64,000 bases of DNA from Actinomycetes bacterium (lineage in GTDB: Bacteria; Actinomycetota; Acidimicrobiia; Acidimicrobiales; RAAP-2): the NCBI GenBank assembly GCA_021786095.1, contig JAJYNX010000023.1, positions 1-64,000 of the forward strand. Reading direction: 5' to 3'. Shown piece by piece: positions 1 through 64,000 of the stretch. The position numbers were made by a program, and so were the translations under genes. Each line of letters begins with the position of its first letter. The first letter of the stretch is position 1. The notes beneath the pieces were generated by a model, which saw only the letters and a program-made list of their open reading frames with translations, made no database searches and had not been told where the DNA came from.

Positions 1-437
1 CACAGCCTGATGGAGGGCAGCAGAGAGGATGGCGTGGACGTTCCGGATGGTCTTGGGGGACTTCCCGGCGTCCTTCAGGGTGCCGTAGAGGTCGTCGAGA
101 TGCTTCGCCGTAAGCTGGTGGAGCTTGACCTTCCCGAGCCGGGGACGGATGGTCCCGTTGACCTGGGAGGAGTAGTTACGGACCGTCGTCGGGGAGAGGT
201 CGAGGCGTTCGCACTCCTCAAGCCAGCGGTCGAGGAACTGGCCGACCGTGACGCCCATGCCGTCGGTGCGGCCGGGGGCCTGATGGTCCACGAGGTCCCG
301 GAGGGCAGCGTCGGCTGCCCGGGCACCACCGTGAACGTCTTCGAGACCTGGTGGCGCTTGCCGGCCTCCGGGTCGTAGCCGAGCGAGACCCGTAGCCCCC
401 AGACCCCTGGACGCAGCTCGCGCTTCGATCCACGCAT
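1..437 (-). pseudogene. Tyrosine recombinase/integrase, N-terminal part, frameshifted and cut by the window edge
   Basis: Minus-strand ATG at 437 gives MRGSKRELRPGVWGLRVSLGYDPEAGKRHQVSKTFTV; after a -1 shift near 311-335 the next frame reads GARAADAALRDLVDHQAPGRTDGMGVTVGQFLDRWLEECERLDLSPTTVRNYSSQVNGTIRPRLGKVKLHQLTAKHLDDLYGTLKDAGKSPKTIRNVHAILSAALHQAV, typical of integrase arm- and core-binding domains. Confidence 0.8.
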
Positions 438-548
438 ATCGGCATCGTAGCGGTGGGATGTGACGGGATTGGTGAGATTCCGGTGGGACGCGATCCCGGG
501 CAGCAGAAGGGCCGGTGCTCTCACACCGGCCCTGACCTGCACTTTCTC

Positions 549-625
<77 letters not shown>

Positions 626-741
626 GTGGACACTTCAGTATAGTCGGCTGGCCCTCACCCCACCACTCGACATCCACGATCCATCGGCCTCCGAAGTCCC
701 GAGACCACCCGCACACCGCCACGCCAGATGCGCAGCGCCCG

Positions 742-1395
742 CTACCCCGTGATCAGCCCCATCTCCGCCATCACGCGCTCGATCTCCTTCACCGCCTGCT
801 CGGGAGAGAGGCGTGTCGAGTCGATTCTCACCTCGGGCGAGAGCGGTTCCTCGTAGGGGGAGTCGATACCGGTAAAGTGCGCCAGGCGGCCCTCGCGCGC
901 CATGCGGTACAGGCCTTTGGTGTCGCGCAACTCGGCCACCTCGAGTGGGGTGTCAACGTGGACCTCGACGAAGCGACCCGGCGTGATCAGGCTACGCGCG
1001 AAGTCGCGACCCTCGCGGAAGGGGGAGATCGCGGCCACGATCACACTGGTTCCCGCACTCACCAGGATCCTCGTCACCTCCGAGATCCGACGAATGCTCT
1101 CCACCCGCGCGTCGTCGTCGTAGCCGAGATCACGATTGAGGCCCCGACGGATCTGATCACCGTCGAGGTTGTGCAGAGGCACCGTCCGTGCGCGCAGCGC
1201 CTCCTCGAGCGCGGCGGCGATGGTGGACTTGCCCGCTCCGGAGATGCCGGTGAACCAGACGACGAAGGCGTCGGCCCCGCGATCGAGCGGGTAGAGAGGG
1301 CGGCCAGCGTAGTCCATCGTGCACGTGAGCCGTCGGGCGGCCTCTCCCCTTCCGTCCTCGGCGAGCCACCGACTGACCCGCGCAGAGCACTCCAA
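742..1395 (-). CDS. cysC: Adenylyl-sulfate (APS) kinase
   Basis: P-loop VVWFTGISGAGKSTIAAALEEAL and FVEVHVDTPLEVAELRDTKGLY motifs; the start may be the internal ATG at about 1317 (MDYAGRP). Confidence 0.9.
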   Translation of the reverse strand: MECSARVSRWLAEDGRGEAARRLTCTMDYAGRPLYPLDRGADAFVVWFTGISGAGKSTIAAALEEALRARTVPLHNLDGDQIRRGLNRDLGYDDDARVESIRRISEVTRILVSAGTSVIVAAISPFREGRDFARSLITPGRFVEVHVDTPLEVAELRDTKGLYRMAREGRLAHFTGIDSPYEEPLSPEVRIDSTRLSPEQAVKEIERVMAEMGLITG

Positions 1396-1428
1396 TCTAG
1401 TGGAAGGGCACCACGCCGCGGGCCTCGA

Positions 1429-2433
1429 TCAGCGCCCGCGACCCGCCAGGCGGTCCCACCGACTCGCCGAACGGACCTGGCGCACCTCCTCGAGCGCCGC
1501 GAGAGCGGCCTCCATCTCGCGGCGCAATTCCGCACTCTGGGCCCGCAGAGCCTCGTTGTCGCGGACCACCTCGTCGCGTTGCGACTCGACGACGGCCACC
1601 CGCGCCTCAGCGCTCTGGCGCACCGTGCGGCGCTCGTCGAGCAGCGCCGCCTCCCACCATCCCGCACTGGGCGGGGCGCCAGCCGTGAAACTGTCGTGAC
1701 GTCCGCACAGACCGGCCACGAAACCGTCGAAGGCGCGGATCTCCTCCGGTGGCGTCGCCAGCGGACCCTCGCCCGGATGGGTGTCGCGGCGCAGGTCGGG
1801 CTTGACGCGCGCCGCCGCGCTGGCCTCGTCGACGTCAGCGTCGACCTCGCCCCAGTCACGCAGGCTCGCCACGATCTCACCGACCACCGCGGCCGGACGA
1901 TCGACGAGGTCGGCGTAGCGCACGACGTGCACGGGGAGTCCCTCGAGACCCTCCAGCAGCGCGCGGTTGTAGGCCGACCACAGCGCCATCGAGCTCAGCG
2001 GGGACATCGCGTCGCGCAACGCGAGGGACCACGCCACCTCCGCCGGGTCACGTACGATCACCACCGCCGCGCACCGATCGAGCAGCGCGTGGCGCCACAG
2101 AGGCAACAGGAGCGACACGCGCGGGTCCTTCATCACGAAGCGCGGTCGCGAGAACGTCGTGCCAAGCACCTCGCGAGCCCGGGACGCGAAGCCTCGCGCC
2201 GCGTACTCCTCGGCCCATCCCGGCGCCAGCAGCGGTGGTGCGTCCCAGGACCCGCCGTAGTGGGCCAACACCTCATCGTCCAGCGCGACCACCGCGCGCT
2301 GCTCGTAGTACCCGTCGGGGTTGCCCACGTCACGCGCCATGAGATCGGTGCCCGCGTCCAGTCCAGTGGCCTCGAGGACGCTCGACAGCGCCGACGTGCC
2401 CGAGCGATGCATGCCGACGACCAGAACTCCCAT
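1429..2433 (-). CDS. Sulfotransferase family protein with C-terminal coiled coil
   Basis: N-terminal PAPS-loop-like VLVVGMHRSGTSALSSVLEATGLD; next to APS kinase. Confidence 0.8.
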   Translation of the reverse strand: MGVLVVGMHRSGTSALSSVLEATGLDAGTDLMARDVGNPDGYYEQRAVVALDDEVLAHYGGSWDAPPLLAPGWAEEYAARGFASRAREVLGTTFSRPRFVMKDPRVSLLLPLWRHALLDRCAAVVIVRDPAEVAWSLALRDAMSPLSSMALWSAYNRALLEGLEGLPVHVVRYADLVDRPAAVVGEIVASLRDWGEVDADVDEASAAARVKPDLRRDTHPGEGPLATPPEEIRAFDGFVAGLCGRHDSFTAGAPPSAGWWEAALLDERRTVRQSAEARVAVVESQRDEVVRDNEALRAQSAELRREMEAALAALEEVRQVRSASRWDRLAGRGR

Positions 2434-2472
2434 GGGACGAATGTAGTTCGCCGCACGGTCGCCCCCGCCGCG

Positions 2473-5370
2473 TCAGCCCTTGGCCAGCGCCGCCTGGGCC
2501 AACTGCAGCTGGGCGTGCATCGCTTCGACGTCCGCCTGATACTGACCGAGGTGTCCCGCACCCAGGGCCGCCTGCGCCGCCGTCCAGTCCGCGGCCGCTC
2601 GCGCCAGGTAGGCCGCCACACTGGACGTCGTCGGGGCGGGCCCCGTACTGGATGGTGGCGGCGAGGTCGGCGAGGTCGGCGCGGTGATGTTGGCGCCCAG
2701 TGCCTTGGAGAGCGCGCCGGCGGCGGTCGGCGCGATGGCCACGTCCTGGTTGAACACGGCGATGACGTACTTCAACTGGGGCATCGGGTTCGAGGTGCTG
2801 GTCACGTACAGCGGGCGGATGTAGAGCACGCTCTGGTCCAGGGGCACCATGAGGTTGTTGCCCAGCAGAACCCCCGACCCGTGCTGGTCGAGCAGCGTGA
2901 TGGTCGAGCTGACCTTGGCGTTCTCCTGGATCTCGGAGTCGGCCTGAACCGGTCCGATCACCAACGCACTGCGCGGTGTCTCGTAGACGTTCAGCTGCCC
3001 GTAGTTCGAGGGGTTGGAGGTGGCCACCATGAAGGCCGTCAGCCCCTGGACCGTGGAGGAGTTCCCCGCCGGCACGTAGGCGATGGTCTCCAGCAACTGC
3101 TGCTGGTGCTGGCCGGGCAGCGCCCCCACCTGGAAGACGGGGCTCATGGGCGACAGCGACGAGGAGATGACGTTGCCCGCCGCGTCGGTCACCGTCGTCT
3201 GGGCCAGTGACTGGCTCGGCGTGCCCGCGCCGGTCGTGGGCGAGACCTCCCAGCGGTCCGACGCCGTGTAGAAGGCGCTGGCGTTGGTGATGTGGTAGCG
3301 ACCCAGCGTGGCCGCCTGGACCGAGTAGAGATCAATCGGGTAGCGCAGATGCGTGGCGATCGCGGGCGGCAACGAGCTCATGGGCAGGAACATGGTGGGA
3401 AAGGCCGCCCGGTAGGCCTGCAGGATCGGATCGTTCGGGTCCGCGGCGTAGAACTTGATCGACCCGGTGTACGCGTTGATCACGACCTTGACCGAGTCGC
3501 GTACGTAGTTGAAGCTGTAGGGAAGTCCCCCGAACGTCGTGCCCAGGTTGTCGGCGTTCTCGCTGTAGGGGTACTGGCTGGTGGTCGTGAAGCCGTCGAG
3601 CACGTACTGGATCTCGCCGTTGGCGATCACCGGGTAGGGCTGGGAGTTGAAGGAGAGGAACGGGGCCGCCTTCTTCGCCATGGCCACCACGTCGCGCACG
3701 AAGATCACCCGGCTCTTCGGCGTGATCTGGTTCGAGATCAGGAAGTTGAAGTCGCCCAGGCGCAGGGCGAAGGCCAGCCGGCTGAAGAAGCCGCCGACCG
3801 CCACGCCCCCGGTGCTGGCGTAGTGCGTCTCGACCGGCTGGCCGGCGTTGGCTCCCGAGTTGACCTGGTAGTCCAGTTCGGGCTGCTTGGTGTTCGCCAC
3901 GACCCAGCCGGGGTCGTTGATGCCGAAGTAGATGTCGGGCTGGGTCAGCACCGGCATCCCGTCGGACGAGACGGGCGGGACGTTGGACACCGCGAGGATG
4001 GGGTTGCCGGTGGCCGGGTCGACGGTGTTGGCGACCACCACCGCCGCCCCGATGCCGTGCGTGTACTGCAGGTGGAGATTCACCCAGCTGGGCGACGGCA
4101 GGTTCGAGGGGTTGAGCTGGCGCGCGCCGATCAGCACGGGCGTGAGCTTGCCGTTGATGTAGTAGCGGTCCACGGCGAGCGAGGAGAAGGTGTAGTAGGA
4201 GCGGATCGACTGGCGACGGATCACCGAGGCCAACGTGATGTTGTTGGCCGGGTCCCACAGGCGGATGTTGCCGAGCGTGGCCGCGTCGGCACTGATCTGC
4301 GCGTGACTCATGCTGGTCGCCCCGGCGAAGGAGTGGTAGACGACGTGGTCAAGTCCGAAGGCGGCGCGGGTCGCGACGATGTTGCGCTGGATGTAGGGCG
4401 CCTCGAGAGTCGCCTGAGCCGGCGAGACCTTGAGGGCCTGGAGCAGCGTCGGGTAGAGCACGCCGATCACCAGCGCCACGAACATCCAGAGCCCGACCGC
4501 CACTACGGGCAGCGACCATCCACGCGAGCGCACGTTCGCGAGCAGGATAACCGTGGCGGCCAGGGAGAGATAGAAGAGGATGGTCAGCGCGGGGATGCGG
4601 GCGTGCACGTCGGTGTAGGCGGCGCCCTGGACGTAGCCGTTGGTCGAGTTCACCAGCTCCCACTTGGCGATCACGTAGCCGGCCGCCTTCATCAGGGCGA
4701 TGCCCGCGCCGATCACCGAGAGATGCGCCTTGACCCGGGGTGCCACCCGCGGGGTGACCCGGCTCGCACGGATCCCCCCGTTGAGGAAGTGGAACCCCGC
4801 CGTGACGACGAGGATCACGACCAGTGAGACCAGCAGCCAGGTCACCACGAAGGACACGAAGGGCAGGGTGAAGACGTAGAAGCCGATGTTCTTGTGGAAG
4901 AGCGGATCGCTGGCGGGGAAGGACTGGCGGTGCGCGAAGAGGAGGTACGCGTTCCACTGCCCCGACGCGTTGAGCCCCGCCACGACGCCGAAGATGAAGG
5001 CGATCACGGCGTAGATGCGCGCCGCGTGGGGGCGAACCACGTTCTGGAAGCGCCGTACCACCTCGTCCTCGGGCTCGAAGGACAGCTCGCGGGCTCCGAA
5101 GCGGTCGGTGAGCAGGAGGTTGCCCCACAACAGGGCGAAGAAGACGGCGCCAAAGGTCAGGCCCAGGCCCACCTTCACCACGAACAACGTGGTGAAGACG
5201 CTGCCCAGTCCCACCGACGAGAACCACATCTGATCGGTCCACAGCAGGGCCAGGCTGCGCAACGACAGGAACGCGACGAGGACGATGACGACGACCAGAC
5301 CGACCCAGAAGCGACGCGAGAATCGGCCGATCCGTCGGGGACGCGCCGAGGCGTCGGTGGGGCTACGCAC
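2473..5370 (-). CDS. UPF0182 family membrane protein
   Basis: 965 aa with several N-terminal TM segments and long extracytoplasmic region (SHAQISADAATLGNIRLWDPANN...VRDSVKVVINAYTGSIKFYAADPNDPILQAYRAAFPTMF), characteristic of UPF0182. Confidence 0.93.
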   Translation of the reverse strand: MRSPTDASARPRRIGRFSRRFWVGLVVVIVLVAFLSLRSLALLWTDQMWFSSVGLGSVFTTLFVVKVGLGLTFGAVFFALLWGNLLLTDRFGARELSFEPEDEVVRRFQNVVRPHAARIYAVIAFIFGVVAGLNASGQWNAYLLFAHRQSFPASDPLFHKNIGFYVFTLPFVSFVVTWLLVSLVVILVVTAGFHFLNGGIRASRVTPRVAPRVKAHLSVIGAGIALMKAAGYVIAKWELVNSTNGYVQGAAYTDVHARIPALTILFYLSLAATVILLANVRSRGWSLPVVAVGLWMFVALVIGVLYPTLLQALKVSPAQATLEAPYIQRNIVATRAAFGLDHVVYHSFAGATSMSHAQISADAATLGNIRLWDPANNITLASVIRRQSIRSYYTFSSLAVDRYYINGKLTPVLIGARQLNPSNLPSPSWVNLHLQYTHGIGAAVVVANTVDPATGNPILAVSNVPPVSSDGMPVLTQPDIYFGINDPGWVVANTKQPELDYQVNSGANAGQPVETHYASTGGVAVGGFFSRLAFALRLGDFNFLISNQITPKSRVIFVRDVVAMAKKAAPFLSFNSQPYPVIANGEIQYVLDGFTTTSQYPYSENADNLGTTFGGLPYSFNYVRDSVKVVINAYTGSIKFYAADPNDPILQAYRAAFPTMFLPMSSLPPAIATHLRYPIDLYSVQAATLGRYHITNASAFYTASDRWEVSPTTGAGTPSQSLAQTTVTDAAGNVISSSLSPMSPVFQVGALPGQHQQQLLETIAYVPAGNSSTVQGLTAFMVATSNPSNYGQLNVYETPRSALVIGPVQADSEIQENAKVSSTITLLDQHGSGVLLGNNLMVPLDQSVLYIRPLYVTSTSNPMPQLKYVIAVFNQDVAIAPTAAGALSKALGANITAPTSPTSPPPSSTGPAPTTSSVAAYLARAAADWTAAQAALGAGHLGQYQADVEAMHAQLQLAQAALAKG

Positions 5371-5391
5371 GCCGAGAGCCTAGGGCCGATC

Positions 5392-7134
5392 TCACACCGG
5401 CACGACCGCACACGCGCATCCGGCGTGCAGCGGTGGATACGGCGAACCGCTCGGGAAGTTCTGGCCCGCCGGGCGCTCGCCCGCCGCGGCGTCCAGGGCG
5501 CAGGCGTCGCAGGGCGCGTCGTTGGGCGTGGCGTAGAAGTGGACCAATCGGCCACGCGCGGCGCTCACGACGCCGATGTGGAAGGCCCGGCGCGCGGCAT
5601 CGGTGCACAACCGCTCGACGCGCGCGCCGCGCCACTCGCGGTACGCGGTGTTGACCCGTTCGGCCGCGTCGCCGCTGCCGTCGGCCAGGATGCGCCGGCG
5701 CAGCGCCAAAACGATGGTCACGGCCAGGTCCGCGGCGCAGTCGGCCAGCGCGGGCTGGTTCACCGGCTGGGCCGACGTGCCCGACTCGTCGACGGCGAAC
5801 TGCACGCCGGCCGCGGCGGCGTCGGCCAGCGCGTCGTAGGCGGCGGCCGCGTAGCGCGCTCGTTGCTCGTGCTCGTCCTCGAGCTCGGTGGTGATGGCGC
5901 CGCTGACGCTTCGCAGGCGCTCGAGCATCACGTTCTGGTCGTCCTGCAGGGCCCGCTTGACCTTGCGGGTCAGCACGGCGAGCGATTCGTCCAGTGCCGC
6001 GTCGCGGCGATGGAAGAGCTCGCCGACCGGGGTGGCGGGCTTGGCCGGGGGCGCCTTGCGCGGCCCCGGGGCGCTGGCGCCGCGCTCCTCCAGGGTCGCG
6101 CGGCGCAGGCGCGCGAAGATCTCGTTGACCACGTCGGTCCCCGAGGCGTCGTCGGGCGCGACGGTGGGTGCGGGTACGGGTGTGGCGTCGGGTGCGGGTG
6201 CCGGTGCGGGAGCCACGCCCGGAGCGGGCTCGGGACCGGCTGCGGGCGCCACGGGAGCGGCGGACACCGACGCCTCCGCAGGCGTGGCCGTGGGCTCGGG
6301 GACCGGCGCGACCGGCACGTCGACGTCGGGGACCTGACGCAGCGGCGTACCCTGCAGCAACTCCTCCTCAGTCGGCTCGGGCGCGGCGGGGCGCAGCCGC
6401 AGCGCCTCGAGCGCCGCCGCCCGAGCGGCGTCGTCGGAGGCCAGCAGACCCTCCTGAACCTCGTCGATCTGGGCGCGCAGCGTCGAGAGGTACCCGGCCA
6501 GGTGGTCGCGCGCCGCGCGCAGCTGCTCGATCTGCAGGTGCAGGGCCTTTCGCTTGACCGCCAGATCGTTCAGCACCGTCTTGCGCGCCTCGTTGGCCTG
6601 CTCGACCAGGGCGCGGCCCTGCTCGCGCGCGCGCTGCACCAGCGCCTCGCCGTTGATCTTGCCCGAGTCGATCAGCCGCTCGGCGGCCAAGCGCGCGTCG
6701 TGGTCGATCTGGGCCGCCGTGTTCTCCGCCTCGCTCACCAGTGCGGCGGCGCGCTCCTGCGCCTCGATCAGGTGCGCGGCGCTGCGCTGCTGGCTCTCGG
6801 CGAAGAGCTGCGCACTGCGCGACTGGGCGTCGGCGGTGACCCGTCCCGCCTCCTCGTGGGCGGAGCGCAGGATTGCCGCGCTCTGTGTGCCCAGCGCCGT
6901 CGTGAGGGTGGCCTCGTCCAGCACCGGGTGCGCCGCGCGACGCTGGGCCTCGGCGAGCTGTTCCTGGAGCTCGCGCACGCGATGCTCGAGGTGACCCATC
7001 TCGCGCGACACCGCCTCCAGGTGCAGGCGCACCTCCTGGGGGTCCAGACCACCCTTGCGCACGGTGGTGAAGTTGGTGCGAACGACGTCGCTCGACGATT
7101 GGCGCGTCGTGGAGAGGATGCGGCGTTCGTCCAT
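5392..7134 (-). CDS. DivIVA-domain coiled-coil protein with C-terminal phage MuF-like Cys/His motif
   Basis: N-term NFTTVRKGGLDPQEVRLHLEAVSREMGHLEHRVRELQEQL resembles the DivI1A domain; C-term LVHFYATPNDAPCDACALDAAAGERPAGQNFPSGSPYPPLHAGCACAVVPV resembles MuF minor-head proteins. Start set to ATG 7134 from a -10 at 7142-7147. Confidence 0.65.
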   Translation of the reverse strand: MDERRILSTTRQSSSDVVRTNFTTVRKGGLDPQEVRLHLEAVSREMGHLEHRVRELQEQLAEAQRRAAHPVLDEATLTTALGTQSAAILRSAHEEAGRVTADAQSRSAQLFAESQQRSAAHLIEAQERAAALVSEAENTAAQIDHDARLAAERLIDSGKINGEALVQRAREQGRALVEQANEARKTVLNDLAVKRKALHLQIEQLRAARDHLAGYLSTLRAQIDEVQEGLLASDDAARAAALEALRLRPAAPEPTEEELLQGTPLRQVPDVDVPVAPVPEPTATPAEASVSAAPVAPAAGPEPAPGVAPAPAPAPDATPVPAPTVAPDDASGTDVVNEIFARLRRATLEERGASAPGPRKAPPAKPATPVGELFHRRDAALDESLAVLTRKVKRALQDDQNVMLERLRSVSGAITTELEDEHEQRARYAAAAYDALADAAAAGVQFAVDESGTSAQPVNQPALADCAADLAVTIVLALRRRILADGSGDAAERVNTAYREWRGARVERLCTDAARRAFHIGVVSAARGRLVHFYATPNDAPCDACALDAAAGERPAGQNFPSGSPYPPLHAGCACAVVPV

Positions 7135-7204
7135 TCCCACCAGACTACGGCGTGAGTCGACACGAAACGGGCTTCACGAGACCTCGGGGACCGGGCTGGG
7201 AGGC

Positions 7205-8326
7205 CTAGCGGGGAGGAGTGAGGCTCACCGGGCGCTGGCCGCCCACGCGGCGCAGCGCCGCGAGGGCCTGGCCGAGCGTCGTCACCCCGACCACGCGCAG
7301 TCCGGGGGTGGCGGCGGCGCGCGCCGTGGCCACCTCCACGCTCGGCACGATGAACAGGGTGGCCCCGGCACGCTGGACCGCCACGGTCTTCTCGGCCACG
7401 CCCCCGACGTCGCCCACCTGTCCCTGCGGGTCGATCGTGCCGGTCGCGGCCACCACCTGGTGGCCGGTGAGGGAGCCCGCGCTCAGCTCGTTGATCAGTG
7501 TCAGGGTCATCGCGAGCCCCGCCGACGGCCCCCCGATATTGGCGGTGTTGATCGCGATCGACCCCGGCAGGCGATAGTGCACCGCGTTCTCCAGCGAGAT
7601 GCCGAGCCACGAGTGATCCCGGCCTCGCACGCCCGGACAGCCCGAGGGCGTGATCGCGCTCGGGGGGGTCGCGGTGCGCACCGACAGCACCCGAGCCGGC
7701 GCGTAGGTGATGACCCCGCTGGCGCTCACGCGAGCGCGACGCACGTCCAGGCGCACCCGCGACCCCGGGGCGAGGAGGTGCACGGCGCCGATGAGCCCAC
7801 ACGCGCTGCGCACGGGGGTTCCCCCCACGCCCACCACGCGGTCCGCCACGCCCAGGCCGGCCTGGTACGCCGGCGAGGGATCCACCACCCCCGTCACGGT
7901 CGCCCCGACCGACTCCGACGGGATCGTCCAGCCGAGCGCGCGCAGCGCCGCCACCTGCGCCGCGGTCTTGGAGTCCGACATCTCGAGGTAGCCCTGGTTG
8001 ATCAGCTCGCTCGAAGGCACCCCCGGCTCCACCAACTCGCTCGCGCTGACGAACTGCACGTGGGACTCGAAGTGCATGATCAGCCACTGCCAGGCGCTCA
8101 GTGACTGCAGGTAGACGTCCGTCAGCATGATCGGATCGTGGTGCGGGTTCGTGCGCAATCCTCGAATCGTCACCAGCGAGGAGACGCGCGTCGCCTGGCC
8201 CGGAGTCAACGCGTAGTACGGGACGGTCCAGGCCCGCAGTCCCACCACCACGACCAGCACGATCGCGATCGCCGACAGCGCCCCGATTGAGCGACGGCGC
8301 CGGCGTGGTGGAATGGTGTCGTGCAC
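7205..8326 (-). CDS. PDZ domain-containing Lon-like (S16) protease, YlbL family
   Basis: N-terminal TM, PDZ segment, catalytic NIGGPSAGLAMTLTLINEL (Ser) and VGGVAEKTVAVQRAGATLFIVP (Lys). Confidence 0.92.
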   Translation of the reverse strand: MHDTIPPRRRRRSIGALSAIAIVLVVVVGLRAWTVPYYALTPGQATRVSSLVTIRGLRTNPHHDPIMLTDVYLQSLSAWQWLIMHFESHVQFVSASELVEPGVPSSELINQGYLEMSDSKTAAQVAALRALGWTIPSESVGATVTGVVDPSPAYQAGLGVADRVVGVGGTPVRSACGLIGAVHLLAPGSRVRLDVRRARVSASGVITYAPARVLSVRTATPPSAITPSGCPGVRGRDHSWLGISLENAVHYRLPGSIAINTANIGGPSAGLAMTLTLINELSAGSLTGHQVVAATGTIDPQGQVGDVGGVAEKTVAVQRAGATLFIVPSVEVATARAAATPGLRVVGVTTLGQALAALRRVGGQRPVSLTPPR

Positions 8327-8956
8327 AGTGAGTCCACGCTACCGGAGGCTCTCGGCGCGGCGTTGGTCGCGGCGGGGTCGCGTGAGGACCCGGCGCTCGA
8401 CGAGCTGGTGAACGCCGCCCTCTCCTCGCCCGACCCCCGCCACCGCGTGCTGGCCCTGCGCGCGCGGGCGCGGCGGGGGCGCTTGGGGGTCGCGCAGTGG
8501 CGCGCGGCACTGGGCGACCCCGACGCCGACGTACGCCGCGAGGGGCTCACCCTGCTCGCCCAGGATCCCCGCCCCCTGCCCTCGCTGGCCCGAGCGATCG
8601 TCGCCGCCCTGGAGGACTCCGATCCGCTCGTGGTCGACGCCGCGGCCTTCGCCGCGGGCGAGCGGGGCTGTCACGCCGCGCTCGACTCCCTGATCGTCGT
8701 GGCGCGCACCCACGACGACGCGCGCTGTCGCGAGGCGGCCATCGCCGCGCTGGGCAGTCTCGGCGACCGACGCGGCGTCGCGACGATCATCGCCGCCCTG
8801 GAGGACAAGGCGCCCGTGCGTCGACGCGCGATCGTCGCCCTGGCCAACGTCGAGGGTCCCGACGTCGACGCCGCGCTCGCGCGCGCCGCCACCGATCGCG
8901 ACTGGCAGGTGCGCGCGGCGGTCGAGCAGCTCGCGCGCGAGGACCGTCCGCAGTAG
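8321..8956 (+). CDS. HEAT-repeat domain protein
   Basis: Repeated DPDADVRREGLTLLAQDPR / DSDPLVVDAAAFAAGERG / DDARCREAAIAALGSLGDRRGVATIIAALEDKAPVRRRAIVAL units. Confidence 0.85.
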   Translation: MHSESTLPEALGAALVAAGSREDPALDELVNAALSSPDPRHRVLALRARARRGRLGVAQWRAALGDPDADVRREGLTLLAQDPRPLPSLARAIVAALEDSDPLVVDAAAFAAGERGCHAALDSLIVVARTHDDARCREAAIAALGSLGDRRGVATIIAALEDKAPVRRRAIVALANVEGPDVDAALARAATDRDWQVRAAVEQLAREDRPQ

Positions 8957-8973
8957 GCGACGACCCGCGCCCG

Positions 8974-9975
8974 TCACCGATCCGCGTCGCGCAGCAGGCC
9001 GTGGAGCGAGGACATCTCCTCGAGGCACAGGGCCAGACCCTTGACCACGACCAGCTCGGGCTGCTCCGCGACGTGCACCTCCACCCCCGTGCTGGTGGCA
9101 ATCAGCTCGCCGAGGTCCGCCAGACGGGCGTGGCCGCCCACCAGGACCAGACCCCGCGAGCTGACGTCCTGAGACAGGTCGGGTGGCGCACCGGCCAGCG
9201 CGTCCTGGACCATCGAGACCGTGGAGTGGACGTTGTCGCGCAGGGCGTCGTTCACGAGGTCGGCCCGCACCTCGACCTCGACGATCTCGCCGCGGTCCAC
9301 CGTGCGAGCCATCACCACCTCGCTGCGGCCGCTAGTGCGCCCGATGGCCGAGGCCAGGCTGATCTTCAGCATCTCGGCCACCGACGGTGCGATCACGACG
9401 CCCAGACGGTGACGCAACGACAGGGCCACGGCCTGGTCCACGTCGGCGCCGCCGTGGCGCCGCGCGCCGCGCGTGACGATGCCCCCGAGCGAGATGAGCG
9501 TGGACTCCGACGCGCCCGCCCCCAGCACCGTCACCGCCGACCCGACGGGATCCTGCACCGGTAGGCCCAGGCCGATCGCCGCAGCGATGGGCGACTCGAT
9601 CAGCGTGACGTCGCGAGCCCCGGCCTGGATGGCCGCCTGACGCAGCGCGCGCCGCTCGATGGCGGTGGCCAGCGACGGCACGCTCATCACCGCGCGCACG
9701 CGACTGATCTTGGACGCGCCGGCGCGCTCGAACAACGCGGCGACGAGGCGGGCGGTGACGTCGAAGTCGACGGTCGCCCCCTGAGCCAGCGGATGGAAGA
9801 CCACCACGTGGCGCGAGGTGCGCGCCACGAGGTCCACCGCGCCGTAGCCCACCTCCACCACGTCGCCCGATCCGGTGTCGATGGCCACGGTGGAGGGCTC
9901 GTTGAAGACCACACCCTCGTCGGTGGCCACCCGGCAGAACGCCGTGCCGATGTCGAGCGCGACGTCCGTGGCCAT
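8974..9975 (-). CDS. MreB/Mbl-like actin-fold protein with degenerate phosphate-2 motif
   Basis: VALDIGTAFCRV, NEPSTVA, AGARDVTLIESPIAAAIGLGLPV, ISLGGIVTRGARRHGGADVDQAV and AEMLKISLASA align with MreB; DIGGGTTE is replaced by VLGAGASE. Confidence 0.82.
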   Translation of the reverse strand: MATDVALDIGTAFCRVATDEGVVFNEPSTVAIDTGSGDVVEVGYGAVDLVARTSRHVVVFHPLAQGATVDFDVTARLVAALFERAGASKISRVRAVMSVPSLATAIERRALRQAAIQAGARDVTLIESPIAAAIGLGLPVQDPVGSAVTVLGAGASESTLISLGGIVTRGARRHGGADVDQAVALSLRHRLGVVIAPSVAEMLKISLASAIGRTSGRSEVVMARTVDRGEIVEVEVRADLVNDALRDNVHSTVSMVQDALAGAPPDLSQDVSSRGLVLVGGHARLADLGELIATSTGVEVHVAEQPELVVVKGLALCLEEMSSLHGLLRDADR

Positions 9976-10031
9976 AGGTCACGATGTTAGAGCGACCAGT
10001 GCCGAGCCCCCGCGATCACTAGCCTCATCGC

Positions 10032-11129
10032 GTGGCGTGGTTCGATCAGTGGCGTTCCCGAGCGGGCCGCCGCCCCCGGCGGCCGGCCCCCGAGGCCCGG
10101 GCCTGGGTCCACCCGAGTGAGCTGCCCAGTTTCACCGCACTCCCCTCGTCAGCCCTCGAGCCGCGCCACTCGCGCCTCGCCCGACTGTTGGCGTCGTTGG
10201 GGCTGCTCGCCCTGCTCGCGGGCAGCGCAGCGCTGGCCTCGACCCACCACGCCACCCCCGCCAGCCAGAGCATGTCCACGACGGTCACGGCCCGCCTGTC
10301 GGCACTGCCGGCCTACGCGCGCGCGGCCGCGGCGCGCACCGTCGACCTGACGATCGCCATCCCCGGACACGACCTGTACGTACCCGCCATGGTCCTGTCC
10401 CCGCGCCTCGCGGTCACCACCGTCTCCATCCCCTCCGACGCGATCCTGACGGCGTCGGTGCCGGGCCACCTGAACTTCCCCGTCACGTGGGTCGGCCGAG
10501 ACGCCACCATGGGCTTCACGGTCGTACGCCTGGGCCTTCGCATGGATCCTCTGGTCTTCGCCCCGCTGCCCGCGAGCACGTCGATCATGGCGATCGCGCC
10601 CGTCGAGCGCACCTCGATCAGCCGTCCGCGCTTCGCCTGGGCCAACACGACCCTCGGCGACCCGGTGCTACGCGCCAACGGGGTCGTGAGCTACCTCGCC
10701 ACGCCGCCGCGCCCCAACCTCCACGGGGTGGCCGACGCGATCGGCGTCGACGCCCACGGCCACGTCGTCGCCGTCCTCTCCGCCGGTGGCGAGTGGTACT
10801 CGGCCCAGTTCGTGGCCCGGGTGGCCACCGTGCTGGCCGACGGCCAGGGCTGTCACGCCAGCCTCGACCTCGTCGGCGAGACGGCCCAGGGCGGGGGGGC
10901 CCAGATCACGGCGGTCGACCCCGAGGGCGTCGCGGTGCACCACCTGCGCCGCGGCGACATCATCCTGACGCTCAATCACCACCCCATCGACTCGTGGGAC
11001 GCCCTGCTCACCGTCCTCTACCTCACTCCGGCCCACGACCCCGCGCGAGTGACCTTCCTGCGCGGCACCGTGACCCGTCACACGACCATCGTCCTGGGCT
11101 GCGCGCTCTCCGCGCTCTGGCGCCCCTAG
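10032..11129 (+). CDS. HtrA-like PDZ protein, apparently lacking the catalytic triad
   Basis: N-terminal TM, trypsin-like beta-barrel segments, C-terminal PDZ-like GAQITAVDPEGVAVHHLRRGDIILTLNHHPIDSWDALLTVLY; no H/D/GNSGGPL at expected places. Confidence 0.65.
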   Translation: MAWFDQWRSRAGRRPRRPAPEARAWVHPSELPSFTALPSSALEPRHSRLARLLASLGLLALLAGSAALASTHHATPASQSMSTTVTARLSALPAYARAAAARTVDLTIAIPGHDLYVPAMVLSPRLAVTTVSIPSDAILTASVPGHLNFPVTWVGRDATMGFTVVRLGLRMDPLVFAPLPASTSIMAIAPVERTSISRPRFAWANTTLGDPVLRANGVVSYLATPPRPNLHGVADAIGVDAHGHVVAVLSAGGEWYSAQFVARVATVLADGQGCHASLDLVGETAQGGGAQITAVDPEGVAVHHLRRGDIILTLNHHPIDSWDALLTVLYLTPAHDPARVTFLRGTVTRHTTIVLGCALSALWRP

Positions 11130-11202
11130 ACGAACCCCGATCGGCACGGTCCACGGGGACTGGCCGACATCCCCGGCGCGGCCCACCCTCTATGTTGTGT
11201 TC

Positions 11203-12342
11203 GTGAGCGATAATCCCTTCGGCCCCCTCTTCGGGGACCTCTTCAACGTCCTGGGCCAGCAGGGACCCCACGCCTGGTTCGACACCGCCACCCAGCTCGC
11301 ACTGTCGGTCGCGCGCGGCACCGACGGTGACCCGAACCCCGATCCGCGCGAACGTCAGCGTCTCGAGGAGCTGACTCCCCTCGTCGCCCGCCACGTCGAC
11401 GCGCTGTTCGGCGTCGCCCGCGAGCCCGCCCTCACGGCAGTGAATCGGTCGGGTCTCACCGTGGCGGCCCTGGCCCAGTGGCGACCACTGATCGAGCCGA
11501 GCCTGCGCCCGGCCACGGCGTCCACCACCATCGTCGAGACCGACACCGGCACCGGCACCGAGACCAACCCCCTGATGGAACAGCTGTTGCACACCCTGGG
11601 ACCGCTGATGACCGGTTTCCAGCTGGGCTCCGTGGCCGGCCACTTCTCGGAGCGGGCGTGGTCCCTGGCGGCGCTGCCGCTGCCGCGACTGACACCGGAG
11701 CAACTGATCGTCGTGAACAACGTGAGCGCCTTCGCCGAGCAGTGGTCCCTGGAGCGAGACGAGGTCTACGTGTTCGCCGTCGCCCAGGAACTCGTCGCCT
11801 CGCTGGTTCTCACCCAGCCGGGCACCGGCGACGCGCTACGCGCCCTGCTCCTGGACGCCGTGCGCGAGGCCAGCGCGATCCAGCAGGACCTGATGAGCCG
11901 GCTGCAGTCCATGATGCGACCCGACGACCTCGCCTCGCTGCTGGGGGATCCGTCCTCCCTGCTCGAGGGCATCGCCCTGCCCGAGGAGAGCGAGGCCACC
12001 CGCGCCATCAACGCCGCGGCGGCGGCCCTGATGGCCTTCTTCGACGCCGCCGCCCACGACGTCACGCGCACCCTCCTGGGACCGCGCCCCCAGCTGGTCG
12101 AGGCGTACCGCCGCCACCGGCGCAGCGACGCGCGCGGCGAGGACGCCGCGGCCGCCCTCTTCGGCATCGCCACCCAGGGACCCCACCACGACGCCGCTCA
12201 ACGATTCGTGGAGACGCTGACCGCGGAGCACTCGCTTCGCGTCTTCGACGCCTTGCTGCGGGTGGACGGCCTGCCGTCCGCGTCCGAACTCGAGGACCCG
12301 GCCGCGTGGTACGAGCGGGTCACCAACTCGCCGCTGGCCTAG
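11203..12342 (+). CDS. Zincin_2/DUF2342-like protein with degenerate HEXXH
   Basis: N-term DNPFGPLFGDLFNVLGQQGPHAWFDTATQLALSVA is typical of this actinobacterial family; helix at the expected position reads VFAVAQELVAS instead of HEXXH. Start set to GTG 11203 by a -10 at 11191-11196. Confidence 0.65.
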   Translation: MSDNPFGPLFGDLFNVLGQQGPHAWFDTATQLALSVARGTDGDPNPDPRERQRLEELTPLVARHVDALFGVAREPALTAVNRSGLTVAALAQWRPLIEPSLRPATASTTIVETDTGTGTETNPLMEQLLHTLGPLMTGFQLGSVAGHFSERAWSLAALPLPRLTPEQLIVVNNVSAFAEQWSLERDEVYVFAVAQELVASLVLTQPGTGDALRALLLDAVREASAIQQDLMSRLQSMMRPDDLASLLGDPSSLLEGIALPEESEATRAINAAAAALMAFFDAAAHDVTRTLLGPRPQLVEAYRRHRRSDARGEDAAAALFGIATQGPHHDAAQRFVETLTAEHSLRVFDALLRVDGLPSASELEDPAAWYERVTNSPLA

Positions 12343-12617
12343 TCTTCCTCGTCGTAGCCGAGGTTCCACTCCACGATCAGGTTCTCACGCTCGGCGTCGC
12401 GGTTGACGCGCTCGCGATTGCGTCGAAACTGGGGGTCGTGGGGGGGCAGGAAGCGCAGACGCGCGTCGACGCGATCGACGAACGCCTGGATCTGCTCCTC
12501 GTCGCCGAAGACCATGCGGCACTCCCAGTGCGGCGCCACGGGCCCCAGGTAGACCACCTGCACGTGGCCCACGGGCTCGGGTGTCTCGGTGGTCTCGGTG
12601 GTGGGGACCTGGCTCAC
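12339..12617 (-). CDS. Conserved small hypothetical protein
   Basis: 92 aa, SD AAGGAG upstream of GTG; shares palindromic CTAG stop with the convergent gene. Confidence 0.65.
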   Translation of the reverse strand: MSQVPTTETTETPEPVGHVQVVYLGPVAPHWECRMVFGDEEQIQAFVDRVDARLRFLPPHDPQFRRNRERVNRDAERENLIVEWNLGYDEED

Positions 12618-12739
12618 GGTGCTCCTTCGATCGGCCCGGGTCTACTCTACCGGCCCGGCGCGCGCCGACCGCCGCCCACGCCCCGCCCGCTTGTGAACAC
12701 GTGTCGCGCAGTGTAACCGAATCGACACGTGACGGTGGC

Positions 12740-12784
12740 TACGCTGGGATCGTGAGACCGACGGGGGTGGCACATGACGAGTGA
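12740..12784 (+). promoter_or_regulatory. -10 TACGCT (12740-12745) plus putative leaderless uORF MRPTGVAHDE* (12752-12784) ahead of whiB
   Basis: TACGCT, 6 nt, GTG; the uORF stop TGA (12782-12784) lies inside the start of whiB (ATG 12774). Confidence 0.45.
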
Positions 12785-13022
12785 GTGGATGGCCGACGGG
12801 AAGTGCCGGGACTACCCGGCGGGCACGTTCTTCCCGCGCGACGGCATCGGCGTGCTGCGCGCGCAGAAGATCTGCGCCACGTGCCCCGTCGCCGCCCAGT
12901 GCCTGGAGTACGCCCTGGAGAACCACGTCGACCACGGCGTGTGGGGTGGCAAGAGCGAGCGCGAGCGCCGTCGTCTCCAGCGCGCGCGTCGGCGCCGCTT
13001 CTCGCCCACCGACTGGCAGTAA
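12774..13022 (+). CDS. WhiB-family Fe-S transcriptional regulator
   Basis: KCRDYPAGTFFPRDG...KICATCPVAAQCLEYALENHVDHGVWGGKSERERRRLQRARRRR: four Cys and G-V-W-G-G turn. Confidence 0.95.
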   Translation: MTSEWMADGKCRDYPAGTFFPRDGIGVLRAQKICATCPVAAQCLEYALENHVDHGVWGGKSERERRRLQRARRRRFSPTDWQ

Positions 13023-13031
13023 TGCGTCGGG

Positions 13032-13889
13032 GTGTTCGAGTGCGTCGTCAACCTGGCTGAGGGCCGCGACGTCGCGCGCCTCGACGACCTGGCCCACGTG
13101 GCCGGCCCCTGCCTGCGCGATCGCCACCACGATCCCGACCACCACCGATCCGTCTTCACTCTGATCGACGAGCCCGCCCCACTGCTCGAGGCGGTGATCG
13201 CCCTCGCCACGCGGGCCTACCGCCTCCTCGACCTGCGCCCCCACGTCGGCGTTCACCCGCGGATCGGGGTGGTGGACGTCGTGCCCTTCGTCGCCCTGGA
13301 CCCGGCGCGCGCCGACGAGGCCTGCGCGTTACGTGACGCGCTGGGGCGCTGGCTCGCGGACGCCTGGCTCGTCCCCGTCCACTTCTACGGACCACGACCC
13401 GACGGCACGAGCCGCACGCTGCCCGAGGTGCGTCGCGCCGTGCGAGCGGGACTGGCTCCGGACCTCGGGCCCGCACGGGCCCACGCGTCGCGCGGGGCGT
13501 CGGCCGTCGGGTGCCGGTCCATCCTGGTGGCCTGGAACCTCTGGCTCGCCGACACACCGGTGGAACTCGCGCGGTCCATCGCCACGCAACTGCGCCGACC
13601 GGGTCTGCGCACACTGGCCTTCGCGATCGGCCGCGACGCGCAGGTGAGCTGCAATGTCGTCGACGTCGATGCGATTCGCCTCAGCGAGGTCTACGACCAA
13701 GTCGACGCCCTGGCACCGAAGGGCGTCGACCACGCGGAACTGGTCGGCCTGGCGCCGCGCGCGATGCTCGATCGCGAGGACCCGGCACGCTGGGCGCAAC
13801 TGGCCCTCCGCGAGGACGCCACGATCGAGGCGCGCCTGGGCGCGTCAGCCCGCTTGGGAGCGACGCTCCAGGGCCCGCACCCGGCGTAG
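13032..13889 (+). CDS. Glutamate formimidoyltransferase (FtcD N-domain-like)
   Basis: FECVVNLAEGRD, DRHHDPDHHRSVFTL, HVGVHPRIGVVDVVPF, CNVVD; lacks a cyclodeaminase domain. Confidence 0.85.
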   Translation: MFECVVNLAEGRDVARLDDLAHVAGPCLRDRHHDPDHHRSVFTLIDEPAPLLEAVIALATRAYRLLDLRPHVGVHPRIGVVDVVPFVALDPARADEACALRDALGRWLADAWLVPVHFYGPRPDGTSRTLPEVRRAVRAGLAPDLGPARAHASRGASAVGCRSILVAWNLWLADTPVELARSIATQLRRPGLRTLAFAIGRDAQVSCNVVDVDAIRLSEVYDQVDALAPKGVDHAELVGLAPRAMLDREDPARWAQLALREDATIEARLGASARLGATLQGPHPA

Positions 13890-14120
13890 GCGGCGACGCT
13901 CGCGCTCGCTCATCCCGCCCCAGATCCCGAACTTCTCGCCGTTGTCGAGGGCGTACTCCAGGCACTCCTCGCGCACCACGCAGCCTCGGCAGACCTCCTT
14001 GGCCTCGCGCGTCGACGCCCCCCGCTCGGGGAAGAAGAGATCCGGGTCCACGCCCATGCAGTTCGAGCGAGCCTGCCACCCCTGATCCTCCAGGCCACTC
14101 AGCAGTTCGACGATCTCCAC
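13845..14120 (-). CDS. WhiB-family regulator (WhiB2/WhmD-like)
   Basis: NCMGVDPDLFFPERGASTREAKEVCRGCVVREECLEYALDNGEKFGIWGGMSERERRRLRR; GTG 14120 preceded by GGGGG SD. Confidence 0.92.
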   Translation of the reverse strand: MEIVELLSGLEDQGWQARSNCMGVDPDLFFPERGASTREAKEVCRGCVVREECLEYALDNGEKFGIWGGMSERERRRLRRVRALERRSQAG

Positions 14121-14149
14121 GCTGACACCCCCGTTCCCAACCATCGATG

Positions 14150-14191
14150 TAATTACAACGGTGTCATTGTGGCGGCAAATGCGCCACAATG
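14150..14191 (-). promoter_or_regulatory. Putative whiB promoter (TTGCCG-17-TAATTA) overlapped by a 10-bp inverted repeat
   Basis: Minus-strand -35 TTGCCG (14173-14178), -10 TAATTA (14150-14155); perfect IR CATTGTGGCG-7-CGCCACAATG at 14165-14191. Confidence 0.6.
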
Positions 14192-14229
14192 CAAATGGGA
14201 ATTATGTCCTCCCTGATGAAAGGTTGGAT

Positions 14230-16221
14230 CTACCCAGCCCGATGGTGGCGCACGAAGTCGTCGAGCACGTAGCGCCCCAGCTCGTCGACCGAGGTGTAGA
14301 AGGTGCGCCCGCCGTTGACGCGCGCGATCTGCTCGACGAAGGGGAACTGCGTGCGCTCGGTGTCCAGCGCGAAGACGTTGATCACGATCCCCGCGCGCGT
14401 GCAGCGCACCACCTCGGCCATCGTGCGCTCCAGGGTCTCGCGCACCGGGGGCCACGAGAAGAAGGGCTGGCCGTCGTCTTGGAGGTGGGCGGTCGGCTCG
14501 CCGTCGGTGACCACCACGATCTGGCGCTCCCCGCGTTCGCCGCGCAGCAGGTGGCGCCCCAGGGCGAGCGCGTGCTGGAGGTTGGTCCCGTAGTTGTAGT
14601 CGATCGTCAGGGCGGGGATGTCCTCGATGCGCAGCTCCTGGGCCAGCTCGCCGAAGCCGACCACGGCGGCCAGGTCGCGCGGGAACGTCGAGCGGATCAG
14701 CTGGGTCAACGCCAGCACCATCTTCTTGGCCGGTACCAGATTGCCCCGCATCGCCATCGACAGCGACAGGTCGATGGCGAAGACGGTCGCCGCGCGACGC
14801 GTCGCCTCGTACTCCTCCACCTCGAAGTCGTCGGGGTGCAGGCGCACCGGCGTGCCCGGCCCCTGACGCAGGACCGCGTTACGCAGAGTGCGCGGCAGGT
14901 TGAGCGAGAAGGCCTCGCCCGGCTCCCAGGGCTTGGAGGTCTCCTCACGGTCGCCCCCACCAGCCAGGGACGCCTCACGGTGCCCGCCGAGGACCGGCGA
15001 GCGGCGCAGCTGGCGGAAGAGGTCGGTGAGCGCCTGGCGACCGATCTGGCGCACGCCGCGGGGGGTGAGGGTGGTACGCGACCCCTCGCGATCGACGAAC
15101 CCCCGATCACGCAGGTCGCGCAACGCCCGCTGCAGACGCGCCACGTGAGCCGCGGCGTCGTCACCCAGGTGGCGGCGCACGGCGTCGACGTCGACCTCGG
15201 GGAGCCCCTGGGCCGGGTGGGCCCGGGTCACGAACTCCTCGAGCGCGCGCAGCTCGCCCAGCTCCTGGGCTCGCGACGTCGCCTCGGTGAAGGAGGTCGG
15301 CTCGGTGCCGCGCAGGCGAGCCGCGCGCTGCCAGTCCAGGTCGGACGCCGCCTGGCGGAGGTTCGCCATCAGTCGGTGCATCGAGAAGTTGAGCTCCATG
15401 TTGGCCATCATCGACTCGAAGAGCGAGCGCAGCTGACCCTGCTGCTCCCCCGACAGCGAGTTGAACATGGCCTCGGCGGCGGCGGCGCGCTCGGCCAGCG
15501 CGCGCACCACGTCCTCCAGCGACGTCGCCCCGGGGAAGAAGTCGCCGTAGCGCTCCATGAACTCCTCGAAGGACGGCGACAGTGCCTGGCCCGCACGATC
15601 CTGCTCGATCATCGTCGACAGGGCGTCCATCATCTCACGCATCCGGGCCAGCGCTGCCGGGTCGGGACTCGCGAGCGCGGACGAGGCCTGCTCGAAGTAG
15701 GTGTCCAGCACGTCGCGCGAGAGCTGATCCATCAGCTCCTCGTACTGCTCACGGGCCTCGGAGGAGACGAACTCGTAGGACTGGTACTGCGTCAGGCGCT
15801 CGCTCAGCGACGGGCTCATCAGTTCGCGCTGGAGCCGGCGCTGGGCCACCAGGTCGCCGGTCACGGCGGCGCGGCGCTCGTCGCCCGAGGCCTCGGCCTG
15901 CGTAGCCAGCTCGTCGAGCTCGGCGTCCTCGCGCGCCTCGATCTGGTCGAGCCACTCGCGGTAGCGCTGGAGCTCGCCGTCGGGGTTCGCCCGCGACTCG
16001 AGGTCGCGGCGGCGACGGCGCACGCGCTCCAGCAGGTCCCGCAGCCCCTCGACGCGGCGCCCGTCGGGGGTCGTGAAGCCCTCGCTCAGCACCCGGTCCA
16101 GCGCGCCGTCCAGGTCCCCGCTCTCTAGCAGGTCCTCGGACACCGCGCGCAGCAGCTCGTCGGCCTCCAGCTCGTCGGTCTCATCCTCGCGGCGGCGACG
16201 AAAGTCGTAGCGAGCGCTCAC
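14230..16221 (-). CDS. VWA domain-containing protein
   Basis: MIDAS-type VFAIDLSLSMAMRG and TDGEPTAHL; GTG start overlaps the MoxR stop by 4 nt. The longer ORF is an out-of-frame extension. Confidence 0.85.
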   Translation of the reverse strand: MSARYDFRRRREDETDELEADELLRAVSEDLLESGDLDGALDRVLSEGFTTPDGRRVEGLRDLLERVRRRRRDLESRANPDGELQRYREWLDQIEAREDAELDELATQAEASGDERRAAVTGDLVAQRRLQRELMSPSLSERLTQYQSYEFVSSEAREQYEELMDQLSRDVLDTYFEQASSALASPDPAALARMREMMDALSTMIEQDRAGQALSPSFEEFMERYGDFFPGATSLEDVVRALAERAAAAEAMFNSLSGEQQGQLRSLFESMMANMELNFSMHRLMANLRQAASDLDWQRAARLRGTEPTSFTEATSRAQELGELRALEEFVTRAHPAQGLPEVDVDAVRRHLGDDAAAHVARLQRALRDLRDRGFVDREGSRTTLTPRGVRQIGRQALTDLFRQLRRSPVLGGHREASLAGGGDREETSKPWEPGEAFSLNLPRTLRNAVLRQGPGTPVRLHPDDFEVEEYEATRRAATVFAIDLSLSMAMRGNLVPAKKMVLALTQLIRSTFPRDLAAVVGFGELAQELRIEDIPALTIDYNYGTNLQHALALGRHLLRGERGERQIVVVTDGEPTAHLQDDGQPFFSWPPVRETLERTMAEVVRCTRAGIVINVFALDTERTQFPFVEQIARVNGGRTFYTSVDELGRYVLDDFVRHHRAG

Positions 16222-17645
16222 GCGCGATCCCGCGTGCGGTACAGGGCCCGCGGGCCCGCCGCGTCCTTGGCCAGCCGCTTGGTCAGGTAGAGGCCCTCCA
16301 GGACGAACTCCACGGCCGCGGCCAGCTCGCCCGGGCTGGCGTCCACGCCCGCCACCCGGCCCACCGGCTCGGCCAGCGGGGCCATCGTGGCCAGGACGTC
16401 CAGGTAGGCCTGATCGGCCAGGTCGTCGCCCGTGTGCACGACGACCTCGTCGCGGAAGGCCGCGACGATCGCCGGCCCCTCGGTCAGCGTGACGTGCTCG
16501 CTGAAGCACTGGCGCACGGCCAGGGCCACCAACGCGGCGATCACCTGCTCGGGCTCCTGGTCGTCCATCGTGTCGAGCTCGATCTTGCCCTGCGTGGACT
16601 GGACCACCGCACTGAGGTCGCTGACCCGTGGCACGACGGCGGCGTCGCCCGTACGCAGCGTGCGGCGCAGGGCGTTGGCCACCACCGTCTCGTAGTTGGC
16701 GATCGACAGGCGCACCGACACGCCCGAGCGCTGACTGATGACGTGCGAGCGGCGCGCGACGTGGCTGACGCGCGCCACGATGTCGTCGATGAACCACGGC
16801 ACCCGGATCGGCACCGGCGACTGCGGGAGCGCCGCCTCGGCGTGCATGATCGCGATCTCGGTCGAGAGGTCCTCGGGGTAGTGGGTGCGGATCTGCGAGC
16901 CGAAGCGGTCCTTCAGGGGCGTGATCAGCCGGCCCCGATTGGTGTAGTCCTCGGGGTTGGCCGTGGCCACGACCAGCAGGTCGAGCTCGAGTCGCACGAG
17001 GTGGCCGCGGATCTGCACGTCGCGCTCCTCGAGCACGTTGAGCAGGCCGACCTGGATGCGCTCGGCGAGGTCGGGCAGCTCGTTGATCGCGAAGATGCCC
17101 CGATTCGACTTGGGCACCAGCCCGTAGGACAGCGCGTGGGGGTCGTCGAGGAACAGCCCTCCCGCGACCTTGATCGGGTCGACCTCGCCGATGAGGTCGG
17201 CCATCGACGTGTCGGGGGTGGCCAGCTTCTCGGCGAAGCGCTGGCTGCGGTGCACCCACGACACGGGCGTGTCGTCGTCGCGCTGCGCCACGAGGTCGCG
17301 GGCGAACGCGGAGATCGGGGCGAAGGGGTCGTCGCGCACGGTCGAGCCCTCCACGATCGGCAGCCACTCGTCGAGCAACTCCACCAGCGAGCGGATGATG
17401 CGCGTCTTGGCCTGACCCCGCTCGCCCAGCAGGATGATGTCGTGGCCGGCGAGCAGGGCCGTCTCGAGTTGGGGCAGGACCGAGTCCTCGTAGCCGAGCA
17501 CGGAGGACGTCAGCGCGCGCCCCTCGCGGATGCGAGCCTCCAGGTTCTCGCGAATCTCCTCGCGCACCGAGCGGGGTCGGTACGCGGAGGCGCGCAGCGC
17601 ACCGCGCGTGGTCGGCAGGTCGGACGGGACGACGGGGGTCTTCAT
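16218..17645 (-). CDS. MoxR/Mg-chelatase-like AAA ATPase
   Basis: Walker A-like DIILLGERGQAKTRIIRSL, GIFAINELPDLAERIQVGLLNVLEERDVQIRG. Confidence 0.9.
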   Translation of the reverse strand: MKTPVVPSDLPTTRGALRASAYRPRSVREEIRENLEARIREGRALTSSVLGYEDSVLPQLETALLAGHDIILLGERGQAKTRIIRSLVELLDEWLPIVEGSTVRDDPFAPISAFARDLVAQRDDDTPVSWVHRSQRFAEKLATPDTSMADLIGEVDPIKVAGGLFLDDPHALSYGLVPKSNRGIFAINELPDLAERIQVGLLNVLEERDVQIRGHLVRLELDLLVVATANPEDYTNRGRLITPLKDRFGSQIRTHYPEDLSTEIAIMHAEAALPQSPVPIRVPWFIDDIVARVSHVARRSHVISQRSGVSVRLSIANYETVVANALRRTLRTGDAAVVPRVSDLSAVVQSTQGKIELDTMDDQEPEQVIAALVALAVRQCFSEHVTLTEGPAIVAAFRDEVVVHTGDDLADQAYLDVLATMAPLAEPVGRVAGVDASPGELAAAVEFVLEGLYLTKRLAKDAAGPRALYRTRDRA

Positions 17646-17700
17646 AGGGGCACTTTAGGGGTCGAGCCAGCCGGACGGCGCCCCGGGACCGAGGAGCCGC

Positions 17701-18864
17701 TCAGCGCGCCGCGCGGTTGGTCTCGAGGACCAGGTGGGCGCCCGGCCGATAGGCCAGGTGGGCGGCGCGCGGCGCGTCGAGCACCACGTAGTCGGCGCGG
17801 GCCCCCACCCCGAGATGCCCCACGTCCTCGCGACGCAGCGCGCGGGCGCCGCCGCGGGTCGCCGCCCACAGCGCCTCGTCGGGGCTGAGCTCCATCTCAC
17901 GCACCGCCAGGGCGATGATCAGCGCCATGCTGGTGACGTAGGACGTGCCCGGGTTGCAGTCGGTCGCCAGCGCGACGGTCGCGCCCGCGCGCAGGAAGCG
18001 TCGCGCCGAGGGGTAGGGCGAGCGCGTGCAGAACTCCGCGCCCGGCAGGAGCGTGACCACCGTGGACGAGTCCCCGAGGGCCGCCACGTCGTGGTCGCTG
18101 ACGTGGGTGCAGTGATCGACGCTCGCCGCGTCGAACTCGAGGGCCAGGCCCACCGCACCGAGGTCCGCCAGCTGGTTGGCGTGCAGGCGCACCGCGAGTC
18201 CCGCGCGGCGCGCGGCGTCCAGGACGGTGCGGGCCTCGTCGCGATCGAAGGCGCCGCGGTCGCAGAACACGTCCGCCCAGCGCGCGAGCGGCGCGCACGC
18301 GTCGAGCATCGCCCCGGCCGCCAGCGCCACGTAGTCGTCACGCCGGTGCTCGTACTCGCGCGGCACCACGTGCGCGCCGAGGTAGGTGGCCTCCTCGGTC
18401 AACTCGCGCGCGAGGCCGAGCAGGCGCACCTCGCCCTCGACGCTCAGCTCGTAGCCCGACTTCACCTCGACGGTGGTGACGCCACCGGCGCGCAGCTGGT
18501 CCAGGCGTTGCGCACTCGCCGCGCGCAGGTCCTCCAGCGACGCGGCCCTCGTCGCGGCGACCGTCGCCGCGATGCCGCCCCCGTCGTAGGGGCGTCCGGC
18601 CATGCGGGCCTCGAACTCCGCGGAGCGCTCGCCCGCGAAGACCAGGTGCGTGTGCGAGTCGACGAAACCGGGGATCACCGCCGCGCCGGCCACGTCGCGC
18701 ACGTGATCGGCGGCCGGCGCGCGCTGGTCGGGCCCGACCCACAGCACGCGCGACTCGTCGACCACCAGCGCCGCGTCGCGCAGTCGCCCGAGCGCCGTGG
18801 CGTCACCGAGAGCCGGGTCGTTGGTGGTCAGCTCGCCGATGTGGCGCACCAGCGTCGTGACCAC
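17701..18864 (-). CDS. hutI: Imidazolonepropionase
   Basis: VIPGFVDSHTHLVFAGERSAEFEARMAG, EVKSGYELSVEGEVRLL, ALATDCNPGTSYVTSM. Confidence 0.95.
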   Translation of the reverse strand: MVTTLVRHIGELTTNDPALGDATALGRLRDAALVVDESRVLWVGPDQRAPAADHVRDVAGAAVIPGFVDSHTHLVFAGERSAEFEARMAGRPYDGGGIAATVAATRAASLEDLRAASAQRLDQLRAGGVTTVEVKSGYELSVEGEVRLLGLARELTEEATYLGAHVVPREYEHRRDDYVALAAGAMLDACAPLARWADVFCDRGAFDRDEARTVLDAARRAGLAVRLHANQLADLGAVGLALEFDAASVDHCTHVSDHDVAALGDSSTVVTLLPGAEFCTRSPYPSARRFLRAGATVALATDCNPGTSYVTSMALIIALAVREMELSPDEALWAATRGGARALRREDVGHLGVGARADYVVLDAPRAAHLAYRPGAHLVLETNRAAR

Positions 18865-20520
<1,656 letters not shown>

Positions 20521-20584
20521 GACTACCTCCTCAGCCCTCGCTCACCGTCGCCCGCCACCCCGGCACCGGTCGCGGACCATCGTC

Positions 20585-22120
20585 TCACTCGTCGCGCAGC
20601 GTCACGTAGCGCCCGACCAGGTCGAGCAGCTCGCCGTTGCGCACCAGCTCGCCGACGGCGGCGAGCTCTGGCGCGAGCCACCGGTCGTGGCCCGGCCCGC
20701 CAGTGGCGGCGTTCACGCGCGCCACGACCGCCCCGATCACCGGCGACGGCTCCAGTGGCGCGCGCAGCGCCATCGCTCGGGCGCCGGCCACCAGCTCGAT
20801 CGCCAGCACGTCGCGGCCGGCCTCGACCGCGCGGCGCAGCTTGCGCGCGGCGTGCCAGCCCATCGAGACGTGATCCTCCTGCATCCCCGAGGAGGGGATC
20901 GAGTCGACGCTGGCCGGCGCCGCCAGGCGCTTCATCTCACTGACCATCGCCGCCTGCGTGTACTGGGCGATCATCAGGCCCGAGTTGACCCCCGCCTCGT
21001 GGGCGAGGAAGGGGGGCAGGCCGAAGTTGCGATCCGGGTCGAGGAGCCGGTCGGTGCGCCGCTCGGACATCGAGGCCACGTCGGCGAGGACGATCGCGAG
21101 GAAGTCCAGGACGTAGCCCACGGGCGCTCCGTGGAAGTTCCCGTTGGACACCAGCCGCCCGTCAGCCAGGACCGAGGGGTTGTCGATCGCCGACGCCAGC
21201 TCGATCTCCGCCACCCGAATCGCGTGGGCCGTGGTGTCGCGAGCCGCGCCGTGCACCTGGGGGGCGCAGCGCAGCGAGTAGGCGTCCTGGACCTGGGTGG
21301 GGTCGTCGGCGTGCGAGTGGATCATGGGTGACGCCGCGCTGAGCGAGGCCAGGTGGGCGGCGCTGACGCGCTGGCCCGGGTGGGGGCGCAGTGCGTGGAT
21401 GGCCGCGTCGAACACCCGGTCGGTCCCGCGCAGCGCCTGCACCGACAGCGCCGCCGCCACGTCCGCGAGGTCCAGGAGATCCTCGATGTCGGCCAGCGCC
21501 AGGACTAGCTGGCCCAGCATGCCGTCGGTGCCGTTGATGAGCGCCAGCCCCTCCTTCTCGGCGAGCTCCACCGGCGCGAGGCCCGCGTCGCGCAACGCGT
21601 CGATCGCGGGGCGCCGCTGACCGCCGCGGTCGCGCACCTCCCCCTCGCCCATCAGGGCGAGCGCCACGTGCGCCAGGGGCGCCAGGTCCCCCGAGCAGCC
21701 CAGCGACCCGAACTCGTGCACGACGGGGGTGATCCCCTGATTCAGCAGATCCGCGTAGGCCTGCGCCGTCGAGGGACGCACGCCCGAGACGCCGCTGCAC
21801 AGGTTGTGCAGGCGCGACACCATCATGGCGCGCACCACCTCGGTCTCGACCTCGGCCCCGACGCCGGCGGCGTGGGAGCGGATGAGCGCGCGTTGCAGGT
21901 CGCGACGCTGGTCCGGCGAGATGAAGGTCGTCGCGAGCGCACCGAATCCGGTGGAGAGGCCGTAGACCGGTCGACCGCTGGCGACCAGGGCGTCGATCGC
22001 CGCCCGGCCCCGGGTCAGGCTCTCGACCACCGACGAGGACAGCCGAACCGGCTCGAAGTCGCGGGCCACCGCCACCACCTGCGCCCGCGTCAGCGCCCCC
22101 GTCCCGACGTCGATGGTCAC
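20585..22120 (-). CDS. hutH: Histidine ammonia-lyase
   Basis: YGLSTGFGALATTFI, FGSLGCSGDLAPLAHVALALMGEGEV (MIO motif as CSG), GNFHGAPVGYVLDFLAI. Confidence 0.95.
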   Translation of the reverse strand: MTIDVGTGALTRAQVVAVARDFEPVRLSSSVVESLTRGRAAIDALVASGRPVYGLSTGFGALATTFISPDQRRDLQRALIRSHAAGVGAEVETEVVRAMMVSRLHNLCSGVSGVRPSTAQAYADLLNQGITPVVHEFGSLGCSGDLAPLAHVALALMGEGEVRDRGGQRRPAIDALRDAGLAPVELAEKEGLALINGTDGMLGQLVLALADIEDLLDLADVAAALSVQALRGTDRVFDAAIHALRPHPGQRVSAAHLASLSAASPMIHSHADDPTQVQDAYSLRCAPQVHGAARDTTAHAIRVAEIELASAIDNPSVLADGRLVSNGNFHGAPVGYVLDFLAIVLADVASMSERRTDRLLDPDRNFGLPPFLAHEAGVNSGLMIAQYTQAAMVSEMKRLAAPASVDSIPSSGMQEDHVSMGWHAARKLRRAVEAGRDVLAIELVAGARAMALRAPLEPSPVIGAVVARVNAATGGPGHDRWLAPELAAVGELVRNGELLDLVGRYVTLRDE

Positions 22121-23025
22121 AGCGACCTGCGGCGCACGCCGGCCAACGCCTCGAGCACGAGCAGCGCGGCGAGGCGCACCGTGCGCTCGTCGGGCGCGTC
22201 GCGCGCCACGTCGATCTCGGTGAAGTCGATCGCGCGAACCCGCGGGTCCGAGGTGACGGCCCGCACCATCCGACGCAACTCGTCAGCGCTCAGGCCACCG
22301 GGAGCGGCCGCCGGGCAGCCCGGCACGACCGCGCGGTCGGCCACGTCCAGGTCCACGTCGACGTAGACGGCTCGCCCACGTCCGCCCGCGATGTCGAGCG
22401 CGCGCGCCACCATCTCCTCGAGCGACTGCGAGCGCAGCGTGTCGCGCGAGATCACGGTCACTCCCGCGTCGCGCGCGCGTCGCGCGTAGGGCGCCGAGTT
22501 GGCGAAGTCGGCCACACCCAGCTGGACGACGTGCTCACCGGCGAGGCCGGCCTCGAGCAGCTGGCGCACTGGCGAGCCGTTGGAGACGCCGTCGCGCACG
22601 TCGAGGTGGGCGTCGAAGGTGATGAGACCCCACTCGGCGAGGGCCGGGCCCGCCAGCGCGCGCATCGCGTGGTGCGTGGCGGCGTTGTCGCCGCCGAGCA
22701 CCACGCGCAGCACCGCCGCCGGGTCGATCGCGTCGAACACGGCGACCACGCGCTCGAAGCCGTCGGGTCCGTCGGGGTCCGCCACGTCGCCGCAGTCCAC
22801 GAGGCTGATCTCCTCGGCCAGGTCCACGTGGTCGGAGTAGGACCAGGTCGAGTAGCGCGCCAGGGCCTCGCGTATCGCGCTCGGGGTGTTACGGGCCGAG
22901 CGCGGAGTGAGGGACGTGGCGTAGGTGCACAGCCCGATCAGAGCGGCCAGCGGTCGCCCCGGAACCGGCGAGCCGCTCAGGAGTTCGGCGGCCGACGTCC
23001 ACTGGGGATCACGAGTCACAGCCAC
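22117..23025 (-). CDS. hutG: Arginase-superfamily hydrolase, probable formimidoylglutamase
   Basis: VVLGGDNAATHH, ITFDAHLDVRDG, VYVDVDLDVAD; first gene of the hut operon. Start assigned to GTG 23025 from -10 TAGCAT. Confidence 0.75.
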   Translation of the reverse strand: MAVTRDPQWTSAAELLSGSPVPGRPLAALIGLCTYATSLTPRSARNTPSAIREALARYSTWSYSDHVDLAEEISLVDCGDVADPDGPDGFERVVAVFDAIDPAAVLRVVLGGDNAATHHAMRALAGPALAEWGLITFDAHLDVRDGVSNGSPVRQLLEAGLAGEHVVQLGVADFANSAPYARRARDAGVTVISRDTLRSQSLEEMVARALDIAGGRGRAVYVDVDLDVADRAVVPGCPAAAPGGLSADELRRMVRAVTSDPRVRAIDFTEIDVARDAPDERTVRLAALLVLEALAGVRRRSL

Positions 23026-23067
23026 GCGGTCCATGCTAGGCACCTCGCGGGGTGACCCCGATCCGCG

Positions 23068-24171
23068 TCAACGACAGCGGCCCACCAGGCGCAGCGGCTG
23101 GGGCTGGACCCGGCCCGTCGCACGAACCCCCGGGCTGGACCAGTGGCAGGTCCAGCTCGCGGGCTCGGCCAGGGCCACGAAGAAGTCGCGGGTCCAGCCG
23201 CCCACCTCGTAGATGGTGGGGTCGTGCATGGAACGCGGCAACTGGACCGGGAGCGGACCAGCGGAATGCAGCGGCGTGAAGGACGCCCCCACGATCGGCC
23301 AGAAGGGGTTGATATCGAGCTCCATGCCGGTGATGGCCCCGGCGGCCACGAGGGCCTGGGCGAGGCGCAGGGGCGTCACGGGCGTCATCGTGGCCACGTA
23401 CACGAGGTTCCCCGCCCCGTCCACCCCCAGTCCCGAGCGCGCGATCGCCGGGACGTTGCCGATCGTCGAGCCCCACTGCTCCCACTGCGGCGAGGCCGCC
23501 GCGGCGGTCGGTCGCCCCCCGCTCACCAGCGCGACGAGGTTCTGACGCAGGGCGATCGGCCGAAAGCCCCGCGGCGGGAAGTTCGCGCTCCCCCACACGC
23601 CCATCGCCCAGTGTCCGGCGGCGTCCAGGGCGACGGTCATGAGTCCGCGCTCGAGTGGCACGAGCGTCAGCCCGTCCACCGCGGAGCCCCCGGCGTGGGC
23701 CGCCTGCTTGAAGGCGCCGTTGAAGACCGCCACCACGCCGGCGCGTCCCTCGGTCGGCCAGTCGACGACCGGTCCCGCGTCGGCGGGCACCTGGGACGCG
23801 GCGGAGGGATCGGTGGACCCCACGTGCCAGCGCAGCAGGGTCGTGCGCGCGCGCAGGCGCACCGCCCGAAACGCGACGCCGCCCACCGTCACCATGCGAA
23901 AGTCCACCAGCACCCCCCGCGCGGAGCGACTGGCCACGGTCCACCCGGGCTGGGGCCGTGACGGTACGACCGTCGTGGTGGTCGAGCCGAGGGGTGTCGA
24001 GGTCGTCGACGACGGGGCGACCACCGACGCCCCGATCGTCGTGGTCGGGCTACTGGTCACCGATCCCCCACCACCGGCCACGGCCAGGGCGAGGATGACG
24101 GCGACCACCACCACGGCGACCACGAGCCCCGGCGTCGATCCTCCCCGCAGGACGGGCGGGCGCGTCGTCAC
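23068..24171 (-). CDS. Membrane-anchored phosphodiester glycosidase (NAGPA/DUF2233)-like protein
   Basis: N-term TM; AVFNGAFKQAAHAGGSAVDGLTLVPLERGLMTVALDAAGHWAMGVWG and GAITGMELDINPFWPIVGASF. Confidence 0.65.
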   Translation of the reverse strand: MTTRPPVLRGGSTPGLVVAVVVVAVILALAVAGGGGSVTSSPTTTIGASVVAPSSTTSTPLGSTTTTVVPSRPQPGWTVASRSARGVLVDFRMVTVGGVAFRAVRLRARTTLLRWHVGSTDPSAASQVPADAGPVVDWPTEGRAGVVAVFNGAFKQAAHAGGSAVDGLTLVPLERGLMTVALDAAGHWAMGVWGSANFPPRGFRPIALRQNLVALVSGGRPTAAAASPQWEQWGSTIGNVPAIARSGLGVDGAGNLVYVATMTPVTPLRLAQALVAAGAITGMELDINPFWPIVGASFTPLHSAGPLPVQLPRSMHDPTIYEVGGWTRDFFVALAEPASWTCHWSSPGVRATGRVQPQPLRLVGRCR

Positions 24172-24173
24172 GC

Positions 24174-25712
24174 TCAGCGGTCGACGGTGCGCGTTCCCGG
24201 GTCGGTCGGCGGCACCGCCTCGGGGGGCGTGATGAACGTGGGCACCGGTGTCGGGGCCAGCTCGGTCGGCACGTCGTCACCGTAGGCGGGTGCGGGCGTC
24301 GCCACGTACTCGCCACTCGCCGTGCGCTCCACCACGTTGACCGTCTTGCGCCGACCCCCGCCCCGCGTGGCGTGGATCTCCTTCGCGATGAAGTAGCCAA
24401 TCGGGTAGGCGACGAAGGGGGACACCAGTACCAGTATGCGCATGGTCCAGAGCACGGTGTTCAGCGAGACGTGGAAGAAGTTCGCGATCACGTCGGTCGA
24501 ACTCGCGATGAACAGCATCGACAGCATCGCCAGCACCGCCACGCCCGCCGCCGTCCGCTTGGGACGGCTGCTGGGCCGATCGAGCAGGTTGTGCAGGGCG
24601 TCGTCGTGGGTCACCCGGCGCTCGATGGCGGGCCACGCGTACGCGAGCCCGAACAGCAGGCCGGGGAACACCACCGCGGGGATCGTGACCTCGAAGGGGA
24701 TCGTGTAGCCGAAGCTGTGGAACGACCACGAGGGGAAGATGCGCAGAGCGCCGTCCAGGAACGCCATGTACCAGTCGGGCTGGACCGCGTAGGAGATCCG
24801 CGCGGCCTCGTAGGGGCCGAACTGCCAGATCGGGTTGATCTGGGCGAACGCGCCCAGCAGCGCGGTGACCCCCGCCACGATCAGCATGAAGCCAGTCGTC
24901 TTGGCCATGAAGACCGGGAACATCGGCGAGCCGACGACGTTGCGCTCGGTTCGCCCCTCGCCGGGGAACTGCGTGTGCTTCTGTCGCACCAGCAGGAACA
25001 GGTGCGCGCCCACCAAGCCCACGATGAGCGCCGGCACGATCAGCACGTGCAGGATGAAGAAGCGTGGGATCACGGCAGTACCGGGGAAGTTGCCCCCGAA
25101 GATGAAGAAGGCCAGGTACGTGCCCACCAGGGGCACCGAGAGGATGATGGAGTAGGCGATGCGGATCCCGGTCCCCGACACCAGGTCGTCGGGCAACGAG
25201 TAGCCCAGGAAGCCGTTGACGATGGCCAGCGTCAGCAGCGTCACGCCGATCGTCCAGTTCAGCTCGCGCGGCTTGCGGAAGGCGCCGGTGAAGAAGACGC
25301 GCGCCATGTGCACCACGATGGCGCCGATGAAGATGTCGGCGGACCAGTGGTGCATCTGGCGCATGAGCAGGCCCGCGCGCACCGCGAACGACAGGTTCAC
25401 CGTCGAGGCGTAGGCCTCGGTCATCGAGGTCCCGTCGAGGGGGAGATAGCTGCCGTGATAGGTGACCAGGGCCTGGCTCGGCACGTAGTAGAGCGTGAGG
25501 AAGACGCCCGTGACCAGCACGACCACGAACGAGTAGAGGGCGATCTCGCCGAGCATGAAGGACCAGTGATCGGGAAAGATCTTGTCGAGGAAGCTCCGCC
25601 CGCCCTTGGCTACGCCCACGCGATCGTCGAGCTCGTTCAGGGCCGAGCCCAGGCGTCCGTAGGGACCGCGGGACTGGCGGCGTGAGCGCCTGGTGGTGAC
25701 GGCGTCGCTCAC
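24174..25712 (-). CDS. qcrB: Cytochrome bc1 complex cytochrome b
   Basis: FPDHWSFMLGEIALYSF, LMRQMHHWSADIFIGAIVVHMARVFFTGAFRKPRELNW; GTG start overlaps qcrA stop by 4 nt. Confidence 0.93.
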   Translation of the reverse strand: MSDAVTTRRSRRQSRGPYGRLGSALNELDDRVGVAKGGRSFLDKIFPDHWSFMLGEIALYSFVVVLVTGVFLTLYYVPSQALVTYHGSYLPLDGTSMTEAYASTVNLSFAVRAGLLMRQMHHWSADIFIGAIVVHMARVFFTGAFRKPRELNWTIGVTLLTLAIVNGFLGYSLPDDLVSGTGIRIAYSIILSVPLVGTYLAFFIFGGNFPGTAVIPRFFILHVLIVPALIVGLVGAHLFLLVRQKHTQFPGEGRTERNVVGSPMFPVFMAKTTGFMLIVAGVTALLGAFAQINPIWQFGPYEAARISYAVQPDWYMAFLDGALRIFPSWSFHSFGYTIPFEVTIPAVVFPGLLFGLAYAWPAIERRVTHDDALHNLLDRPSSRPKRTAAGVAVLAMLSMLFIASSTDVIANFFHVSLNTVLWTMRILVLVSPFVAYPIGYFIAKEIHATRGGGRRKTVNVVERTASGEYVATPAPAYGDDVPTELAPTPVPTFITPPEAVPPTDPGTRTVDR

Positions 25713-26647
25713 GAGCGCTCCCAGAATCCCGGCCCGACGGGCTCGTGGTAGTCGCTCTGGGCACGAATGTACCCCTGAGCGTCGATGTACAGCGGCAGTT
25801 GCGGCAGCGGCCGCGGGGCGGGTCCGAATTCGGGGATGGCGCCGTTGGTGGCGTTGAACATCGACTGGTGGCACGGGCACACCAGCAGTTGCAGCTGCTG
25901 CTCGTAGAGCCCCACCGGGCACCCGAGGTGGGTGCAGAGCTTGGAGTACGCCAGGTAGCCCTGGGGCGCCCAGGTCTCACGCCCCTTCTGGGTCACGAAG
26001 TTCTCGTTGGAGATCCGGATCAGCACCGTCTGGTCCACGGCCTGACCCCGATCGGTGTTCTCCAGCCCCTCGGGGAAGACGGTCATGATCGACCCGATGG
26101 CGAGCTCGCCCACCGACACACGCCGGCCCGTCTGATCCACCGCGTAGGTGCCCGAGCGCCAGTCGGTGTGAAAGAGCGTCCCCTTGGGCAGCGGACCCAG
26201 GCTGCGCAGCAACGGGAAGAGCGCGACGATGCCGAAGGCGCCGAGCCCGCCGCCCAGCAGTCCCCCGAGCACCTTGCGCCGCTTCACGACTCCACCGCCG
26301 CGCTCGACGATCGCCGCGGCGAAGGCGTCGCGCTCGACCGCGGCACTCGCCAGCGGGTGGCGCTCCTCGACGAAGGGCCCGCGCGGCATCAGGTACTTGC
26401 CCCACGCCACGAGACCGACGCCGAGAAAGAACAGCCCGCCGCCCATGGTGGCGCCGAGAGTCCACGGGGCCGCGTTCACCCAGTAGCACGCCCCGAAGCC
26501 GATCACCAGCACCAGGCCGACCACGAAGTTCAACGCGATGACACGCTCGACGAGCCGCGGGTGGCGCGCCGCCGGGGCGAGGTGCGGGTCGTCCGCGGCC
26601 AGGCCCTGGATCGACACGGGCGTTCGGTGTTCGGACATCTGACTCAC
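25709..26647 (-). CDS. qcrA: Rieske iron-sulfur protein
   Basis: CTHLGCPVGLYEQQLQLLVCPCHQSMFNATNGA. Confidence 0.95.
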   Translation of the reverse strand: MSQMSEHRTPVSIQGLAADDPHLAPAARHPRLVERVIALNFVVGLVLVIGFGACYWVNAAPWTLGATMGGGLFFLGVGLVAWGKYLMPRGPFVEERHPLASAAVERDAFAAAIVERGGGVVKRRKVLGGLLGGGLGAFGIVALFPLLRSLGPLPKGTLFHTDWRSGTYAVDQTGRRVSVGELAIGSIMTVFPEGLENTDRGQAVDQTVLIRISNENFVTQKGRETWAPQGYLAYSKLCTHLGCPVGLYEQQLQLLVCPCHQSMFNATNGAIPEFGPAPRPLPQLPLYIDAQGYIRAQSDYHEPVGPGFWERS

Positions 26648-27537
26648 TGGCGCTCCCCCACCCAGAATCCGACGAGGGCCAGCAGCCCCACGCCGAGCAA
26701 CAGGCCGACGAATCCCTCGGCCACCGGACCGAGACCGCCCAGGCCGAACCCACCCGGATTGCGCGGGTGCTGGATCTCGGTCGTGACGTACTTGACGATG
26801 TCGCGCACCTGGAAGTCGCTGAGGTTCCCGGTGAAGCGCGGCATGTTGGCCGGGCCCGTGCGAATCGCCTCGGCGACCTGGGTGGCGGGAATGTTGCGCA
26901 GGGAGGGTGCGTACGTGCCGCGCGCCAGGGCGTCCCCGTCACCCTCGATGGTGTGACAGGCCGCGCAGTTCAGCGCGAAGAGGGCGGCGCCGTCGGCGAC
27001 GTTGGCGCCCTTCAGGTTGACGCTCGGAATGTACGGGTAGCTGGGATCGAGCGAGTTGACCCACGCCGCGATCGCCACGGCCTGGTCGTGGGTGAGGCGG
27101 GGCTGGCGCCGCGGCGCCTCCACCGCGGCGGTGTCCACCGCGGGCATGCGCCCCGACTCGATCCAGAAGTCGATGGTGGCCGGCCCCAGCCCGACGAGGT
27201 TCGGGTAGGCGCCCGGCGTGCCGTTGGCCGGGATGCCGTTGGCCTGGTCGCCGTGGCACGACGCGCAGTTCTGCAGGAACAGCGCCTGGCCGAGGGCGTC
27301 CAGCGTCGACGAGGGCGCGTGGTACATGATGGCGCTGTCGCCGTAGCTGATGACCACGCCGTGGTGGTTGCGCACCACGACGCTCGAGTTGGGCGTCCCC
27401 GCGTCGAAGCGCGACGTCTGGTAGGGGGTGTAGGAGAACGTCTGGGCGTGGGCGGTGCCGGCGAAGGCCACGACTGGGGCCAGCGCCGCCAGGCCCGCGG
27501 CGACGCACGCGCCCACTCGAGTGATCACTGTCGCCAC
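26644..27537 (-). CDS. qcrC: Diheme cytochrome c subunit
   Basis: Two heme motifs CASCHGDQANG and CAACHTIEGDG, signal peptide and C-terminal TM. Confidence 0.93.
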   Translation of the reverse strand: MATVITRVGACVAAGLAALAPVVAFAGTAHAQTFSYTPYQTSRFDAGTPNSSVVVRNHHGVVISYGDSAIMYHAPSSTLDALGQALFLQNCASCHGDQANGIPANGTPGAYPNLVGLGPATIDFWIESGRMPAVDTAAVEAPRRQPRLTHDQAVAIAAWVNSLDPSYPYIPSVNLKGANVADGAALFALNCAACHTIEGDGDALARGTYAPSLRNIPATQVAEAIRTGPANMPRFTGNLSDFQVRDIVKYVTTEIQHPRNPGGFGLGGLGPVAEGFVGLLLGVGLLALVGFWVGERQ

Positions 27538-27543
27538 GACGCC

Positions 27544-28140
27544 CTATTTCAGGAGGAACAGGGACGAGAACAGCCCGATCCAGATCACGTCGACGAAGTG
27601 CCAGTAGTAGCTCACGCCCTGGAACGCCGCCAGCTCGCCCGGGTCCCCCTCGCCGCCGCGCATGCGAAACAGCAGGAACGCCATCGCGACCAGGCCGAGG
27701 AAGACGTGCAGGCCGTGCAGGCCGGTGGTGATGTAGAAGACCGACCCGTAGGAGTTGGTGTACCAGCGCGTGGCCAGGTGCGTCCACTCGTACGCCTGGT
27801 TCGCCACGAAGAGCGCCCCCATGATCATCGTGACGATGACCCACTGGCGGGCCTCGGCCCGACGCCGGTGCTCGACCAGCCAGACCGCGCGCTGCATGGT
27901 GAACGACGAGCCGATCAGCACCAGCGTGAAGATCCCCGCCTGGACGGTGTCCAGGTGCGTGCCCACCGGCGGCCACGACGTCAGGTGCGCGCGGATGGTG
28001 AAGAGCGCGGCGAAGAGCCCCGAGAAGAACATCAGCTCGCTGCCGAGCCAGATCATCACACCAATGGCCAGCAGCGGCGGACGATCGTGGACGATCTTCT
28101 CCGGTTTCGCCAGGCTATTGAGGGGAATCGCCTGACTCAC
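27544..28140 (-). CDS. ctaE: Cytochrome c oxidase subunit III
   Basis: Five TM helices, FITTGLHGLHVFLGLVAM, SYYWHFVDVIWIGLFSSLFLL; 5' of qcrCAB. Confidence 0.93.
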   Translation of the reverse strand: MSQAIPLNSLAKPEKIVHDRPPLLAIGVMIWLGSELMFFSGLFAALFTIRAHLTSWPPVGTHLDTVQAGIFTLVLIGSSFTMQRAVWLVEHRRRAEARQWVIVTMIMGALFVANQAYEWTHLATRWYTNSYGSVFYITTGLHGLHVFLGLVAMAFLLFRMRGGEGDPGELAAFQGVSYYWHFVDVIWIGLFSSLFLLK

Positions 28141-28195
28141 TCCTACAGTTCTACTTGACGTCACGCGACGCACTCGATCACGCCACTGAGACCCC

Positions 28196-30499
28196 TCACA
28201 GCAACGAGGCCGGGAGCGGCTCGTCGCTGACCAGGGCCAGACGGCGAGTCGGGCGCGTCATCGCCACGTAGAGGGTCCGCAACCCCCGGGCGCTGACCGA
28301 CGGCGTGGCGCGTCGCGCGATCTCGGCGGGGTTGACGACCACGACCGCGTCGAACTCCAGCCCGTTGGCCCCCTGCGCGGCGACCACCACCAGATCCGAC
28401 GACAGCCCCGACGATGCGTCGTCGGTCGGGTCCACGGCGTCGAGCCCCGCGCGCACGAGCGCGTCGCGCAGCGCGCCCACGCGCCCGGCGTCGGCGATGA
28501 CCGCCACGCGCCCGGGCGACACCGCAGCCAGCTCGCGACGAACGACCGCCACCAGCGTGGAGGCGAGGTCGCCCGGCGCCACCACCTCGACCGACGGGGA
28601 CGACCCGGCGCGGCGCACGGGCCGCGGCGGCGTCAGGTCGGGCGACGCGGCCCGCAGCGTCGCCGCGGCGAAGTCCAGCACCTCGGCCGGCGTGCGGTAG
28701 CTCACCGACAGGTCCACCCGGGTCGGCGGTCGACGGGGCTCGAGCATCGCCAGGACCGTCTCCCACGACGCGGCCGACGCGGCCGTCGTCGCCTGGCCCA
28801 TGTCGCCCACGATGGTCATCGACCCGTTGAGATCACGCCGACGCAGCGCACGCCACTCCATCGCCGAGAGATCCTGCGCCTCGTCGACGACGATGTGCCC
28901 GTAGGTGACGAACTCCGCCTCGTCGGGCTCGGGCGGGGCCGCCACGGCCATTCGAGCCGCCTCGCGCAGCGCCGCCGCGCGGATGTCGCCGCGATAGGCG
29001 TCGAGGTCGATCCCCTCGAGCAGCGCCGACTCGGTCGGGCGCACGTGAGCGCGGGGGCGTCGGCGCGGACCCAGCAGGACTCGGGCCTCGTCGATCAGTG
29101 CGGCGTCCGCCGCCGTCCAGGCCACCTCGTCGAGCGAGGCGCTGCGAGCGCGATACAAGAGACGCTGCTCGTCCTCGCTCAGCAGCCCGCGTCCGGCGGC
29201 CTCGATCAGGGCCGGGGCGCCGAAGAGGTCGTGCAGGAGCTCGGCCCCGCTGAGGCGGGGCCAGACCCGCTGCATCGCCTCCTTGAACTCGCTGGTGGCA
29301 CGGATCTGATCGGCGAGCTCGCCGAGCGTGGCGAGCTCGTCCTCGTCCTCACTGTCGCCCCCAGTGACCACGCGAGCCCGATAGGCCTGGGCCAGGCGCT
29401 GAGCCAGCTCGCGCACCAGCGCCGAGCGGCGCTGGTTGTGGTTGCCGGGGCGCCGGCGGGCGCGCTCGACGGCGTCGCGGGTGTCGAGCGCGCGCAGGAT
29501 CAGCCGCGCGCGACCCACGGGGATGACCACGTCGTGGCGCAGCGCGCGCTGTCGAGTCGCCAGGGCGCGCGACAGGAATCTGACCATGCGCCGGTCGCCC
29601 TTCAGGGCCGCCAGGTCGTCGCTGTCGTGCCCGCGCACCACGATGTTGGTCACCAGACCGGCGATCGTCGACAGGCGCACTCCCGACTCGCCGAGCGAGG
29701 GCAGCACGTTCTCGATGTAGTGCAGGAAGAGCGGATTGGGCCCCACCACCAGGACGCCCTGGCGCTCGAGAGTGGCCCGGTAGGTGTAGAGCAGGTACGC
29801 CGCGCGGTGCAGCGCGACCGCGGTCTTGCCCGTGCCGGGTCCGCCCTGGACCAGGAGGACGCCCGCCAGAGGGCTGCGGATGATCTGGTCCTGCTCGCTC
29901 TGGATCGTCGCCACGATGTCGGCCATCCGGCCGCTGCGCGCGCGCCCCAGGGCCGCGAGCAGCGCCCCGGCCCCCCCAAGAGCCAGCCCCCCCTCGACCA
30001 GGCCCTCCTCATTCAGCGCGCGCAGAGCCGTGTCGTCCCACGCGGGCCCCTCGTCGGTGAAGTACTCGTCCTCGACCCCGGTCACCTCGCGCGCCCGAAT
30101 GGCCACGTGGCGGCGGCGCGCCAGGTTGAGCGGCTCCACTCCGGTGGCGCGGTAGAACGCCTCGGCGACCGGCGCGCGCCAGTCCACCACCAGGGGGTTC
30201 AGGTCCTCATCGGAGACCGCCAGTCGCCCCACGTGGTAGCTGTCCGCGCGGCCCTCGCCGTTGGGTCGGTAGTCGATGCGCCCGAAGAACAGCGGCTGAT
30301 CGCCGATGGCCAACTGGTCGAGCCGCTGCAGGGCCGTGCCCATGACGACGTCACGCTCCACGAGGTCGCCGGCGCCGCGGCGGTGCGCCACCGCCACGCT
30401 GTCGCGCAGGGACGTGGCCTCGGCGCGCATGTGGTCGAGGGCCCCGAGGGCCACGTCCAGGAACGTCTGCTCCTCCGCGATCTCGCGCTCGTGCGACAC
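28196..30499 (-). CDS. helD: HelD/HelR-like UvrD-family ATPase
   Basis: EIAEEQTFLDVALGAL, FFGRIDYRPN...DSYHVGRLAVSDEDLNPLVVDWRAPVAEAFYRATG, Walker A LVQGGPGTGKTAVALHRAAYLLYTYR. GTG 30499 has SD GAGGGG. Confidence 0.88.
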   Translation of the reverse strand: MSHEREIAEEQTFLDVALGALDHMRAEATSLRDSVAVAHRRGAGDLVERDVVMGTALQRLDQLAIGDQPLFFGRIDYRPNGEGRADSYHVGRLAVSDEDLNPLVVDWRAPVAEAFYRATGVEPLNLARRRHVAIRAREVTGVEDEYFTDEGPAWDDTALRALNEEGLVEGGLALGGAGALLAALGRARSGRMADIVATIQSEQDQIIRSPLAGVLLVQGGPGTGKTAVALHRAAYLLYTYRATLERQGVLVVGPNPLFLHYIENVLPSLGESGVRLSTIAGLVTNIVVRGHDSDDLAALKGDRRMVRFLSRALATRQRALRHDVVIPVGRARLILRALDTRDAVERARRRPGNHNQRRSALVRELAQRLAQAYRARVVTGGDSEDEDELATLGELADQIRATSEFKEAMQRVWPRLSGAELLHDLFGAPALIEAAGRGLLSEDEQRLLYRARSASLDEVAWTAADAALIDEARVLLGPRRRPRAHVRPTESALLEGIDLDAYRGDIRAAALREAARMAVAAPPEPDEAEFVTYGHIVVDEAQDLSAMEWRALRRRDLNGSMTIVGDMGQATTAASAASWETVLAMLEPRRPPTRVDLSVSYRTPAEVLDFAAATLRAASPDLTPPRPVRRAGSSPSVEVVAPGDLASTLVAVVRRELAAVSPGRVAVIADAGRVGALRDALVRAGLDAVDPTDDASSGLSSDLVVVAAQGANGLEFDAVVVVNPAEIARRATPSVSARGLRTLYVAMTRPTRRLALVSDEPLPASLL

Positions 30500-30603
30500 G
30501 TCGACCCCTCTCTCGCCCCAAACGGGGTCTGACAAGTCTAAACGACCCCGACGCGGGGCCGGCGCGACGACCTCCCCTAGATTGGGCGGGTGAAGGGAGC
30601 GTG

Positions 30604-31635
30604 GTGGAGCCAGTCCTACTGAGAGCCTGCCGGGGCGAGCGGGTCGATCACGTCCCGGTGTGGTTCATGCGCCAGGCGGGCCGGTCCCTGCCCGAGTACC
30701 GCGCGCTGCGCGGCTCGGGATCGATCCTCGACGCCATCGCCGACCCGGACCTGGCCTGCGAGATCACGCTCCAGCCGGTGCGCCGCTACGGGGTCGACGC
30801 CGCGATCCTCTTCTCGGACATCGTCGTGCCCTACCACGCGATCGGCTTCGGCGTCGACGTGGTGGCCGGACGCGGCCCGGTCATCGCCCAGCCCGTGCGC
30901 CACGAGAGCGACCTGGAGCGGCTGCGCGACCTGACCGAGGGGGATATCGCCCACGTGACCGCGACCGTCGACCGGGTGGTCGCCGCGCTCGCCCCGAGCG
31001 ACACGCCGTTGATCGGCTTCGCCGGCGCCCCGTTCACCGTCGCGAGCTACCTGGTCGAGGGCGGGCCGTCGCGTGACTTCGCCGTCATCAAGACCCTCCT
31101 GCACGCCGACCCGGCCCTCTTCGAGCGCCTCAGCGAGCGCCTCGTCGCGATCACCGTCGCCTTCCTGCGCGCCCAGATCCGCCACGGCGCCCGCTGCGTC
31201 CAACTCTTCGACTCGTGGGCCGGGTCGCTGACCCGCGACGAGTACCGGCGCTTCGCCCTCGAACCCACCCGGCGGGTGCTCGAGGGGATCGCCGACCTGG
31301 GCGTGCCCGCCATCGTCTTCGGCGTCGGCACGGGCGAGCTGCTCGACCTGATGGCCACCAGCGGAGCCGACGTCGTCGGCGTCGACTGGCGCGTCGACCT
31401 CGACGACGCTCGTCGGCGAGTCGGCGACCGCGCCGTGCAGGGCAACCTCGATCCCGCGCGCTGCCTCGGCTCGGTCGAGGCCGGCGTGGCGGGCGCCCGC
31501 GAGGTGCTGGCGCACGCCGGCACCCGGCCCGGCCACGTCTTCAACCTCGGACACGGCGTTCTGCCCTCGACCGACCCCGCGGTCCTCGAAGCCATCGTGC
31601 GCGTCGTGCACGACGAGGGACGGGCCGGCGTATGA
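30604..31635 (+). CDS. hemE: Uroporphyrinogen decarboxylase
   Basis: VPVWFMRQAGRSLPEYRALR, DAAILFSDIVVPYHAIGFGVD, GFAGAPFTVASYLVEGG, FNLGHGVLPSTDP. Confidence 0.97.
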   Translation: MEPVLLRACRGERVDHVPVWFMRQAGRSLPEYRALRGSGSILDAIADPDLACEITLQPVRRYGVDAAILFSDIVVPYHAIGFGVDVVAGRGPVIAQPVRHESDLERLRDLTEGDIAHVTATVDRVVAALAPSDTPLIGFAGAPFTVASYLVEGGPSRDFAVIKTLLHADPALFERLSERLVAITVAFLRAQIRHGARCVQLFDSWAGSLTRDEYRRFALEPTRRVLEGIADLGVPAIVFGVGTGELLDLMATSGADVVGVDWRVDLDDARRRVGDRAVQGNLDPARCLGSVEAGVAGAREVLAHAGTRPGHVFNLGHGVLPSTDPAVLEAIVRVVHDEGRAGV

Positions 31636-32546
31636 GCGCGCGTCCCACCGGGGTGCTGGTGATGGCCTACGGCACGCCGAGCACGCGCGACGACGTCGCC
31701 GCCTACTACACCCGCATCCGCCACGGGCGGCCCCCGACCCCCGAGCTGCTGGCCGACCTGGTGCGCCGCTACGACGCCATCGGCGGCACCTCGCCGCTCG
31801 CCCAGCGCACGGCCGCCCAGGTGAGCGCCCTCGCCGCGGCCCTGGAGGCGTCCGAGCCGGGACGCTTCGACGTGCGATTCGGATCGAAGTACGAGCCGCC
31901 GCTCATCGAGGACACGGCTCGCGCGCTGCGCGAGGACGGCGTGACGACCGTGATCGGCCTGGCCCTCGCACCGCACTCCTCGTCGATGTCCACCGCCCAG
32001 TACATGGCGCGCGCCCGCGAGGCGCTCGGGGACGAGGTGACGCTCATCGCCATCGACGCCTGGTGGGACGTCCCCGGGTTCCTCGATCTGATCGCCGCCC
32101 GGGTGCGCGACGCGCTGGCCACGATCGACGCCCCGCGCCGCGGGGACGCCGAGGTCCTCTTCTCGGCTCACTCCCTGCCCGAGCGCATCCTCGAGGACGG
32201 CGACACCTACCCCGACCAGTTGCGCGAGAGCGCCCGGGAGGTCGCGAGCCGGGCGGGCCTCGCGCGCTGGGACGTGGCCTGGCAGTCCGCCGGGCGCACC
32301 GCCGACGCCTGGCTGGGCCCCGACATCCTGAGCGTGCTGCGCGACAAGCGCGCCGCCGGCGTGCGTGACCTGGTCTCCTGTCCGATCGGTTTCGTCGCCG
32401 ACCACCTCGAGGTGCTCTTCGACATCGACGTGGAGGCGCAGGGCGTGGCGCGAGAGATCGGGCTCAACCTGGTTCGCACCGCGTCGCTCAACGACGACCC
32501 GGCCCTCATCGCCGTGTTGGCCGACGTGGTGCGCGGAGCGTCGTAG
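31632..32546 (+). CDS. cpfC: Ferrochelatase (probable coproporphyrin ferrochelatase)
   Basis: VLVMAYGTPST, LFSAHSLPERILEDGDTYPDQL, CPIGFVADHLEVLFDIDVEA; ATGA overlap with hemE. Confidence 0.92.
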   Translation: MSARPTGVLVMAYGTPSTRDDVAAYYTRIRHGRPPTPELLADLVRRYDAIGGTSPLAQRTAAQVSALAAALEASEPGRFDVRFGSKYEPPLIEDTARALREDGVTTVIGLALAPHSSSMSTAQYMARAREALGDEVTLIAIDAWWDVPGFLDLIAARVRDALATIDAPRRGDAEVLFSAHSLPERILEDGDTYPDQLRESAREVASRAGLARWDVAWQSAGRTADAWLGPDILSVLRDKRAAGVRDLVSCPIGFVADHLEVLFDIDVEAQGVAREIGLNLVRTASLNDDPALIAVLADVVRGAS

Positions 32547-34019
32547 ATGGCGCGGCCCTCGGTGGTGATCGTGGGCGGAGGGATCGCCGGCTTGGCGGCC
32601 GCCTGGGAGCTGACCGGAGCCGATCGCGGGCCCGACGCGGGCACGCCGCGCGTGGAGCTGATCGAGTCGGCCGACCGCGTCGGGGGCTCGCTCGGGACGG
32701 TCGACTTCGCCGACCGCGTCATCGACACGGGTCCCGACGGCTTCCTGGCGCGACGCCCCGAGGCGACCGAGTTGATCCGCGAGCTGGGTCGGGCCGACCA
32801 GCTCGAACCGGTCGCGGCCAGCGGCGCATCGATCTGGCTCCGCGGAGAGCTCGACGAGATCCCGCCGGGGCTGGCCCTCGGCGTGCCCACGTCGAGCGCC
32901 GCGGTGCGCGCCGTGCACGGTCTGTCGTGGCGGGCCCGTCTCGCGGCTCGGCGCGACGAGTTGGTCCCGCGTCGCCTCGTCGTGGGAGACGACGCGAGCA
33001 TCGGCGCGATCGTGCGCACGAAGCTGGGAGCCGAGATCGCCTACCGCTTCGTCGAGCCGATGGTCGGGGGCATCCAGGCCGGTCGTATCGACGAGCTCTC
33101 GGCGCGCGCCCTCTTCCCGAGCCTGCTGGAGGCCGCGCGCTCGGGGGGGTCGCTGATGCGCGCGCTCGCGGCGCGCTCGCCGTCCCCGACGAGTTCGCCC
33201 CCGTCGGGTCCCGTCGCACCGGCACCGCTGTTCGCCTCGCTCGAGGGTGGCGTCGGATCGCTGGTCACCACCCTCGCCACGACGCTACGAGCCCGCGGCG
33301 TCGTGGTGCGCACCGCGACGCGCGTCACGGCCCTGCGCGCCACCGCCCGTGACGAGCACCCCTGGGCCGTGGACACCGACGACACGACCACCCCCGCGCA
33401 CGCGCTCATCCTCGCGGTGCCCGGTGCGGTGGCCGGCGAGCTGCTGCAGGCGTACCACCCCGACCTCGCCGCACTGCGCACCATCACCAGTGCGGGGGCC
33501 GCCATGGTGACCGTGTGCGTCGCCCGCGACGCCGTGCGCCTGCCGGCGCGCGGCACCGGCGTCCTGATCCCCCTGGCGACCCCGTGGAACGACCAGGAGT
33601 CCATGATGGTGACGGCCCTGACGTTCCTCGATCGCAAGTGGCCACGCCTGGCGCGTGAGGACACGGTGATACTGCGCGCGCACGTGGGGCGCAGTGACGA
33701 CGCGCGCTGGTCCGCGCTGGACGACGCCGCCCTCATCGAGCGCGTCACCGACGAGATGACGCGCGTGCTGCCCGGCTTCCCGCCGATCCGTGATGCCCTG
33801 GTGAGCCGGTTCCCCGCGGGACTGCCCCAGTACCGGGTGGGCCACCTCAACCTCGTGGCGGCCGCCCGCGCCGGCGCGCCGCGCGGTGTCCTGCTCGCCG
33901 GCAACGCCTACGACGGCGTCGGCATCCCGGCCAGCATCGGCTCGGGTCGGCGCGCCGCGCGCGAGCTGCTGGCGTCACTCGCGTCACGCGAGGCGAACGA
34001 CCGGGGGACCTACTGGTAG
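32547..34019 (+). CDS. Protoporphyrinogen/coproporphyrinogen III oxidase (HemY/CgoX-type)
   Basis: FAD motif VVIVGGGIAGLAAAWEL, DTGPDGFLARRPEATELIREL, VEPMVGGIQAGRIDELSARALFP. Confidence 0.92.
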   Translation: MARPSVVIVGGGIAGLAAAWELTGADRGPDAGTPRVELIESADRVGGSLGTVDFADRVIDTGPDGFLARRPEATELIRELGRADQLEPVAASGASIWLRGELDEIPPGLALGVPTSSAAVRAVHGLSWRARLAARRDELVPRRLVVGDDASIGAIVRTKLGAEIAYRFVEPMVGGIQAGRIDELSARALFPSLLEAARSGGSLMRALAARSPSPTSSPPSGPVAPAPLFASLEGGVGSLVTTLATTLRARGVVVRTATRVTALRATARDEHPWAVDTDDTTTPAHALILAVPGAVAGELLQAYHPDLAALRTITSAGAAMVTVCVARDAVRLPARGTGVLIPLATPWNDQESMMVTALTFLDRKWPRLAREDTVILRAHVGRSDDARWSALDDAALIERVTDEMTRVLPGFPPIRDALVSRFPAGLPQYRVGHLNLVAAARAGAPRGVLLAGNAYDGVGIPASIGSGRRAARELLASLASREANDRGTYW

Positions 34020-34543
34020 TAGCCGGAGTGGATGTAGATGCACGGCACGCCCTCGGCGACGTACATCGCGTGATTCTTCGGGTCGTCGTCCAGGGCCAGA
34101 CGCACGTCGAAGCCGTAGGCCTCGAGGTCGCGCACGGCGCCGCGCTTGTACTCGTCCACTCCCGAGTAGTCACCGTACTCGCGCATGATCAGCACATCCC
34201 AGCGCAGCTGGTAGCGCTCCAGCCAGGCCACCGTGTGCGGCTGCACGCGTCGGGGCCGTCCCGTCACCAGGACCACCGCGAGAGACGCGTCGAGCAACTC
34301 CAGCAGCCGCTCGATCTCCTCGATGACCGGGTCGTCCCCGCAGGCGTCGAAGAAACTGCGCCAGTCCCCCCAGTCCAGGTAGTGCTGGCGCCCGGCGGCG
34401 TCGGCGAGGACGCCGTCGATGTCGAAGATGACCGCCGGTCCCGGCGTTCGCGGCTCGGCCCGCCACAACCAGTTCTCGCGCGGGGTGCTCTCGGGGCTCA
34501 TCAGTCGTCGCTCGGTCTCGCCGGCCCGGGCGACCCGGGCCAC
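34010..34543 (-). CDS. HAD-superfamily phosphatase-like protein
   Basis: VIFDIDGVLADAAGRQHYLDWGDW, VVLVTGRPRRV, LALDDDPKN. Confidence 0.8.
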   Translation of the reverse strand: MARVARAGETERRLMSPESTPRENWLWRAEPRTPGPAVIFDIDGVLADAAGRQHYLDWGDWRSFFDACGDDPVIEEIERLLELLDASLAVVLVTGRPRRVQPHTVAWLERYQLRWDVLIMREYGDYSGVDEYKRGAVRDLEAYGFDVRLALDDDPKNHAMYVAEGVPCIYIHSGYYQ

Positions 34544-34562
34544 ATCTGAGAGACTAGACCCC

Positions 34563-37541
34563 GTGGGAGCCAGTGAACGCGCGATCGTACCGGTTCCCTT
34601 CGGGCGCCACGTCTACGTACTGAGCGACCTCTCGCTCTCGCCGCGCACGTCGCCCGCGAGCCGTCCCGTGCGCGAGCTCATCGGCCTGCTCGGCGACATC
34701 GACGACCCGGCGGTCGTGGTCGTCGCGGGCAACCTCCTGCACCCGCCACCCGACGCCGACCTCGCCGCCTTCGTCGACGCCACGTGGACCGCACTGGCCG
34801 AGCTGGCCAGCGCGATCACCGCGTTCTGCGCCCACCCCGACCACCTCTTCTACGTGCTGCCCGGACGAGACGACGTGGCACTGCGCGACGACGAGGCCGC
34901 CCAGCGCGCCGTCGAGGCGCTGGGTGCGCACCTCGCGCGCGAGCTCATCGTCCAGGTCGCGACCGCGCAGGGCTCGCGTGACCTGGCGATCGCCGCCGGC
35001 TCGTACGACCTCGACACCTCGCGCGCCGACGCGGCCGACCGGGCGGACGCCGAACGCCTGGAGGATCCGACGGCCCTCGAGCGCTTCGTGGCCTCGCGCG
35101 TCCTGTACCGGCGCCTCGGAGGCTGGATCTGGGCGGTGCTGATCGCGCTGGCGCTGGTGGACCTGGCGCACACGCTGGTGCGACTCTTCAACCACTTCAC
35201 GCACCGCCACCTGCACGTGCGCACGCTGCACACCCACAGCTTCTGGGGCAACTTCATCGTGACGCTGCTCGCGATCATCGTGCTCGAGGCGCTGGTGGCC
35301 GGCGCCGCCGCACTGCTCGTGCGGCGGCGCTTCGACCGGGGCGCCCGCGTCGAGCGCGCGCACCTCCTCGAGCCGCTGGCGCTCACGACCGTCGACGACG
35401 TGGACGCCCTCGAGTACGCCCGGCGCGTGGCCGAGCGCGGCGGCGCGGGCGCCATCGTCGGCGGATCTCCCAGCCCCGCCCTCGCCTTCCTCGACCGCGG
35501 CATCTGCGCCGCTCCCGGCCCGTCACGCACGGTCGTGATCGAGCGCCGGGGCCGCCTGGGCCTGCCCCCCGTCTTCAGCACCGTGCAGCGCCTGGGCGTC
35601 GTCGAGGTGGAGGCGGCGTCGGCGGTCCAGGTGCGTCTGCTGGCCGGCCAGTCCCCGAACCGGCGCCGCGTCACCCTGCTCGAACGACTGATCGCCGGTG
35701 CCCCCTGGCGCTCGACGCTGGGCGAGCAGACCACGACGGTCGGCTCCTGGCCGACCGGCGACCCCTTCCCGATGGACCGCGACGCCCTCGCCGCCCAACG
35801 CCGCGAACGCGCGATTCGCCGCGTCGCGGCCGGCCTGCTGGCCCTGGACGGACTGATCAACGTGGTGGTCACGGTGCGACCCATCCTGCGCACCCGCCTC
35901 AACGCGGTGTTGGCCGTGCTGCCCCTCGACGTGGCGCGCTCGGCGGCCGCCGTCACCGCGGTGGCGGGCATCGGTCTGATCATGCTGGCGCGCGGCGTGC
36001 GACGGGGCCAGCGCCGCGCCTGGTTCCTCGCGTTGGCGACACTGGCGATCACCACCGTCTTGCACCTGGCGCGCGGCGGCAGTGTCGCGTCGTCGCTGGT
36101 GGCGGCGGCCCTCGTCGTCGGACTGCTGGTGACGCGCGACCACTTCCGCGCCTCCACCGACCGCGTCAGCGCTCGCGCGGCCCTGCCGGGACTGGGCGCG
36201 ATCGCCGTGGTCGCGGTGGTGGCGGCGTCCCTCGGCGTCGAGGCCTCCGCACGCCACCAGCACCTCCCGTCCTTCGCCGTGGTGCTCGTGGGGTGCGCCG
36301 AACGACTGATCGGCCAGACCAACGTGACCCTGCCCGACCGAGTGAACGACTTCTTCAACCCGGTACTGCTCACCGTCGGACTGTCACTCGTGGTGTCGGC
36401 TCTCTACCTCATCACCCGCCCCGTGGTCGACCGGCGCCTCTCGGCGACGGGATCGAGCGCCGAGCGGCGCATCGCCGAACGACGCGCCCGGGAGATCGTG
36501 CGTCGCCACGGTCGCGGCACACTCGACTACTTCGCCCTGCGCGACGACAAGCAGTTCTTCTTCTTCCGCGACTCCCTGGTCGCCTACGCCGTCTACGGCG
36601 GGGTCGCACTCGTCTCCCCCGACCCCATCGGCCCGGTGGCCGAGCGCGGCGACGTGTTCAGCGCCTTTCGCGCCTACGCCGAGCATCGCGGGTGGACCAT
36701 CGGCGTCATGGGCGCCGGCGAGGACTGGCTCCCGCTCTACCACGCCGCCGGCCTGCACTACCTCTACATCGGCGACGAGGCGATCGTCGACTGCGCGACG
36801 TTCTCCCTCGAGGGCGGGCGGATGAAGGGGCTGCGCCAGGCCCGCACGCGACTCCTGCGACACGGCTACCGCGTCGAGTTCCTGGACCCCGCCGCCATCG
36901 ACCCGTCCCTGGTGGCGCCACTCCTCGACCTCATCGCCAAGCTGCGCCGCGGCGAGGGTGAGCGCGGGTTCTCGATGATGCTCGGGCGACTCTTCGACCC
37001 CCGCGACAAGGGGCTCCTGCTCACCGTCGTCTTCGGGCCCGACGACCGCCCCGCGGCGGTCTGCCAGTTCGTCCCGTCCCCGGCGATCCACGGCTACTCC
37101 CTCGACCTCATGCGTCGTGACCCCGGGGAGCACCCGAACGGCCTCATCGACTTCGCGCTCTGCTCGACCATCGAGCACCTGCGCGAGCGAGGAGGGCGCG
37201 GACTCAGCCTCAACTTCGCGGCCTTCCGCTCGGTGCTGGAGGCCGAACGCGGCGAGGGCACCTTCACGCGCGTGGAGCGTTGGGCGCTGCGGCGCCTCTC
37301 CGGGGTGCTGCCCATCGAGAGCCTGTGGTCCTTCAACGCCAAGTACTACCCGACCTGGCTACCCCGCCACCTCGTCTACCCCGCCGCCGAGAGCTTCGTC
37401 CCGGTGGTGCTGGCGACGCTGCGCGCCGAGAGCCTGACCGAGATCCCAGTGGTGGGTCGCCTCCTCGCGAACGACCCGGCCAACCGCCCCGGCACGGTGG
37501 TGCCCGACGAGGTCCTCTCGGCGGCCCGGCGCCACCGGTAG
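34563..37541 (+). CDS. Fusion: degenerate metallophosphoesterase-like domain, TM region, C-terminal phosphatidylglycerol lysyltransferase-like DUF2156 domain
   Basis: N-term VYVLSDLSLSP...VVVVAGNLLHPP...FYVLPGRDDVALRD; TM segments; C-term RRHGRGTLDYFALRDDKQFFFFRDSLVAYAVYGGVALVSPDPIGP...FNAKYYPTWLPRHLVYP. Start reset to GTG 34563. Confidence 0.75.
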   Translation: MGASERAIVPVPFGRHVYVLSDLSLSPRTSPASRPVRELIGLLGDIDDPAVVVVAGNLLHPPPDADLAAFVDATWTALAELASAITAFCAHPDHLFYVLPGRDDVALRDDEAAQRAVEALGAHLARELIVQVATAQGSRDLAIAAGSYDLDTSRADAADRADAERLEDPTALERFVASRVLYRRLGGWIWAVLIALALVDLAHTLVRLFNHFTHRHLHVRTLHTHSFWGNFIVTLLAIIVLEALVAGAAALLVRRRFDRGARVERAHLLEPLALTTVDDVDALEYARRVAERGGAGAIVGGSPSPALAFLDRGICAAPGPSRTVVIERRGRLGLPPVFSTVQRLGVVEVEAASAVQVRLLAGQSPNRRRVTLLERLIAGAPWRSTLGEQTTTVGSWPTGDPFPMDRDALAAQRRERAIRRVAAGLLALDGLINVVVTVRPILRTRLNAVLAVLPLDVARSAAAVTAVAGIGLIMLARGVRRGQRRAWFLALATLAITTVLHLARGGSVASSLVAAALVVGLLVTRDHFRASTDRVSARAALPGLGAIAVVAVVAASLGVEASARHQHLPSFAVVLVGCAERLIGQTNVTLPDRVNDFFNPVLLTVGLSLVVSALYLITRPVVDRRLSATGSSAERRIAERRAREIVRRHGRGTLDYFALRDDKQFFFFRDSLVAYAVYGGVALVSPDPIGPVAERGDVFSAFRAYAEHRGWTIGVMGAGEDWLPLYHAAGLHYLYIGDEAIVDCATFSLEGGRMKGLRQARTRLLRHGYRVEFLDPAAIDPSLVAPLLDLIAKLRRGEGERGFSMMLGRLFDPRDKGLLLTVVFGPDDRPAAVCQFVPSPAIHGYSLDLMRRDPGEHPNGLIDFALCSTIEHLRERGGRGLSLNFAAFRSVLEAERGEGTFTRVERWALRRLSGVLPIESLWSFNAKYYPTWLPRHLVYPAAESFVPVVLATLRAESLTEIPVVGRLLANDPANRPGTVVPDEVLSAARRHR

Positions 37542-37550
37542 CGTCGCCGG

Positions 37551-38396
37551 TCAGCGCGACGCGGCGCGGCGCGCGATCGCGCGCGCCAGCCTTGCGGCCG
37601 CGGCGTCGTCGAAGGAGAGGAACAGCGAGGGCTCCACCAGCTCCAGCTCCATCACCGCCCAGCCGTCGGGCGTCGCCACCAGGTCGACGCGCGCGTAGAG
37701 CAGGTCGCCGTAGCCCTCGGCGGCCAGGAGCCGCGTCGCCAGGTCCACGGCGTCGGGCTCGGGCGTGGCGATCGACATCTGCTCGCGGCGAAACAGCGCG
37801 TCACGCTCGCCCGCCGGCGCCGCGAGCATGGCGCCCTTGGTGAGAGCGTGGGTCAGCGAGCCCTCCACGAAGACCAGGGCCCGCTCGCCCACGGCGTCCA
37901 CCGACTCCACGTAGGGCTGGATCACGACGTGACGACCGCGGGCGTGCAGCGCCGCCACGTGGGCTCGAGCGCGTGACTCCTCGCCCGGCGCGTAGCGCTC
38001 GGCGTCAACCGATCCCGCGCCGACCCGAGGCTTGACCACGAAGCGGCCGTCGGGGAATCTCGGGCTCGCGCCCACGTCGCAGAAGAGCGACGGCACCACG
38101 GGCCACCCGCGCGCCGCCAGGTCGGCCAGATAGCGCTTGTCGCTGGAGTAGGCCAGCACCGGGTAGGGGTTCTCGAGGCGCGCCACGCCGCGCGCCCAGG
38201 CCAGGAACTCCTCGCGCCGACTCGTGTAGTCCCACGTGGAGCGCACCACGACGAGGTCGTAGGCGGCCCAGTCGGCGCGCGGATCGTCCCAGGCGACCAG
38301 TGACGCACGCACCCCCTCGGCCGACAACGCGTCGGCCAGCACGGGGCTGTCGGGGTCGACGTCGCCCTCGCAGGTGGCGATCGCCACTCGCGTCAC
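37551..38396 (-). CDS. ATP-grasp domain protein
   Basis: DLVVVRSTWDYTSRREEFLAW, GRFVVKPRVGAGS, VIQPYVESV, AVMELELVEPSLFLSFD; GTG overlaps nuoN stop by 4 nt. Confidence 0.8.
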   Translation of the reverse strand: MTRVAIATCEGDVDPDSPVLADALSAEGVRASLVAWDDPRADWAAYDLVVVRSTWDYTSRREEFLAWARGVARLENPYPVLAYSSDKRYLADLAARGWPVVPSLFCDVGASPRFPDGRFVVKPRVGAGSVDAERYAPGEESRARAHVAALHARGRHVVIQPYVESVDAVGERALVFVEGSLTHALTKGAMLAAPAGERDALFRREQMSIATPEPDAVDLATRLLAAEGYGDLLYARVDLVATPDGWAVMELELVEPSLFLSFDDAAAARLARAIARRAASR

Positions 38397-39871
38397 GGCG
38401 TGAACAGGAGAGTGGCGTGCTGGGCCAGCGCCGCGAGCGGGCCCGGCCACACGCCGAACACGACCGTCACCGCCACCCCGAGCACGATCACCACGGCCGT
38501 CGCGCGCGGCACGGCAACGTGGTGCGCGATCGCCCGCTCATCACCCTCCGCGTAGAGCGCCACGATCCAGCGCAGGTAGAAGAACGCGGCGATCGCCGCG
38601 CCCAGCAGCGCGATCACCGCCAGCGCCGATCCGCCCACGTCCACCGCGCTCGCCAGCACGACGAACTTCGCGTAGAACCCGGTGGTCAGCGGCGCCCCGA
38701 GCTGAGCGAGCAGGAACAGTGCCAGCGCCCCGCCGAGCCACGGCTGGCGTCGCGCGAGGCCCCGGTAGTAGTCGACGTCGTGGTGGTCGTCGCCGCGCCC
38801 CCCCACCAGAGTCACGATGGCGAAGGTGGCGACGACCAGCGGCGCGTAGGTCATCGCGTAGAACAGCGTGGCCGCGGTGCCCCTCGTCGTCGCGGCCCAC
38901 ACCCCCAGCAGCATGAATCCCGCGTGGTTGATCGACGAGTACGCCAGCATGCGCTTGACGTTGCGCTGCACGATGCCGAGACTCGCGCCGACGAGTGTCG
39001 TGAGGACAATCAGCGCCCACAGGATCGGTCGCCAGGTGTCCATCTGCGTGCCGAGCGCCGAGACCAGCACTCGCAGCAGCGCCGCGAACGCCCCGACCTT
39101 GACGATCGAGGCCATGTAGCCCGTCACCGGCGTCGGCGACCCCTGGTAGACGTCGGGCGACCAGAGGTGGAACGGCACCGCCGCAACCTTGAACGCGAAG
39201 CCCACGAGGAGCAGGGCGCCTCCGGCGTAGAGCAAGCCCGGCCGCAACAGCACGTTGGCGCCGAGGAAGTAGGACACGTCGCTCAGGTTGGTCGACCCCG
39301 TGGCGCCGTAGACCAGTGCGGCACCGTAGACGAAGACGGCCGACGCGAAGCTGCCTAGCAGGAAGTACTTCAGCGCGGCCTCGGCCGACGACGAGCGGCG
39401 CCGGTCGAAGGCGGCCAGGACGTACAGCCCGATCGAGAGGATCTCGAGTCCGAGGAAGATCACCACCAGGTCGTTGGCCTGGGTCATCAGGACCGCGCCG
39501 GCGCTCGCGGCCAGCGCCAGCACCTGGTACTCGGCCGCGCGCACGTCCTCGCGTCGGGCCCAGTCGTGGGCGACCAGCGTCGCCATCACCAGCGCGACCG
39601 CGATCACACCGGTGGCCACCACCGAGAAGCCGTCGAGCACGACGGCGTGGGCGATCGTCGTCGTGGCCCCGTGGTTGGCCACGTAGGCCCACTGGACGAA
39701 GGTGATCACCAGGGCGGCCACTCCCGCCAGCGACGTGATCGTCGTCGCCACGAGGTTCGACACGCGCGAGCGCACCAGGGCCACGGAGCCCAGCAGCACG
39801 AGCGACGCGCCGAGCAGCACCATCACCGGCAGGATCGCCAGGTAGTGGATCGAAGGGATGGTCAGGTTCAC
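38393..39871 (-). CDS. nuoN: NADH-quinone oxidoreductase subunit N
   Basis: Antiporter-like TM protein, ALKYFLLGSFASAVFVYG, VQRNVKRMLAYSSINHAGFMLLG. Confidence 0.95.
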   Translation of the reverse strand: MNLTIPSIHYLAILPVMVLLGASLVLLGSVALVRSRVSNLVATTITSLAGVAALVITFVQWAYVANHGATTTIAHAVVLDGFSVVATGVIAVALVMATLVAHDWARREDVRAAEYQVLALAASAGAVLMTQANDLVVIFLGLEILSIGLYVLAAFDRRRSSSAEAALKYFLLGSFASAVFVYGAALVYGATGSTNLSDVSYFLGANVLLRPGLLYAGGALLLVGFAFKVAAVPFHLWSPDVYQGSPTPVTGYMASIVKVGAFAALLRVLVSALGTQMDTWRPILWALIVLTTLVGASLGIVQRNVKRMLAYSSINHAGFMLLGVWAATTRGTAATLFYAMTYAPLVVATFAIVTLVGGRGDDHHDVDYYRGLARRQPWLGGALALFLLAQLGAPLTTGFYAKFVVLASAVDVGGSALAVIALLGAAIAAFFYLRWIVALYAEGDERAIAHHVAVPRATAVVIVLGVAVTVVFGVWPGPLAALAQHATLLFTP

Positions 39872-41358
39872 TTGCTCACCCCCGCCGGTGCGACGTGCTC
39901 AATCAACTGCTGGACCGAGGGCGTGATGCGATCGAGCATCGGCTTGGGGAAGACACCGAGTACGACGATCAGGATCACCACCGGCACCAGCACCCAGCGC
40001 TCGGCGCCGGAGGCGTCGGCGATCGTCGCGTTCTCCTCGGCGGCGCGCCCGTGGAAGACTCGCTGGTAGGCCCACAGGAGGTAGAGGGCGGCCAGCACCA
40101 CGCCGAGCGTCGCGACCACGGCCCACCAGGTGTGCGTCGCGAAGGTGCCGATCAGGATCAGGTACTCGCTCACGAAGCCGGACAGGCCGGGCAGGCCGAT
40201 CGAGGCCAGCATCACCACCGTGAAGAGGGCGGCCAGCACCGGCGCTGGACCCTGGAGCCCCGTCAGGTCGCGGATCGTCGCGGTGCCCCGGCGACGCTCG
40301 AGGAAGCCGATGATGAGGAAGAAGCCGGCCGTGATGACGCCGTGGTTGAACATCAGCAGCACGGCGCCGACCATGGCGATCTTCGACCCGGTCATGACGC
40401 CCAGGGTGATGAAGCCCATCTGCGCCACCGACGAGTAGGCCACCAGCCGCTTGAGGTCGGGCGTCACGCAGGCCAGCGCCGAGCCGTACACGATGCCGAT
40501 AACGGCCAGGGTCAAGACCACCGGCCGCATGTCGGGCAGGGCCAGGGGGAACAGCCCGACCGCGAAGCGCAGCAGACCGTACGAACCCAACTTGGCCAGC
40601 AGGGCCGAGAACTCGATCGATCCGGCGGTCGGCGCCTCGGCGTACGTGATGGGCGACCACGTGTGCAGGGGCCAGATGGGCGACTTGACCGCGAAGGCGA
40701 TCGCGAAGGCGACGAACAGCCACACCGCCGTGCCGTGGCTCATCGCGGTCGACGCCAACGCCGAGTACGCGAAGGTCAGTGCGCCGCCCGTCTGGTGCTG
40801 GTGCGCGAAGCCCAGGTACAGCGTGCCCACGAAGAGGAACGCCGAGCCGGTGAACGTATAGACGAAGAACTTCAGCGCGGCGCGCGACCGCTCACGCCCG
40901 CCCCACTGGGCGATGATGAAGTACGACGGGACGAGGGTCAACTCGAAGAAGATGAAGAACTCGAAGAGGTCGTGCGCGACGAAGCTGCCCATCGTGAAGG
41001 CGGTGAGCAGGAGCAGCCAGGCCACGAAGGCCGGCTCACGGCGTCGCTCGCGCGCGCCCAGCAGCGCCAGCCACACGACCAGCGCGGTCAGCACCACCAT
41101 GAACACCGAGATCCCGTCGACCGCCACGTCGTAGGCGAGGCCCAGGGGCGCCGCGAGCACCCAGCGCCCGGCGAAGTCGAGGGTGTGCGCGCCCGCGATG
41201 TGCGCGTTGTACAGGACGAGGACGATCAACGAGAGGATCAGTTCGATGGTCGCGGTCACCACGGCCACGGCGTAGGCGCGCGTGCGCGACACCGCGGCCA
41301 CGGCCGCGCCAACCACGGGCACGACGAGCAGGACGGTCAACCACAGCGATGAGTGCAT
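39868..41358 (-). CDS. nuoM: NADH-quinone oxidoreductase subunit M
   Basis: FFELTLVPSYFIIAQWGG, PDLKRLVAYSSVAQMGFITLG. Confidence 0.95.
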   Translation of the reverse strand: MHSSLWLTVLLVVPVVGAAVAAVSRTRAYAVAVVTATIELILSLIVLVLYNAHIAGAHTLDFAGRWVLAAPLGLAYDVAVDGISVFMVVLTALVVWLALLGARERRREPAFVAWLLLLTAFTMGSFVAHDLFEFFIFFELTLVPSYFIIAQWGGRERSRAALKFFVYTFTGSAFLFVGTLYLGFAHQHQTGGALTFAYSALASTAMSHGTAVWLFVAFAIAFAVKSPIWPLHTWSPITYAEAPTAGSIEFSALLAKLGSYGLLRFAVGLFPLALPDMRPVVLTLAVIGIVYGSALACVTPDLKRLVAYSSVAQMGFITLGVMTGSKIAMVGAVLLMFNHGVITAGFFLIIGFLERRRGTATIRDLTGLQGPAPVLAALFTVVMLASIGLPGLSGFVSEYLILIGTFATHTWWAVVATLGVVLAALYLLWAYQRVFHGRAAEENATIADASGAERWVLVPVVILIVVLGVFPKPMLDRITPSVQQLIEHVAPAGVSK

Positions 41359-41360
41359 AC

Positions 41361-43232
41361 CTAACCAACCCTCGCCACGAGATAGACGACCACGACGCCC
41401 AGCCCGAGCACCATGGCGAGGGCGTAGTGACGAACGAAACCGGACTGCACCTTGCGCACGCCCTCGGCACTGCGGCGCACCGCGACCGCCACGCCGGCGA
41501 CCGCTCCGTCGATGAGCCGCGGCTCGACCACGTCGTTGGCGATCTGCGCCGCACGAGTGAGCGGTCGCCCGATCACCGCGTCGTACGCGTCATCCCAGTG
41601 CCAGACGTGCTCGAGGAAGGGTCTCTCGTAGCGCGTCGACTCGTGAATCGAGCGCCAGATCGTGAAGGCCACGAGCAGGCCCAGCAGCGCGGCGGCCACG
41701 TCGACCAGCGCCAGCGCCCACTGCGCCGCCGTGCTGGCGGCGGCCAGCGGCGCCACGTAGCCGAAGGTCGGCGCCAGGAAGTGAGCCAGCGAATCGCCGT
41801 GGATCCACGGCAGGGCGAGCCCACCCCCGAGCGTCGCCAGCACGGCCAGCACCACCAGCGGCACGGTCATCACCCACGGGGACTCGTGCGGGTCGGCGCC
41901 GTGGGTGACCTCACGGAAGCGTTCGGTGCCGCGAAAGGTCAGCACGAAGAGTCGACTCATGTAGTAGGCGGTCAGGATCGCGGTGAGCACGCCCACGATC
42001 CACAGACCCTTGGAGTACGCGTACACGTTGGTCAGCACGTCGCCCTTGGCCCAGAAACCCGCGAAGGGCGGGATGCCCGCGATGGCCAGCCACGCCACCA
42101 GGAAGGTCGGGTACGTCCACGGCAGGTACTTGGCCAGGCCCCCCATGCGGCGCATGTCCTGCTCACCGTGCAGGGAGTGGATCACCGAGCCCGAGCCGAG
42201 GAAGAGCAGCGCCTTGTAGAAGGCGTGGGCCACCATGAGGAAGATCGCGGCGGCGTAGGCGCCCGAACCCACCGCCAGCACCATGTAGCCGATCTGGGAG
42301 ACCGTGGAGAAGGCCAACACCTTCTTGATGTCCTTCTGGGCCGTGGCGATGGTCGCCGCCACGAAGGCCGTCGCACCGCCGATCACCGCGATCGTCAGAC
42401 GACCGCTCGAGGACAGCGCCAGGACTGGCGACATGCGCACCAGGAGGTAGACCCCCGCCGTGACCATCGTCGCGGCGTGGATCAGCGCCGACACCGGGGT
42501 CGGACCCTCCATGGCGTCGGGTAGCCAGTTGAACAGCGGGATCTGGGCACTCTTGCCCGTCGCGCCCAGCAGCAGCGCCAGGACCGCCAGCGTGGCGATC
42601 GTCGGCGACAGCGTGCCCGCGCGGTGGAAGATCGTGAGGTAGGTCAGCGTGTGCAGGTGCGAGAACAGCAGGAACATCGCCAGTAGCATCCCGGCGTCGC
42701 CCACGCGGTTGTAGATGAAGGCCTTCTTGCCCGCGGACGCCGCGCTGTCGCGATCGAAGTAGTAGCTGATCAGCCAGTAGGAGCAGACGCCCACCCCCTC
42801 CCAGCCCACGAAGGTCAGGACCAGGGTGTTGGCCAGCACGAGGGTGAGCATCGAGAAGACGAAGAGGTTCAGGTAGAGGAAGAACTTGCGCACGTCGCGC
42901 TCACCGTGCATGTAGCCAATCGAGTACAGGTGGATCAGGGCCGAGATGCCCGTGACGAACAGCGTCATCGTGATCGAGAGCGGATCCACCAGCAGGGCCG
43001 CCGGGATCTGCAGGGTGCCGACGTCGATCCACGTGAAGAGGTGCACGGTCACCTCGCGCGACGAGTCGTGCAAGAGCAGCACGAACGACGTGACCGCGAA
43101 CACGAAGCTGAGACCGACCGCGCTGGTGGCGACGACCCCCACCGCTCGCTCGCTCATGCGCGAGCCGTTGACGAGGATCAGCAGGAAGCCCAGCAGCGGC
43201 AGCAGCAAGGTCAGTGTGGCCAGGTGTGCCAT
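41361..43232 (-). CDS. nuoL: NADH-quinone oxidoreductase subunit L
   Basis: YLNLFVFSMLTLVLANTLVLTFVGWEGVGVCSYWLISYYF, GPTPVSALIHAATMVTAGVYLLVRMSP. Confidence 0.96.
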   Translation of the reverse strand: MAHLATLTLLLPLLGFLLILVNGSRMSERAVGVVATSAVGLSFVFAVTSFVLLLHDSSREVTVHLFTWIDVGTLQIPAALLVDPLSITMTLFVTGISALIHLYSIGYMHGERDVRKFFLYLNLFVFSMLTLVLANTLVLTFVGWEGVGVCSYWLISYYFDRDSAASAGKKAFIYNRVGDAGMLLAMFLLFSHLHTLTYLTIFHRAGTLSPTIATLAVLALLLGATGKSAQIPLFNWLPDAMEGPTPVSALIHAATMVTAGVYLLVRMSPVLALSSSGRLTIAVIGGATAFVAATIATAQKDIKKVLAFSTVSQIGYMVLAVGSGAYAAAIFLMVAHAFYKALLFLGSGSVIHSLHGEQDMRRMGGLAKYLPWTYPTFLVAWLAIAGIPPFAGFWAKGDVLTNVYAYSKGLWIVGVLTAILTAYYMSRLFVLTFRGTERFREVTHGADPHESPWVMTVPLVVLAVLATLGGGLALPWIHGDSLAHFLAPTFGYVAPLAAASTAAQWALALVDVAAALLGLLVAFTIWRSIHESTRYERPFLEHVWHWDDAYDAVIGRPLTRAAQIANDVVEPRLIDGAVAGVAVAVRRSAEGVRKVQSGFVRHYALAMVLGLGVVVVYLVARVG

Positions 43233-43233
43233 C

Positions 43234-43539
43234 TCAGCCCTTCATCTCGGAGAGTTCGTCGACCGAGGTGGACGCACGACGTCGGAAGATCGCCACCACG
43301 ATGCCCAGTCCAACCGTCACCTCGGCGGCGGCCACGACCATGATGAAAAAGACCGTGGCCTGACCGCCGATGTCGTTCAGCGTGCGCGCGAACGTCACGA
43401 AGGTCAGGGTCACGGCGTTCAGCATCAGCTCGATGCACATGAACATGATCAGGGCGCTACGACGCGTCAGCACGCCGAAGGCGCCGATGCCGAAGAGCAC
43501 CGCACCGAGAACCAGGTACCACGCGGCCGGGACGTTCAT
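43234..43539 (-). CDS. nuoK: NADH-quinone oxidoreductase subunit K
   Basis: [41 protein letters not shown]. Confidence 0.95.
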
Positions 43540-44168
43540 CGCTCGCTCCCCTCGAGGTCGGACGACGCGGCCGACGTGTCCGGCGTGTCCGGCGTGTCCG
43601 GCGTGTCCTCCTCGGCGTCGCGGCGTTGCTCGCGGCGCGCCAGGACCACGGCTCCCACCACCGCGATGATCAGCAGGGCGGCGGTGGCCTCGAACGCGAA
43701 CAGGTACGTGGTGAAGACCGCCGTGCCGAGCTGGCGCACGTTGCCCGAGCCGCTCGCCAGCGGCGCCCCCGCCGTGGAGACGCTGGTCGCGCCCGTGACC
43801 CAGTGCGAACGGGCCATCAGCGTGATCAGCCCCGCCACCGTGATCACCACGCCCAGCGCCGCCAGGGCGCGCTGGCCCACCAGCGGCTCGACCCTGGTCC
43901 CCTCGTCTCGGTCCACCCCGAGGAACATGATGACGAAGAGGAAGAGCACGACGATCGCGCCCGCGTAGACGATGATCTCGACGGCGGCGAGGAAGTCAGC
44001 CGACTGGGCCACGAAGGCCACCGCCACTCCGAAGAGCGTCATGATGAGACTCAGGGCGGCGTGCACCGGGTGGCGAGTGGCGATGACGCCGAGGGCGCCC
44101 ACCACAATCAGGATGGCGGCGGTGGCGAAGACCAGCACGTCCGGCCAGCCGTACGCGATGGCGATCAC
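43536..44168 (-). CDS. nuoJ: NADH-quinone oxidoreductase subunit J
   Basis: [55 protein letters not shown] 44168 overlaps nuoI stop. Confidence 0.94.
43576..43608. repeat. 9-bp tandem repeat GTGTCCGGC x ~3.7 in the nuoJ 3' end
   Basis: gtgtccggcgtgtccggcgtgtccggcgtgtcc encodes [11 protein letters not shown]. Confidence 0.9.
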
Positions 44169-44920
44169 TGGCCCTCCTTCGAACGGCGCGTCGCACGCCG
44201 CTGGCGCGCGGCCGCCGCCAGCCCCCGCAGGCCCCGCTGGTCCAGCGGCACGTCCTCGGGCTGCAGGTGGCGCGAGAACGCCTGGCGAATCGACTTGGTG
44301 TGGGTGGCGTCGTCGTCGCGGCGACCGCTCTGACCGCCCTCGGGCGCGCGCACGCCCGCTCCCAGGTCGGCCGTCCACTGCACGACCCCTTCGAAGTCGG
44401 CCGCTCCCGCCGGCGACGTGGCGCGCATCCACCCACCGGTCATCGCGGCCTCGCCCTCACGCCAGTCCTCCCAGGGGAGGCGCTGGGGATAGCCCAGGTC
44501 GTCCACCACCAGCTCGGCCTTCGTGTAGATCGCGTCGGCCCGATTCGTGAAGGAGAACTCGAAGAGCTTCGACTCCGTGATCGCCTGGGTCGGACAAGCC
44601 TCCACGCACAGGTCGCAGTGGATGCAGCGCAGGTAGTTGATCTCGTAGACGTAGCCGTAGCGCTCCCCCGGGCTCACGGGATGGTCGGGCGGGTTGTCCA
44701 GTCCGCGCACGTGGATGCAGTTGACGGGGCACACTCCGGCGCACAGTTCGCACCCGATGCACTTCTCCATCCCGTCCTCGTAGCGGTTCAACACGTGGCG
44801 CCCGTGCTGGCGAGGCTGCTTGGGGCGCTTGGCCTGGGGGTAGCTGTTGGTCACCGTCGGGCGCGCCAGGTGCTGGAACGTCAACTTGAACCCGCCGAAG
44901 AAACTGAGAGCGTTGGCCAC
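44165..44920 (-). CDS. nuoI: NADH-quinone oxidoreductase subunit I
   Basis: Two 4Fe-4S motifs CIGCELCAGVCPVNCI and CIHCDLCVEACPTQAI. Confidence 0.95.
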   Translation of the reverse strand: MANALSFFGGFKLTFQHLARPTVTNSYPQAKRPKQPRQHGRHVLNRYEDGMEKCIGCELCAGVCPVNCIHVRGLDNPPDHPVSPGERYGYVYEINYLRCIHCDLCVEACPTQAITESKLFEFSFTNRADAIYTKAELVVDDLGYPQRLPWEDWREGEAAMTGGWMRATSPAGAADFEGVVQWTADLGAGVRAPEGGQSGRRDDDATHTKSIRQAFSRHLQPEDVPLDQRGLRGLAAAARQRRATRRSKEGQ

Positions 44921-46155
44921 TACTGCGCCTCCCGATCGGTCCACGCCCGCAACACCTCACCGGGCAGGGGGCGTTCGCCCACGACGGGCAGAGGCGAGTC
45001 CGCGCCGCGTTCGCGCGCGGTGCCGAGCTCGAAGGCCCGGGTCAACAGGATCCAGGCGACCAGCACCGCCGCCGCCATGGCGAAACCCCACGCCGGCGCG
45101 ACCAGGAAGCCGGCCACCATGATCATCCAGCCCAGGCTGAGCGGGATCAGCCGCTTCCAGCCCAGGTCCATGACCTGGTCGTAGCGAAAGCGCGGCAGCG
45201 CCGCGCGGAACCACACGTAGGCGAAGGCGAAGCCCACCGTCTTGACCACGAACCAGGCGATGGGGAACAGCCAGCGCAGATGCGCGACGTTGGGCACCCA
45301 GCCCGCCGGTCCCCCCAGGAAGAGCGTGACCATCATCGCCGACATCGTGATGGTGTTCATGAACTCCGCCAGGTAGAACAGCGCGAAGCGCAGCGACGAG
45401 TACTCGGTGTGGAATCCTCCGACCAACTCGCTATCGGCTTCGACGACGTCGAAGGGCGGACGGTTGAGCTCCGCCGTGATCGCGATGATGAAGATGACGA
45501 ACGGCACGATGCCGAGGCGAATGAGGTTCCAGTGCCAGATGCCCTGCCCCTGGGAGGTCACGATGTCGTGGGTCGACAGCGAGCCGGTGACCAGGATCAC
45601 CGTCACGATCGTCATGCCGAGCGCGGCCTCGTAGCTGATCATCTGCGCACTCGCGCGCACCGAGGACATGAGAGGGTACTTCGAGCCCGACGCCCACCCG
45701 GCGAGCATCACGCCGTAGACCGAGATGCCCGACATGGCCAACATCAGCAGGATCCCCACGGGCGGGTTGGCGACCTGGAGCAGCACGGGGTGTCCCGCAA
45801 TGTGCAGTGTGCCGCCGACCGGCACGATCGCGAAGGTGATCAGGGCCGGCACCAGCACCAGGTAGGGGGCCAACTTGAACACCAGGCGGTTGGCCCCAGC
45901 GGGGATCAGGTCCTCCTTGAAGAAGAGCTTGGCACCGTCGGCCAGCGTCTGGAGAAGTCCGAAGGGGCCCCACCTCTGAGGACCGATGCGGCTCTGCATG
46001 TCCGAGATCGCCTTGCGCTCGAACCAGATCATGATGATGACCGACCCCATCAGCACCGCGAACGCCGCCACGACGCGAATCACGACGATGAGCACGACCG
46101 CCCAGGTGACGCCGTGCTGGTACAGGGGATCGACGGTCGCCAGCAGCGCGTTCAT
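44920..46155 (-). CDS. nuoH: NADH-quinone oxidoreductase subunit H
   Basis: FERKAISDMQSRIGPQRWGPFGLLQTLADGAKLFFKEDLIP, LNRPPFDVVEADSELVGGFHTEYSS. Confidence 0.96.
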   Translation of the reverse strand: MNALLATVDPLYQHGVTWAVVLIVVIRVVAAFAVLMGSVIIMIWFERKAISDMQSRIGPQRWGPFGLLQTLADGAKLFFKEDLIPAGANRLVFKLAPYLVLVPALITFAIVPVGGTLHIAGHPVLLQVANPPVGILLMLAMSGISVYGVMLAGWASGSKYPLMSSVRASAQMISYEAALGMTIVTVILVTGSLSTHDIVTSQGQGIWHWNLIRLGIVPFVIFIIAITAELNRPPFDVVEADSELVGGFHTEYSSLRFALFYLAEFMNTITMSAMMVTLFLGGPAGWVPNVAHLRWLFPIAWFVVKTVGFAFAYVWFRAALPRFRYDQVMDLGWKRLIPLSLGWMIMVAGFLVAPAWGFAMAAAVLVAWILLTRAFELGTARERGADSPLPVVGERPLPGEVLRAWTDREAQ

Positions 46156-48755
46156 CGGGTCTCCAGTCGCACCAGCGAGACCAACTCGGGCCGAGTGACC
46201 AGACGCGCGAGCACGTCCTGGCCGTCGGCGTCCACCGTGTTGACCGGCACCTCGGCCACCCCACGCGGTACGTCGTCGTCGGCGACCACGGACATCTCGA
46301 CGCTGACGCCGGATCCCGTCACCCGCACGCGGTCCCCCGTGTCGACCCCGAGACGATCGAGATCGGCGTGGTGCACGTGCAGACGCGTCGTCGCGATCAG
46401 CTCAGCCAGTGCCGGCGATCCCATCATGGCCACACCCCGGTCGTACAGCCGGCGGCTGGCGTGGAGACGCAGCGAGTAGGCGTCGGCGGCGATCGACGCC
46501 ACCGCCCGGCCCGCGGCCACCCGGTCGAGCGTCGCCGACGACGTGGCGCCGACGTGGTCCAACTCCAGGGTGCTGCTGCGACCCGACAGCTCCCCCAGGC
46601 CAACGTGATCCACGCCGCGGATCCCCGGGAACGCCATCGGGTCCAGGGGGCGGCGAAGCGTCGCGCGCGCACGATCGCCCACGAGGACGCCGTCGGTCGT
46701 GTCGTCGTTGAGCACCGACAGGGCGGGGTAGCCCGTCGACTCCTCGATCAGCTTGGCCACGACGTCGAGACTGGTCAGGGACAGATGTGCGCCGAGCTGC
46801 TCGGCCAACTCCACGGCGACCGCCACGTCCGACCAGGCCGATCCCGGGGCCACGAGTTTCGCGCTCACCGCGCTCACTCGTCCCTCCAGGTTGGTCACCG
46901 TGCCGTTGCGCTCGTGCGCGACGGCCACCGGCAGCACGACGTCGGCGTACGCGAGTGTCGCCCCGCCGTGACCGGTCACGGCGATCACGTCCGCACTGGC
47001 CAGCGCCTCGCGAGCGCGCTCCACGTCGATCACGTTGCCCAGGAGACAGCCCCCAAGCAGCACGACCGCACGCTGGTGGCCGTCCACCATGGCCTCGATC
47101 TGGGACAGCGTGTCACGTCCGGCCGGTGACGGCGCGACGCCTCGCCCGGGCCGCAGCCCCGGCGCCAGCCCCATGTCGAGCGCACCGCGAACGTTGGCCC
47201 GACGCAGCACCGGCAGGAAGCGGGCCGCCGGGAAGCGCTCGGCGAGCACGCGAATCGCCCGCTCCATCACGGGCGCGCCCTCGGCGAGGTTGGGACGGCC
47301 CACCACGAACACCACACCCTCGCCGGCGTCGCCAAGGCGCTCGCGAGCCGCACGCAGGTCCGCGTCGCTGGCGGCGAGGCCCGGCGCCGGGTTCTCGCCG
47401 GCCAACGCCGCCGCCACGAGGTGCGCCTCGCCCGGGCGTACCGGCAGCGACCAGCGCGCCAGCGCGCGCAGCGCGCTCGCGCCGAAGCCGAACTCGATGA
47501 GGTCGTGCCCGTGCTTCACCACGGCCTCGCGCAGGCGCAGGAACAGCACCGGCAACTCCTCGCGCAGGTCGCCGGTCAACGTCACGACCACCGGAGCGGC
47601 CACAGCGTCGTCGATCGTCGCCGGCGCCAGCGCCTGCAGCAGCGCCGGGTCGAGTCCGTCGCCGTACTGCGCGTCGAGGTTCTCCGTGCCCAGCACGCCG
47701 CGCAGCACGCGTTCCCACGCGTAGGCTCCCTCGTTGGTCAACGCGGCGCCGCCAATCGCGCCCACGGCGTCAGGCGACTCCTCGCTCGCCTCGCGCAGCA
47801 GCGCCGCCGCTCGCGCCAGGGCCTCGCTCCAGCTCACCGCCACCAGAGCGCCGTCGCGGCGCACCAGCGGCTCCGTGATCCGCGTCGCGCTCGACAGCGG
47901 GTCCGTCTCGCCCTCGTGAGCGTCCACCGAGTCGAGGGTGAAGCGTCCCTTGTCGCAGAGCCACCCGTGGTTCACCGGGTCCGAGTCCAGACCCAGCACG
48001 CGCGTCAGCCGGTTCCCCGACGACTGCACCGCCACGCGGCACCCCACGGCACAGACCGTGCACGTGCTCTCCACCTGGTCGAGGTCCCAGGGACGGGCGG
48101 TGAAGCGGTACGGCTTGGCGGTCAGCGCCCCCACGGGGCAGATCTGGACGGTGTTGCCCGAGAAGACCGAGTCGAAGGGGTGCGTCGGTGAGGGCGCCAC
48201 CTCGATGAGGTCACCGCGCCCCGCAAAGGCGATCTCCGCGTCGCCGGCGACCTCGGCCGCGAAGCGGGTGCAGCGCGAGCACTGGATGCAGCGCTCACGA
48301 TCCAGCAGCACGAGCGCACCGATCTCGACCGGCTTGACGAAGTGGCGCTTCTCCTCCACGAAGCGGGTCTCCCCCGAGCCGTGGGCCAGCGTCTGATCCT
48401 GCAGGGGGCACTCACCGCCCTTGTCGCACACGGGACAGTCGAGGGGGTGGTTGGCCAGGAGGAACTCCAGTACGCCGTCCTGGGCCTTCTTCGCCTTCTC
48501 GGAGTCGGTCGTCACGCTCATGCCGTCACTCACGTGCAGGTAGCACGCCGGCTGCAAGGTCGCCCCGCGCGGACCGTCAACCTCCACGAGGCACATCCGG
48601 CAGACTCCCACCGGCTCCATGCGCGGGTGGTAGCAGAAACGCGGCACGTAGGTACCGGCCCGTTCGGCCACCTCGATGAGCAGCTCTCCCGGCTGGGCCT
48701 CGACCGCACGACCGTTCACGGTCACGGTGATGGGCGTGGGCGTCTGATCAGACAT
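46152..48755 (-). CDS. nuoG: NADH-quinone oxidoreductase subunit G
   Basis: GVCRMCLVEVDGPRG, CPVCDKGGECPLQDQ, RCIQCSRCTRFAAEVAG, CTVCAVGCRV. Confidence 0.95.
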   Translation of the reverse strand: MSDQTPTPITVTVNGRAVEAQPGELLIEVAERAGTYVPRFCYHPRMEPVGVCRMCLVEVDGPRGATLQPACYLHVSDGMSVTTDSEKAKKAQDGVLEFLLANHPLDCPVCDKGGECPLQDQTLAHGSGETRFVEEKRHFVKPVEIGALVLLDRERCIQCSRCTRFAAEVAGDAEIAFAGRGDLIEVAPSPTHPFDSVFSGNTVQICPVGALTAKPYRFTARPWDLDQVESTCTVCAVGCRVAVQSSGNRLTRVLGLDSDPVNHGWLCDKGRFTLDSVDAHEGETDPLSSATRITEPLVRRDGALVAVSWSEALARAAALLREASEESPDAVGAIGGAALTNEGAYAWERVLRGVLGTENLDAQYGDGLDPALLQALAPATIDDAVAAPVVVTLTGDLREELPVLFLRLREAVVKHGHDLIEFGFGASALRALARWSLPVRPGEAHLVAAALAGENPAPGLAASDADLRAARERLGDAGEGVVFVVGRPNLAEGAPVMERAIRVLAERFPAARFLPVLRRANVRGALDMGLAPGLRPGRGVAPSPAGRDTLSQIEAMVDGHQRAVVLLGGCLLGNVIDVERAREALASADVIAVTGHGGATLAYADVVLPVAVAHERNGTVTNLEGRVSAVSAKLVAPGSAWSDVAVAVELAEQLGAHLSLTSLDVVAKLIEESTGYPALSVLNDDTTDGVLVGDRARATLRRPLDPMAFPGIRGVDHVGLGELSGRSSTLELDHVGATSSATLDRVAAGRAVASIAADAYSLRLHASRRLYDRGVAMMGSPALAELIATTRLHVHHADLDRLGVDTGDRVRVTGSGVSVEMSVVADDDVPRGVAEVPVNTVDADGQDVLARLVTRPELVSLVRLETR

Positions 48756-50052
48756 GCGGGCAGCTCCCGTGCTCGACGTGGGCGACGAAGTCGTCGCGAA
48801 ACAGAGTGATCGCCGAGTGGATCGACGACGGAATCGACGGCCCCAGCACGCAGATCGTGGTCTGCTGGGGCGGCCAGGTCAGACCCGGGGCGATGTTGTC
48901 GCTCAGGTCCAACAGCAGGTCGAGGTCCTCGGGCCGGCCGCCGCCGTTCTCCAGGCGGTACATGATCCGCTCGAGCCAGCCCGACCCCTCGCGACAGGGC
49001 GTGCACTGACCGCACGACTCGCGCGAGAAGAACTTCACGATGCGCCACGTCGCGCGCACCACGCACGAGGTCTCGTCGAGCACGACGATCGAGCCCGAAC
49101 CCAGCATCGACCCCTTTTCGGCCACCTCGTCCTGACCCAGTGGCACGTCGAGGAGCTCGGGCCCGAACCACGGGGCCGACACCCCGCCCGGAATGATCGC
49201 CTTGATCGCGCGGTCCTCCAGGATGCCGCCCCCCAGTCGGGGGTCGTAGATGAGGTCGCGAAAGGTGTTCTTCACCATCTCGAGTTCGTAGGCGCCGGGG
49301 TTGCGCACCCGCCCGGCCAGCGCGAAGAGTCGCGTGCCCGTCGATCGACCGGCCCCCAGCGCGGCGAAGGCCGCACCACCGTTGTTGACGATCCAGGGGA
49401 GGTTCGACATCGTCTCGACGTTGTTGACCACCGTCGGCTCACCGTAGAGCCCGACGGCCGCCGGGAAGAAGGGGGGCTTGATGCGCGGGAAGCCGCGCTT
49501 GCCCTCGAGGGCCTCGATCAGCGCGGTCTCCTCGCCGCAGATGTACGCTCCCGCCCCCGGGTGGACCACGATGTCGAGAGAGAACGACGAGCCGAAGATC
49601 GACGAGCCCAGCGCGCCGTACTCGTAGGCGTCGTTGACGGCCTGCTGCACCCGCTCCAGACCCAGGGCGAACTCGCCGCGCAGGAAGATGAACGCCTGGG
49701 ACACCTGCAGGGCGTAGGCCGCGATGATCACGCCCTCCACCAGCTGGTGCGGGTCACGCTCCACCAGGTAGTGATCCTTGAACGTCGCCGGCTCGGACTC
49801 GTCACCGTTCACGACCAGGTAGGAGATGGCGGAGCGGCGCAGCATCGACCACTTGCGCCCCGCCGGGAAGCCCGCCCCGCCACGACCGAGCAGCGAGGCG
49901 GCGTCCACCTCGGCGGCGACCGCCTCGGGGAACATCGTCAACGCCTTGCGCAGCGCCACGTAGCCGCCCGAGTCCAGGTAGCGCGAGAGCGTGTGCGAGT
50001 CGGGCAACGACCAGCGCGACGAGACGATGCGGGGGGTGTCGAGACTGGCCAC
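48748..50052 (-). CDS. nuoF: NADH-quinone oxidoreductase subunit F
   Basis: LLGRGGAGFPAGRKWS, GAGAYICGEETALIEALEGKRGFPRIKPPFF, ESCGQCTPCREGSGWL. Confidence 0.96.
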   Translation of the reverse strand: MASLDTPRIVSSRWSLPDSHTLSRYLDSGGYVALRKALTMFPEAVAAEVDAASLLGRGGAGFPAGRKWSMLRRSAISYLVVNGDESEPATFKDHYLVERDPHQLVEGVIIAAYALQVSQAFIFLRGEFALGLERVQQAVNDAYEYGALGSSIFGSSFSLDIVVHPGAGAYICGEETALIEALEGKRGFPRIKPPFFPAAVGLYGEPTVVNNVETMSNLPWIVNNGGAAFAALGAGRSTGTRLFALAGRVRNPGAYELEMVKNTFRDLIYDPRLGGGILEDRAIKAIIPGGVSAPWFGPELLDVPLGQDEVAEKGSMLGSGSIVVLDETSCVVRATWRIVKFFSRESCGQCTPCREGSGWLERIMYRLENGGGRPEDLDLLLDLSDNIAPGLTWPPQQTTICVLGPSIPSSIHSAITLFRDDFVAHVEHGSCPHV

Positions 50053-50669
50053 TACTGGCTCTCCTTCGCCCGCTCGTCGCGCGCGGCCCGCGACGCCGCG
50101 CGCTGCGACACAATCTCCTCGTGCTCGGCGTGCAGCCCCCCCGCGCGGCGCACCCGGATCAACGTCCCGTGGTGGGGGACCTCGTGATCGCGTCGGCCCG
50201 CACGCAGGTCCTCGATGAGCGCATCGAAGAGTTCGGGGGTTGTCGTGCGCACGTAGCGGTGGTTGACCTGCACCACCGGTGCCCGGTCACAGTCGGCCAG
50301 GCACTCGGTCTCCTCCAGGGTGAAGAGCCCGTCGGACGACGTGCCCCCGACGGCGCAGCCCAGCGTGGCGCTCGCGTGCGCCAGCATCTCCTCGCCGCCG
50401 CGCAAGAGGCACGCGATGTTGGTGCACACGCCGACCACGTAGCGCCCCACCGGCTCGAGATGGAACATGTCGTAGAACGACGCCGTGCCGCGCACGTCGG
50501 CCTCGGAGGTCCCGGTGAGCTCGGCGACCTCGGCGATCCCCTCGGGAGTCAGGTAACCGTCCTGCTCCTGGACCAGGTGCAGCAGTGGCAGCATCGCCGA
50601 GCGCCGCTGCGGGTAGAGCCCGACCAACTCCTCGGCGCGCTGGCGCAACTCCGTACGTAGATGCCTCAT
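50052..50669 (-). CDS. nuoE: NADH-quinone oxidoreductase subunit E
   Basis: GTASFYDMFHLEPVGRYVVGVCTNIACLLRG, TLEETECLADCDRAPVVQVN; ATG 50669. Confidence 0.94.
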   Translation of the reverse strand: MRHLRTELRQRAEELVGLYPQRRSAMLPLLHLVQEQDGYLTPEGIAEVAELTGTSEADVRGTASFYDMFHLEPVGRYVVGVCTNIACLLRGGEEMLAHASATLGCAVGGTSSDGLFTLEETECLADCDRAPVVQVNHRYVRTTTPELFDALIEDLRAGRRDHEVPHHGTLIRVRRAGGLHAEHEEIVSQRAASRAARDERAKESQ

Positions 50670-52018
50670 CGATCCACTTCTCCCATCACCGGGTCGACCG
50701 CCGAGATGACCGTGATGGCGTCCGACATCATTCCGCCGCGCATGAGCAGCGGCACGACTTGCAGGTTCACGAAGCTGGGCGCGCGCACGTGCATGCGGTA
50801 CGGCTTGGAGGTGCCGTCGGCCACGATGTAGCAGCCGAGCTCGCCGCGCGGCGACTCGACGGCGCTGTAGACCTCGCCGACCGGCACGTGGAAGCCCTCG
50901 GTGAAGAGCTTGAAGTGGTGGATCAACGCCTCCATCGACTCGTTGATGCGCGCACGCGGCGGCGGGGTGACCTTGGGATCCTGGCTGCGGTAGTCCCCCG
51001 CCGGCATGCGCTCGACGCACTGGCGAACGATGCGCAGGGACTCGCGTATCTCGTTCAGGCGAATGGCGTACCGATCGAAGTTGTCGCCGTAGGTCCCCAC
51101 GATGACGTCGAAGTCCACCTGGTCGTAGGCCAGGTAGGGCATCGTGCGCCGCAGGTCCCAGGGCACTCCGGTCGAACGCAGCAGTGGCCCCGTCACGCCG
51201 AGGGCCAGGGCCTCCTCCGCCGTCAGTGGCGCCACGCCGACGAGTCGGTCCCGGAAGATCGGCTGGCCGGTCAGCAACTCGTCGTACTCGTACGTACGCG
51301 CCTCAATGGTGTCGCAGATGACCGTCACGTCGTCCTGCCAGCCGTCCGCCAGGTCGGCGGCGACACCGCCGGGGCGCACGTAGTTGAGGTTCATCCGCAG
51401 GCCGGCGGTCTTCTCGAAGAAGGCGAGGATCAGCTCGCGCTCACGGAACCCGTAGATCATCATCGAGGTCGATCCCAGGTCCATGCCGTTGGTGGCCATC
51501 CACACCAGGTGCGACGCCACGCGATTGAGCTCGCTCATCAGCATGCGGATCCAGGTCGCGCGCTCGGGGATCTCGATGCCCAGGAGCTTCTCCACCGCCA
51601 GCGAGTAGTTGAGCTCGTTGATGACCGGGCTCAGGTAGTCCATGCGCGTGACGTTGGTCGCGCCCTGGATGTAGCTGAGCTCCTCGCCCGTCTTCTCCAT
51701 CCCGGTGTGCAGGTAGCCGATGACGGGCTTGGAGCGCAGCACGAACTCGCCGTCCAACTCGAGCATGATGCGCAACACCCCGTGCGTCGACGGGTGCTGG
51801 GGACCCATGTTGATGATCATGGTCTCGTCGTCGCGGCGTTCGTAGTCGATCGCGTTCGGGTCCAGAACCCGCCCGTCGAGGCGCAGCACCGCCCCGACCT
51901 CGCGACCCAACTCACTCGGCGGCGTCGCGGCGCGACGCTGCAGCTCCTGGGCTCCCTCGGCGGTCTCGGCCGTGAGCGGCTCGATTCGCTCGGCCGTGCG
52001 TATCGTCAGATCACTCAT
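50666..52018 (-). CDS. nuoD: NADH-quinone oxidoreductase subunit D
   Basis: INMGPQHPSTHGVLRIMLELDGE, IGYLHTGMEKTGEE, ESPRGELGCYIVADGTSKPYRMHVRAPSF; ATG 52018. Confidence 0.96.
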   Translation of the reverse strand: MSDLTIRTAERIEPLTAETAEGAQELQRRAATPPSELGREVGAVLRLDGRVLDPNAIDYERRDDETMIINMGPQHPSTHGVLRIMLELDGEFVLRSKPVIGYLHTGMEKTGEELSYIQGATNVTRMDYLSPVINELNYSLAVEKLLGIEIPERATWIRMLMSELNRVASHLVWMATNGMDLGSTSMMIYGFRERELILAFFEKTAGLRMNLNYVRPGGVAADLADGWQDDVTVICDTIEARTYEYDELLTGQPIFRDRLVGVAPLTAEEALALGVTGPLLRSTGVPWDLRRTMPYLAYDQVDFDVIVGTYGDNFDRYAIRLNEIRESLRIVRQCVERMPAGDYRSQDPKVTPPPRARINESMEALIHHFKLFTEGFHVPVGEVYSAVESPRGELGCYIVADGTSKPYRMHVRAPSFVNLQVVPLLMRGGMMSDAITVISAVDPVMGEVDR

Positions 52019-52509
52019 CGCGGTCCCGGCGCTTCCTTGAACTGCACGGGCACGCGTCCCACCGCGTAGTCCTTGCGCAGGGGGTGGCCCTCCCAGTCCT
52101 CGGGCATCAGGATCCGCGTGAGGTCGGGGTGCCCGCGAAAGACCACGCCGAACATGTCGAACGCCTCGCGCTCCATGGCCTCCACACCCGGGTACAGGTC
52201 GAACAGCGAGTCGACCTCGGGATCCTCGTTGCCCGCCTGAACGCGCACGCGCACGCGCTGGCGCTTCGAGAGGCTGAGCAGGTTCACCACGACCTCGAAG
52301 CGGGTCGGCGTCACCCCCTCGGGCAGCGGGCGATCCATGTGGGCCAGGTAGTCCACCGCACACAGGTCGGCGCACATCTCGAAGCCGTCTTCACGCCACG
52401 CTGACACCAGCGCCACGTACTGCGCGGGATCGACGAAGCAGCCGATCTGGGCGTCCAGCGCCTCGGCCACGATGACGCCGACGGGCGCCGAGGGGGGCAG
52501 GTCGATCAT
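52015..52509 (-). CDS. nuoC: NADH-quinone oxidoreductase subunit C
   Basis: [47 protein letters not shown]. Confidence 0.95.
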
Positions 52510-53069
52510 CGAGGCGTCCCCAGTCGCACCGCGACCGGCACATTCGGCGTCCAGGGGCTGTCCTCGAGCGGGCTCGCGGGAGCCGGCGCCGAGGCGCGAC
52601 GCTTGAGGATCTCACCCGTGCGAATCTCCTCGTGCAGCGTGAGGATCGCGTGCATCAGCGTCTCGGGACTCGGGGGGCACCCGGGCGCGTAGACGTCCAC
52701 GGGCACGACCTGGTCGACGCCCTGCACGATCGCGTAGTTGTTGAAGAGCCCGCCGGTCGAGGCGCACACTCCCATCGACAGCACCCACTTGGGCTCCATC
52801 ATCTGGTCGTACACCTGACGCAAGACCGGCGCCATCTTCTGCGAGACGCGCCCGGCCACGATCATCAGGTCCGACTGGCGCGGCGAGTTGCGAAAGACCT
52901 CCATGCCAAAGCGCGCGAGGTCGTAGTCGGCGGCCCCCGCGGCCATCATCTCGATCGCGCAGCAGGCCAGGCCGAACGACGCGGGCCACACCGACGCGCG
53001 CCGGGCCCATCGCACGACGTCCTCGAGCCGTCCCGTGAGAAAGTTGTGCTGCAGGTCCTCGAGGGCCAC
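52506..53069 (-). CDS. nuoB: NADH-quinone oxidoreductase subunit B
   Basis: [75 protein letters not shown] 53069. Confidence 0.96.
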
Positions 53070-53071
53070 CG

Positions 53072-53530
53072 CTAGGCCGCCTTCCCGGCGTCGCCGTCGG
53101 CACCGATGCGTACGATCGTCGACGAGCTCGTGCGCGCGGGCATGCCCGAGGTGAGGTGCTTGACCGGGCCCCAGGAGAGTGCGCCCTCGCTCACCAGGAA
53201 CAACAGTGCTGCGAACACCGTCACGGAGAAGGCCAGGATCTCGATCAGCCCGAAGGTGCCCAACTGACGGAAGACCACCGCGAAGGGGTACATGAAGACG
53301 ACCTCGATGTCGAAGATCACGAAGATCATCGCCACCAGGTAGAAGCGAACCGGGAAGCGCAACGGGGGCTCGTAGTCGGGGACGATGCCGCACTCGTAGG
53401 GTGCGAGCTTCGCGTCGGTGGGGCGCTTGTGCGGCGCCAACAGTGACGACGCCACGAACGACCCTGAAGCGAACAGCACTCCGAGAATGAGCAGCCCCAG
53501 TATTGGTAGGTACTGGTCCACGTCCATCAT
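53072..53530 (-). CDS. nuoA: NADH-quinone oxidoreductase subunit A
   Basis: [41 protein letters not shown]. Confidence 0.95.
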
Positions 53531-53572
53531 TTCTACCAGACGCGGCGGGGTCGCTCGTCGCGAAGCGAGCAG

Positions 53573-53584
53573 GGTCCTAGGACC
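53573..53584. promoter_or_regulatory. 12-bp perfect palindrome GGTCCTAGGACC in the nuoA/GGR divergent intergenic region
   Basis: Directly abuts the plus-strand -10 TAGTCT (53585-53590). Confidence 0.45.
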
Positions 53585-53596
53585 TAGTCTGGCGAG

Positions 53597-54949
53597 GTGC
53601 CACGACTCAACGACCTGCCCTCACCCTCGAGCTACGACGTCGTGATCGTCGGCGGTGGACCCAGCGGCTCCTCGTGCGCGTACTGGCTGGCGCGCGCCGG
53701 CTGGCGCGTCTGCGTGATCGAGAAGAAGACGTTCCCGCGCGTGAAGACCTGCGGCGACGGACTCACGCCGCGCTCCGTGCGCCAGCTCCACGACATGGGC
53801 CTCGCCGACGAGCTCGCCGCCCACGGCCATCGCTACCACGGACTGCGGTCGGTGGGCTTCGGCGCCACCCTGGAGCTGAACTGGCCCGAGCACCCCGTCT
53901 TTCCCAACTACGGCTATACCATCACGCGCTACGACCTCGACGGGCGCGTGGCCGAGCGCGCGAGCGAGGCGGGCGCGACGGTGCTGACCGGTTCGGAGGC
54001 CGTGTCGCTCCTCGACCCCACCCCCTCGGCGGGCGCTCTCGCCGGTGCGGCCGGTGTCGTGGTTCGCGACGTCGCCGACGGCCAGGTGCGCGAGATCCGA
54101 GGGCGCTACGTGGTCACGGCGGAGGGCCAGAACGCTCGTCTGGGCCGCGAGCTCGGCGTCACCCGCGATCGCACGCTGCCCCTCGGCATGGCCCTACGCG
54201 GCTACTACACGAGTGAGCGCCACGACGAGCCCTGGATCGAGTCGCACCTGGACATCCGCGACCCCCACGGCGACGTCGTGCCCGGCTACGGCTGGATCTT
54301 CCCGCTGGGTGACGGCCGCGTCAACGTCGGCGTCGGTCTGCTGTCCACGGGCGGGGCGTGGAAGGGCGTGAACACCACCAAGCTCCAGGAGTACTTCGTC
54401 GCCCAGGTGGGCGACGCCTGGGGGCTCAACGAGTCGACCAGCCTCGGTGCCCCCACCGGCGGACGGCTGCCGATGGGACTGGCGCTGGGGCCGCGTGTGG
54501 GCGCCAACACGCTGGCGATCGGCGACGCCGCCGGCGCCATCAACCCCTTCAACGGCGAGGGGATCGCCTACGGCTACGAGACGGGCCGCCTCGCTGCGGC
54601 GGTGCTCGGTGAGGCGCTGGCGACGCACAACCCCGCCGCCCTCGCGAGCTACGACGACCTCCTCGAGCGCGCCTACGGCGAGTACTACCGCGTCGCGCAG
54701 GCCTTCGTGCGCCTGATCTCTCAGCCCGCGATCCTCACCGCGTGCGTCAGCGTCGGACTGCGGGTCGAGCCGCTCATGCGGGGGCTCCTGGCCATCATGG
54801 CGAACCTGATGAACCACGACGAGCCCGGCGTCACCGAGACGACCTACCGCGCGCTGGTGCGCCTCACCGAGGTCATCCCCGAAAGCGTCGTCGATCGGGT
54901 GCTGGGTGACTCGATGCGCGTGCGGCCCGTCGCGACGCTCCCCCGGTAG
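53597..54949 (+). CDS. Geranylgeranyl reductase family FAD-dependent oxidoreductase
   Basis: YDVVIVGGGPSGSSCAYWLARAGWRVCVIEKKTFPRVKTCGDGLTPRSVRQL, AIGDAAGAINPFNGEGIAYGYETGRLAA. Confidence 0.9.
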   Translation: MPRLNDLPSPSSYDVVIVGGGPSGSSCAYWLARAGWRVCVIEKKTFPRVKTCGDGLTPRSVRQLHDMGLADELAAHGHRYHGLRSVGFGATLELNWPEHPVFPNYGYTITRYDLDGRVAERASEAGATVLTGSEAVSLLDPTPSAGALAGAAGVVVRDVADGQVREIRGRYVVTAEGQNARLGRELGVTRDRTLPLGMALRGYYTSERHDEPWIESHLDIRDPHGDVVPGYGWIFPLGDGRVNVGVGLLSTGGAWKGVNTTKLQEYFVAQVGDAWGLNESTSLGAPTGGRLPMGLALGPRVGANTLAIGDAAGAINPFNGEGIAYGYETGRLAAAVLGEALATHNPAALASYDDLLERAYGEYYRVAQAFVRLISQPAILTACVSVGLRVEPLMRGLLAIMANLMNHDEPGVTETTYRALVRLTEVIPESVVDRVLGDSMRVRPVATLPR

Positions 54950-54960
54950 CCGGCGTCGCG

Positions 54961-56049
54961 TCAGACCGCCGCGGAGCTCGACGAGCTGACGCGCGCCTTC
55001 AGCGTGTCGACCAGGGTGTCGAGCAGGGACTGGCTCTGGGGCCACCGACCCACCACGGCGGCCAGGGTGAGCTCGTAGTGACCGCCCGCGACGACCACGA
55101 CCACCAGGTGCAGGCGCGTGGAGAGCGTCGGCAGCTCCACGCTCGCGACCCCTCCACGAGCCCACCCGTGCAGGAGCGTGGTGGGCTGCCAGTCGCGTGC
55201 GCCACTGACCTGGGTGTTCACTCCCGTCAGCTCGCTCAGGACGATCGAGGCCTGCGAGGCGGCGAAGCAGGCGCCGAACCCGGGCCTCGACATCTCGGCG
55301 ACGTCGCGACGCACCATCGTGGTCGTGGCGTAGTACTGCGCGGTCATCGCCACCTGGGCGCCGCCGTAGCTCGATGAGGAGAAGAAGGGGGACGTCGCCT
55401 GATAGTCGGGTAGCTGGCCCGCCGGACCGTAGACGCGATCCGCGGCGGCGCGGACGCCCAGGCACCGCTGGAACTGTGCGGAGATGGTCGCCCACGTCGA
55501 GTGAGCCGGCGGCGCCGTCGTCGTCGTGCTGACGCGCTGGCTCCCGGCGGGGAACAAGAACCCCAGGATCGACGTGGGGACCGTGGTCCAACCCGCGGGA
55601 AGGTCCGCCAGCCGCAGGTCGGCGTGCTGGGCCGCCCGCAGCTCGTTCACGCCACCCGTTCCACCGGTCACGAACGCCGCCACCCCGCCGGCCACCGACG
55701 CCAGCAGCACCACCGACGCCACGGCGGCGACGCCCGCGCGGCGCCGACGCCGCCCGACGACACCGCCGTGTGCCAGCACCAGCGCGCGTAGATCCTCGAA
55801 GTCGTCGAGGTCGCGGCGACGCCACTGGTAGCGCGTCGCCCCGATCGTCGCCGAGAGCCACATCGCCCGTCCGCGACGCACCAGCTCGAGTTGGCTGATC
55901 TCCTCCCAGGGCGTCTGCCACGCCACCGGGTAGACGCCGGCCAACTGCGTCAGACCCTGATCATCGGCGAGAAGCGTGACCGGCGCCGTCGGGCCGTGCG
56001 CGACGAAGCTCGGCCGCACCGACCACCCCTCGCTGCGCAGAGCGCTCAC
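54961..56049 (-). CDS. Single-TM hypothetical protein with N-terminal PH-like segment
   Basis: ITWEEISQLELVRRG-type N-term, one TM (AAVASVVLLASVAGGVAAFV), secreted domain; GTG 56049 overlaps hemL stop by 4 nt. Confidence 0.6.
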   Translation of the reverse strand: MSALRSEGWSVRPSFVAHGPTAPVTLLADDQGLTQLAGVYPVAWQTPWEEISQLELVRRGRAMWLSATIGATRYQWRRRDLDDFEDLRALVLAHGGVVGRRRRRAGVAAVASVVLLASVAGGVAAFVTGGTGGVNELRAAQHADLRLADLPAGWTTVPTSILGFLFPAGSQRVSTTTTAPPAHSTWATISAQFQRCLGVRAAADRVYGPAGQLPDYQATSPFFSSSSYGGAQVAMTAQYYATTTMVRRDVAEMSRPGFGACFAASQASIVLSELTGVNTQVSGARDWQPTTLLHGWARGGVASVELPTLSTRLHLVVVVVAGGHYELTLAAVVGRWPQSQSLLDTLVDTLKARVSSSSSAAV

Positions 56050-57317
56050 GGGTGTCGAATCGCGGTGGCGGCCGAGGCCGCGGCCGACACCACCCGGGCG
56101 AGGTCCTCGTCCGTGTGCGCCATCGAGACGAACATGATCTCGTAGGCGCCCGGTGCCAGCGCCACGCCACGGCGCAGCATCGCGTGAAAGAACTCCCGGT
56201 ACAGACCGTTCTGCGCGCACTCGCGTGAGGTCGCGTAGTCCACGGGATCCTCGAAGGGCTCGCGGGCGAGGTAGAGCCCGGTGAGCGGACCCACCACCGG
56301 GGTGCGCGCGAAGAGTCCCGCCCCCTCGATCGCCTCGCGCAGGTCGTGCGCGAAGCGAGCGACGCGCGCGCTCAGATCCTCGTAGAGGGCCGGCGTGACG
56401 CGCGCGAGCACGGCCAGGCCGGCGGCCGTGGCGAGCGGGTTCCCCGACAGCGTTCCCGCCTGGTAGACCGGGCCGGTCGGCGCCAGCGACGCCAGAATGT
56501 CGCGCCGGCCCCCGAAGGCGCCGATGGGCAATCCGCCGCCAATGACCTTGCCGAAGCACCACAGGTCGGGGGTGACCCCGAGGTACGCCGAGGCGCCGGC
56601 GAAGTCCACGCGGAATCCCGTGATCACCTCGTCGAAGATCAACAGTGCCCCCACGCGATCGCATTCCTCGCGTAGCCCCTCGAGAAAGCCGGATTGGGGT
56701 GCCACCAGATTCATGTTGGCGGCGACCGGCTCGACCAGCACCGCGGCCACGGTCTCGTCGAGTGTCGGCACCACGTTGTAGGGCTCCACGACCGTGTCGG
56801 CCACGGCGCCCGCGGTGACGCCCGCCGAGCCGGGCAGCCCCAGTTGGGCCACGCCGCTACCCCCCGCGACCAGCAGGGCGTCGGAGTGACCGTGATAGCA
56901 CCCGTCGAACTTGACCACGCGGTCGCGCCCGGTCACCCCCCGGGCGAGGCGCACGGCACTCATGGTGGCCTCGGTGCCCGAGGAGACGAAGCGAACCTGC
57001 TCCAGGCCCGGCACGCGTGAGGTCATCGCCTCGGCCAGCACCACCTCGCCGGGGGTGGGCGCACCGAAGGTCGTGCCCCGGCCGGCCGCCTCGCGCACGG
57101 CCGCCACCACCTCGGGGTGGGCGTGGCCCAGCAGCGAGGCGCCGTAGGACTGCACCAGATCGATGTAGCGCGTGCCCTCGACGTCGGTGACGTAGGCTCC
57201 CTCTCCGCTCACCACCGTGTAGGGCACGCCCCCCACACTGGCGAAGGACCGCACCGGGGAATCGACGCCCCCGGGGATCACCGCGAGGGCGCGCTCGAAC
57301 CAGCTCTGATTGGTCAC
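56046..57317 (-). CDS. hemL: Glutamate-1-semialdehyde 2,1-aminomutase
   Basis: IPGGVDSPVRSFASVGG, FVSSGTEATMSAVRLARG, LIFDEVITGFRVDFAGASAYLGVTPDLWCFGKVIGGGLPIGAFGG. Confidence 0.96.
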   Translation of the reverse strand: MTNQSWFERALAVIPGGVDSPVRSFASVGGVPYTVVSGEGAYVTDVEGTRYIDLVQSYGASLLGHAHPEVVAAVREAAGRGTTFGAPTPGEVVLAEAMTSRVPGLEQVRFVSSGTEATMSAVRLARGVTGRDRVVKFDGCYHGHSDALLVAGGSGVAQLGLPGSAGVTAGAVADTVVEPYNVVPTLDETVAAVLVEPVAANMNLVAPQSGFLEGLREECDRVGALLIFDEVITGFRVDFAGASAYLGVTPDLWCFGKVIGGGLPIGAFGGRRDILASLAPTGPVYQAGTLSGNPLATAAGLAVLARVTPALYEDLSARVARFAHDLREAIEGAGLFARTPVVGPLTGLYLAREPFEDPVDYATSRECAQNGLYREFFHAMLRRGVALAPGAYEIMFVSMAHTDEDLARVVSAAASAATAIRHP

Positions 57318-58294
57318 CCCGCGAGCACCTCCGCCACCTCGTGCGCGAAGTAGGTGAGGACGAAGTCCGCGCCGGCACGACGCACCGCGGTCAGCTGCTC
57401 GATGGCGACGGCGGTGGCGTCGATCCACCCGCGTTCGCCGGCCGCCTTCACCATGGCGTACTCGCCGCTCACGTGGTAGGCGCTCACCGGCACGTCGAGT
57501 TCGCGACGCAGGTCGGCGACCACGTCGAGGTAGGTCATCGCGGGCTTGACCATCACGATGTCGGCGCCCTCGCTGACGTCGGCGCGTGCCTCGCGCAGCG
57601 CCTCGCGCCGATTACGCCAGTCCTGCTGGTACCCGCGTCGATCGCCTCCGCCGAGGATCTCGACGCGCACCGCCTCGCGGAAGGGGCCGTAGAGCGAGCT
57701 CGCGAACTTGGCCGCGTACGCCAGGACGACGGTCTCGACGAAGCCCTCGCCGTCCAGCGCCGCACGGATCGCCCCCACCTGCCCGTCCATCATGCCGCTC
57801 GGCGCCACGATCGCGGCGCCGGCGTCGGCCTGCACGATCGCGGCGCGCGCGTAGAGCTCGAGGGTGGCGTCGTTGTCGACGTTGCCATGATGGTCCAACA
57901 CGCCGCAGTGCCCGTGAGTGATGTACTCGTCGAGGCAGAGGTCGGCCATCAGCACGACGTCGTCGCCGAACTCGTCGCGCAGCGAGCGCAGGGCGATCTG
58001 CACGATGCCCGACGGATCGTAGGCGCCGGTCCCACGATCGTCCTTGTGGACCGGTACGCCGAAGAGGATGACACCCTTCACGCCCACGTCGCGCAGCGCG
58101 CGCACCTCGTCGTGCAGCGACGTGAGGGTGTGCTGGACGTGGCCGGGCAGCGACGAGATCGGACGCGGCTCGTCGAGCCCCTCGCCTACGAAGAGCGGGG
58201 CGACCAGGTCATCGGGCGTGAGTGAGGTCTCGGCGACCAGGTGGCGTAGGGCCGCGGTGCGGCGCAGGCGACGGGGCCGCTCGGTGGGGAACAC
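57314..58294 (-). CDS. hemB: Delta-aminolevulinic acid dehydratase
   Basis: VLMADLCLDEYITHGHCGVL, VAPSGMMDGQVGAIRAAL, DIVMVKPAMTYLDVVADLR. Confidence 0.97.
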   Translation of the reverse strand: MFPTERPRRLRRTAALRHLVAETSLTPDDLVAPLFVGEGLDEPRPISSLPGHVQHTLTSLHDEVRALRDVGVKGVILFGVPVHKDDRGTGAYDPSGIVQIALRSLRDEFGDDVVLMADLCLDEYITHGHCGVLDHHGNVDNDATLELYARAAIVQADAGAAIVAPSGMMDGQVGAIRAALDGEGFVETVVLAYAAKFASSLYGPFREAVRVEILGGGDRRGYQQDWRNRREALREARADVSEGADIVMVKPAMTYLDVVADLRRELDVPVSAYHVSGEYAMVKAAGERGWIDATAVAIEQLTAVRRAGADFVLTYFAHEVAEVLAG

Positions 58295-58306
58295 GCGGCC
58301 AGCCTA

Positions 58307-59017
58307 TTACCGGCCCCGCGCATCGCCGCCGGTAGCCGCCGCGAGGCGCTCGCGCAACGTCGAGTCCCAACCCTCCAGCACCCGCGAGTGATCGGCCGAG
58401 ACCGCGCGCGCCGTCGTCGCCCCGGGCACCACGACCCACGCCGACTCACCGACGTGGGCGCGCGCCACGGCCCACGCCGACGGGGCACCCACGAGGACCA
58501 CGTCCGCGCTCGCCAGCGCCGCCACCCCGCTCGCGTCGGGCTCGCGGGGCCGCGTCTCGTAACACGCGAGCCGCTCGACCGCCAGGCGCCGCACCACCAG
58601 GCGCGCGACCAGCTCCTCGCGCGCGTCGCGGGCCGCGAGCACCAGGACGGGCCCGCGCTCGATCACGTCGGCCAGTTCGGCCGCCCCTCCCGTGCCCTCG
58701 ACGCCCACCACCAGTCCGCGCGCGCGTAGCGCCGCGCTGGTCGCGGGACCGACGCTCGCCACCACGCTGTCGGGGGCCACCGCCGGGCGCACCAGGGCCG
58801 CCGCGTCAGCGGCACGCGCGCTGGTGACCGCGAGCACGGCGTAGGTGCCCGCGTGGGGCAGGTCGCGCGCCGCGCGCAGCAGGGTGTCCGGCTCCTCGTA
58901 GTGGGTGACGGTCAGGGGGACCTCCACCACCTCCGCGTCGACCGGAAGCCAGGAGCGCACCGCCGCGCCGCGCCCCGCCTCTCGCGTCACCACCACGCGC
59001 ACCGCTACCCGCTCCAC
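58307..59017 (-). CDS. hemD: Uroporphyrinogen-III synthase
   Basis: VVVTREAGRG, ARAADAAALVRP, between hemC and hemB. Confidence 0.85.
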   Translation of the reverse strand: MERVAVRVVVTREAGRGAAVRSWLPVDAEVVEVPLTVTHYEEPDTLLRAARDLPHAGTYAVLAVTSARAADAAALVRPAVAPDSVVASVGPATSAALRARGLVVGVEGTGGAAELADVIERGPVLVLAARDAREELVARLVVRRLAVERLACYETRPREPDASGVAALASADVVLVGAPSAWAVARAHVGESAWVVVPGATTARAVSADHSRVLEGWDSTLRERLAAATGGDARGR

Positions 59018-59904
59018 CCCGGGAGGGTCCCGCCGCCGCGCTCGTCACGCAGCTCGCGCGCCACTGTCCCGCCCAGGATCTCAGGATCCGTGCCGGCGCG
59101 CGTCGCGCGCACGCTAGCGCTGCCGTCCAGCCCGACCATGACCCCCGACAGTGTGAGCACGCCGTCGCGCCACGTCGCGTGAGCCCCCGCCGGAATGGCG
59201 CACCCCGTACCCAGCTCGCGCAGGAACGCCCGTTCGGCACGCACGGCGTCGAAGGCCGCCGCGTCAGTGAGCTGCGTCACGATGGCGCGCGTGGTCTCGT
59301 CGTCCTCGCGCACCTCGAGCGCCAGAGCCCCCTGACCGACCTGCGGCACGAACCAGGCCGGATCGAGACGCTCGGACACGCGCGCCGTCTCGCCTAGTCG
59401 CTCCAGCGCCGCCGCCGCGGCCACCACCGCGTCCACGCCGTCGTGACCCGGCGCCGCCAGACGGCGCGCCATGTTGCCGCGCAGTTCGACGACGCGCAGA
59501 TCGGGGCGCCGCTCGAGCAGAAGGGCCCGACGCCGGGGCGATCCCGTCGCGACGGTGGCTCCGGGGCCCAGCCCGGCCAAGGAGCGTCCCACCAGGACGT
59601 CGGCGGCGTCGCGCCGCTCGGGAACTCCCGCCAGCACGAGTCCCTCGAGGGTCACGCTGGGCAGATCCTTGGCACTATGCACCGCGACGTCGGCGGCGCC
59701 CTCGGTCACGGCTCGCTGTACCTCGAGCGCGAACGCACCGCGCCCGCCGAGCGTCACCAGGGGTACGTCACGCTGCAGATCGCCGTGAGTGTGCACCTCC
59801 ACCAGCTCACTGGACACGCCGATCGCCGCCAGACGCTGCACCACGTAGGTTGCCTGGCGCCGGGCGAGCGGCGAGCGTCGCGTCGCGAGACGCACCACGC
59901 TCAT
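59005..59904 (-). CDS. hemC: Porphobilinogen deaminase
   Basis: VVRLATRRSPLARRQATYVVQRL, AVHSAKDLPSV, RRALLLERRPDLRVVELRGNMARRL. Confidence 0.96.
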   Translation of the reverse strand: MSVVRLATRRSPLARRQATYVVQRLAAIGVSSELVEVHTHGDLQRDVPLVTLGGRGAFALEVQRAVTEGAADVAVHSAKDLPSVTLEGLVLAGVPERRDAADVLVGRSLAGLGPGATVATGSPRRRALLLERRPDLRVVELRGNMARRLAAPGHDGVDAVVAAAAALERLGETARVSERLDPAWFVPQVGQGALALEVREDDETTRAIVTQLTDAAAFDAVRAERAFLRELGTGCAIPAGAHATWRDGVLTLSGVMVGLDGSASVRATRAGTDPEILGGTVARELRDERGGGTLPGWSG

Positions 59905-61163
59905 AGGTCGAACAGCTGTCGAGTGGCCTCGGTGAGTCGTGCTCCCTGATCGGTCCCCGCGGCGTCGCGCAGGGCGACGGTGGGGCGATGCGCGATCTTG
60001 GCCACCACCGAGCGCACCACCGAGCGCACCACGTCGCGCTGCGCCTCACTGAAGGCGTCGAGGTCGTGATCGCGTCGGGCCAGCTCCGCGTCGACCACCC
60101 CGTCGAAGTGCGCGCGCAGGTCGCGCACGATGCCGGCCGCACCGCGGGCGCGCTGGTCGTCGACGAAGCGCTCCACGTCCAGGCGCACCAGGTCGCGAGC
60201 CTGGTCGAGCTCACCCTGGCGCGCTCCGATGGCCTCGCGCACCCGCGCTCCCACCTCTTCGAGGCCGACCAGTTGCACCCGGGCGAGCCCGACGACGTCC
60301 GCGCTCACCGTGCGTGGCACGCCGAGGTCGACGATCATCACGTCGTGCTCGGTGGCCTCGAGCATCGCACGAGTCACCACCGGCGAGGCCGCCTCGATCG
60401 CCATCACGATCAGCCGCGAGCGCATCGCGTGCTCGGGCAGCGTCGGCCAGGGCGCGAGCACGACCCGGGGATCGTCGAGCGAGCGAGCGAGAGCCGCGGC
60501 TCGCGGCTCGCCGCGGTTGACGATCGTGACCGACCCCACGGCGGGGTCCACGTCGAGCAGGCTGCGGGCCACGCCGGTGGCCAGCTGCCCGGCGCCCACG
60601 ACCAGGACGTCGGCGCCCTCGAGGCTCTCGCCCAGTTCGGCGCGCGCCATCGACACGCTGGCCTGCGCGAAGCTGGTGGTCCCGCGAGCGATCCCGGTCT
60701 CGGTGCGCGCGCGCCGACCCGCGGCCAGGGCCCGGTGAAAGAGCTCGGTCAGCTCCCCGCCGACGGTCTGCTCCTCGCGCGCCAGCTCGAGGGCGCGGCG
60801 CAGCTGGCCGAGGATCTCGAACTCGCCCGGCACCAGGGACTTGAGCCCGGCCGCCACCTGGAAGAGGTGGGTGACGACGCCGCGGTCGAAGTGGACGGTC
60901 AACCGGCTGTCGAACTCGCCGCGCTCGAGCCCCGTCACCTCGGCGAGGGTTACGGAGATGTCCTCGATCGCGCCGTGGAACAGATCGATGGTCGCCACCA
61001 CCTCGGTGCGAAGGCACGTCGACACGAAGACGGCCTCGTGCACGTTGCGCTGCGCGACCAGGGTTCGCAGAACCTTGCCCCAGTCGTGTTCGGCCACCGT
61101 GGCGCGCTCCAACAGGTCGCGCGACACGTGCTCGTGATCCAACCCGACCGAGATGAGCGCCAC
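59901..61163 (-). CDS. hemA: Glutamyl-tRNA reductase
   Basis: VSTCLRTEVVATI, GLKSLVPGEFEILGQLRRAL, VLVVGAGQLATGVARSL; GTG 61163. Confidence 0.95.
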   Translation of the reverse strand: MALISVGLDHEHVSRDLLERATVAEHDWGKVLRTLVAQRNVHEAVFVSTCLRTEVVATIDLFHGAIEDISVTLAEVTGLERGEFDSRLTVHFDRGVVTHLFQVAAGLKSLVPGEFEILGQLRRALELAREEQTVGGELTELFHRALAAGRRARTETGIARGTTSFAQASVSMARAELGESLEGADVLVVGAGQLATGVARSLLDVDPAVGSVTIVNRGEPRAAALARSLDDPRVVLAPWPTLPEHAMRSRLIVMAIEAASPVVTRAMLEATEHDVMIVDLGVPRTVSADVVGLARVQLVGLEEVGARVREAIGARQGELDQARDLVRLDVERFVDDQRARGAAGIVRDLRAHFDGVVDAELARRDHDLDAFSEAQRDVVRSVVRSVVAKIAHRPTVALRDAAGTDQGARLTEATRQLFDL

Positions 61164-61165
61164 CG

Positions 61166-61846
61166 CTAGGCTCCCGCCGAAAGACCCAGCGAGTGAAGCA
61201 CGCCGCCGCCCAACGGGCCCGTCCCGTTGTTGAGGTGGTACATCAGGATCTGCAACTCGATCGAGAAGTCCACGTAGTGCACCGCCGTGCCGATTGGGAC
61301 GCTCAACACCTGAGGAGCGAAGTTGAGGAGCCCGCGGATCCCGGCCCCGACGAGCCGATCCGCCGCGAACTGAGCGGCCGACGCCGGCACGCAGAGCACG
61401 GCCACCGTGCACTGCTCGATCGAGTCCGCGAAGTCACGTACGACGTGTCCGGCGATCGTCGAACCGATCACCGCGGGATCGACGTCGTAGAGGGCGCTGA
61501 GCACGGCGCCGCGCGTCAGGAAGTTGGACGAGTTCACGAGGGCCCGGCCCAGGTTGCCCAGACCGACCACGGCGACCGTGTAGCGGCGGTCGTGGCCGAG
61601 GGCCTCGCTGATGCGCTCGTTGAGCAACGCGGCGTCGTAGCCGGTCCCCCTCGTGCCGAGAGTACCCAGTCCGGCGAGATCGCGGCGCACGGTCGTGGCC
61701 GTGACTCCCGCCAACTCACCGATGCGGCTCGAGTCGATGCGGCTCTCGCCGCGCTCGAGCCAACTCTGCGCGATGCGCTGGTAGATGGGAAGCCGGCTGA
61801 TCGTCGGCTCGGAGAGTCTCCTCGAACGAAGTCGGGGCGCCGCCAT
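61166..61846 (-). CDS. rex: Redox-sensing transcriptional repressor Rex
   Basis: SSRIGELAGVTATTVRRDLAGLGTLGTRGTGYD, VAVVGLGNLGRALVNSSNF. Confidence 0.95.
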   Translation of the reverse strand: MAAPRLRSRRLSEPTISRLPIYQRIAQSWLERGESRIDSSRIGELAGVTATTVRRDLAGLGTLGTRGTGYDAALLNERISEALGHDRRYTVAVVGLGNLGRALVNSSNFLTRGAVLSALYDVDPAVIGSTIAGHVVRDFADSIEQCTVAVLCVPASAAQFAADRLVGAGIRGLLNFAPQVLSVPIGTAVHYVDFSIELQILMYHLNNGTGPLGGGVLHSLGLSAGA

Positions 61847-61868
61847 AGGCCCACGTTAGTGGAGCACC

Positions 61869-62675
61869 TCAGCGCGACAGATTTCGGCTTCGCTCGGCCG
61901 CCGCGGCCACGGCGTCGAGGATCGCGCCGCGCATCGCCCGGTTCTCCAGCACCCGCAGGCCCGCGGCGGTCGTCCCCCCCGGGGACGTCACCTGGGCGCG
62001 GAGCGATTCGGGGCTCTCCCCGCTCGCCGTCAGCAGCGTCGCGGATCCTTCGAAGGTGGCGTACACCAGACGACGTGAGACCTCACGCGTGAGCCCCTGG
62101 TGCACGCCAGCCTCCACCAGGGCCTCCACCACCAGGTACAGGTAAGCCGGCATCGAGCCGGACAGCCCGGTCACGGCGTCCAGATGGCGCTCGCTGACCC
62201 GCACGACCTCGCCGACGGCGCCCAGGATCGACTCCGCCCAGTCCAGGTCGGCCTTGGTGACGTGGGCCCCGCCGGCGAGCGCGCTCGCCCCCTTGCCCAC
62301 CAGAACCGGGGTGTTGGGCATCGCCCGCACCACGGCCACCGGTCGGGGGAAGGCCGCCTCGACCCGGGCGCACGAGAGCCCCGCCACCACCGACAGCACG
62401 CGCGCCACGCCAACAGTCGCGAGCAGGCGCGCGGCACCCTCGGCCTGATCAGGCTTCACGCAGAGCACGGCTCCGGTCGACTCGTCTACGTGGGCGAGTT
62501 CGAGAGAGGCGACCGTCTCCACCGCGGGAATCCGCTGAGCGAGTTCGTCGCGCGCCTCGCGCGCCGTCTCGACGACCAGCATGTCGCCCGGGCGACACCA
62601 CTCGGCGCGCAGCAGTCCCTCGGCGAGCGCGGAGCCCATCCGCCCGCCACCAACGATAATGACCCGGTAGCCCAT
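61869..62675 (-). CDS. proC: Pyrroline-5-carboxylate reductase
   Basis: VIIVGGGRMGSALAEGLLRA, VRAMPNTPVLVGKGASALAGG, TGLSGSMPAYLYLVVEALVEAGV, TSPGGTTAAGLRVLE. Confidence 0.95.
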   Translation of the reverse strand: MGYRVIIVGGGRMGSALAEGLLRAEWCRPGDMLVVETAREARDELAQRIPAVETVASLELAHVDESTGAVLCVKPDQAEGAARLLATVGVARVLSVVAGLSCARVEAAFPRPVAVVRAMPNTPVLVGKGASALAGGAHVTKADLDWAESILGAVGEVVRVSERHLDAVTGLSGSMPAYLYLVVEALVEAGVHQGLTREVSRRLVYATFEGSATLLTASGESPESLRAQVTSPGGTTAAGLRVLENRAMRGAILDAVAAAAERSRNLSR

Positions 62676-62726
62676 CGACCGTACGCTACCGGCTCTCCCC
62701 CCGCGCGACGCCAACACGGACCAGCA

Positions 62727-62742
62727 CCGCCTCGCGAGGCGG
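62727..62742. terminator. 16-bp perfect palindrome CCGCCTCGCGAGGCGG just 3' of mshA; possible hairpin
   Basis: Self-complementary; about 7 nt after the mshA stop on the minus strand; no U-tract. Confidence 0.35.
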
Positions 62743-62748
62743 CCTCGC

Positions 62749-63966
62749 CTAGCAGCGCACCAGTTGAGTCAAGGACAGCTCCTCGATCAGGCTGGCCAGC
62801 GACTCACCGGCCCCGCGCCAGGTGTACGGACGCGCGCTCAGTACCGCCCCCGTCGACAGGACCGTCGCGTTCACGGGGTCGAGCATCGAGAGGACCGCGT
62901 CCGCCCACCGCTGCGGATCACGCCGCGCCACGAGCAGACCGTTGACGCCGGGCTCCACCAGTGTGGTGAGCCCGCCGACCTCACTGGCGACGACGGGCGT
63001 GCCGCAGGCCGACGACTCCAGTGCCACGAGTCCGAAGCTCTCGGCTCGAGAGGGCACCAGGGTCACGTCCGCCGCCCTCATCCACGTCGACAGCAGTTGG
63101 TGGCTCTGGGGCGCGACGAAGTGCACGTGATCGATGACGTTGGCCTGACGCACCCGCTCGTGCAGGGCCGCCACGGTCGCGCGGCCATCCGGGCCCGACG
63201 GGCCGCCAACAATCGCCAGCTGCGCCGGCTCACCACGGTGGCGCAACTCGATCAGCGTCTCCAGCGCCAGGTCGACGCCCTTGAGCGCCTGCAGGCGACC
63301 GACGAACAGCAGTAACGGCTCGTCCAGCGCCAGACCCACGGCGCGTCGGGCCTGAGGACGATGCCCCGGCGCGAAGAACGCGTGCTGGACTCCCGGCGCC
63401 ACGACTCGAACCCGAGAGGCGTCGGCGTGGTAGAACCGCACGAACTGCTCGGCCTCGACGTCGCAACTCGCCAGCACCGCGTCGGCACAGGCGACGATCG
63501 CGGCCTCCTGACGAGCCCGCTCCTCCGACTCACCGCGAAAGGTGTCCGCCTTCACTCGCTCGAGAGTGTGGAAGGTCATGATGAGCGGCACTTCCAACTC
63601 GTGCTTCAACTGGTGACCGGCGAGTCCACTCAGCCAGTAGTTGGCGTGGAGCGCGTCGGGCACACCCGTGCAACGAAAGACGGCGCGCACCGCATCGGTG
63701 AAGACCTCGACGAAGGCGATGAGCTGCTCACGCGCCACGGGAGCCGGCGGGCCGGCGGTCACGTGGTGGACGCGAAACCCCGGCTCCACCACCACGACGT
63801 CACGCTCGTCGAGCCTGTCACGACGGGTGAACACGTCCACCTCGTGACCCTGGCGGGCGAGTGCGCTCGAGAGTTCGCGCACGTACACGTTCATGCCACC
63901 ACTGTCCCCGGTGCCCGCCTGCGCGAGTGGTGAGGTGTGATACGAGAGGACGGCGAGACGAGCCAC
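62749..63966 (-). CDS. mshA: GT4 glycosyltransferase, MshA-like (D-inositol-3-phosphate glycosyltransferase)
   Basis: LSYHTSPLAQAGTGDSGGMNVYVRELSSALARQGHEVDVFTRRD, HANYWLSGLAGHQLKHELEVPLIMTFHTL, SRAESFGLVALESSACGTPVVASEVGGL. Confidence 0.9.
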   Translation of the reverse strand: MARLAVLSYHTSPLAQAGTGDSGGMNVYVRELSSALARQGHEVDVFTRRDRLDERDVVVVEPGFRVHHVTAGPPAPVAREQLIAFVEVFTDAVRAVFRCTGVPDALHANYWLSGLAGHQLKHELEVPLIMTFHTLERVKADTFRGESEERARQEAAIVACADAVLASCDVEAEQFVRFYHADASRVRVVAPGVQHAFFAPGHRPQARRAVGLALDEPLLLFVGRLQALKGVDLALETLIELRHRGEPAQLAIVGGPSGPDGRATVAALHERVRQANVIDHVHFVAPQSHQLLSTWMRAADVTLVPSRAESFGLVALESSACGTPVVASEVGGLTTLVEPGVNGLLVARRDPQRWADAVLSMLDPVNATVLSTGAVLSARPYTWRGAGESLASLIEELSLTQLVRC

Positions 63967-64000
63967 GGCGTCAGCCTAACGGGGGGTCAGCGAACGTGAC

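Follow-up and report, generated by a model that had tools for sequence, protein, structure and literature searches.

A conserved actinobacterial envelope locus encodes a second MreB with a degenerate nucleotide pocket beside HtrA-like and zincin proteins lacking catalytic motifs

The function of MreB is generally linked to its ability to bind and hydrolyse ATP. The E...T-x-[D/E] motif of the protein is needed for Pi release, and its Thr positions the attacking water; with a T-to-A exchange, Pi release is slower by a factor of at least 5.6 and filaments are still made (PMC9597168). In E. coli the MreB variants D165A, D165E and D165V are non-functional, and the equivalent exchange in B. subtilis, D158A, results in less dynamic filaments (PMC3599482). 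Spiroplasma MreB3 is a natural MreB without catalytic-motif residues that occurs beside active MreBs (PMC9597168). Within the HtrA family, MamO is a non-catalytic protein that binds metal and activates the MamE protease, and magnetotactic bacteria of three taxa evolved pseudoproteases independently of one another (PMC4794232).

Here we describe a locus found in a 64,000-nt stretch of DNA (the window) from an Acidimicrobiales genome of 2.1 Mb in 117 contigs. As shown in Table 1, it encodes a UPF0182 membrane protein, a DivIVA-like protein, a PDZ-Lon protease, a HEAT-repeat protein, a second MreB (MreB2), an HtrA-like protein and a zincin; formiminotransferase-like (+) and WhiB-like (−) genes follow. 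In Streptomyces, Mbl is reportedly an MreB-like protein of spore wall synthesis (Heichlinger 2011, cited in PMC4255298), which likewise accompanies a normal MreB as an additional copy. A neighbourhood of UPF0182, PDZ-Lon (YlbL) and TIGR03624 genes, which we take to be of the Rv3193c-Rv3195 type, resembles the Acidimicrobiales locus in that UPF0182, PDZ-Lon and zincin_2 genes are adjacent. Examination of the genes near Zincin_2 proteins showed that UPF0182 and PDZ-Lon are present there. Two genomes (G083 and G122) keep these three genes with no MreB found beside the zincin, whereas the Acidimicrobiales version adds MreB2, the HEAT-repeat protein, the HtrA-like protein and the DivIVA-MuF protein. 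This shorter version bears out the suggestion of the initial annotation that the locus is an expanded form of that neighbourhood. The three genes at its centre were also present as open reading frames where that annotation had placed them, and the losses of key motifs it reported were observed: VLGAGASE in MreB2, Ser132, Gly161 and Ala234 in the HtrA-like protein and QELVA in the zincin.

Table 1. Features of the locus, with positions in the window
Feature	Position	Strand	Basis or remark
UPF0182 membrane protein	2473..5370	-	PF03699, 781.7 bits
DivIVA-like protein with C-terminal MuF-like domain	5392..7140	-	PF05103; model spans 5392-6099
PDZ-Lon (YlbL/SepM-like) protease	7205..8326	-	PF05362 and PDZ; GGPSAGL, GGVAEK
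HEAT-repeat protein	8321..8956	+	PF13646, 67.8 bits; conserved in the order
MreB2, second MreB of the genome, 333 aa, degenerate nucleotide pocket	8974..9975	-	MreB_Mbl; orthologs order-wide
MreB2 altered adenosine motif VGGHAR, residues 279-284	9124..9141	-	VGGGGM or similar in others
MreB2 degenerate phosphate-2 loop VLGAGASE, residues 150-157	9505..9528	-	80 clade copies
MreB2 catalytic Glu127 (CcMreB E140), kept	9595..9597	-	conserved in the clade and MreB1
MreB2 phosphate-1 motif DIGT, residues 8-11, kept	9943..9954	-	D[IVL]GT in 79/79 readable clade sequences
Divergent intergenic space between MreB2 and HtrA-like genes, 56 bases	9976..10031	.	ORF coordinates
HtrA-like putative pseudoprotease, 365 aa: cytosolic tail, one TM helix, trypsin-like barrel, PDZ (predicted)	10032..11129	+	AF2, Foldseek
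Conserved cytosolic motif WVHPSELP, residues 25-32	10104..10127	+	clade alignment
Predicted membrane helix, residues 48-69	10173..10238	+	AF2 helix and hydrophobic sequence
Catalytic His position, Ser132	10425..10427	+	alignment to intact L064
Catalytic Asp position, Gly161	10512..10514	+	alignment to intact members of the order
Catalytic Ser position, Ala234	10731..10733	+	alignment locally gapped, position approximate
PDZ domain, residues 288-353	10893..11090	+	PDZ_2, E 1.3e-5, 25.8 bits, cut-off 27
Zincin_2/TIGR03624-like protein without HEXXH, 381 aa	11197..12342	+	PF10103
QELVA replacing HEXXH, residues 197-201	11785..11799	+	clade alignment

MreB2 matched the MreB_Mbl profile (PF06723) with 252 bits (cut-off 27) over residues 3-324 (profile positions 2-325 of 327), and scored below the NCBIfam cut-offs for MreB (TIGR00904, 225 against 365.75; NF010539, 258.5 against 293). 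The phosphate-1 DxGT pattern was found, while the D-x-GGG of phosphate-2 and the catalytic E...T-x-[D/E] motif were not. In the phosphate-2 loop, which reads D[IV]GGG[TS][TS]E in normal MreBs, Asp is replaced by Val, GGG by GAG and Thr by Ala. Asp150 and Thr155 were each kept in 0/80 distinct MreB2 sequences of the clade, and the phosphate-2 Asp was present in 52/53 sequences outside it. Not every motif is lost: MreB2 retains DIGT, Glu127 and the second Glu (E157), which qualifies the initial description. As phosphate-1 and both Glu residues remain, MreB2 may still bind nucleotide and hydrolyse it slowly. SpeMreB3 carries other changes (E to D, T to K, E/D to S), and the MreB2 hosts are walled, unlike Spiroplasma.

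The retained residues leave room for a different explanation, namely that MreB2 is an ATP-binding, slowly hydrolysing filament protein with an unusual phosphate-2 loop and that the pseudoenzymes of the locus are the two peptidases only. In its favour, SpeMreB3 polymerises into filaments once nucleotide is bound and releases Pi slowly, even though its T-x-[D/E] pair is missing (PMC9597168). The alteration of the GER of GERTAE, together with Asp150, Thr155, one phosphate-2 Gly and the adenosine GGGG, and the lack of function of E. coli D165V (PMC3599482) weigh against it, and we consider this explanation credible, although we lean the other way. At universally conserved positions, losses in MreB2 amounted to 7/31 in the nucleotide motifs vs. 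9/55 outside them (Fisher p = 0.57). As this enrichment is not significant, we do not claim a targeted loss of the pocket; generally fast evolution is also compatible with the data.

MreB2 is a distinct MreB branch encoded beside the zincin, PDZ-Lon (YlbL) and UPF0182 genes in many Actinomycetota. It is not encoded with MreC and PBP2 but sits in the UPF0182/zincin locus. The normal MreB1 of the same genome lies beside MreC and a penicillin-binding (PBP) transpeptidase, indicating that MreB2 is an addition. In our search of 61 genomes, identity to the MreB2 of the window was 55-79% within the genus, 37-42% in other families and ~34% for canonical MreB; 80 loci from public genomes were added later, the matching records being Acidimicrobiaceae/Acidimicrobiales metagenome bins, many named for peat or permafrost studies. 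MreB2 proteins at the same locus in 24 other families keep D[IV]GGG[TS][TS]E, DLGTANT and GGGG, and the loss of ATPase residues was confined to the clade of the window and a second case (G140). Trees built without very long rows placed degenerate and intact MreB2 on one side of a branch vs. MreB1 with support of 100, and constraining the degenerate clade to group with Acidimicrobiia MreB2 was not rejected and reached a better likelihood than the unconstrained search; these were quick trees, and the placement of MreB2 leans on synteny too. Earlier trees had joined the clade with two very long rows (L098 and L214), which we attribute to a long-branch artefact, and were redone without both. One of these rows (L214) is the second MreB of G083, which has VCGAAATQ at phosphate-2, forms a very long branch, is not next to a zincin and may be linked to Streptomyces Mbl.

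The HtrA-like protein gave weak PDZ matches only in the Pfam search, with no trypsin model and no Trypsin_2, and scored 15.6 against the 416.2 of TIGR02037. Its AF2 model (pLDDT 82) yielded Foldseek matches to DegP, DegQ, DegS and MucD (best E 4.5e-16, to DegP). The protein is thus predicted to keep a DegP/DegS-type barrel and PDZ domain though the triad is gone, in line with the recognizable HtrA scaffold noted initially, and the single modelled membrane helix would fit an envelope role. The full triad was found in 0/14 aligned clade proteins. It varies within the order, being intact in five members (L057, L058, L064, L067 and L069) and lost in many others, and is present in L127 and L128, which belong to the class but not to the order. 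Like MamO, the protein belongs to the HtrA family and has a degenerate active site; the known non-catalytic function, with metal binding and MamE activation, is that of MamO, and the cytosolic WVHPSELP tail is that of the locus protein. In this tail W25 and H27-P32 were invariant in 40 clade proteins, other families have W[RV]HPSE or HPAE as its counterpart, and a DNA pattern for W-x-H-P-[ST]-E matched the genome once, at the tail itself. Since the tail is conserved, has relatives in other families and is unique in the genome, a docking role is reasonable to propose. Two further residues, Cys274 and Cys357, are also invariant and could form a disulfide.

The zincin matched PF10103 (Zincin_2) with 100.3 bits (cut-off 25) and scored 74.8 against the 136.05 of TIGR03624. 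Its loss of HEXXH recurred in 84 distinct clade zincins, and a search of the same genome for a second zincin with intact HEXXH found none, as only one zincin_2 protein was detected. Across the phylum the motif reads HEVTH in one family and REAAH in G083 and G122 (L129 and L130), and is degenerate in many others. As no protein scores higher against the Pfam model than that of G083, which lacks HEXXH, loss of this motif is common in the Zincin_2 family.

Results of the comparison across loci did not support the initial view of a single co-evolved set of pseudoenzymes, since the three losses differ in age and range. The HtrA gene was absent at 30/76 clade loci that keep MreB2 and the zincin. No full-length copy was found elsewhere in seven genomes lacking HtrA at the locus, and its presence and absence in the clade require a minimum of four changes; HtrA is dispensable at clade loci. 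Neither was the loss of the HtrA triad coupled to that of the zincin HEXXH (both lost in 14 cases, mixed in 5 and 3, both intact in 1). With the losses uncoupled and HtrA dispensable, there is no need to assume a single complex of all three proteins.

These observations, namely losses of different phylogenetic depth, no covariation of the HtrA triad with the zincin motif and at least a few losses of HtrA, are also what one would expect if each protein lost catalysis separately by independent drift and their adjacency merely reflects an old locus with no joint pseudoenzyme function. We regard this as rather unlikely, as the gene arrangement and the selection on the genes speak against it. The same gene order was found throughout the taxonomic order and a similar one in other classes. 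Many families of the phylum have MreB2 and the zincin as neighbours, and outside the class MreB2 adjoins the zincin, PDZ-Lon and UPF0182 genes in members of several families (f30, f35, f36, f39, f42 and others). Purifying selection was indicated for all three genes by pairwise estimates with the simple Nei-Gojobori method: for the pair formed by the window and L134, its closest relative, dN/dS was 0.023 for MreB2, 0.115 for the HtrA-like protein, 0.119 for the zincin, 0.061 for UPF0182 and 0.129 for PDZ-Lon, so that in this one pair MreB2 is the most constrained locus gene tested. Clade-wide, MreB2 evolves faster than MreB1, with 54% vs. 84-86% identity (window genome vs. G016 and G013).

The low dN/dS and the fixation of losses in the whole clade also support the earlier view of retained pseudoenzymes rather than decaying genes. 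Although all clade genomes examined are metagenome bins, pseudogene decay or a sequencing or assembly artefact is highly improbable and was ruled out, given open MreB2 frames of at least 330 residues in 34/36 clade genomes, a loss shared by 80 distinct sequences and dN/dS of 0.02-0.12. Recurrence in these MreB2 sequences, in the 84 zincins and in the 14 aligned HtrA-like proteins also shows that the motif losses are not due to chance.

On balance we think it somewhat probable that the three proteins are functional, have little or no catalytic activity and belong to a conserved envelope locus of actinobacteria. In our overall view the set of non-catalytic proteins is real and under selection, the envelope locus that holds it is old, and the change in MreB2 is the surprising part. 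We infer the loss of activity, the filament state, the docking and the pathway as follows. By analogy with the published effects of Thr and Asp mutants, MreB2 would be hydrolysis-deficient with static assemblies: most likely its ATP hydrolysis is weak or absent and it assembles into static filaments or caps at the inner face of the membrane, next to the ordinary elongasome of MreB1. The HtrA-like protein would be a single-pass membrane pseudoprotease whose inactive barrel and PDZ domain bind proteins or peptide ends outside the cytosol, while its WVHPSELP tail may dock a partner in the cytosol, possibly MreB2 or another locus protein; MreB2 and this anchored protein might then serve as scaffold and sensor. 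The zincin would be cytosolic and turned into a binding protein. PDZ-Lon, apparently intact as judged from its Ser-Lys motifs, and DivIVA-MuF would join them in coupling local growth of the wall to sensing or processing at the envelope. Since PDZ-Lon appears intact, a MamO-like arrangement, with the HtrA pseudoprotease activating it as the real protease, is conceivable. A stronger version, which we consider unlikely, is that the clade MreB2 is a hydrolysis-dead, perhaps nucleotide-free, permanent membrane scaffold docked to the WVHPSELP tail of the transmembrane HtrA pseudoprotease, which would sense the outer side of the envelope, the two forming a cytoskeleton-linked sensor.

A clade-wide MreB with the equivalent of the non-functional E. 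coli D165V change, encoded by what is nonetheless the most constrained gene of the locus, would offer a natural way to ask which MreB functions depend on ATP turnover. The wider locus places UPF0182, YlbL-type PDZ-Lon and the zincin, which are poorly understood but conserved, in the context of cell-shape control. Among the papers searched, none was useful for MreB of Acidimicrobiia or for a combination of DivIVA and Mu F. As to the DivIVA neighbour itself, its C-terminal end is a phage MuF-like domain, with PF04233 detected in orthologs, and the model of this region resembled phage head morphogenesis proteins in its fold.

Besides the clade (the window genome's own group of uncultured Acidimicrobiales with a degenerate MreB2, the zincin-adjacent MreB branch), a second very degenerate MreB2 was observed at locus L098, where the phosphate-2 motif reads VVGEAYTE and the catalytic Glu is absent. 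A degenerate zincin lies close to this gene. It sits on a very long branch and may have arisen independently of the clade. Two further MreB2 proteins, at L119 (G077) and L124 (G099), both outside the class, retain D-x-GGG and have lost the catalytic Glu. The second MreB of the 9.2 Mb genome G083 is also degenerate (VCGAAATQ) and possibly corresponds to Streptomyces Mbl.

Features of the locus and altered MreB copies elsewhere
Feature	Location	Strand	Remark
DivIVA-like protein	window 5392-7140	-	C-terminal part at 5392-6099
HEAT-repeat gene	window 8321-8956	+	divergent to PDZ-Lon
Formiminotransferase-domain protein	window 13032-13889	+	downstream of zincin
Very degenerate MreB2 (L098)	G140:C1:1957000-1976000, 14491-15492		other family of same order
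Second MreB of G083 (L214)	G083:C1:2896800-2898800		outside zincin locus

Two Cys residues of the HtrA-like protein, 274 and 357 (window 10851-11105), are invariant among 40 clade HtrA-like proteins and may form a disulfide on the non-cytosolic side.

Among the flanking genes, the formiminotransferase-domain gene lies 3′ of the zincin at almost every clade locus. The HEAT-repeat gene is kept across the order and was undetected at a few of the clade loci compared, e.g., L202 and L203.

At the C-terminus of the DivIVA-like protein lies a domain resembling the head morphogenesis protein gpF of phage Mu. It contains the motif CDAC...PPLHAGCAC, which is retained by the majority of Acidimicrobiia orthologs. 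Orthologs at L098 and L056 matched the PF04233 profile (E 1.8e-4 and 6.3e-4, respectively), and the AF2 model of the C-terminal part (pLDDT 87) gave structural matches to phage head morphogenesis proteins, the best named ones at about E 6e-5.
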